From the IMG/VR virus record IMGVR_UViG_3300021963_000580, positions 1 to 25,961 of that record: 25,961 bases of DNA; one strand, written 5' to 3'. The DNA comes from a virus. Shown one piece after another: positions 1 through 25,961 of this stretch. Position 1 is the stretch's first letter; each line of letters opens with the position of its first letter. The notes below the pieces were generated by a model, which saw only the letters and a list, made by a program, of their open reading frames with translations, did not search any database and was not told where the DNA came from. The translations under genes and the position numbers were made by a program.

Positions 1-2333
1 TGTAAAAGAGTTATATCCAATACATCTCTACTATTTTCAAAGATGTTTGGGTAACCCTGAAATCCTACTGCTGATATTCTATCTCCAACTCTATTGTAAG
101 TTATGTTGATAGTATTTTTCTTTTTATGAATGTTTACTCCACTATTTAACACATAGTTTGATTGTCCCTGCAATTGCCTTTTCACACCATTCACTTCTAC
201 TTCTGAATTCATTACCGAAGCATTTGTGTAAAAATCAAACCAATCGTTTATCTTTTTTCTTACTTCCAATTCAACACCATATAGGATAGCTGAATTAGGA
301 TTTGTGTAAGTTAAAAGAAGATTAGATGGAACTGAACCATCCGCTACAATTTGTTCAATTGGTTTAATGAAGTTCTTACCAAATAGAGAAAGTGAAATGT
401 TTTCACCCACTTTTAGATACCATTCGTATTTAAGGTCTACATTATATATGTCAGATTTTTCTAACTTTGAGTTTCCTAATATTTGTGCATTTCTAACAAA
501 ATCATAATAAGCAAAATTAGCTACTTCTCTAAACTCTGGTCTTGCTAATGTTTTGCTTAATGAAAATCTATACTTTGTTTTTTCTTCATTGTATGAAAGG
601 TTTAGGGATGGTAGTATATCCAAATACTCTCTATCCACATTTACTTTCTGTCCACTAAAATCTGCGGTTGATACATCAAATAAATTATACTCACCTCTTA
701 ATCCGGTGTTTAATTTCCACCTACCGAATTCAGTATCATACATTGTGTAAAGAGAACCCAAATCAAAATCGGCTGTGTATTTGTCTGTATTATTTGTAAT
801 CTCATCTAACATATCAGTTGATAGGTTACGGAATATTCTAGCGTTAAAACCTCTGATTCTTTTTAAGTATCCACCTCCCACTTTAATATCTCCAAATTGT
901 TTGTTGATGTTACTATTAAAAGAGTTCTCATCCATTACACTCCAAAAACGATAGGTATCTCTCCATGCAGTTTGGTATGGTTCGTTTACTCCTAATGATT
1001 TTGTAATTGGATTAATTCGATAATCAGGTTGCTCTCTGAAAGTGTATGTGTAACCTATGTTGAAATCTAATGTTTCAATCTTACCATCAAATTGAGAACT
1101 AATTACAACATTGTTAATATGATTCGATGCGGTAGATAAAACATTCTGAACATTATCAAAGTTATCACCATTACGGGTTAAGTATGTATCATCCTTTTGA
1201 TAGTTCACTAATGTTTTCCAACTATATCTATTTTCACCCAAATAAGTGAGATTGAATAAACCATTTGTGGAAAATCTTTTTGTAAATAAAACATCTTTGT
1301 AATCATACGCCAATTCAGTTGATGATTGATAATCTTTTCTATCAATGTTATTAATTGTAAATGAATTTCGTATTGTAGAACTGAATAATGAATTCCATTT
1401 ACCTTTTGTGTATCCGAATGATAATCCTCCGTTTAAGTTTGGCAACGATTGTAATTCTTCGGTTGTTGGATTACCAAATAATTTAGTGTATGCTCTCTTA
1501 TCACCATTGCCGCTAATTCGATATAGGTAAGTTGATGGGAATGTGGAAGGGAAATCGGTAGCTTGAACTAACTTAAAATCCTTTGAAGTTGAAACCGAAC
1601 CCCAACCACTTCCCAATGAGATATTAAAAAAGTTATCAGAAACTTCCTTTGTTGTTATTTGAACCAACCCTCCACTCCAATCACCTGGCTGATTCGCTGA
1701 TGCTGATTTAGAAACTATAATGTTATCTATTAGAGATGTTGGTATTATATCAAATGAAAATGCTCTCCTATCAGGTTCGGTTGATGGTAGTATGGTTTTG
1801 TTTAGTAATGCCGAATTGTATCTATCTGCTAATCCTCTCACTAATACAAACTTATCGTTTTGTATTGTTACACCACTTACTCTTTTAAGTGCATCACCTA
1901 CATTTCTATCGGGTGTTTTTTTAATAAAATCAATTGATAGTCCATCCGATACTACATTACTGTTTCGTATCGTTCTTACAACTGCCGCTTCGGTTACCTT
2001 TTGAGAAACACTTCTTACAACAACTTCGGATAATTGTTTTGCATCTTCAGGAAATAAAATATCAAATTCAGTATCCTTATCAAATACCATTTCGTTTGTA
2101 TATTCAGTATATCCAACAAATGAAGATTTAATTTGATATTTTCCTTCTTTTAAGACAATGGAATATTTTCCATCCGTATCTGATATGGTTGTGAATACAT
2201 CACCATTTTGGTTTTTGAAAGAAATGTGTGAAAAGTAAAGTGTTTCCGATTTGGATTTGGTAACACCTTTAATAGTTACTTGCGAAAATAATATATTCGG
2301 CAAAAGTAACAATAAAAAAAGAAACGATTTCAT
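1..2333 (-). CDS. TonB-dependent outer-membrane receptor, 3' end cut by window edge
   Basis: The frame is open from the ATG at 2333 to the left edge (777 codons, no stop), so the C-terminus is missing. Residues 1-18 form a signal peptide (MKSFLFLLLLLPNILFSQ). A carboxypeptidase-regulatory-like domain follows at about 19-100 (DTDGKYS...GKYQIKSSFVGY). A TonB plug comes next, with KRVSGVTIQ, VLVRGLADRYNSALLNKT, PSTEPDRRAFSFDIIP and GGLVQITTKE. The long beta-barrel contains the family-typical stretch TLARPEFREVANFAYYDF. Such receptors sit in the outer membrane and import large ligands using TonB energy; they also serve as phage receptors. Serine is mostly TCA here, whereas the genes to the right prefer TCT, suggesting a different origin. 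None of the window's promoter family lies upstream. It may be host DNA, a phage-captured gene, or one side of an assembly join. The substrate cannot be predicted. Confidence 0.93.
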   Translation of the reverse strand, partial: MKSFLFLLLLLPNILFSQVTIKGVTKSKSETLYFSHISFKNQNGDVFTTISDTDGKYSIVLKEGKYQIKSSFVGYTEYTNEMVFDKDTEFDILFPEDAKQLSEVVVRSVSQKVTEAAVVRTIRNSNVVSDGLSIDFIKKTPDRNVGDALKRVSGVTIQNDKFVLVRGLADRYNSALLNKTILPSTEPDRRAFSFDIIPTSLIDNIIVSKSASANQPGDWSGGLVQITTKEVSDNFFNISLGSGWGSVSTSKDFKLVQATDFPSTFPSTYLYRISGNGDKRAYTKLFGNPTTEELQSLPNLNGGLSFGYTKGKWNSLFSSTIRNSFTINNIDRKDYQSSTELAYDYKDVLFTKRFSTNGLFNLTYLGENRYSWKTLVNYQKDDTYLTRNGDNFDNVQNVLSTASNHINNVVISSQFDGKIETLDFNIGYTYTFREQPDYRINPITKSLGVNEPYQTAWRDTYRFWSVMDENSFNSNINKQFGDIKVGGGYLKRIRGFNARIFRNLSTDMLDEITNNTDKYTADFDLGSLYTMYDTEFGRWKLNTGLRGEYNLFDVSTADFSGQKVNVDREYLDILPSLNLSYNEEKTKYRFSLSKTLARPEFREVANFAYYDFVRNAQILGNSKLEKSDIYNVDLKYEWYLKVGENISLSLFGKNFIKPIEQIVADGSVPSNLLLTYTNPNSAILYGVELEVRKKINDWFDFYTNASVMNSEVEVNGVKRQLQGQSNYVLNSGVNIHKKKNTINITYNRVGDRISAVGFQGYPNIFENSRDVLDITLL

Positions 2334-2411
2334 AAATTATTAAGCTAGTTCCCTAATAATTATGTAATCGCTTCTCTAAATAGGTTAAATCTATATTATC
2401 AAATTATTAAG
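2334..2411. repeat. Short 11-bp direct repeat flanking the receptor/phage boundary
   Basis: The sequence aaattattaag occurs at 2334-2344, just upstream of the receptor start, and again at 2401-2411, overlapping the 3' end of the next gene. The copies are 67 bp apart and bracket the only gap between the receptor and the phage-like block. In DNA this AT-rich the match may be chance. Confidence 0.3.
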
Positions 2412-2580
2412 ATTTGCCTCTACTCCGGAAAGCTGCTCCTAAGATAGACACTAGAATACAAACTCCTAATGCTTGCATCCAGGATATAGGGTAGAATAGA
2501 GAAACTGCCCACTTAATCAATAGCAATTCAAAAAAAAAGACTAGTATTGCTCCTAATAGTAGGTATATTAATGGTTTCAT
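2407..2580 (-). CDS. Small two-helix membrane protein, 57 aa
   Basis: This small hydrophobic protein has a first membrane segment at about residues 3-22 (PLIYLLLGAILVFFFELLLI), a second at about 30-50 (ISWMQALGVCILVSILGAAF), and a basic tail RSRGKS. An in-frame ATG 10 codons upstream would overlap the preceding gene. I prefer the ATG at 2580, which starts one base after that gene's stop, matching the tight packing seen elsewhere. The function is unknown. Size, topology and pairing with another tiny membrane protein are compatible with a holin or superinfection-exclusion protein, but no diagnostic motif is visible. Confidence 0.75.
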   Translation of the reverse strand: MKPLIYLLLGAILVFFFELLLIKWAVSLFYPISWMQALGVCILVSILGAAFRSRGKS

Positions 2581-2581
2581 A

Positions 2582-2761
2582 CTATTTCTTATCATTGGAT
2601 ACAGCACCAAATAAAAACATAAAACCTAACATACCGCTTATAGCAAAACTAAAAGCTTCATTAAGAGGTTGGATTTCTAAACCAGTATTACCTGTTATCA
2701 GTAAACCTGCCCAAATAAAAGCAAGTACAGATCCGATTGCGTATAAAATTCTTTGTTTCAT
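2582..2761 (-). CDS. Small two-helix membrane protein, 59 aa
   Basis: Translation gives MKQRILYAIGSVLAFIWAGL followed by a short polar loop (GNTGLEIQPLNEA) and a second hydrophobic segment (FSFAISGMLGFMFLFGAV), ending in SNDKK. Two membrane helices are likely. It is probably co-transcribed with the 57-aa membrane protein whose ATG lies one base beyond this stop. The ATG is only 3 nt downstream of a TATTTATA motif, so an mRNA started from that motif would be nearly leaderless. I do not recognise the family. Confidence 0.7.
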   Translation of the reverse strand: MKQRILYAIGSVLAFIWAGLLITGNTGLEIQPLNEAFSFAISGMLGFMFLFGAVSNDKK

Positions 2762-2763
2762 AT

Positions 2764-2774
2764 CTATAAATATT
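2764..2774 (-). promoter_or_regulatory. Possible A/T-only promoter box (ATATTTATA class)
   Basis: On the coding strand AATATTTATAGATATG runs directly into the start codon of the 59-aa protein. Similar boxes precede the genes starting at 5264, 12688 and 22161. No TTG box is found 20 nt upstream. This could be a second promoter class; in DNA this AT-rich the support is weak. Confidence 0.35.
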
Positions 2775-2784
2775 GAGTGGTTAA

Positions 2785-3198
2785 TTAAGCTAAAATAATT
2801 TCTTTAGGTTCATTCATTACAAAGGCCTTACTTGCCCAAGACGTTGCTTTAACAGCTGCATACTGTGCCTGGCTGTATAGGTTAGTTTTTAGGAAGTAAC
2901 AGTTAATAGTTCCTACTTCTAATTCAGCTAAGATATCGCTATCGATTAGAACTACCTTCTTACCTTTCAAAGCAAATACCGTAAGCCAGGTATCAGTTCC
3001 TTCTGCTTTAAATTCTACTGTCTGTAGAGCTCCTTTCTGGAAGCTGTTCAAGACTTGAGCACCAGTAGTATAACGGCCTGCTGACTCTACTACTGTAAAG
3101 AATCCAGCCCTGCATTTTACTACTGCTCTAAATTCACCTTTACGTCCATTAATAAAATCTACTGTGTTAATTCCGATTGCATTGATGATGTTTTTCAT
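2785..3198 (-). CDS. Hypothetical protein, 137 aa, under its own promoter
   Basis: The product starts MKNIINAIGINTVDFINGRK and looks like a soluble, beta-rich protein with alternating hydrophobic residues and no membrane segment. It has three Cys but no paired metal motif. The ATG at 3198 follows the start context AAACAAAGGTTATG shared with six other genes in the window. A strong member of the TTG-N20-TAnnTT promoter family lies about 35-60 nt upstream, so it is probably an early or highly expressed gene. I do not recognise the family. Confidence 0.8.
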   Translation of the reverse strand: MKNIINAIGINTVDFINGRKGEFRAVVKCRAGFFTVVESAGRYTTGAQVLNSFQKGALQTVEFKAEGTDTWLTVFALKGKKVVLIDSDILAELEVGTINCYFLKTNLYSQAQYAAVKATSWASKAFVMNEPKEIILA

Positions 3199-3229
3199 AA
3201 CCTTTGTTTTTATATGTTTATCTAATATA

Positions 3230-3265
3230 CCTTAAGATACGGACATTTGATCAGAATTCCAACTA
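3230..3265 (-). promoter_or_regulatory. Promoter P1, TTG-N20-TATCTTAAG
   Basis: Coding strand reads TTAGTTG, 20 nt, then TATCTTAAGGTATA. It serves the gene starting at 3198. An A-rich stretch and TTGTGAATTAG precede the -33 box, as also seen at 19431-19466 and 20284-20319. Confidence 0.8.
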
Positions 3266-3305
3266 ATTCACAAAGTATTTTTTACTTTTATTGAGAATCA
3301 ATGAG

Positions 3306-3518
3306 TTATGCAGCGAATTCAGATTGCTTTATATTGTAAAATTCTCTTAAAATCGCCTGTTTTTCTAGTGCAATATTAGGATCTGTACCTAGTCCGATTT
3401 CGAACCTAGTATAGATTTCTATCATCTTCTCACAAGCTTCAAACTGTAATAAGTTATTAACTGATTTGATAGCTTTGTAGACTTTCATAAATGCAGCTGT
3501 CTTTTTCTCGTTATTCAT
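3306..3518 (-). CDS. Hypothetical small helical protein, 70 aa
   Basis: The protein begins MNNEKKTAAFMKVYKAIKSV and is predicted to be mostly helical and soluble, with no motif I recognise. Its ATG at 3518 sits 5 nt beyond the stop of the 139-aa gene to its right and has the context AATAAAGGTTATG, so it is probably the second gene of the transcript from the promoter at 3965-4000. The 3' end is followed by the next promoter (3230-3265). Confidence 0.75.
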   Translation of the reverse strand: MNNEKKTAAFMKVYKAIKSVNNLLQFEACEKMIEIYTRFEIGLGTDPNIALEKQAILREFYNIKQSEFAA

Positions 3519-3523
3519 AACCT

Positions 3524-3943
3524 TTATTTTTTAACTGTTAGTAATAATTTATCTTCTACTATCTTAATATGAGTTACCACTCCTTCTAAGCCACCTCCAA
3601 AGAGACTCATATTAGTTCCTACACTCATATAAGGACCTCCTGAAGGATCGAACATATCGATTGTTTCTAAATCTGATGTTATTAATGGACCGAATAATTT
3701 CATGATCCAATTCTCACCATCTCTCCATTCATGGACTACTTCTTTAAACTTCTCTAAAGACATTGGAACTCCGTCTGGTTGTTCAAAGACTACATCGCAA
3801 TAAGCTTGATAAGCTTCTGTATAGATGTTTGGAAAACCGTAACGGCAATATTCTGGATTATACCCAGACATAATAATAGTATCTTCGTTTTGTTCGAAGA
3901 CAATCTGATCGCGATAGCGATTAACGTAAGTTTGTTTGATCAT
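3524..3943 (-). CDS. Hypothetical protein, 139 aa
   Basis: The product starts MIKQTYVNRYRDQIVFEQNE. It is acidic and soluble, with a Gly-rich stretch near residues 103-121 (GGPYMSVGTNMSLFGGGLEG) and a lysine-ending tail. The start at 3943 has the window's common context ATAAGGTTATG, and a TTG-N20-TATCTTAAG promoter ends about 20 nt upstream. It heads a two-gene unit with the 70-aa protein. I do not recognise the family. Confidence 0.8.
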   Translation of the reverse strand: MIKQTYVNRYRDQIVFEQNEDTIIMSGYNPEYCRYGFPNIYTEAYQAYCDVVFEQPDGVPMSLEKFKEVVHEWRDGENWIMKLFGPLITSDLETIDMFDPSGGPYMSVGTNMSLFGGGLEGVVTHIKIVEDKLLLTVKK

Positions 3944-3964
3944 AACCTTATCTTTTTAATTATA

Positions 3965-4000
3965 CCTTAAGATACGAATAATAAAGTTGTTACACAACTC
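3965..4000 (-). promoter_or_regulatory. Promoter P2, TTG-N20-TATCTTAAG
   Basis: Coding strand reads GAGTTG, 20 nt ending in TTCG, then TATCTTAAGGTATAAT. The spacing equals that of the other members exactly. It serves the gene starting at 3943. An A-tract (about 4005-4012) lies just upstream of the -33 box. Confidence 0.8.
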
Positions 4001-4013
4001 TTTTTTTCTGGAA

Positions 4014-4202
4014 CTAATCTTCCTCATTATTGAAAAAGTAATAGAGAAAGACTGCTACTATAAGAGGCCATATGAGGACATTTCTGATTCTATCTGTCAT
4101 ATCCCAAGGCGGTCCTATCTGTCTTGCTGTTGTGAACCATTCTAACCAGGCTCCCCAAACCATTCCTAAACAAAGGTAATATACTAATAAGTATTGTTCC
4201 AT
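4014..4202 (-). CDS. Small two-helix membrane protein, 62 aa
   Basis: Starting at the ATG at 4202 the protein reads MEQYLLVYYLCLGMVWGAWL, a first membrane helix, then a polar loop (WFTTARQIGPPWDMTDRIRN) and a second helix (VLIWPLIVAVFLYYFF), ending in acidic NNEED. A longer frame from 4313 exists but would overlap the zinc-ribbon gene to the right, so I reject that extension. The shorter start falls 10 nt past the zinc-ribbon stop. Function is unknown; such proteins in phages are often holins or membrane-stress proteins. Confidence 0.75.
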   Translation of the reverse strand: MEQYLLVYYLCLGMVWGAWLEWFTTARQIGPPWDMTDRIRNVLIWPLIVAVFLYYFFNNEED

Positions 4203-4212
4203 ATTTAAATTT

Positions 4213-4446
4213 TTAAGCTGGCCATTTTCCTTTTGGACAGTTGTTTTGTGCAGGTGTTGCTGAAGTAAAGATTTTTCCTTGAAGAGGACATCCGCATGCA
4301 CTACATACTTCAAATCCTACAGCGTTTTTACCTTTAAATTCACAATTTGCACATATTCCGTATCTAATTTCTGCTAATCTTTTTCGAATAGGTGAAGGAT
4401 TCATAGCTGTTGACCAAGCTTCTACTATTTCAAAGATTTTGTTCAT
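4213..4446 (-). CDS. Zinc-ribbon protein, 77 aa (paralogue of the gene at 12743-13045)
   Basis: Two Cys pairs are visible: CANCEF near residues 33-38 and CSACGCPLQGKIF near 48-60, followed by NNCPKGKWPA at the end. This fits a small zinc-binding fold. A second protein in the window shares the same plan: amphipathic start ending in NPxP, then CxxCEF, CxxCGCPxxxKxF, and CPxxKW. The two are clearly related. The later copy has an extra C-terminal tail that this one lacks. A role in nucleic-acid or protein binding is possible but cannot be shown. It sits in a run of small genes directly before the 62-aa membrane protein. Confidence 0.82.
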   Translation of the reverse strand: MNKIFEIVEAWSTAMNPSPIRKRLAEIRYGICANCEFKGKNAVGFEVCSACGCPLQGKIFTSATPAQNNCPKGKWPA

Positions 4447-4447
4447 A

Positions 4448-4636
4448 TTAGTTAAAGATTACAATTTGTTCTTCTGTTGATGGATTTTGGAGACGTCTTT
4501 TGATCGAACGACCTCTTGCTGCTGATTTTAATCTTTCATATGTAATATCTTCTATTACAATATGATGTCCATATTCTACTAAGTCTGCGATCTTAGGAGA
4601 GATTCTGGTTGATGCTACATAATAACTTTTTGTCAT
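4448..4636 (-). CDS. Hypothetical basic protein, 62 aa
   Basis: The protein begins MTKSYYVASTRISPKIADLV and has a basic patch SAARGRSIKRRLQN, suggesting nucleic-acid or membrane-surface contact. There are no Cys pairs or membrane segments. The start context AAAAAATGTTATG resembles the common (G)GTTATG context. The next gene starts within 2 bp of its stop. Unknown family. Confidence 0.7.
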   Translation of the reverse strand: MTKSYYVASTRISPKIADLVEYGHHIVIEDITYERLKSAARGRSIKRRLQNPSTEEQIVIFN

Positions 4637-4655
4637 AACATTTTTTGTTTTTTGT

Positions 4656-5264
4656 TTATATATTTTGTTCTTTGTAAATTCTTACATACTTATCTGCCAT
4701 AGTTTTATAGTTCATTCTAAAACTACTAGGCATTGCTTCGTAGATAGCTTCGTTTCTATAAGGAGAGTTTCCCGGTTTACACCATTTTCTGGAGTAATAC
4801 ATGTAGTTGTAAAACTGTACATATGCATTTGCTCTCTTAATATAATCTTCTATGTCTATTGGCAGGTTCCACTTCTTTATTAGCTTTACTGAACGTTTCT
4901 CATTGTCTAATTCAAGGTCTCTGCTCAATCCTAAGTACTTCTTTATGTTTCTTATCTTCTTACCTGATAACCATTCTTCTACGTAATTTAATCCAGTTGC
5001 TCCTTTAGCCCATGGTTCACAATCATCTACCCATTGAGTAAGATGAGCAAACTCATGAACTAATAAGGGAAGCCAGGTATCTTCATTCTTTGTCGCTACT
5101 ACAAGTTCTCTATTTTCTGAATCAAAATACCCTCCGCACTTAATTGTCTTGTCTAATTTCAAATACTTTACTTTCCTTAGAACTAACTTTACTTTATGCT
5201 TTTTACACTCTTGTTTAACAAATTCTAGAAAAGCTTGAACGTTAGGATCTTTACGGAAAAACAT
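4656..5264 (-). CDS. HExxH metallopeptidase-like protein, 202 aa
   Basis: The key motif is LLVHEFAHLTQW, with H70, E71 and H74 forming a HExxH zinc/catalytic site. The N-terminal part (residues 1-60) carries a strand-rich lead-in typical of small phage-encoded zinc peptidase-like proteins, with CGGYFD before the active-site helix. The C-terminal part is helical and rich in Tyr, Lys and Trp. I see no signal peptide, so it probably acts in the cytoplasm or is carried by the virion. The third metal ligand is not certain (candidates lie in the E93-E97 region: NYVEEW). An ATATTTATA box lies 18 nt upstream of the start. The substrate is unknown. Confidence 0.8.
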   Translation of the reverse strand: MFFRKDPNVQAFLEFVKQECKKHKVKLVLRKVKYLKLDKTIKCGGYFDSENRELVVATKNEDTWLPLLVHEFAHLTQWVDDCEPWAKGATGLNYVEEWLSGKKIRNIKKYLGLSRDLELDNEKRSVKLIKKWNLPIDIEDYIKRANAYVQFYNYMYYSRKWCKPGNSPYRNEAIYEAMPSSFRMNYKTMADKYVRIYKEQNI

Positions 5265-5280
5265 AATAGACGTTTTATAT

Positions 5281-5294
5281 CTATAAATATATGC
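5281..5294 (-). promoter_or_regulatory. Possible ATATTTATA-class promoter box
   Basis: Coding strand GCATATATTTATAGATATAAAACG precedes the gene starting at 5264. It resembles the boxes at 2764, 12707 and 22165. A TTG lies 19 nt upstream of TATATTTA, so it could instead be a loose member of the TTG/TAnnTT family. Confidence 0.35.
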
Positions 5295-5314
5295 TTTTTC
5301 AATCTTGATCCAAA

Positions 5315-5632
5315 CTATTTAATGCGAATGTATTCCTCTCTTTTAAGATTCCTATCCATCTCCTCTTCTCTTTTCCATTCCTTAATTACCTGTAAAGCTC
5401 TATATTGGGTAGTAAAAACAAAGTCACTGTATACCCATTCGCGTAATATTTTCCCTCTGAATACTTTCCTCATAGGTATATAGATGCGATGTCCGGAAGG
5501 GGAATACTTAACTGCAATCTTATATCTATCATGTCCTACTACTATCTCTTCTATCCTTTGTTTTAAACTTAGAGTTTGAGCTACAACATTGCTTACGAAA
5601 AAAAAACTTAAAATTGCTAATAACTTTTTCAT
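5315..5632 (-). CDS. Secreted small protein with signal peptide, 105 aa
   Basis: Residues 1-19 form a clear signal peptide (MKKLLAILSFFFVSNVVAQ) with a VVAQ|T cleavage-like end. The mature part is strongly basic (many Arg and Lys, e.g. YIPMRKVFRGKI, EWKREEEMDRNLKREE). It probably acts in the periplasm or at the outer membrane. It belongs to a block with a secreted NlpC/P60 peptidase and several one-helix proteins, so an envelope or lysis role (for example spanin-like) is possible, but it lacks a lipobox. Unknown family. Confidence 0.75.
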   Translation of the reverse strand: MKKLLAILSFFFVSNVVAQTLSLKQRIEEIVVGHDRYKIAVKYSPSGHRIYIPMRKVFRGKILREWVYSDFVFTTQYRALQVIKEWKREEEMDRNLKREEYIRIK

Positions 5633-5638
5633 TTTATA

Positions 5639-5941
5639 TTATTTGTTTAAATTAGTAACAGGGAAGGAATAATTTATAGGAGAACCGGCTAGAAAGCCAG
5701 ATGTGTACTCTATATTGCCGACAAGCTGATAAGCATCCCATAACTTATCTATAGCTACTAGTATTAAGTTACGGACTTCTTCATAGTTCTCTGCTAATGG
5801 ATGCTGGGCTGCATGAACAGATAATGTATCCATCATTACATGAAGCCTATCCATTAACTCCAGAGCGTGACCTGGGTTAAGCTCATTAAGTGGTCTACTA
5901 GTAAATTCAGGACCAAAATCAAATTCTAATTGTGTTGTCAT
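5639..5941 (-). CDS. Hypothetical soluble protein, 100 aa
   Basis: I place the start at the ATG at 5941, one base after the stop of the preceding gene. A longer frame to 5992 would overlap that gene. The product begins MTTQLEFDFGPEFTSRPLNE and is acidic and helical (ALELMDRLHVMMDTLSVHAA, NLILVAIDKLWDAYQLVGN). It has no Cys or membrane segment. Unknown function. Confidence 0.72.
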   Translation of the reverse strand: MTTQLEFDFGPEFTSRPLNELNPGHALELMDRLHVMMDTLSVHAAQHPLAENYEEVRNLILVAIDKLWDAYQLVGNIEYTSGFLAGSPINYSFPVTNLNK

Positions 5942-5942
5942 T

Positions 5943-6332
5943 TTAAAGTATAATAAGTTGGTACTCGCTATTTTTAGTTTCAAAATATACAACTCCTTCT
6001 CCTTCTGTAAAAGACTTCATTACAGAAGTTAACCATGTATATGTTCCGTAATGAGGATCTACTACTAAACTAGCTCCTACTACTGGGTTATCGTGATGCT
6101 GTTTATAAGTTCCATTTTCATTCCATTCTAACCAGAGTACTTTTTTACCAGTTACTGTAAAATTGTCTCTAGAACGAATAAGCTTGTACTTATAGGAAGG
6201 ACTACCGCCATGCTCTTCACAGTATAAATCTTCAGTCATTCCTTCCGTTATAATCCTATTACATTCATGGCAGAGAGTTGCTCCTCTTCCACCGTTAAAT
6301 TTATGGATGGGTTTAATCTTACTCTGTTTCAT
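5943..6332 (-). CDS. Zinc-finger-like hypothetical protein, 129 aa
   Basis: An N-terminal metal-binding motif is visible: CHEC at about residues 21-24, and C followed by EEH (LYCEEHGG) at about 37-42. This resembles DksA/TraR-like or other treble-clef fingers in short phage proteins. The rest is beta-rich with aromatic residues (KVLWLEWNENGTY, HYGTYTWLTSVM). It overlaps the coiled-coil protein upstream by 14 bp. Cytoplasmic, function unknown. Confidence 0.72.
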   Translation of the reverse strand: MKQSKIKPIHKFNGGRGATLCHECNRIITEGMTEDLYCEEHGGSPSYKYKLIRSRDNFTVTGKKVLWLEWNENGTYKQHHDNPVVGASLVVDPHYGTYTWLTSVMKSFTEGEGVVYFETKNSEYQLIIL

Positions 6333-6570
6333 GATTCATATAGTTTACAAATTGTAGAGCAGCTTTTGGATTAACTTCCTGTAAATAGTCTAATGTTAAA
6401 TCGTATCTTCCTAACTGAGTTTGTAAAATAAAGTTTTCAGATGCTAGACTATCTTTAGTTTGTGTTAGTATTTCAACCTGATTTTTGTACTCTATAGATT
6501 TATTTCTAGTTGATATCGCCCAGAAGCATAAAATAATAACCCCAATAATTAATACTACTGTGTTTCTCAT
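6319..6570 (-). CDS. N-terminally anchored coiled-coil protein, 83 aa
   Basis: Residues 3-20 are a membrane helix (NTVVLIIGVIILCFWAIS). The region from about 25 to 60 is a likely coiled coil (YKNQVEILTQTKDSLASENF). This single-helix plus coiled-coil layout is like that of phage inner-membrane spanins (Rz-type). The neighbouring NlpC/P60 peptidase and other tiny membrane proteins support a lysis or envelope function, but no sequence hallmark proves it. Its ATG overlaps the stop of the preceding 46-aa gene (ATGA). Confidence 0.75.
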   Translation of the reverse strand: MRNTVVLIIGVIILCFWAISTRNKSIEYKNQVEILTQTKDSLASENFILQTQLGRYDLTLDYLQEVNPKAALQFVNYMNHETE

Positions 6571-6707
6571 TTTTTACGTTTTAGAATGTCTTTTAATTTA
6601 TTACCTTCTTTGATGACTTTACCGCTTTGGTCTAGAGTAGGTGCAGTATAAAATTCTACTGCTATCCAAATAAGCGAAACCAAGACGCCGATTGCTATTG
6701 CTATCAT
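6567..6707 (-). CDS. Small single-helix membrane protein, 46 aa
   Basis: Translation gives MIAIAIGVLVSLIWIAVEFY as a membrane helix, followed by a polar, lysine-rich tail ending DILKRKK. The frame ends with a TGA that overlaps the next ATG. It fits the block of small membrane proteins around the NlpC/P60 gene and could be a holin or membrane-anchored accessory. Unknown family. Confidence 0.6.
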   Translation of the reverse strand: MIAIAIGVLVSLIWIAVEFYTAPTLDQSGKVIKEGNKLKDILKRKK

Positions 6708-6765
6708 ATACTTTCTTTTTATAAAGATAAGAAAAAATAAGGTAAGATCCTACAGGTTTATTTCC

Positions 6766-6921
6766 CTATAGAACATGATCCTTATCATCTTCATCAAAGG
6801 GTCCGAATAGATCATCTCCTTTATAGTCTGGATGATTCTTGTGCATGTTGTCGATTCCTACTACCCATCTCCAGGAGATTAAAGCGACTGCTAATACCAT
6901 ACTTACGATTACGATTGCCAT
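6766..6921 (-). CDS. Small single-helix membrane protein, 51 aa
   Basis: The N-terminus MAIVIVSMVLAVALISWRWV is a membrane helix. The remainder is acidic and soluble (HPDYKGDDLFGPFDEDDKDH). It starts 5 nt after the stop of the NlpC/P60 gene, so the two are probably translated from one mRNA. The acidic tail and single helix are holin- or antiholin-like in form only; no family is recognised. Confidence 0.62.
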   Translation of the reverse strand: MAIVIVSMVLAVALISWRWVVGIDNMHKNHPDYKGDDLFGPFDEDDKDHVL

Positions 6922-6926
6922 AATTA

Positions 6927-7400
6927 TTATTGTTTTAAACGTCCAAATCCTCTAATTGCTTTCTTATACCTAGGCTCTTCTAAACTACTTACCTTTACTC
7001 CTTCATACCTATTTGCTGCATGAAAGAACATTGTATTTCCAATATATAGACCGCAATGCCAGCCACTTGGGGAGGCTTTACTTCTAAAAAATACTAAATC
7101 TCCAACCTGCACGCTATCATATTTAACTCTCTCTGTCTGTATCCATTGCTTGTAAGCAACATTTTCTAACTCTTTGTTATAAACGTCCTTATAAGCGCGT
7201 TTTGTAAATTGTGAGCAATCAATTCCTTTTTCAGTCTTACCTCCTAACTTATAAGGCTTACCAATCCAATCTAGTATAAAATTATTTAAGATTGTATCCA
7301 GAGTAAAAACATCTTCAATACCTCTCGTTGATTTAATAGGTTGTGCTTGCCCTACTATACCTAGTAAAGTAAAGGCAATTATAATTATTAACTGTTTCAT
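6927..7400 (-). CDS. Secreted NlpC/P60 peptidase, 157 aa
   Basis: A signal peptide occupies residues 1-20 (MKQLIIIIAFTLLGIVGQAQ). The NlpC/P60 fold follows: WIGKPYKLGGKTEKGIDCSQF with nucleophile C62, VGDLVFF, WHCGLYIG with catalytic H115, and FFHAAN with H127 as the likely third residue. Family members cut peptide cross-bridges of peptidoglycan, so this enzyme probably acts in the periplasm. The length is near a minimal catalytic domain. As a secreted enzyme next to single-helix proteins it is a good candidate endolysin that uses the host Sec system, or an enzyme that remodels the wall of infected cells. Confidence 0.9.
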   Translation of the reverse strand: MKQLIIIIAFTLLGIVGQAQPIKSTRGIEDVFTLDTILNNFILDWIGKPYKLGGKTEKGIDCSQFTKRAYKDVYNKELENVAYKQWIQTERVKYDSVQVGDLVFFRSKASPSGWHCGLYIGNTMFFHAANRYEGVKVSSLEEPRYKKAIRGFGRLKQ

Positions 7401-7403
7401 TTT

Positions 7404-7955
7404 TTAATCCCACCAGCCTCTAATATCTGATCCGTCATATTTTTTACCACTTACTCTAGAGTTCTTAGTTCCTTCTAAGATGTTCCAAAGCTCTTTCCAT
7501 TCTTTATTTTCTATCTCTCTAGCTCTAACAAAAACTTTTCTGTTATGAGCAGCTTGCTCTTCTGTATCATCTATTCCTTCAAGAAAGCCTTCTAGGTTTT
7601 GTAATTGTCCTAATTCCTCTTCTGCTCTATCGATGTAGTTATCCTCTCTGTTATTTTTAAGAAGCTCTAATACTCTACGCATTGACTTTAGTTTAGGGTC
7701 TCTACTCTCTGGTACTTCATTACCCTGCGTGCTCATACCTTCTTCTAATATCGTTAAAGATCTTTCAAATATATTCAAAGTGAATCTATAATCCCACCAG
7801 CGATGTTCCCATAATTCTTTACGGAATGTCCATACGTTCTTGATGAAATTTTTTATATCCCATCGTAAGAATTTATACGTCTTATACCACCAAGTATTAT
7901 GCCTTGCAAGTACTTTGAGGCTATCGAAGAAGCTTTCTGCAAATTTTATTTCCAT
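7404..7955 (-). CDS. Hypothetical phage protein rich in Trp and Glu, 183 aa
   Basis: The N-terminal third is basic and aromatic (HNTWWYKTYKFLRWDIKNFI, RKELWEHRWWDYRF). The rest is helical and charged (LEGFLEGIDDTEEQAAHNRK). No membrane segment or metal motif is seen. The ATG at 7955 lies 1 bp after the stop of the 35-aa membrane protein, in the same transcript from the promoter at 8068-8102. The Trp-rich front end suggests contact with membrane or another macromolecule. Unknown family. Confidence 0.78.
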   Translation of the reverse strand: MEIKFAESFFDSLKVLARHNTWWYKTYKFLRWDIKNFIKNVWTFRKELWEHRWWDYRFTLNIFERSLTILEEGMSTQGNEVPESRDPKLKSMRRVLELLKNNREDNYIDRAEEELGQLQNLEGFLEGIDDTEEQAAHNRKVFVRAREIENKEWKELWNILEGTKNSRVSGKKYDGSDIRGWWD

Positions 7956-7956
7956 C

Positions 7957-8064
7957 TTACTTTACTATTGTGTACAGGAGTACGATTACTAATCCTATGA
8001 GGGCCCAGAATGCAGCGTCTTCTGAGTATTTAATTTGATCGGGTCTTTTTCCTTGATTATTCAT
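7957..8064 (-). CDS. Tiny membrane protein, 35 aa
   Basis: Translation gives MNNQGKRPDQIKYSEDAAFW followed by a hydrophobic helix (ALIGLVIVLLYTIV) and a final Lys. The start codon lies 3 nt after the -7 box of promoter P7, so the transcript would be leaderless or nearly so. It is the first gene of the envelope/lysis-like block read to the left. Unknown function. Confidence 0.65.
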   Translation of the reverse strand: MNNQGKRPDQIKYSEDAAFWALIGLVIVLLYTIVK

Positions 8065-8067
8065 ATA

Positions 8068-8102
8068 CTTAAGATATGAAAAAATATGATAAGAAACAAC
8101 TA
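8068..8102 (-). promoter_or_regulatory. Promoter P7, TTG-N20-TATCTTAAG, leaderless layout
   Basis: Coding strand reads TAGTTG, 20 nt, TATCTTAAGTATATG. The ATG is that of the 35-aa gene, so initiation 4-6 nt after the box would start the mRNA at or next to the ATG. The -33 box overlaps the stop codon of the sulfotransferase gene upstream. Confidence 0.78.
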
Positions 8103-8675
8103 AATTAGAAATTTATACGCTTCTAATTTATTCCTTCTATACTTATTACTCTTATGTAACATAGGACGGAATGTCTTTCCTACTATACCTACATGTGTAT
8201 CTAATCTATCTAAATCTTCTTCTGTTGAGAATATCTTTTCGTAAGTTGTTTTGAAATCATCTATAAGTTCTACCTCTTTGTATCTATCTTGTAATAAAGA
8301 TACTTGGTAGTTTATGTCTTCTTGTGGGATTTGTTTAGAAGCAAATACATAGGGTGCATGCCAATCTAACATATTACCGCCTGAAGCTGCAAATACAAAA
8401 CTTTCAGCTTGTTCTAAAACATTTTCTCTCCAAAGTATTATTACTTTGTCAAATCTATTTTTTAATTCCGGATACCAATAACCTCCTTGCCCCCATATTG
8501 TTTTTATAACTACATCTTTTCTTTCCCAAATATCATAATCTGTATAACTCTCCTCGAAATACTGACTATCAATATGGAAAGGTTCAAAAATAAATTTAAA
8601 GTTTAAAGACTTAGCTATGTAATCTGCCAAGACTGTTGAGCCGGTTCTTGGAAGTGCATAAACTAGTATACGCAT
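8100..8675 (-). CDS. Sulfotransferase-family protein, 191 aa
   Basis: The start MRILVYALPRTGSTVLADYI carries the 5'-phosphosulfate binding loop (LPRTGST, residues 8-14) of PAPS-dependent sulfotransferases. A 3'-phosphate-binding-like segment RFDKVIILWRENVLEQAESF lies near 74-93 (Arg and Ser in the expected order). The enzyme would move sulfate from PAPS to a sugar, protein or small molecule. It is the last gene of the modification island and overlaps the SGNH hydrolase by 1 bp. An APS kinase 8 kb upstream in the same direction could supply PAPS. The acceptor is unknown. It ends in KFLI, loosely like its neighbours' (T/S)LI endings. Confidence 0.85.
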   Translation of the reverse strand: MRILVYALPRTGSTVLADYIAKSLNFKFIFEPFHIDSQYFEESYTDYDIWERKDVVIKTIWGQGGYWYPELKNRFDKVIILWRENVLEQAESFVFAASGGNMLDWHAPYVFASKQIPQEDINYQVSLLQDRYKEVELIDDFKTTYEKIFSTEEDLDRLDTHVGIVGKTFRPMLHKSNKYRRNKLEAYKFLI

Positions 8676-9463
8676 TATGATCTTTTTAAACTAAAATAAT
8701 CTGGAAAGTTTGTATCAATAAAATTATGCAAATCTGTTGCATATTTTTTATTATGTAAAGGACCTGGGTGACCACCATCTGCTGCAATATCAAGCCATTT
8801 TTTATTGTCCTTTCCATCAAATCTGTTAGATTCTTCATATGAGATAGGTATATTAAACGACCCACTCCATAACCAATTGCATTTCTTTGATTCTAAAAAA
8901 TACTTTATTAATAAATGATTTTTATACCAGTTTATCAAATCTTCATTATGATTTTGTAATTCAAGTGATATAGATTGTATCCTTACACCAGGTAGTGTTT
9001 CTTTTAAATACCCCCATGAACTTGTCGGCATATACGGCTCTACTCCACCGTCCTTTGTATATATCTCTCTTCGTTGAGGTGATGTATACATTATTAAAAC
9101 TAAATCAGGTTTAATTAAATCATAATAAGTTAGAAGACATCTACTCATATAATCGTTACTTCTACCGCCAAATCCAAAATTTAAATCAACAGCATTTGGT
9201 ATCAGTTTACATAATTGATGTGACCATGTTTCATCATCGTTTAATCCAACTCCTTCTGTATTAGAATCACCTATAGACATTACCCTTAATCCTTCTTGTG
9301 TTGGTTCATCTCCTCTAAACCCTAGTGAGTTATAAGTGTAGATACATTTACCTGAAGTATCTGAACCTGATGTATTAAAAGATGCATTAACTCTATTTGC
9401 TAGATGAAATTTGAAAGACGAAACTTCAAAACTTTCTGGATTCCAGTATTTTGGTGTTTTCAT
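8675..9463 (-). CDS. SGNH/GDSL-type hydrolase, 262 aa
   Basis: Block I reads VMSIGDSNTEGVGL, with the nucleophile Ser in GDSN. A Gly block follows (NFGFGGRSND) and the C-terminal catalytic block is DGGHPGPLHN with the Asp-x-x-His pair. These are the hallmarks of SGNH esterases/acyltransferases that act on acetyl groups of glycans. There is no signal peptide, so the enzyme is cytoplasmic or virion-carried. Its ATG overlaps the stop of the 2OG oxygenase (4 bp) and its stop overlaps the sulfotransferase start, indicating tight co-translation. Likely role: remove or add an acyl group on the glycan or protein modified by the island. Confidence 0.85.
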   Translation of the reverse strand: MKTPKYWNPESFEVSSFKFHLANRVNASFNTSGSDTSGKCIYTYNSLGFRGDEPTQEGLRVMSIGDSNTEGVGLNDDETWSHQLCKLIPNAVDLNFGFGGRSNDYMSRCLLTYYDLIKPDLVLIMYTSPQRREIYTKDGGVEPYMPTSSWGYLKETLPGVRIQSISLELQNHNEDLINWYKNHLLIKYFLESKKCNWLWSGSFNIPISYEESNRFDGKDNKKWLDIAADGGHPGPLHNKKYATDLHNFIDTNFPDYFSLKRS

Positions 9464-9960
9464 ATTAACTTACTTGTTTGTAATTTTATATTTTCTCTTT
9501 GTAAAAACCAAAGCAATGAAAAACGTTCTCCATCTAAAATAGGTGTTATCTCATGTTCTATCCTTACATCAAATAAATATGTATTCCCGGCGACTTGACT
9601 TAGGGTCTGTTCATTTGGATTATAAAGTTTAAAATTACCACCTACAAAATTGTCATTTAATAAGACACCGACAGCATATATTCTATTGTCTCGGACGTCA
9701 TTATGTTTTCCAAACCAATCACCTTCTTTAAATTTATGAAAATGTATTTCTGTTTTTAATTTTTTTATTTTTAAACCTGTTTCTAATTCAAAAAACGTTT
9801 TTAATTTATCAAACACCCATTTAGTTTCTAATGTATATTCGATTGGTTGAGAATCATATTTTCTATCTTTCATCCTCCAATTCGTAATATATGTACTATT
9901 ATATAAAGTTATAGACTCACATTCCTCTTTAGTAAATATAACTCTTTCTTCTAATATCAT
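9460..9960 (-). CDS. 2OG-Fe(II) oxygenase (prolyl-4-hydroxylase-like), 166 aa
   Basis: The double-stranded beta-helix signature is complete: FGKHNDVRDN with H86 and D88, the strand GVLLNDNFVGGNFKLYN, distal H136 (RIEHEITP) and R146 (DGERFSLLWF) for 2-oxoglutarate binding. The protein would hydroxylate a side chain or small molecule with O2 and 2OG. It is the minimal catalytic domain. It overlaps the radical SAM gene by 1 bp (TAATG). The C-terminus is TSKLI, one of several similar endings in this island, and the DNA there reads AGTTAATATG into the next start. Confidence 0.87.
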   Translation of the reverse strand: MILEERVIFTKEECESITLYNSTYITNWRMKDRKYDSQPIEYTLETKWVFDKLKTFFELETGLKIKKLKTEIHFHKFKEGDWFGKHNDVRDNRIYAVGVLLNDNFVGGNFKLYNPNEQTLSQVAGNTYLFDVRIEHEITPILDGERFSLLWFLQRENIKLQTSKLI

Positions 9961-11006
9961 TATATTAACGTTTTATTTGTATTATCTATAAACTCATACA
10001 AATTGTGAAATAAGTTTTGATTTTTCCATACTTTATTAAATTCTTTTTTAAATAAATAATGTTCTGGGTGTTCTTCATCCCATACTTGTTTGAGTTTAAA
10101 TTCACCTTCAGAAAATGTTCCCCAATTAGTTATTTTACCAAAAAATACATTTACTTTTTTACCAAAAATAGAATACATCAAATTATAAAATGTTTCCATT
10201 TCGGTATAATTAGAATCTTGTACTACAAATGAAGTCTTTATTTTACTCAATGTTGGTATTGTAGATATAAACTTTAAATTATTCAATAGATTTTCCCAAT
10301 CGCCTCCTAATCTAGTTTTATTCTCATAAGTATCTTTTGTACCTGCATCTATCGATATTTCACAGGTACGTACATACTTATGTATGTTCGGCATACTATC
10401 CCACATCTCTTTATTCCACATTGATGCGTTAGTGTGCAAGTGAATAGATGTTAACTTTGGGTATTTTTTTGGGTTGAATTTTCTTAGATAGTTTCTAAAC
10501 CCAACTGAAACGAAAGGATCTCCGGAACCTGTAATGTATAATGTTTTTACATATCGAGAAAAATATTCATCAATCTCTTCAATTGTTTTCTCAACACGTT
10601 TTATACCTTCACTATTTTCTACAATTAAATCTACTCTACAAGAAGGGCATTTATAGTTGCAAGTTCTATCGAAATTCATAACTAAGTAACTAGGTGAGTT
10701 GTTAGCTACTATTGCAGACTTAATTTTTGAATCGGACTTTGAACTGATTGGACCTGATGTTGTTCCGTAATTTAATAACCTGCTTAAATGTGGGCACATT
10801 TCTCTATCACAATACTTAAAAGAACCATCTAATATTGAATTCCTAATATCAACTAATGGTTCACTGTTGTAAATATCTTTTAGAGGTATTTGGTTAAGTT
10901 CAACTTTATTTGGTAGCCAAGAAGGGCAGCATACAAAACAAACCTTATTGTGTATTTCAAGTGAATTAAACGGTACACTGCATATATAATCTTTCAAGTC
11001 TACCAT
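9960..11006 (-). CDS. Radical SAM enzyme with N-terminal Cys-rich (SPASM-like) region, 348 aa
   Basis: The CxxxCxxC iron-sulfur motif is CNYKCPSC (C116, C120, C123). Downstream are TLYITGSGDPFVS (GGE-like region and beta-strand), SIHLHTNASMW and EISIDAGTKDTYE, all typical of the radical SAM barrel. Before the core are Cys at 9, 23, 26, 27, 66 and 71, in a pattern like the auxiliary-cluster region of SPASM proteins but placed at the N-terminus. The enzyme would do radical chemistry on a peptide or sugar. It lies two genes downstream of the Hint protein with the Cys-rich tail. Its C-terminus is NKTLI and its stop overlaps the next ATG. Confidence 0.88.
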   Translation of the reverse strand: MVDLKDYICSVPFNSLEIHNKVCFVCCPSWLPNKVELNQIPLKDIYNSEPLVDIRNSILDGSFKYCDREMCPHLSRLLNYGTTSGPISSKSDSKIKSAIVANNSPSYLVMNFDRTCNYKCPSCRVDLIVENSEGIKRVEKTIEEIDEYFSRYVKTLYITGSGDPFVSVGFRNYLRKFNPKKYPKLTSIHLHTNASMWNKEMWDSMPNIHKYVRTCEISIDAGTKDTYENKTRLGGDWENLLNNLKFISTIPTLSKIKTSFVVQDSNYTEMETFYNLMYSIFGKKVNVFFGKITNWGTFSEGEFKLKQVWDEEHPEHYLFKKEFNKVWKNQNLFHNLYEFIDNTNKTLI

Positions 11007-11045
11007 CTTATATAACTATTAGTAAAGTAAAAGACTTAGTAGGTA

Positions 11046-11195
11046 TTAACCTTCTAAGTGTTTAACTTTAATTGCAGAAACAACAGCTGAAAATGCTGCT
11101 GCTACCTTTGTTTTTAAATCTGTAGATAATGGGCCAGTTACAACTTTGACTACCTGTTCCTGTCTATTTACTCTCTTTTTTTCTACTTTAGCCAT
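11046..11195 (-). CDS. Small basic protein, 49 aa
   Basis: Translation begins MAKVEKKRVNRQEQVVKVVT and continues with an Ala/Val-rich helix (TKVAAAFSAVVSAIKVKHLE) ending in Gly. It lies between the Hint protein (stop at 11207) and the radical SAM gene (start at 11006), in the same direction. It has no Cys. It may be a small structural or regulatory protein. A peptide substrate for the neighbouring enzymes is only a speculation. Confidence 0.6.
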   Translation of the reverse strand: MAKVEKKRVNRQEQVVKVVTGPLSTDLKTKVAAAFSAVVSAIKVKHLEG

Positions 11196-11206
11196 AATTT
11201 AATTTT

Positions 11207-12688
11207 TTATTTAAAGGATTCTTGACTACATGTTGGACACCAGTTTTGATAACACCAGTTACCACAGTAATAATAACTACACCAACAACTATTATGCATC
11301 ACACTAAAATCTCCATCTCCAATATCAACTAAGAATAAGTCAGAAGGGGCAAAATCAAGTGAATAAATTATTCTAGTTTCATAGACTATTTCTAGGTTAG
11401 TAATTTCTATTGCAGTTAATTCAGTTGTATTAGAATCTGTAATAACTATTTTATCTCCGATATAGCAGTTGTTTATTTGTTCCCATCTAGTTTCGGTAGA
11501 GTCTTTTTCTACAATAAATAAAGTAGACTGCGGAGCCTCTGTCCATGAACGGCCATCTGATAATGTTATTTTTATCATTACTGTTTCTACTGACGACGAT
11601 ACCATCCCGATTAGCTCAGACTGAACTTGTGTTAAAGTGCTATTTGCTTGCTGTAGGTCGCTATTCCATCCAAATGTATGTATTTCACTAGTAAAAGCTG
11701 CTGCTTCGTTTTCGTTAGTATCGATAATATTAATAGAACGGATATAATCACCTAACTTAATAGTATCAATATCTGCTAAAGTACCATCAAATTTTAAAAT
11801 AACTGAATCATCATCAGTATGGTAGTCCGTATAATTTAGTTTTTTTGCAATATCTTTTGTAATATATTTTTGTCTAGTTTTACTATTGAACTTTCTAGTT
11901 TCTAAAAGAAATTCGTCTTCGCTAAATGAAAGTGGTAACCTAGTAGAATGAGTATACCCTCCCATATTAATTATATCTAAATTAGGGCCGTATATAATAT
12001 CAATACTTCTTATTGTTGAATATCTTCCTTCTACAATATTATCTTCAGAATATATAAATTCTTGGGCTAAGTAACCACCCTCAAGAGAATCAGTAATTGT
12101 ATTCAATTGATTTGCGTCAGAAATATTATATACAGCTGGATAGATATTAGTATCATAATCAGGGCTGTTTGCTTTAACTAATAGGTTTGGCTTTACTGAA
12201 GAGTAATCTACTTCGTCTAAAGTATTTAAACTTAACAAATCAGATTGAAAATATGTCTTCGGTATATAAGCAGACCCACTCATCAAGTTAAAAAACTCAA
12301 ACTTATTAGCACAGTACGTATCATCTACTAATGCGGTAGCATCAAATGATTGTCTTAGAATAAATTTAAAGGGTGCATCTTCTATGAAGGGTACTGTAAC
12401 TGATCTTGATGCTACTGTATGCTCGTGAAAAATAATATCGTTTTCCAAACACTTAGCTCGGAGTATATTACGAAAATTATTCTCTTCATTCAAAGGCAAG
12501 TAAGCACTTCCTTCTGTCCATATAAAATGAAACTCTGTAATGCTGTTAGCGATTAGCATACTAAATAATGCTGTATAATCTAATAAATCTGCTCCCCTAT
12601 TAGAAATACAGGTATTTGTATTTATCTCTATAACTTTTACCGAGTCATCTTTTTGTAGTAAATCACTACCAATTATCGTTGCTTTCAT
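11207..12688 (-). CDS. ATP-grasp-like protein with C-terminal Hint-like domain and Cys/Trp/Tyr-rich tail, 493 aa
   Basis: Residues 1-280 resemble an ATP-grasp-like fold: FILRQSFDATALVDDTYCANKFEFF, IPKTYF, PNLLVKANSPDYDTN, GGYLAQEFI and EGRYSTIRSIDIIYG. From about 288 the sequence turns Hint/intein-like: VILKFDGTLADIDTIKLGDY is like intein block A, WEQINNCYIGDKIVI like a later strand, and IIYSLDFAPSDLFLVDIGDG leading to VMHN-SC is like blocks F and G, with H465, N466, S467, C468. The block A Cys/Ser nucleophile and the block B TxxH are not evident, so splicing is unlikely; Asn cyclisation and C-terminal cleavage could still occur. The 27-residue tail holds six Cys, three Trp and four Tyr. It may be a virion protein or a peptide-releasing protein. 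Confidence 0.72.
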   Translation of the reverse strand: MKATIIGSDLLQKDDSVKVIEINTNTCISNRGADLLDYTALFSMLIANSITEFHFIWTEGSAYLPLNEENNFRNILRAKCLENDIIFHEHTVASRSVTVPFIEDAPFKFILRQSFDATALVDDTYCANKFEFFNLMSGSAYIPKTYFQSDLLSLNTLDEVDYSSVKPNLLVKANSPDYDTNIYPAVYNISDANQLNTITDSLEGGYLAQEFIYSEDNIVEGRYSTIRSIDIIYGPNLDIINMGGYTHSTRLPLSFSEDEFLLETRKFNSKTRQKYITKDIAKKLNYTDYHTDDDSVILKFDGTLADIDTIKLGDYIRSINIIDTNENEAAAFTSEIHTFGWNSDLQQANSTLTQVQSELIGMVSSSVETVMIKITLSDGRSWTEAPQSTLFIVEKDSTETRWEQINNCYIGDKIVITDSNTTELTAIEITNLEIVYETRIIYSLDFAPSDLFLVDIGDGDFSVMHNSCWCSYYYCGNWCYQNWCPTCSQESFK

Positions 12689-12706
12689 ATATACGTTTCC
12701 TTTATG

Positions 12707-12718
12707 TATAAATATCCA
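12707..12718 (-). promoter_or_regulatory. Possible ATATTTATA-class promoter box
   Basis: Coding strand GGATATTTATACATAAAGGAAACG precedes the ATG at 12688 by about 20 nt. It matches the box preceding the gene starting at 5264 in the core and in the following AAAC. AAAGGA at 8-13 nt before the ATG could serve as a Shine-Dalgarno. This intergenic gap is the likely start of the Hint/radical SAM transcript. Confidence 0.4.
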
Positions 12719-12742
12719 AACTTAATCTTTAAGTGAGGTATC

Positions 12743-13045
12743 TTATATTAATGTATTATTTTTTTTGTTTTCCGGTGGTTCAATATAATCAGAATCAATT
12801 TCCCCCCACTTTTTTAATGGACAAGCATTATAGTATGGAGAAAATACTTTTCTGCCCATCGGACACCCACACTCACCACAGTAAGCTGACCATTTTAGTC
12901 CTCTTATAGTTTCTTTCCTAAATTCACATCCTGTACAAACTTCTAGTCTTAATTTAGCTAGTTCTTGTTGAGCAGGTGTTGGATTAAAAGCAATTAACCA
13001 AGCTTTAAATATTTCCTTATAGTTAATAGGAGGAGGTATAGTCAT
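12743..13045 (-). CDS. Zinc-ribbon protein, 100 aa (paralogue of the gene at 4213-4446)
   Basis: The plan copies the 77-aa protein: helical start with FNPTPAQQELAKLRLEV, then CTGCEF, CGECGCPMGRKVF and CPLKKW, so two zinc-binding Cys pairs are kept. This copy has an N-terminal MTIPPPINY extension and a C-terminal tail GEIDSDYIEPPENKKNNTLI that the other lacks. The tail ends in NTLI, the ending seen in most unrelated neighbours here. The gene lies 2 bp after a 2OG oxygenase-like gene. Function unknown. Confidence 0.82.
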   Translation of the reverse strand: MTIPPPINYKEIFKAWLIAFNPTPAQQELAKLRLEVCTGCEFRKETIRGLKWSAYCGECGCPMGRKVFSPYYNACPLKKWGEIDSDYIEPPENKKNNTLI

Positions 13046-13047
13046 TT

Positions 13048-13503
13048 TTAAATTAACGTTTTATTAGTTTCAAATAACTTATTATGAAGAAACCCAACTA
13101 ATGTAAATCGTGCACCAACACAGTTTTCTACTTTATGTGCTTCTTCTTTAGTAAAATATACCATAGTTCCTACTTTAGGTGTTATAGATTCATTATCAAA
13201 AATTAATTTACCCCCGGTATAATTATCATTTAGAAAAATAATAAAAGAGTAGTTATTTGAATGATAGTGTTTAGTTTCGACTTGTACGGTACTATCGTCT
13301 ACTAATTGTATTCTAAGTTTTTTGAAGTCGCAACTCTGAAATTCAGTAATAATTTCTATAACTTTGTTTAAATGCGGAAGTAAGTCTACTCCGGAAAAGC
13401 GATAGATATTATCGTCTACACTATTAACATTACCGGCATCCCATAAACTAATAATAGATTGACATTGAGTTGATGTTAAATAGTTTTCAATTATCTTAAT
13501 CAT
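13048..13503 (-). CDS. 2OG-Fe(II) oxygenase-like protein with altered iron motif, 151 aa
   Basis: The fold signature is visible: KHYHSNNYSFIIFLNDNYTGGKLIFDN, then PKVGTMVYFTKEEAHKVENC with distal H123 and VGARFTLVGFL with R132. The first metal motif, normally His-x-Asp, reads HYHSNN here, so the carboxylate ligand is Ser82 or Asn83 or is missing. It may be an inactive homologue, or an iron halogenase-like arrangement in which the Asp is replaced; neither can be decided from sequence. It ends NKTLI, with AAAACGTTAATTTAA running into the next start. Confidence 0.78.
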   Translation of the reverse strand: MIKIIENYLTSTQCQSIISLWDAGNVNSVDDNIYRFSGVDLLPHLNKVIEIITEFQSCDFKKLRIQLVDDSTVQVETKHYHSNNYSFIIFLNDNYTGGKLIFDNESITPKVGTMVYFTKEEAHKVENCVGARFTLVGFLHNKLFETNKTLI

Positions 13504-13504
13504 C

Positions 13505-14266
13505 TTAAATTAACGTAAAACTTGTTTTAGGTATATCGTAATGATTATAAATAGTATCGTATCTGTCTTTGAAATTCTGATCTAATTGTATAGAGCACTC
13601 TATGTTTTGAGTAGAGTTAAGATGTTTTAGTTTAAACTCTTTTCCAATTTTGTTTGAGACCCAATTTTCCATAAGATCTAGTTTATCAATATCAAACCAA
13701 ATAATATCTCTATCATGATTATGCCAATAAGAAGACGGTGTTAAGAGCAAGTTAAATACGTTAACTATATATTCATCGGAATATAATTGCTTAAATCCTG
13801 TTGGTATGCTATATTTTTTAATAAAACTATTCTTTAATAAAAACTCATTTATTACATCTATTCTATTTTCATAAGTAGATAGGTCTTCTTTTTTGAAAAA
13901 AAATAATTCATCTAAACTACAATTTTTTAAAAATAAAGCTGGTTTGATAGCGTAGGCTCTTCTTAAATCCCAAATAATATGTTTAAATAATGAATAGAAG
14001 GTTTCGTACCTATCTCTCTTAACTGCAATTACCGGGTAGTTCTTCCCGAACTTTTTTCTAAGTGTAACTAAAGCTTCATGTCCATGTGTTATAAAGTCCA
14101 TTATTTGATTTTCATCTACGTCTTTGATTTCTACTGTAGCATTTAGATTTTCATATATCGGATACAAGTGTTCTATTTCTAAGTTATATAATTTACAAGA
14201 AACATAAAACGAGGTTGAACCACATCTTGGTAAGCTTATAAATATAAATTTATTATCTACTAACAT
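13505..14266 (-). CDS. Sulfotransferase-family protein, 253 aa
   Basis: The N-terminal FISLPRCGSTSFY (residues 9-21) is the PAPS 5'-phosphosulfate loop. PVIAVKRDRYETFYSLFKH (about 78-96) is the 3'-phosphate-binding region with the expected Arg and Ser. The remainder is helical with IIWFDIDKL near residue 200. It would sulfate a carbohydrate or protein using PAPS. It differs strongly in sequence from the other sulfotransferase in the window, so two acceptor specificities are likely. The C-terminus is TSFTLI. The stop and start are separated from the next gene by one base. Confidence 0.85.
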   Translation of the reverse strand: MLVDNKFIFISLPRCGSTSFYVSCKLYNLEIEHLYPIYENLNATVEIKDVDENQIMDFITHGHEALVTLRKKFGKNYPVIAVKRDRYETFYSLFKHIIWDLRRAYAIKPALFLKNCSLDELFFFKKEDLSTYENRIDVINEFLLKNSFIKKYSIPTGFKQLYSDEYIVNVFNLLLTPSSYWHNHDRDIIWFDIDKLDLMENWVSNKIGKEFKLKHLNSTQNIECSIQLDQNFKDRYDTIYNHYDIPKTSFTLI

Positions 14267-14886
14267 TAGATCAACGATTTTTGAAAATGCTTAAATTTTG
14301 CTGCAAAATTAAAATTTATAATAAACCTATCTCCATCAGTAGGGTAAGTACCGTAATGTGCTAGGTTACCGTCAAATACAACACATCTACCCGCCTTAGG
14401 TAATACTTCTGTTAATAAAGTATATGAGTTGTAATCTACTCCGTTAAAATCTTTTTTAAGCATCTCTGCATTATTTCCATTAATATTATTAAAAATGCAA
14501 GTACCACCGGTAGAATTATTAATATAATAAACCATAGCAATATGGTTTTTATTATCATCACAATGTAACAAATCCATTGGATTATAATCTTCAATAGGTG
14601 AAGTCCAGTTAATTTTCCATCTATAATTTTTAATAAATTCTAAATTCAAATTTTCTGTAACAGCTATTTGCATATTATCAATTATACGAATAATTTCACC
14701 ATTTTTACAATTTGTATTTTGTGAAACTTTTGCTGGAAATTTATGTGTTTCGGATTTCCCTCCATATTGACCGGTAATGTTTTCTACTGATACCCATTCT
14801 ATATCACTACTTTTAACATAATCGTTTAAAATTTTTTGTTCTTCTGCTGGTATTATATTATCAAATACATAATAATTTCCTATCAT
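14266..14886 (-). CDS. 2OG-Fe(II) oxygenase, 206 aa
   Basis: The active-site residues are complete: LLHCDDNKNH with H108 and D110, followed by MVYYINNSTGGTCIF, then AGRCVVFDGNLAHYGTYPTDGDRF with H177 and R187. This is a standard Fe(II)/2-oxoglutarate hydroxylase domain, close to the prolyl 4-hydroxylase group. It overlaps the sulfotransferase start by 1 bp and the next 2OG gene by 4 bp. The C-terminus is FQKSLI. Substrate unknown; co-location suggests it acts on the same molecule as its neighbours. Confidence 0.87.
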   Translation of the reverse strand: MIGNYYVFDNIIPAEEQKILNDYVKSSDIEWVSVENITGQYGGKSETHKFPAKVSQNTNCKNGEIIRIIDNMQIAVTENLNLEFIKNYRWKINWTSPIEDYNPMDLLHCDDNKNHIAMVYYINNSTGGTCIFNNINGNNAEMLKKDFNGVDYNSYTLLTEVLPKAGRCVVFDGNLAHYGTYPTDGDRFIINFNFAAKFKHFQKSLI

Positions 14887-15536
14887 AGTAAGCTTTTTTC
14901 TTTTTTGATATAATCAAATCCAACATTACCTGCTATAACGATTCTGTCAATAGTAGAATTTGGTGCGTTATTTGGTGCGTGTGGCATATCCGCTTCCATT
15001 ATAATTAAGTCATCTTCTTCTGGTTTTACCCAGTATTCTTTTTTATTTTTACCTCTAAAATATAAAACTCCATCTTCACCGTTCATTACATCCGGCATCT
15101 GTATATAATAAACGTAGGTGTAATGAGGATAAAAATCATCATGATTTCTATTAATATCGGTATGTGTATGAAACTTATCTACTCCTGTAATTACATCATG
15201 CTTAAATTGAAGTTGTATAGGATCTACCGAACGTACCACATTAACCCATGCGTCAGTATTGACTTTATTATACTTAGTGTTAGTTTCCTCCCATAGTTTT
15301 TTACATTCGTCTATACCTTTTTGAATTATACTATCTAAGTAATTTTGTATATTAATACTACCTGTAAAATTCAAATCATGATTCCGTATTTTAATATATC
15401 CAAATCCATCTGTAGTATTTTTCGGCACAGATTTTATTACTTTTTCAGCTTCTTCCAATAAGATAGCTCTATCTGAAACTCTACCTAATTTAGTTTTCCA
15501 TATGTATGTAGTTTCGTCGAAATATATCTTTTCCAT
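14883..15536 (-). CDS. 2OG-Fe(II) oxygenase, 217 aa
   Basis: The metal motif is KFHTHTDINRNHDDFYPHYT with H125 and D127, then the strand YVYYIQMP. The distal His is in EADMPHAPNNAP (H186) and the 2OG-binding Arg in STIDRIVIAGNVGF (R198). It belongs to a different subgroup from the preceding two oxygenases. Its start lies 2 bp after the DUF2061 stop. It ends KSLL rather than SLI. It would hydroxylate an unknown substrate, probably the island's target. Confidence 0.85.
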   Translation of the reverse strand: MEKIYFDETTYIWKTKLGRVSDRAILLEEAEKVIKSVPKNTTDGFGYIKIRNHDLNFTGSINIQNYLDSIIQKGIDECKKLWEETNTKYNKVNTDAWVNVVRSVDPIQLQFKHDVITGVDKFHTHTDINRNHDDFYPHYTYVYYIQMPDVMNGEDGVLYFRGKNKKEYWVKPEEDDLIIMEADMPHAPNNAPNSTIDRIVIAGNVGFDYIKKEKSLL

Positions 15537-15537
15537 A

Positions 15538-15750
15538 CTATTTTTGTTTTTTCAATCCGTATTTAATATACTGATACCAAACTCTTTCATGTAGAAAATA
15601 AATTATTGGTTTTATTATTAATTCTGCTAAACCTACTACACCTGCCCATTTTATAGGAAGTCCGGCAAATAAGGTTAATATAATAGTAGTTATAGTTCCA
15701 ATAAAGCGATAACTAATACTTTTTGCTATATGTCTTTTTACTAACGGCAT
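15538..15750 (-). CDS. DUF2061 small membrane protein, 70 aa
   Basis: The sequence matches the DUF2061 pattern: basic start, KSISYRFIGTITTIILTLFA, GVVGLAELIIKPIIYFLHER and VWYQYIKYG. Two membrane helices are likely. From general knowledge, DUF2061 is often found beside, or fused to, APS kinase (cysC) in sulfate-assimilation loci; here cysC lies only about 600 bp upstream. Its molecular role is unproven. Its presence strengthens the view that this stretch handles activated sulfate. Confidence 0.88.
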   Translation of the reverse strand: MPLVKRHIAKSISYRFIGTITTIILTLFAGLPIKWAGVVGLAELIIKPIIYFLHERVWYQYIKYGLKKQK

Positions 15751-15760
15751 TATAACATAT

Positions 15761-15919
15761 TTACTTTACCCAGTCGTTAAATGCCTCTTCATAGGCAGAT
15801 ACTTTATCTCTATTAGGATCTTCTTCTATAAGTTTTTTAGCAGCATCTAATACTTCTCTCCATAATCCATATGAATGAGCTTCTAAAAGAATTTCTTCTA
15901 TTTGTTCTTCTGTTGTCAT
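15761..15919 (-). CDS. Small acidic protein, 52 aa
   Basis: Translation begins MTTEEQIEEILLEAHSYGLW and ends SAYEEAFNDWVK. It is helical and acidic, with no metal or membrane motif. Its ATG overlaps the stop of the nucleotidyltransferase gene (ATGA), so the two are translated together; the stop lies 10 bp before the DUF2061 start. It may be a small partner of the nucleotidyltransferase. Unknown family. Confidence 0.65.
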   Translation of the reverse strand: MTTEEQIEEILLEAHSYGLWREVLDAAKKLIEEDPNRDKVSAYEEAFNDWVK

Positions 15920-16317
15920 AGTTTACCTTCTTCTTTCATTTTATTTCTTATGCCTGTTGCTGAGATATCTCTAATCTCCTCTGGAGGTACATGTTCAATA
16001 ACATCATATCCAACTCCTCTTCCTATATTAATAGATTCTATATCAGGAATGATCATAAGTCTTACTCTTCCTTCCTCAATGAGATCCATTAATTCTTCTG
16101 TAAGCATCATCATAATTTGGTATGCAGACCAAGGATTCTTTTCATCTTCTTTGACATCTCTTACACACAGTAAAACTTTCTTTCCTTGATTTAATTGTTG
16201 ATCAATCAACCATCTGTGCCCTTTATGCCATGGTTGCCATCTGCCAATAAACATAGAATACTTTACTTCATTAGATGAAGACTGAAATGCGGCAGTTGCT
16301 AAATAATTTGTACTCAT
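15916..16317 (-). CDS. HxGH nucleotidyltransferase, 133 aa
   Basis: The HxGH motif is FIGRWQPWHKGHRWLI (residues 31-34 HKGH), followed by KKVLLCVRDVKEDEKNPW, and the C-terminal ISATGIRNKM matches the second motif (ISxTxxR). This is the cytidylyl/adenylyl-transferase fold used by NMN adenylyltransferase and, in larger form, ATP sulfurylase. Its position beside APS kinase suggests a role in sulfate or nucleotide activation, but at 133 aa it is far shorter than a known ATP sulfurylase (about 400 aa). Promoter P10 lies right before the ATG. A start at M22 is also possible. Confidence 0.82.
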   Translation of the reverse strand: MSTNYLATAAFQSSSNEVKYSMFIGRWQPWHKGHRWLIDQQLNQGKKVLLCVRDVKEDEKNPWSAYQIMMMLTEELMDLIEEGRVRLMIIPDIESINIGRGVGYDVIEHVPPEEIRDISATGIRNKMKEEGKL

Positions 16318-16319
16318 AT

Positions 16320-16354
16320 TACAATGTACGAACTTTACTTTAAAGCTCCAACTT
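16320..16354 (-). promoter_or_regulatory. Promoter P10, TTG-N20-TACATTGTA, leaderless layout
   Basis: Coding strand reads AAGTTG, 20 nt ending TTCG, then TACATTGTAATATG. The ATG is that of the nucleotidyltransferase, so the mRNA would start at or next to it. The box lies within the 3' end of the APS kinase gene, giving the sulfate block an internal promoter. Confidence 0.72.
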
Positions 16355-16777
16355 ATCTACTAATTCTCTATAAGTATAGAAAGGATCTTTATCTGTAGTA
16401 TCGACATCTAGATAATTTTCTAAAGGCGGTTCGTAATTTTCTACATGAAAATGATTACGCCCTCTGTCTTCAGACGTATGAACATACAACTCAATTAAAT
16501 CTTTTCCTAATCTAGCTTTAAAAGCTTCTCGTTGGTCTCGATAAGGAGATACTACAGACACAAATACACAGTATCCTTTTTCGTTTAGGAAGTAAGATAT
16601 ATTCTGAGCTAGTTCTATATTCTTTCTCCTTCCAGCTTCTGAATAGTCTTTGTTCTCAAAAATCTCTCTAATATCGTCTCCGTCAACTGTTATAGCTGAT
16701 TGATGTACGTGCACCTTCAATGAGGTGGCTAGCGTAGTCTTTCCAGCTCCAGGCTGGCCTGTAAACCAATATATCAT
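16340..16777 (-). CDS. cysC: Adenylyl-sulfate (APS) kinase, 145 aa
   Basis: Walker A is GQPGAGKTT at residues 7-15, then VDGDDIREIF (the APS-kinase VDGD), YSEAGRRKNIELAQNISYFL and VFVSVVSPYRDQREAFKARL. These are the diagnostic blocks of the enzyme that makes PAPS from APS and ATP. The start at 16777 is preferred because its ATG overlaps the upstream gene's TGA, as in most junctions here; the upstream ATG at 16819 would overlap the previous gene by 46 bp. It is shorter than cellular CysC (about 200 aa), mainly by lacking the segment after the 'VxT' strand. Two sulfotransferases downstream are the natural users of its product. Confidence 0.87.
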   Translation of the reverse strand: MIYWFTGQPGAGKTTLATSLKVHVHQSAITVDGDDIREIFENKDYSEAGRRKNIELAQNISYFLNEKGYCVFVSVVSPYRDQREAFKARLGKDLIELYVHTSEDRGRNHFHVENYEPPLENYLDVDTTDKDPFYTYRELVDKLEL

Positions 16778-17730
16778 TTGTTTAGTATTTGTAAATTTTG
16801 ATTTATTCTTAATCGCCAATCTTTCATACGATTTTCCTTATATATCTGATCTTTATGTATTGCTGCTTTTTCAAACCATACATGATAATATTCAACCTCT
16901 GGTAGTTGCTTTTCAATATTATCGAAATGCGTCCATGTAGGGGTATTACCAACTGCTGTACTTCCTAGGCTATCGGCAAATTGTATGTATATCTTATTTA
17001 TAGCGTGTCCTACGTTAGCATTCCTGGCACGTAATAGGTAACCTAAAATGTTCTGATCGGTCATTAGCCACAGTTCGTCAGGAACGTATTTATAGTCTTT
17101 AGTAACGATATGTAAATGTAACTCCCTGTATCTTTTTTGAAGAGACTTTACTAGCTCATTATCATTCATAAATAGGAAACAAGTATTAGGTATCAACATT
17201 GTTTCTGAGAATTCTGGAATATCTAATTTGAATTCATCTTTAACTCTCCCTTCAGCTACATAAAGCCAAGCTCTAAGCAACTCCCAATGAGCATGAGTAA
17301 CATCCTTTTTAAATACCCAATCTGGTATTTTATTTAAAAGAAAGAAGTCTGTATCTAAAAATAGAAAAGGAGGTTTCTCATTACAGATGCTTAGAATCTT
17401 TCCACTAGTCCAGAACTTAGCTGGGTCTATACTACTGTCTGCATTAACTGAATTAAGGAAGTCTACATCTACTTCATCAAAGTATTGTAACATATTCTCT
17501 TTGCGGTAGTACTCGTAACCAGCTGTATCTGTATACATCTTTATAGGTGCACCTGTATATCTTTTAGCCGATGTAAAGCTATAGATCTGCATAAGCTTTT
17601 CATAGTCTTCTAGCTTGTATTCCAATGGGGGTGGGCTTCCGTCTTTTAAGTAGCTTTTTATACCTGTAAATTTATTCTTATTAAAGAACGGTTTAGTCCA
17701 ATTAACGTATATAATTTTAAAATTATTCAT
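16774..17730 (-). CDS. Glycosyltransferase-like protein (DxD), 318 aa
   Basis: The sequence PPFLFLDTDFFLLNKIPDW has a DxD motif after a hydrophobic strand, as in GT-A sugar transferases. Upstream is AGYEYYRKENMLQYF with a nucleotide-sugar-binding-like lead, and later FSETMLIPNTCFLFM and MTDQNILGYLL. This resembles the small family of phage and bacterial DUF6734-type proteins, which I assign only tentatively. It overlaps the next glycosyltransferase-like gene by 8 bp and the APS kinase by 4 bp. It would move a sugar to an unknown acceptor in the cytoplasm. Confidence 0.72.
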   Translation of the reverse strand: MNNFKIIYVNWTKPFFNKNKFTGIKSYLKDGSPPPLEYKLEDYEKLMQIYSFTSAKRYTGAPIKMYTDTAGYEYYRKENMLQYFDEVDVDFLNSVNADSSIDPAKFWTSGKILSICNEKPPFLFLDTDFFLLNKIPDWVFKKDVTHAHWELLRAWLYVAEGRVKDEFKLDIPEFSETMLIPNTCFLFMNDNELVKSLQKRYRELHLHIVTKDYKYVPDELWLMTDQNILGYLLRARNANVGHAINKIYIQFADSLGSTAVGNTPTWTHFDNIEKQLPEVEYYHVWFEKAAIHKDQIYKENRMKDWRLRINQNLQILNK

Positions 17731-18505
17731 GAATAAAGTAAATATTTTTGTTAGCTTTTATATTAATATAGGCGTTAAGTATGTGTTGAGAATCCCACAT
17801 ATCCCTGTCGCTCTTACCTATACATACATTAGGTTCAACTTTGTCTATATATTCGTCTAGACTGTGTATATACCTGTTAAAATACAGCAGAGCACAAAGC
17901 TCTTCGATGTTTGTTGTTATTGTCTTCTCTTTATGTATATTTAATAGATTGTGAGCGAAAGAAGATTCTCTACTATATACAAATCCGGCATTAGGTATTG
18001 CCAGTCCGCCTTCATATTTCCATTTACCATACCTTAGTACTTGGTACATCATTAAATTAAAGTAGTGAGTCTTATCTAAAGCTTCTTCTTCCGGAGTATC
18101 TTTTACATTAAGCGGACTTATAGTTTGAAATTTTTGAATAGCTTTTTGTGGAAAATAATATAGAGGCATCTGTATAGCCTCTCCTTTTTCTAAACTATTC
18201 CAGAAGATATCATCGAGAGGCTTTTGCTGAATGCAGTCCCAGTCTAAGTAAAGAAAAGGTCCTGATAAGGAGGAAAGGCAGAAAGCAGTCAGTTTGTTAA
18301 TAAACCAACCCTCCCAGCCTATAGTATTATCCCCCATATATTCTGTTTGATAGCCTAACTCTTGAATAAATTCTAGGTTACTATCGTCCCAGCAATATAC
18401 TAATTGATCTTCTGGAAGTAGTCCAAACTCTCTACTAATCCTAGTAGCTCTTTTAATTTCTTCTGTATGCGTAGTACCCCATATCGTTCTAATTATCTTC
18501 ATCAC
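17723..18505 (-). CDS. Glycosyltransferase-like protein (DxD), 260 aa
   Basis: GPFLYLDWDCIQQKPLDDIF carries a DxD motif (DWD) after a strand, typical of GT-A folds. Also seen are MKIIRTIWGTTHTEEIKRAT at the start and EGGLAIPNAGFVYSRES. Its overall layout matches its neighbour at 16774-17730, so they may be distant relatives or a pair acting in sequence. It is the first gene after the terminator at 18514-18542. The sugar and acceptor are unknown. The ATG at 18502 is an alternative start. Confidence 0.7.
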   Translation of the reverse strand: MMKIIRTIWGTTHTEEIKRATRISREFGLLPEDQLVYCWDDSNLEFIQELGYQTEYMGDNTIGWEGWFINKLTAFCLSSLSGPFLYLDWDCIQQKPLDDIFWNSLEKGEAIQMPLYYFPQKAIQKFQTISPLNVKDTPEEEALDKTHYFNLMMYQVLRYGKWKYEGGLAIPNAGFVYSRESSFAHNLLNIHKEKTITTNIEELCALLYFNRYIHSLDEYIDKVEPNVCIGKSDRDMWDSQHILNAYINIKANKNIYFIHE

Positions 18506-18513
18506 TAAAAATT

Positions 18514-18542
18514 AAAAAAAGAGCCGGAGGTGAGTCCGGCTC
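18514..18542 (-). terminator. Rho-independent terminator of the DUF932 gene
   Basis: The coding strand reads GAGCCGGA, loop CTCACC, TCCGGCTC, then seven T. It is a perfect 8-bp stem followed by a U-tract, 15 bp past the stop of the gene at 18558. It ends the early transcript before the glycosyltransferase-like genes. Confidence 0.92.
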
Positions 18543-18557
18543 CCTTATATTTACTAA

Positions 18558-19394
18558 CTAGTTAAGCATTGCAGTTGCTAACTTAAACAGCTCTTTATTA
18601 ACTGACAAGTCTTTTTCGAAAGATTTAATCTTACGAACCTTACGAACTTTAGCTCCACGAAGAGCAGCACTAAAGCCTCCTTGAGTAACCTTCTCTTGAA
18701 TTACGTTAAACACTTTCCAAAGATCATTTCCTTCATCAGCTTTACGCTTTGGAGTTAACATATCACGAAGAGTTTCGTCATCGTATCCAACTACAGATCC
18801 TTCTGGAAGCTTACCTGAACGGATAGTCATAGCTTTGAGAGCTAAATCCATTTTCTCTTCATCTGTTAAGATGCGTTGTTTCATCTTGTTAAGAACCTCT
18901 ACCTTGTTAGGTAAGTCGTTAACTGCTTTAGTTACTACACCGCGTAGTTCTTCAAAAGTATAACCTGAGTGACGGATACGGAAGTCAGCAAATTGTTCAT
19001 CTGCAACAACCAATCCATTAGAGCATACTAGTCGAAAGATACCAACTGCAAACTGGAATGAATTAAAACCATCATGAGAGTTAGTCATGATAATACGAGG
19101 AAAAGCATCGTCTCCATCTGCACCCTTGATCATAATATCAGGGTTCTGAAAAGAGATCATATGCTTGGAGAAGATCGTATTAGATTTACTTTTACGAGCT
19201 TTTCTTTGAGCAGCTGTAACTGGGAACCAGTTTAGCTTAGCCAAATCGTCTACAATAGTCTCAGTATTAACGTGTAAATACTTTCCGCTAACTTTAGGGT
19301 TAGTAGGAGTTGAAGCGAATGCTAACGGACATACTTTGTTGATGTCTTCTTTTGTCATAAATGTGTCGAGTGACTTGTTGAATGTTTGTAACAT
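18558..19394 (-). CDS. DUF932 family protein, 278 aa
   Basis: The product matches the DUF932 (phage/plasmid-like) family: HVNTETIVDDLAKLNWFPVT, FSKHMISFQNPDIMI, PRIIMTNSHDGFNSFQFAVG, FRLVCSNGLVVADEQFADF and a lysine/arginine-rich tail (GAKVRKVRKIKSFEKDLS). DUF932 proteins occur in many phages, plasmids and mobile islands; the function is not settled. The gene has its own promoter (19431-19466), a GGTTATG start and a strong terminator, so it is monocistronic and probably expressed early and highly. Confidence 0.87.
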   Translation of the reverse strand: MLQTFNKSLDTFMTKEDINKVCPLAFASTPTNPKVSGKYLHVNTETIVDDLAKLNWFPVTAAQRKARKSKSNTIFSKHMISFQNPDIMIKGADGDDAFPRIIMTNSHDGFNSFQFAVGIFRLVCSNGLVVADEQFADFRIRHSGYTFEELRGVVTKAVNDLPNKVEVLNKMKQRILTDEEKMDLALKAMTIRSGKLPEGSVVGYDDETLRDMLTPKRKADEGNDLWKVFNVIQEKVTQGGFSAALRGAKVRKVRKIKSFEKDLSVNKELFKLATAMLN

Positions 19395-19430
19395 AACCTA
19401 TTTGTTTTAAGTGATTAATTAATTATTATA

Positions 19431-19466
19431 CCTTAAGATACGGACTTAGATGCAGAAAAGCCACTA
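19431..19466 (-). promoter_or_regulatory. Promoter P3, TGG-N20-TATCTTAAG
   Basis: Coding strand reads TTAGTGG, 20 nt, TATCTTAAGGTATAATAATT. It serves the DUF932 gene. The -33 box is TGG instead of TTG and overlaps the stop of the 113-aa gene. The upstream part is part of a 52-bp repeat also found at 20305-20356. Confidence 0.78.
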
Positions 19467-19503
19467 ACTCACAATCTTTTTTTTCTCTTTTTTTCCGGAA
19501 AGA
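19452..19503. repeat. 52-bp repeat, copy A (pair with 20305-20356)
   Basis: The sequence gcagaaaagccactaactca and the following T-rich part recur at 20305-20356 with about three mismatches and no gaps. Copy A codes for the end of the 113-aa protein (SGKKEKKKIVS) and includes the -33 box of promoter P3. Copy B is non-coding and reads SGKKNKKKIVS in the same frame. Confidence 0.85.
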
Positions 19504-19805
19504 GGTTTGAACATTTCTGTCCATTTAGTACCTCCTACAATCATATTGAGTCCTTTGCTCTCAACTATTGTGTTAGTTCCTTGATGATAAACCGGTCCAA
19601 AATACTCGTAAGTAATCATCGGGATATCTCTGTTTTCTCTAGACACATATTCCGGCTCGGTAATACGTCTCTTTCCGTCGAATGATCTGAATTCTGAAGC
19701 TGTAGTTCTATACCAGTTGTTTAAATCTGGGTAGTAGACTTCTAATACTCCTGCTGTATTGAATGGGTACTCAATTTTTACTGTATGACCTCTTTTCTCT
19801 GACAT
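19464..19805 (-). CDS. Hypothetical protein, 113 aa
   Basis: I choose the start at 19805 (MSEKRGHTVKIEYPFNTAGV) because it has the AAGGTTATG context; a longer frame to 19877 would overlap the next gene. The protein is beta-rich and ends in a basic tail SGKKEKKKIVS. It has no membrane or metal motif. The 3' end contains the upstream half of promoter P3 for DUF932, so its coding and promoter sequences are fused. Unknown family. Confidence 0.75.
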   Translation of the reverse strand: MSEKRGHTVKIEYPFNTAGVLEVYYPDLNNWYRTTASEFRSFDGKRRITEPEYVSRENRDIPMITYEYFGPVYHQGTNTIVESKGLNMIVGGTKWTEMFKPLSGKKEKKKIVS

Positions 19806-19812
19806 AACCTTA

Positions 19813-20040
19813 TTATAATTTATAAGAATATAAAGTACCACAATCATCATCGTCGATATCGTCTTCAACAACATCAAAACCGTAACCTAACATTTCCTGA
19901 AGCTTACCTGCGTCAATTCGACTCCAGTATCCAAAGCGAAGGTAAACAGGATTGTTTCCACCCATTACTTGACCGATTTCAAACTCACCAAACTCTGCAG
20001 CGATCTCTGCTACTTTTTTACTACTTAATTTATTCATCAT
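19813..20040 (-). CDS. Hypothetical acidic protein, 75 aa
   Basis: The product begins MMNKLSSKKVAEIAAEFGEF and has an acidic stretch (DVVEDDIDDDDCGTLYSYKL). The first helix has an alternating pattern like a small DNA-binding helix, but no clear helix-turn-helix. The start context is AAATAAAGGTTATG. Unknown family. Confidence 0.72.
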   Translation of the reverse strand: MMNKLSSKKVAEIAAEFGEFEIGQVMGGNNPVYLRFGYWSRIDAGKLQEMLGYGFDVVEDDIDDDDCGTLYSYKL

Positions 20041-20075
20041 AACCTTTATTTTTTAAATTTTAAATACTTTTGAAA

Positions 20076-20237
20076 TTACGCCTCTAAGGCGTCAATCTTG
20101 GCTTCTAACTTAGCCATTAGAGCTTTAGTGCTCTCTACCATAGAAGACCAACCTTTGGCCTTATACTGCTCCAATCTAATGGAGGCTTCTTCTAACTGCG
20201 TCAGAAGCATTTCGAATTTTAAATCATTTCTAGACAT
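20076..20237 (-). CDS. Small coiled-coil protein, 53 aa
   Basis: Translation begins MSRNDLKFEMLLTQLEEASI and ends AKLEAKIDALEA. Heptad-like spacing of Leu and charged residues suggests a short coiled coil. It is the first gene after promoter P4. Unknown function. Confidence 0.62.
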   Translation of the reverse strand: MSRNDLKFEMLLTQLEEASIRLEQYKAKGWSSMVESTKALMAKLEAKIDALEA

Positions 20238-20283
20238 AACATTTATTTTAAGTAACCGTTAAAGTATCTATCTCTCTAACATA

Positions 20284-20319
20284 CCTTAAATTACGAAAAA
20301 GAACGCAGAAAAGCAACTA
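20284..20319 (-). promoter_or_regulatory. Promoter P4, TTG-N20-TAATTTAAG
   Basis: Coding strand reads TTAGTTG, 20 nt ending TTCG, then TAATTTAAGGTATG. It drives the 53-aa gene and the following small genes. The upstream segment belongs to the 52-bp repeat. Confidence 0.8.
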
Positions 20320-20356
20320 ACTCACAATCTTTTTTTTATTTTTTTTTCCGGAAAGA
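20305..20356. repeat. 52-bp repeat, copy B (pair with 19452-19503)
   Basis: Near-identical to copy A over 52 bp. Read as in copy A it would code SGKKNKKKIVS and a stop, but no gene frame leads into it, so it is a remnant of a 3' end now serving only as promoter upstream sequence. It lies between promoter P4 and the terminator at 20359-20390. Confidence 0.85.
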
Positions 20357-20358
20357 AC

Positions 20359-20390
20359 AAAAAAAGACCCCCTAAAAGGAGGCCTCTTTC
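20359..20390 (-). terminator. Rho-independent terminator
   Basis: Coding strand AGGCCTCC, loop TTTTA, GGGGGTCT, then a T-run. The stem has two G-T pairs. It follows the stop of the 77-aa gene at 20406 by about 16 bp. Confidence 0.85.
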
Positions 20391-20405
20391 TACATTCTAC
20401 ATTGC

Positions 20406-20639
20406 TTACTTAGCAGCTGTTAACTGAGTTGTTAACTTGCTGATCTTTGTAGCGTTGCTTTCTCTACGATACAACAAGCGATAAGCTGCGTTAACGATAC
20501 GATCGTTGAAACGAACTCCATTTAATACATTAGTAATGTGTGAAGTACTGTAGTTGTTCTCTAATACGTCACTAATACGTGGAACGTCACCGTTACGGCG
20601 TTTGCTTGCGATCTTTGAGATCTTTTGTGTGTAGTTCAT
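20406..20639 (-). CDS. Small basic DNA-binding-like protein, 77 aa
   Basis: Starting at the ATG at 20639 the product reads MNYTQKISKIASKRRNGDVP and includes ISDVLENNYSTSHITNVLNG, a helix-turn-helix-like stretch, then basic RRES and ATKISKLTT. It may be a small transcription regulator. A longer frame to 20795 would overlap the next gene and the promoter P9. It has its own promoter and terminator, so it is monocistronic, as expected for an early regulator. Confidence 0.75.
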   Translation of the reverse strand: MNYTQKISKIASKRRNGDVPRISDVLENNYSTSHITNVLNGVRFNDRIVNAAYRLLYRRESNATKISKLTTQLTAAK

Positions 20640-20667
20640 CTTATAACTGTTTAATTGTTTATATATA

Positions 20668-20702
20668 TATAATGTACGATTATTATTTCTTATTTGCAAC
20701 TT
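20668..20702 (-). promoter_or_regulatory. Promoter P9, TTG-N20-TACATTATA
   Basis: Coding strand reads AAGTTG, 20 nt ending ATCG, then TACATTATATATATATAAAC. It lies in the gap and 3' end of the 109-aa gene and serves the 77-aa regulator-like gene. Confidence 0.75.
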
Positions 20703-21012
20703 TATTCTTAGAAACTTTTCCCGATTGTATTTTTTCTTGTAATTGCCATACATCAATACACTCGTCAGTCCTTTCCTGCTTATGGAAAAAGTCAAGGACT
20801 GTTTTTAAAACATTATTCCATTCTTCCCTAGGGACGCTTACCTCGTAACTATAATCAGCTTGTCCGACGGTTATTTTAAAGATCTCAGCTGATTGTCTAT
20901 CTTCATCATAAGCCTTTGTAACTGCTTTATACATCTGTTCAATAAGAACTTCATTACCTGGGCTAAAAACTTCATCTAGTTCTTTATAATCTTTTACATT
21001 TATTTCTAGCAT
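20683..21012 (-). CDS. Hypothetical protein, 109 aa
   Basis: The product begins MLEINVKDYKELDEVFSPGN and contains helices and a beta part (FKITVGQADYSYEVSVPREE), then a Lys-rich tail (GKVSKNKVANKK). The tail may bind nucleic acid. It starts 1 bp after the stop of the 123-aa gene, so they are co-translated. The C-terminal end overlaps promoter P9. Unknown family. Confidence 0.75.
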   Translation of the reverse strand: MLEINVKDYKELDEVFSPGNEVLIEQMYKAVTKAYDEDRQSAEIFKITVGQADYSYEVSVPREEWNNVLKTVLDFFHKQERTDECIDVWQLQEKIQSGKVSKNKVANKK

Positions 21013-21013
21013 T

Positions 21014-21385
21014 TTATCGAATGGATTTTTCTATGTTAGTTAATAGGCCTACCTCGTTAATAAATACTTTTCTATCAAATTCTTGCATCTGTTGATGAAT
21101 AGCGTCTCTTACAATAGTTAAAATCTCATTCCCAAATTCACTGCTATATACATGATTGTAGCTAAATTTTGTATTAGTAATTGTAACTTCCATGTCTGTA
21201 ACCTTTATGTAGTAGTGTAGCTTCTCGTTAGACAAATAGTAGACGCTACTCATTGGATTACAAATTAAGTCTACCTCCGTACTAGTTGCCATTTTTCGTA
21301 CTACTTCTAAAAGTTTAGCTTCTTTGTCGTTGTAGATACGCTTTCTTTTGAAAAACTTTTCTATTTTTTGAATAAGTTCGATCAT
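21014..21385 (-). CDS. Hypothetical protein, 123 aa
   Basis: Product begins MIELIQKIEKFFKRKRIYND and is mixed helix and strand, with KVTDMEVTITNTKFSYNHVY as the beta part. The N-terminus has a basic patch (FFKRKR). The start context is AAAACAAAAGGTTATG. It is read with the 109-aa gene. Unknown family. Confidence 0.75.
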   Translation of the reverse strand: MIELIQKIEKFFKRKRIYNDKEAKLLEVVRKMATSTEVDLICNPMSSVYYLSNEKLHYYIKVTDMEVTITNTKFSYNHVYSSEFGNEILTIVRDAIHQQMQEFDRKVFINEVGLLTNIEKSIR

Positions 21386-21400
21386 AACCTTTTGTTTTGT

Positions 21401-21955
21401 TTAATTGAATTTAGATTTAAGTTGTTCATTTTTAATTAAGTTCTGTATTTTTGTCACATACGCAACATCTTCTGCATAGAATTTAGATAAAAACTGATAG
21501 TATTCTTTTTCTGATTTAACATTTCTCAAGTAGCTTGAATAGTATAAAGCATAATCTATTAAAGACTCCGTCCAGCTTTCATAGGAAGCATATCCGTGTT
21601 CTGATCCTATAGCTGATGTTAGTCTAGAGCTTGCTAATTTCATACCAAACATATTATTATTCTCTTTGAATAAATAAGAACGAAAATTGTTTGATTCTAA
21701 TTTTGCCTGTGCTAATACTATATGAGGAAATCTAAAATTTAATCCTGCGATTTCATCAACTAATCTTTCTTCAGAGAACTTATTTACTTCTTTGAGTACA
21801 ATTAGTTTTTGCTCTTCTGGAATGCTGACTTCTTGTTTTGCAGTATAACCAAATACAGTAGTAATTAATGCTGTTAAAATTAACGGCTTTGCTAATAATT
21901 TAAATTTACTTACTTTTTCAAAATTTAAAGAATTCTCATTGAATTTGTATATCAT
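21401..21955 (-). CDS. Membrane-anchored glucosaminidase-like cell-wall hydrolase, 184 aa
   Basis: A membrane helix lies near residues 20-36 (LAKPLILTALITTVFGY). The rest has the glucosaminidase (GH73/FlgJ-like) pattern: FPHIVLAQAKLESNNFRSYL with likely catalytic E87, NNMFGMKL, HGYASYESWTESLIDYALYY and the ending AYVTKIQNLI. It should cut peptidoglycan glycan strands, in the periplasm while tethered to the inner membrane. It is 14 kb away from the NlpC/P60 gene, and has its own promoter (21974-22008). It may be an early-expressed wall enzyme, an SAR-type endolysin or a virion enzyme. Confidence 0.83.
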   Translation of the reverse strand: MIYKFNENSLNFEKVSKFKLLAKPLILTALITTVFGYTAKQEVSIPEEQKLIVLKEVNKFSEERLVDEIAGLNFRFPHIVLAQAKLESNNFRSYLFKENNNMFGMKLASSRLTSAIGSEHGYASYESWTESLIDYALYYSSYLRNVKSEKEYYQFLSKFYAEDVAYVTKIQNLIKNEQLKSKFN

Positions 21956-21973
21956 AATAGTTTTCTTTATTAA

Positions 21974-22008
21974 TTAAATGTACGAATATTTCTGCTGAAT
22001 AGCAACTA
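21974..22008 (-). promoter_or_regulatory. Promoter P6, TTG-N20-TACATTTAA
   Basis: Coding strand reads TAGTTG, 20 nt ending TTCG, then TACATTTAATTAAT. It serves the glucosaminidase-like gene. The -33 box overlaps the stop of the 51-aa gene. Confidence 0.8.
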
Positions 22009-22161
22009 GAATAACTTAAAAAAGTCCGTCTTAATGCTTTTCTCTCGTAATTTTTCATTACGCTCATGTATCTTAACTAAATCATCCGCTACTTTTCTTT
22101 CTAGTGGCTTAGGTCTTTTACCTTTTAACTTAGGTTTTCCTTTTTTCGTATTGTCTTCCAT
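22006..22161 (-). CDS. Small basic protein, 51 aa
   Basis: Translation begins MEDNTKKGKPKLKGKRPKPL, rich in Lys and Pro, then a helix (RKVADDLVKIHERNEKLREK) and a TDFFKLF end. It looks like a small nucleic-acid-binding protein. The start is 3 nt after a TATTTATC box. It lies directly after the HNH gene. Unknown family. Confidence 0.65.
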   Translation of the reverse strand: MEDNTKKGKPKLKGKRPKPLERKVADDLVKIHERNEKLREKSIKTDFFKLF

Positions 22162-22164
22162 ATA

Positions 22165-22174
22165 GATAAATATT
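22165..22174 (-). promoter_or_regulatory. Possible ATATTTATA-class promoter box
   Basis: Coding strand AATATTTATCTATATG runs into the start codon at 22161 with the same 3-nt spacing as the box at 2764-2774. No TTG box lies 20 nt upstream. Weak support. Confidence 0.3.
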
Positions 22175-22811
22175 ACTGGCGAGTAATATACTCATGACCT
22201 ATTGGCTTCTCCTCTTCTTCTTTGTATAGACCTAACGATTTTAAATGCTCTAGATGATACTCATCCAGTTCCCAACTAAACTCTTCTTTAGAAGGTATAT
22301 AATCTTCCATTCCGTCTACTTGAGCATCAGTTATAGGAGATGCTGCATATAGAAATGAACAATTATAACACAAAAATTCTAAATTATCTAAATGATAATT
22401 TCTCTGGTTACCATCTTTATGGTTTAGTATTAGAGGTATCTTATTGTCAATAACTCTTCTTTCACTAAAATCGCATTTATTACATTTCTCTTCAATTAAA
22501 GCTTCAAATATGATTCTTTGTTTTATTTTCTTTGCATCAAAATGCTCTACAGGGACTCTTCCTTCTATCAAGTCCATCAAAGGAGGTTCTTTTCCATTAT
22601 TGACTAAAAATTTAGGAATACCTTTACCTGATTGATTAAGGTGTATTTCAAGTAAAGTTAACCCAGAAGCTTCTTCTTTATATAACTTAGCATACTTTTT
22701 ATAATGGTTGTATGATACATGCAGGTACCTAGCTGCTGCTCGATTTGATCGAGTCATCTTCATTGCACGAAGTATATCTTCTTTAGCTAATATTTTAGAA
22801 GGTCTAGCCAT
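22173..22811 (-). CDS. HNH endonuclease with N-terminal helix-turn-helix, 212 aa
   Basis: Residues 16-45 (RAMKMTRSNRAAARYLHVSY onward) form a helix-turn-helix-like DNA-binding unit. The HNH/zinc core is CNKCDFSERRVIDNKIPLIL with C110 and C113, then NHKDGNQRNYHLDNLEFLCYNC with H131, N-rich loop and C148/C151. This is the usual HNH nuclease with a zinc pair at each side. Such genes are commonly free-standing homing endonucleases in phages, and this one has no intron around it. It could also cut host DNA. Confidence 0.87.
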   Translation of the reverse strand: MARPSKILAKEDILRAMKMTRSNRAAARYLHVSYNHYKKYAKLYKEEASGLTLLEIHLNQSGKGIPKFLVNNGKEPPLMDLIEGRVPVEHFDAKKIKQRIIFEALIEEKCNKCDFSERRVIDNKIPLILNHKDGNQRNYHLDNLEFLCYNCSFLYAASPITDAQVDGMEDYIPSKEEFSWELDEYHLEHLKSLGLYKEEEEKPIGHEYITRQ

Positions 22812-22813
22812 AA

Positions 22814-23224
22814 TTAAGTATCTAGAAGATCTTCTTCTTCCTCTTCTTCTTCTGTATCGTAATCTGCATCATAAACAAAAGCGGATTGATCATCTAACTC
22901 TTCATCATCTACTAAACGTTTTACGATTGGCGTTACCGAGGATGAGACTGGGCTCTCTTCTGTATCAAAATCTATTATTTCGATTTCTCCTACTACTTTT
23001 CTACCCAAAGCATTAGCTTCTAATTCTATTATTCTTTGAGCCTGTTCTTGTGTTATGATTTCTGTATCAGTCCAGATATCATCTCCAGTTCCATAAGTAA
23101 CAGTTCTAGCTAGTAAGGGTTTTTCTGTTGAGCAATTAACACAGAAGTTATATCCGTATTTTTCTTTCCTCAATTTAGGCATCGGTGAGTTGCACTTGGT
23201 GCAAATTATCATCTCTAATTGCAT
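22814..23224 (-). CDS. Zinc-ribbon protein with acidic tail, 136 aa
   Basis: The N-terminal metal site is MIICTKCNSPMPKLRKEKYG then FCVNC, two Cys pairs as in transcription-factor zinc ribbons. The middle is soluble and mixed. The C-terminal tail is strongly acidic (DADYDTEEEEEEEDLLDT). The acidic tail plus ribbon suggests contact with RNA polymerase or nucleic acid. The start may be M1 or M5. The gene has promoter P5. Confidence 0.75.
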   Translation of the reverse strand: MQLEMIICTKCNSPMPKLRKEKYGYNFCVNCSTEKPLLARTVTYGTGDDIWTDTEIITQEQAQRIIELEANALGRKVVGEIEIIDFDTEESPVSSSVTPIVKRLVDDEELDDQSAFVYDADYDTEEEEEEEDLLDT

Positions 23225-23249
23225 ATTATAACCGTTTTAAATTAATGTT

Positions 23250-23285
23250 CATAAAGATATGAATAATAAAGTTCTAAAGCCACTA
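23250..23285 (-). promoter_or_regulatory. Promoter P5, TGG-N20-TATCTTTATG
   Basis: Coding strand reads TAGTGG, 20 nt ending TTCA, then TATCTTTATG. It is the member closest to the Bacteroidota -7 form TAnnTTTG. It serves the zinc-ribbon gene. Confidence 0.75.
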
Positions 23286-23304
23286 CTTTATAAAAAGAAT
23301 TTCC

Positions 23305-23496
23305 TTAAAAAATATTACCGAATTTTTCCTGCACGTACTGTGCTTTTAGTTTTTGAGCTCTTTTTTTAACTGAAGGTTTTACAAATTCTTTACGATCCCT
23401 AAGCTCCTTTACTATCCCGATTTTGTTATGTTTTTGTTTATAAGCTTTTAAAGCTTGATCTAGGGATTTATATTTTTTTATATCTATTAAAATCAT
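23305..23496 (-). CDS. rpsU: Ribosomal protein bS21 homologue, 63 aa
   Basis: The sequence follows the bS21 pattern: YKSLDQALKAYKQKHNKIGI, VKELRDRKEFVKPSVKKRAQ and KLKAQYVQEK. It most resembles Bacteroidota bS21. bS21 sits near the anti-Shine-Dalgarno end of 16S rRNA on the small subunit, and in Bacteroidota takes part in hiding that sequence. Phage bS21 copies are known and are thought to replace the host protein and tune translation. It is 5 bp after the next gene's stop, so it is translated with that gene. Confidence 0.88.
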   Translation of the reverse strand: MILIDIKKYKSLDQALKAYKQKHNKIGIVKELRDRKEFVKPSVKKRAQKLKAQYVQEKFGNIF

Positions 23497-23501
23497 TCTT
23501 T

Positions 23502-23915
23502 TTATTTAAGTAACTCTATAACATCCCAGACTTCTGCAGGAGTTTTAAAATTAAACACCTGGTGTTGTATTTCTCCGGTTCCTATTTTCATATCTAATCG
23601 AACCATTCCGTCCCAATCTTGATCATGAACTAAATCAAATAGGTACAAGTTTATTAATGTTAGTTGTTGTTTATTAAATATCATCTTAAAAAGATTCTCA
23701 ATGACTTGAATAAACTTTTCTTCATACACTGTAGGATCGAGACCTATCTCTTCTTCCATAAAATCTCTTCTATCTTCTATTTCTCTTAATAGAGTCAGGG
23801 TTTCTACAAACAGCTTCTTATTCATAAGATTTCTATCTTGCTCTTTGAGCTTAAGTTTAAATCTAAATTTTAAATAGTTCTTTAGAATTGATCTTAAAGC
23901 AGTATTTTCTTTCAT
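23502..23915 (-). CDS. Hypothetical protein, 137 aa
   Basis: The N-terminus MKENTALRSILKNYLKFRFK is basic and helical, followed by an acidic middle (REIEDRRDFMEEEIGLDPTV) and a strand-rich end (DMKIGTGEIQHQVFNFKTPA). No metal, membrane or nucleotide motif. It is co-transcribed with bS21. Unknown family. Confidence 0.77.
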   Translation of the reverse strand: MKENTALRSILKNYLKFRFKLKLKEQDRNLMNKKLFVETLTLLREIEDRRDFMEEEIGLDPTVYEEKFIQVIENLFKMIFNKQQLTLINLYLFDLVHDQDWDGMVRLDMKIGTGEIQHQVFNFKTPAEVWDVIELLK

Positions 23916-23952
23916 ATCTAATCAATTTAAAGTAACCTGATTAAACACAATA

Positions 23953-24336
23953 CTAAGCTGTTAGCTTATCTTCCGGGGCTTCTTCGGCTGCTGGGGCATT
24001 TGGATTTTGCCCTGATAGAGCTTGACGAACAATCTTATCTATGTATTCAATATAAATAAAGAAGCCGACAATGGTCTTATCTTTTAAGTTACGATCTCTT
24101 TCTACTCTCATACCAAACTCTGCTAGCCCTTTCTCAAGTCTTTCTTCTAATTCAATAGCAATATCGTTCTGTTCTGTTGGAGTGATTGCTCCAAACTGAG
24201 TAGGTAAAAATTGTACTTTGATACCCTTTTTCTGAGGATCTTCGTTTACATCTACCTTCAGGATAAAAGAATGCCCGGCAAAGTTTACTTTTGCCGCTTC
24301 ACTTATTACCTTTTTAATTTCATCAATATAGTTCAT
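23953..24336 (-). CDS. Hypothetical protein, 127 aa
   Basis: The product begins MNYIDEIKKVISEAAKVNFA with alternating strands (FILKVDVNEDPQKKGIKVQF), then a helix (ELEERLEKGLAEFGMRVERD) and an Ala/Pro-rich tail (NPNAPAAEEAPEDKLTA). The tail is likely disordered. A weak promoter-like site lies upstream at 24373-24407. Unknown family. Confidence 0.77.
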   Translation of the reverse strand: MNYIDEIKKVISEAAKVNFAGHSFILKVDVNEDPQKKGIKVQFLPTQFGAITPTEQNDIAIELEERLEKGLAEFGMRVERDRNLKDKTIVGFFIYIEYIDKIVRQALSGQNPNAPAAEEAPEDKLTA

Positions 24337-24372
24337 AGTATTTGAAATGTTTTCAATTATGTAAATAAATAG

Positions 24373-24407
24373 CTTAAGATACTTGTATTAGAGAATTTTG
24401 AGTCTCA
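24373..24407 (-). promoter_or_regulatory. Weak promoter-like site P8
   Basis: Coding strand has TATCTTAAGCTATTT, but the position 20 nt upstream reads GAC, not TTG. Placed before the 127-aa gene and across the end of the glycosyltransferase gene. A variant or a chance match. Confidence 0.4.
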
Positions 24408-25561
24408 TTTAAACGTAATACTGTTACTGTAAGATTCCCTAATCTAAACTTGCCGTTATGTCCTTGCTCTTGAAGTATCTCTGGAAGTATTTGTAAGGCT
24501 TGAAAGTCTTGATTAGTAAAGGTTTTTCTGTCTATCTCTACTACAATATCATCGTAGTCGAATGGATTGCTATACCCTAAGGTGTGCACTCTCTTATGTA
24601 AGTCGTAACTAGTTCTCTTATGCTCATATTCATAGTATGATGCAAATAAGACCCCCATCTCATCATCAATATAGATTCTATCGCACCATGGCTCTAGAGT
24701 ATCTAATAACTGTAAATTACAGCCTTTAATTGCATAGGCTATGTTGTACTTAGGAGGAACAATTGGTTTCATTAGCGACGTGTGTTTAACGTTAGACCCC
24801 CATTTGCGAATAAACTCTCTAGTAGAGCTATTCATAAGCCTTTGCCATTCTTCGTCTTTCTTTTCTCCTACACTTCCATGTTGAAATTGTCCTCCTCTAC
24901 CTGTAAAATGATATACGAGGCTAGCCCAGGGTTGAACAAAGTTAAAGCCGGCTAGTAACATTCTGTTAAAGATATCTGAATCTTCTCTAGCAGATTTTAA
25001 GATAGGATCGTGTCCACCTAACGATAAAAAGTCATCTTTATACATCATCCATGGAGCAAAAATACCCTCTGTTACTATACTTGATTTATTCTCTCTAGCT
25101 ACAAACTTATTAAAAGCCTTTTCTTTAAACTCTTCTGGCCATATTCCAAAATCCATTAGGATTTTTTCTCCTGCGTTTGGATGTAAAGGTGGTTCGATTC
25201 GAGTAGAACAAACTACTGTATTTTTCTGTAACTGGTTCCATGCAAGGTAGTCTGCATCTTTACCTAATATCATATCAGCATGAAATATCATAAAAGCAGC
25301 TGTTGTGCTCTTATCTATACAGTAATCGTATGCTTTTCCTATACCGTAGAGTTCTTTACCTAGTTTAGGATTTACAAAGTACGTTATTTTATACTTATCT
25401 TTATTTTCACGCAACCATTCAACTGTACCGTCGTTGTCTGAATCTACAAATACAATTATATCGTGATCTGGTCTAGATGCATTCTCCCTAATAGAAGGTA
25501 TACAGGTCCTTAAGTACCTTAAATTATTCTTACTAGGGATGCAAAATGTTATTTTATTCAT
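24374..25561 (-). CDS. Family 2 glycosyltransferase with C-terminal extension, 395 aa
   Basis: The GT2 front is MNKITFCIPSKNNLRYLRTC, then HDIIVFVDSDNDGTVEWLRE and AAFMIFHADMIL, in which HADM is the DxD-like site. LKSAREDSDIFNRMLLAGFN is the acceptor-side 'ED' motif. The catalytic part ends near residue 245. Residues 250-395 form an extra domain (IAYAIKGCNLQLLDTLEPWC onward) of unknown function, perhaps for acceptor binding. The ATG overlaps the stop of the next glycosyltransferase by 3 bp. It would add a sugar in the cytoplasm to an unknown acceptor. Confidence 0.85.
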   Translation of the reverse strand: MNKITFCIPSKNNLRYLRTCIPSIRENASRPDHDIIVFVDSDNDGTVEWLRENKDKYKITYFVNPKLGKELYGIGKAYDYCIDKSTTAAFMIFHADMILGKDADYLAWNQLQKNTVVCSTRIEPPLHPNAGEKILMDFGIWPEEFKEKAFNKFVARENKSSIVTEGIFAPWMMYKDDFLSLGGHDPILKSAREDSDIFNRMLLAGFNFVQPWASLVYHFTGRGGQFQHGSVGEKKDEEWQRLMNSSTREFIRKWGSNVKHTSLMKPIVPPKYNIAYAIKGCNLQLLDTLEPWCDRIYIDDEMGVLFASYYEYEHKRTSYDLHKRVHTLGYSNPFDYDDIVVEIDRKTFTNQDFQALQILPEILQEQGHNGKFRLGNLTVTVLRLNETQNSLIQVS

Positions 25562-25961
25562 TATTTAATTCCATTTACCATTCCGTAAGTATCAAAGATC
25601 GGAAGACCATTCCACTTACTATAAAATTTTCTTACGTTTTCTGCTTCTGCTCTTTTTTGTCTCTCTGAAGATTGACCTCCATTCTCTTCTAATCGATGGC
25701 TTCCTCTTGCTCCGAAATGCCATACTACAGATTTAGAAGGCATTACAAACTCTACTCCTGCTTGCTTCATTCTTAAAAATAAATCTACATCATCCCAGCT
25801 AGTAGGAGCAAACAAAGGATCATTGCCTCCAATTTCATCCCATACAGATTTCTTAACTAAGCCTGAAACTCCTTCTCCTTTTGGTATCTGAAAGTCATTA
25901 AGTAAAGCAAACTCTATAGCATATTCTTCTAATCTTTCTTTATCAAAATCGTTTGCGTAAG
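25561..25961 (-). CDS. Family 2 glycosyltransferase, N-terminus cut by window edge
   Basis: The frame is open to the right edge, so the true start is outside the window; an in-frame TTG at 25815 is not the start. Visible are EGVSGLVKKSVWDEIGG, FAPTSWDDVDLFLRMKQAGV (the 'ED'-type acceptor motif, here DDVDL) and SVVWHFGARGSHRLEENGG. This is the C-terminal half of a GT2 enzyme of about the usual size. Its stop overlaps the following GT2 ATG, so the two act together. The sugar donor cannot be told. Confidence 0.85.
   Translation of the reverse strand, partial: YANDFDKERLEEYAIEFALLNDFQIPKGEGVSGLVKKSVWDEIGGNDPLFAPTSWDDVDLFLRMKQAGVEFVMPSKSVVWHFGARGSHRLEENGGQSSERQKRAEAENVRKFYSKWNGLPIFDTYGMVNGIK

What the first reader, a model, noticed from the sequence alone, without database searches (positions are those of the whole stretch)
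11207..12688. Hint-like domain placed to release a Cys/Trp/Tyr-rich C-terminal peptide
Seen: residues about 288-466 show intein/Hint-like blocks, ending with H465-N466 directly before S467-C468. The 27 residues after N466 hold six Cys, three Trp and four Tyr, with CxC and CPTC spacing. Known: inteins cleave at the Asn of a His-Asn/Ser-Cys junction. Inference: the domain may cut off, or attach, the tail after folding. The block A Cys and block B TxxH are not evident, so full splicing is unlikely. The joining of an ATP-grasp-like front, a Hint domain and such a tail is unusual, and could be a virion protein or a peptide system.
Basis: partly seen in the sequence, partly recalled or inferred. Interest (0 to 1): 0.8.

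Follow-up and report, generated by a model that had tools for sequence, protein, structure and literature searches.

The report
Phage Hint protein with Cys-rich tail
A family of uncultured phages, most likely of Flavobacteria, carries a protein whose intein-like domain keeps only the parts needed to cut off a short cysteine-, tryptophan- and tyrosine-rich tail, and it sits among tailoring enzymes that share one C-terminal tag, which suggests an undescribed viral system for making a modified peptide or virion tip.

Summary
The 493-aa ORF (minus strand) has a Hint fold: AlphaFold2 plus Foldseek give only inteins, hedgehog and BIL domains as top hits. It is followed by H465-N466 and a 27-aa tail with 6 Cys, 3 Trp, 4 Tyr. 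Every distinct homologue keeps HN and a Cys-rich tail: 71 short tails, plus a 24%-identical branch (AGH2) with 67-109-aa hypervariable Cys-rich tails, mostly followed by an S74-type self-cleaving chaperone. Across both branches only Y442, D450, F452, H465 and N466 are invariant in the Hint domain; position 1, block B and residue +1 vary. So splicing is excluded and C-terminal Asn cleavage is the only chemistry left to conserve; cleavage itself is unproven. The gene lies in a conserved operon with 2OG oxygenases, weakly assigned sulfotransferases, a Zn-ribbon-like protein, Trp halogenase or radical SAM, and APS kinase. Unexpectedly, nearly all tailoring enzymes end in K-[TS]-[LI]-[IL]; the tag is cluster-specific and peptide-level, and AGH itself lacks it. 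Best reading: AGH carries a peptide that tagged enzymes modify, freed by Hint (and S74 where present). Main rival: a disulfide-rich virion tip. New variant of a known kind (Hint autoprocessing, RiPP-like), possibly more.

The parts
11207..12688 (-). AGH gene: ATP-grasp-like front, Hint domain, Cys/Trp/Tyr-rich tail (493 aa)
11840..12688 (-). Front domain, residues 1-283; ATP-grasp-like, E-x-N motif near the N-terminus (possible circular permutation)
   Evidence: AF2 pLDDT 84, pTM 0.80; Foldseek best hit gamma-glutamylcysteine synthetase 3k1t, E 4e-4; E21, N23, K172, E210, R227, D230 invariant across both branches
11291..11824 (-). Hint domain, residues 289-466, ending H465-N466
11210..11290 (-). 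Tail peptide, residues 467-493 (SCWCSYYYCGNWCYQNWCPTCSQESFK)
   Evidence: conserved CxCx4CGx2Cx4Cx2C pattern; not found on any other kind of protein
12743..13045 (-). Small Cys-rich (zinc-ribbon-like) protein next to AGH, ends NNTLI (tag)
   Evidence: 72/81 loci; alignment; tag
13048..13503 (-). 2OG-Fe(II) oxygenase, ends NKTLI (tag)
   Evidence: Pfam E 3.5e-8
13505..14266 (-). ST1, sulfotransferase-like by its LPRCGSTSF loop (weak assignment), ends SFTLI (tag)
   Evidence: 73/81 loci; weak Pfam and PDB support
14266..14886 (-). 2OG-Fe(II) oxygenase-like, ends QKSLI (tag)
14883..15536 (-). 2OG-Fe(II) oxygenase-like (2OGb), ends KSLL (tag)
   Evidence: 67/81 loci
15538..15750 (-). DUF2061 membrane protein, no tag
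   Evidence: Pfam E 4.5e-13
15916..16317 (-). Cytidylyltransferase-like protein, no tag
   Evidence: Pfam E 2e-4
16340..16777 (-). APS kinase (would supply PAPS), no tag
   Evidence: Pfam E 1.3e-18
9960..11006 (-). Radical SAM protein, ends NKTLI (tag)
   Evidence: Pfam E 8.6e-9
9460..9960 (-). 2OG-Fe(II) oxygenase-like, ends TSKLI (tag)
   Evidence: PHROG E 8e-12
8675..9463 (-). SGNH/GDSL-like protein (no tag in this phage)
   Evidence: a cluster member has weak Lipase_GDSL and DUF6071 matches
8100..8675 (-). ST2, sulfotransferase-like, ends KFLI (tag-like)
   Evidence: profile hit to NodH sulfotransferase E 0.0025; Stf0 E 4.6e-4 in 2 members

Best explanation
AGH is the precursor (carrier) protein of a phage-encoded peptide-maturation pathway. 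Shown: a Hint fold, an invariant His-Asn end, a conserved Cys/Trp/Tyr-rich tail, a conserved operon of modifying enzymes, and a shared C-terminal tag on those enzymes. Inferred: (1) the tagged enzymes (2OG oxygenases, halogenase or radical SAM, sulfotransferase-like proteins) dock through their K-[TS]-[LI]-[IL] C-termini onto a common partner, most simply AGH, which itself lacks the tag; (2) they modify Trp/Tyr/Pro/Cys of the tail; (3) the Hint domain then cleaves after Asn466 by Asn cyclisation, helped by H465 and by D450 at the place of the usual block F histidine, freeing a 25-33-residue disulfide-rich peptide. In the AGH2 branch an S74 Ser-Lys self-cleaving domain would cut the other end. 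The front may be an active ATP-grasp ligase acting in the same pathway.
For: Hint fold. HN kept in all 65 distinct main-branch tails and all 17 AGH2 sequences. In the whole Hint domain only Y442, D450, F452, H465 and N466 are invariant across AGH1+AGH2, while position 1, block B and +1 vary; these are the C-side residues of intein chemistry (PMC4031507). Tail: 68 of 71 distinct tails have 6 Cys, two have 8, one has 9; all 17 AGH2 tails have an even number (6, 8 or 10), which fits disulfide pairing. AGH2: S74-like domain with Ser and Lys five residues apart directly after ..CNxQK(P), as in endoNF S911/K916 and MyRF S587/K592 (PMC8326128); two AGH2 without S74 end at or just after that point. 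One main-branch tail is also followed by S74. Operon; Trp halogenase Pfam E 1.9e-91. Tag: positions -2 and -1 are L or I in about 96% of 412 distinct C-termini; enrichment 6/11 vs 5/362 and 8/9 vs 7/255 genes in two large phage records (p 6e-8, 1e-10); kept when the next gene is >50 nt away (40/50); Ile/Leu codons match internal usage where the gap is >15 nt, so it is peptide-level; several homologues outside the cluster lack it.
Against: No cleavage or modification has been observed. Residue +1 is Pro in 6 of 65 distinct tails, which should hinder cleavage (own knowledge). The block F histidine is Asp. The S74 module normally serves trimeric tail fibres and spikes, so the protein may stay intact in a virion. 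The halogenase is present in only 43 of 81 loci and tails without it still have Trp. The sulfotransferase assignments are weak. AF2 gives no structure for the tail. That the tag binds AGH is a guess.
Confidence: 0.45

Rival explanations
1. AGH is a virion (tail fibre or baseplate) protein. The Cys-rich tail is a disulfide-bonded receptor-binding tip that stays attached; the enzymes decorate it or other surface parts; the Hint domain is a structural remnant and S74 an assembly chaperone.
For: S74-type domains in AGH2 and in one main-branch locus; the AGH2 tail is the most variable region (pairwise identity 0.32 vs 0.58 front, 0.52 S74), as in adhesins; long fibre-like genes follow the cluster in some loci (cluster c20); Hint domains occur in other virion proteins.
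Against: An inert Hint would not be expected to keep exactly HN, D450 and Y442 over 24% identity while losing all N-side chemistry; the front keeps ATP-grasp-type residues, odd for a fibre; in the main branch the tail is short and conserved, and nearly always lacks S74.
Confidence: 0.3
2. Hint-released toxin or effector: constant front + Hint + variable C-terminal toxin, as in polymorphic toxins, acting on the host or on competitors.
For: Domain order and C-terminal variability resemble toxins with a HINT peptidase just upstream of the toxin domain (PMC3482391).
Against: No known toxin domain in the tail; no obvious immunity gene; the main-branch tail is conserved and short.
Confidence: 0.1
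3. The tail is a metal-binding (Zn or Fe-S) appendix of an ATP-grasp enzyme in a surface-glycan modification cluster; no cleavage occurs.
For: Regular Cys spacing; CPxC motifs; a sugar gene in some loci; the related isolated Immutovirus carries a glycosylation cluster.
Against: In AGH2 the Cys number and spacing change freely but stay even, which fits disulfides better than one metal site; HN invariance is unexplained.
Confidence: 0.1
4. The shared C-termini are a DNA-level signal (ribosome binding or translational coupling), not a peptide tag.
For: Many genes overlap or abut the next start, and ATA codons are enriched there.
Against: The motif persists with gaps >50 nt, with ordinary codon usage, in the cluster only, and is absent from 96 ORFs of an isolated relative.
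Confidence: 0.05

Closest known systems
Bacterial intein-like (BIL) domains and inteins
   Same: Hint fold; His-Asn at the C-side; C-terminal cleavage is a known partial reaction
   Different: No Cys/Ser1 and no TxxH in the main branch (His290, Pro386); block F His is Asp; +1 not conserved; fused to an ATP-grasp-like front
Polymorphic toxins with HINT releasing peptidase (PMC3482391)
   Same: Hint placed directly before a C-terminal segment, variable in AGH2
   Different: No toxin domain or immunity gene recognised; operon of tailoring enzymes; phage location
RiPP pathways with flavin-dependent Trp halogenase (SrpI/proteusins, PMC10858898)
   Same: Long structured leader-like part, Cys/Trp-containing C-terminal segment, halogenase and other tailoring enzymes in one operon
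   Different: Precursor is itself an ATP-grasp-Hint protein; enzymes share a C-terminal tag; no YcaO or RRE was noted (not searched for); product unknown
Peptidase S74 / intramolecular chaperone (endosialidase, T5 fibre, MyRF; PMC8326128)
   Same: AGH2 C-terminus with Ser-Lys dyad spacing
   Different: Follows a Hint-Cys-rich region rather than a beta-helix; absent in the window protein

Membership tests
Hint superfamily (fold) | Hint fold | tested here: met
   Foldseek PDB top 50 all Hint proteins, best E 6.8e-8, target TM up to 0.79
Splicing intein | Cys/Ser (class 2/3 variants aside) at position 1 with TxxH in block B | tested here: not met
   His290 60/60, Pro386 58/60 in the main branch
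Splicing intein | Cys/Ser/Thr at +1 | tested here: not met
   G, A, P or F in 24 of 65 distinct tails; Y/F in AGH2
Hint with C-terminal Asn cleavage (BIL-like) | Invariant His-Asn at the end of the domain | tested here: met
   65/65 and 17/17
Hint with C-terminal Asn cleavage (BIL-like) | Cleavage after Asn in the protein | not testable with these tools
   needs mass spectrometry
ATP-grasp ligase | ATP-grasp fold | tested here: inconclusive
   best Foldseek hit is an ATP-grasp-type ligase, E 4e-4, but TM 0.38 and little else
ATP-grasp ligase | Conserved ATP/Mg-binding residues | tested here: met
   E21-x-N23, K172, E210, R227, D230 invariant over both branches; their roles are assigned by analogy
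Peptidase S74 (AGH2 only) | Ser-Lys dyad, Lys five residues after Ser | tested here: met
   15 of 17 distinct AGH2, the other two lacking the domain; Pfam match only weak, E 0.018
RiPP pathway | Peptide core modified by operon enzymes | not testable with these tools
   only gene linkage seen
Phage tail fibre | Present in the virion | not testable with these tools
   needs virion proteomics

The most novel reading that the evidence does not exclude
A phage-encoded, tag-organised peptide factory: unrelated tailoring enzymes share a C-terminal K-[TS]-[LI]-[IL] docking tag that recruits them to an ATP-grasp-Hint precursor, whose disulfide-rich tail is modified (for example hydroxylated, halogenated, sulfated) and then cut free by Hint on one side and, in the sister branch, by S74 on the other. 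I found neither the shared tag nor the double self-excision described for any known peptide pathway.
Probability: 0.3. Interest if true: 0.92.

Novelty: new variant of a known kind. Interest (0 to 1): 0.75.

Why it matters
It would show that phages carry their own pathway for a post-translationally modified, disulfide-rich peptide or virion tip, with a very simple recruiting rule (a shared C-terminal tetrapeptide) that could be transferred to other enzymes. It could also suggest substrates for the many 2OG oxygenase, halogenase and sulfotransferase-like genes in aquatic phages. The claims are testable in the laboratory: expression of one gene tells whether Asn466 is cut, and co-expression with tagged enzymes tells whether the tail is the substrate.

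Tried and rejected
Sequence HMMs against Pfam, PDB and PHROGs did not detect the Hint or ATP-grasp parts; only structure did. No relative in 50,697 phage records; none confirmed in bacterial genomes, by one pattern scan only. The idea that the shared C-termini are a ribosome-binding signal was tested and rejected. A link between halogenase and Pro471 in the tail (22/23 with, 1/10 without) is confounded by descent and contradicted by L010 and L079, so it is not used. Cyanophage and pelagiphage regions with halogenase and 2OG genes were checked for similar tails or tags: none. Search for ST1 loci without AGH: none except one at a contig end. Splicing and peptide ligation rejected from +1 variability. 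Literature: no paper in the held library mentions ATP-grasp together with Hint domain; other searches showed no description of this system in their titles and abstracts.

Full report
Observation. The ORF at 11207-12688 lies on the minus strand and encodes 493 residues (the plus strand has no such frame). The tail after N466 is SCWCSYYYCGNWCYQNWCPTCSQESFK, with exactly the Cys, Trp and Tyr counts given. AlphaFold2 on a 53-sequence alignment of the whole protein gives mean pLDDT 72 and pTM 0.49, with the tail disordered. Foldseek against the PDB returns inteins, hedgehog and BIL domains as all of the top 50 hits, best E 7e-8, target TM up to 0.79. Viral models include Hint proteins too. Sequence profiles alone do not find the fold.

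Front. Residues 1-283 fold with pLDDT 84 and pTM 0.80. The only PDB match at E below 0.001 is gamma-glutamylcysteine synthetase 3k1t, an ATP-grasp-type ligase, with low TM. E21-x-N23, K172, Q209-E210, R227 and D230 are invariant across both branches. The position of E-x-N at the N-terminus suggests a circular permutation; this is an inference.

Family. The protein has more than 80 relatives at 42-77% identity in IMG/VR, none in annotated phages, and none found in one pattern scan of bacterial genomes. In 60 distinct sequences H465 and N466 never vary; intein position 1 is His290 in all 60, and the block B His position is Pro386 in 58. In 65 distinct tails +1 is S33, G12, T8, P6, A5, F1. A later survey counts 71 distinct tails: 68 with six Cys, two with eight, one with nine.

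Sister branch. A scan with the neighbour ST1 led to L337, a 645-aa homologue with 24.5% identity, and a further scan gave 20 loci of this branch, 17 distinct. They keep THN[YF], then 67-109 residues with 6, 8 or 10 Cys, always even, then in 15 of 17 a ..K or ..P followed by SDxxxK of an S74-like domain. The Ser-Lys spacing is that of endoNF S911/K916 and MyRF S587/K592 (PMC8326128). The Pfam score is weak (E 0.018). The two without S74 end at or shortly after the same point. A main-branch tail in L148 is also followed by S74. Pairwise identity is 0.58 front, 0.43 Hint, 0.32 tail, 0.52 S74. In a joint alignment of both branches the only invariant Hint positions are Y442, D450, F452, H465 and N466. 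In intein terms these are block F and block G, which serve Asn cyclisation; PMC4031507 notes His at F:13 and G:6 as helpers, not required in all inteins. D450 stands where His F:13 usually is, by my alignment.

Operon. Over 81 loci (80 plus the window), many cut by contig ends, the neighbours are: 2OG oxygenases in 80, ST1 in 73, Zn-ribbon-like protein in 72, 2OGb in 67, ST2 in 66, SGNH in 51, Trp halogenase in 43, DUF2061 in 33, cytidylyltransferase-like in 30, APS kinase in 21, radical SAM in 19, in near-constant order. Pfam supports halogenase, radical SAM, APS kinase, DUF2061 and 2OG domains. ST1 and ST2 are sulfotransferase-like by motif and weak profile hits only. Among the new ST1 loci that I inspected the only one without AGH ends at a contig edge.

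Tag. Nearly all these enzymes end in the same kind of tetrapeptide. Fractions ending in two aliphatic (or Phe/Met) residues: 2OG 160/162, ST1 82/82, ST2 72/75, Zn-ribbon 72/73, 2OGb 66/67, SGNH 56/64, halogenase 43/43, radical SAM 18/19. In 412 distinct C-termini the positions -4 to -1 are mostly K/N, T/S/K, L/I, I/L. In two large phage records 6 of 11 and 8 of 9 cluster genes have the motif against 5 of 362 and 7 of 255 others. The motif is kept with gaps over 50 nt to the next gene (40/50) and codons are then as inside the genes (ATA 0.52 vs 0.47 for gaps over 15 nt). Of homologues outside the clusters, a 2OG protein and a radical SAM protein lack it, while SGNH proteins and one ST2 just outside have similar ends; 96 ORFs of an Immutovirus have none. 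In the window, the Zn-ribbon paralogue at 4213-4446 lacks it. AGH, DUF2061, APS kinase and the cytidylyltransferase-like protein of the window lack it.

Host. A DUF932 protein of the window is 68% identical to that of Flavobacterium phage immuto, a phage with T4-like gp20- and gp23-type genes. The AGH family itself is absent there by tblastn. So the phage most likely infects Flavobacteria and AGH is an accessory island; this is an inference.

Interpretation. Conservation of HN with loss of every N-side feature argues that C-terminal cleavage after Asn466 is under selection. Even Cys numbers argue for disulfides. Operon and tag argue that many enzymes act together, most simply on AGH, which lacks the tag. 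Flavin halogenation of a C-terminal Trp behind a long leader has a precedent in SrpI/proteusins (PMC10858898), and Hint release of a C-terminal segment in polymorphic toxins (PMC3482391). The S74 module and the variable AGH2 tail keep the virion-tip model alive. Shown: fold, conservation, linkage, tag. Inferred: cleavage, modification, docking, product.

Noticed in passing
window 8100-15536 and homologous loci: Shared C-terminal tetrapeptide K-[TS]-[LI]-[IL] on unrelated enzymes; became part of the finding.
   Followed up: yes
window 4213-4446 (-): Second Zn-ribbon-like protein, 39% identical to the cluster one, outside the cluster and without the C-terminal tag.
   Followed up: partly
L112 988-2247 (record G001, about 163 kb): A virion-type protein with an apparently more complete Hint domain (Cys at block A, TAEHP, THNK) in the same phage as an AGH.
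   Followed up: partly
G002:C1:27078-28361: A glycosyltransferase-like gene (by eye) far from the cluster that carries the tag (KKDQTLI).
   Followed up: no
G001:C1:38608-38967: A 119-aa protein of unknown function some 12 kb from AGH that carries the tag (KSKKTLI).
   Followed up: no
Pelagibacter phage HTVC008M and cyanophage P-SSM2 (L255, L256): Trp halogenase and 2OG or phytanoyl-CoA-dioxygenase genes also sit together or near structural genes there, without AGH or tag.
   Followed up: partly
L342, L344, L348, L356, L360, L361: AGH2 loci with ST1-type genes ending KTLF/KTFF: the tag drifts to Phe in some lineages.
   Followed up: no
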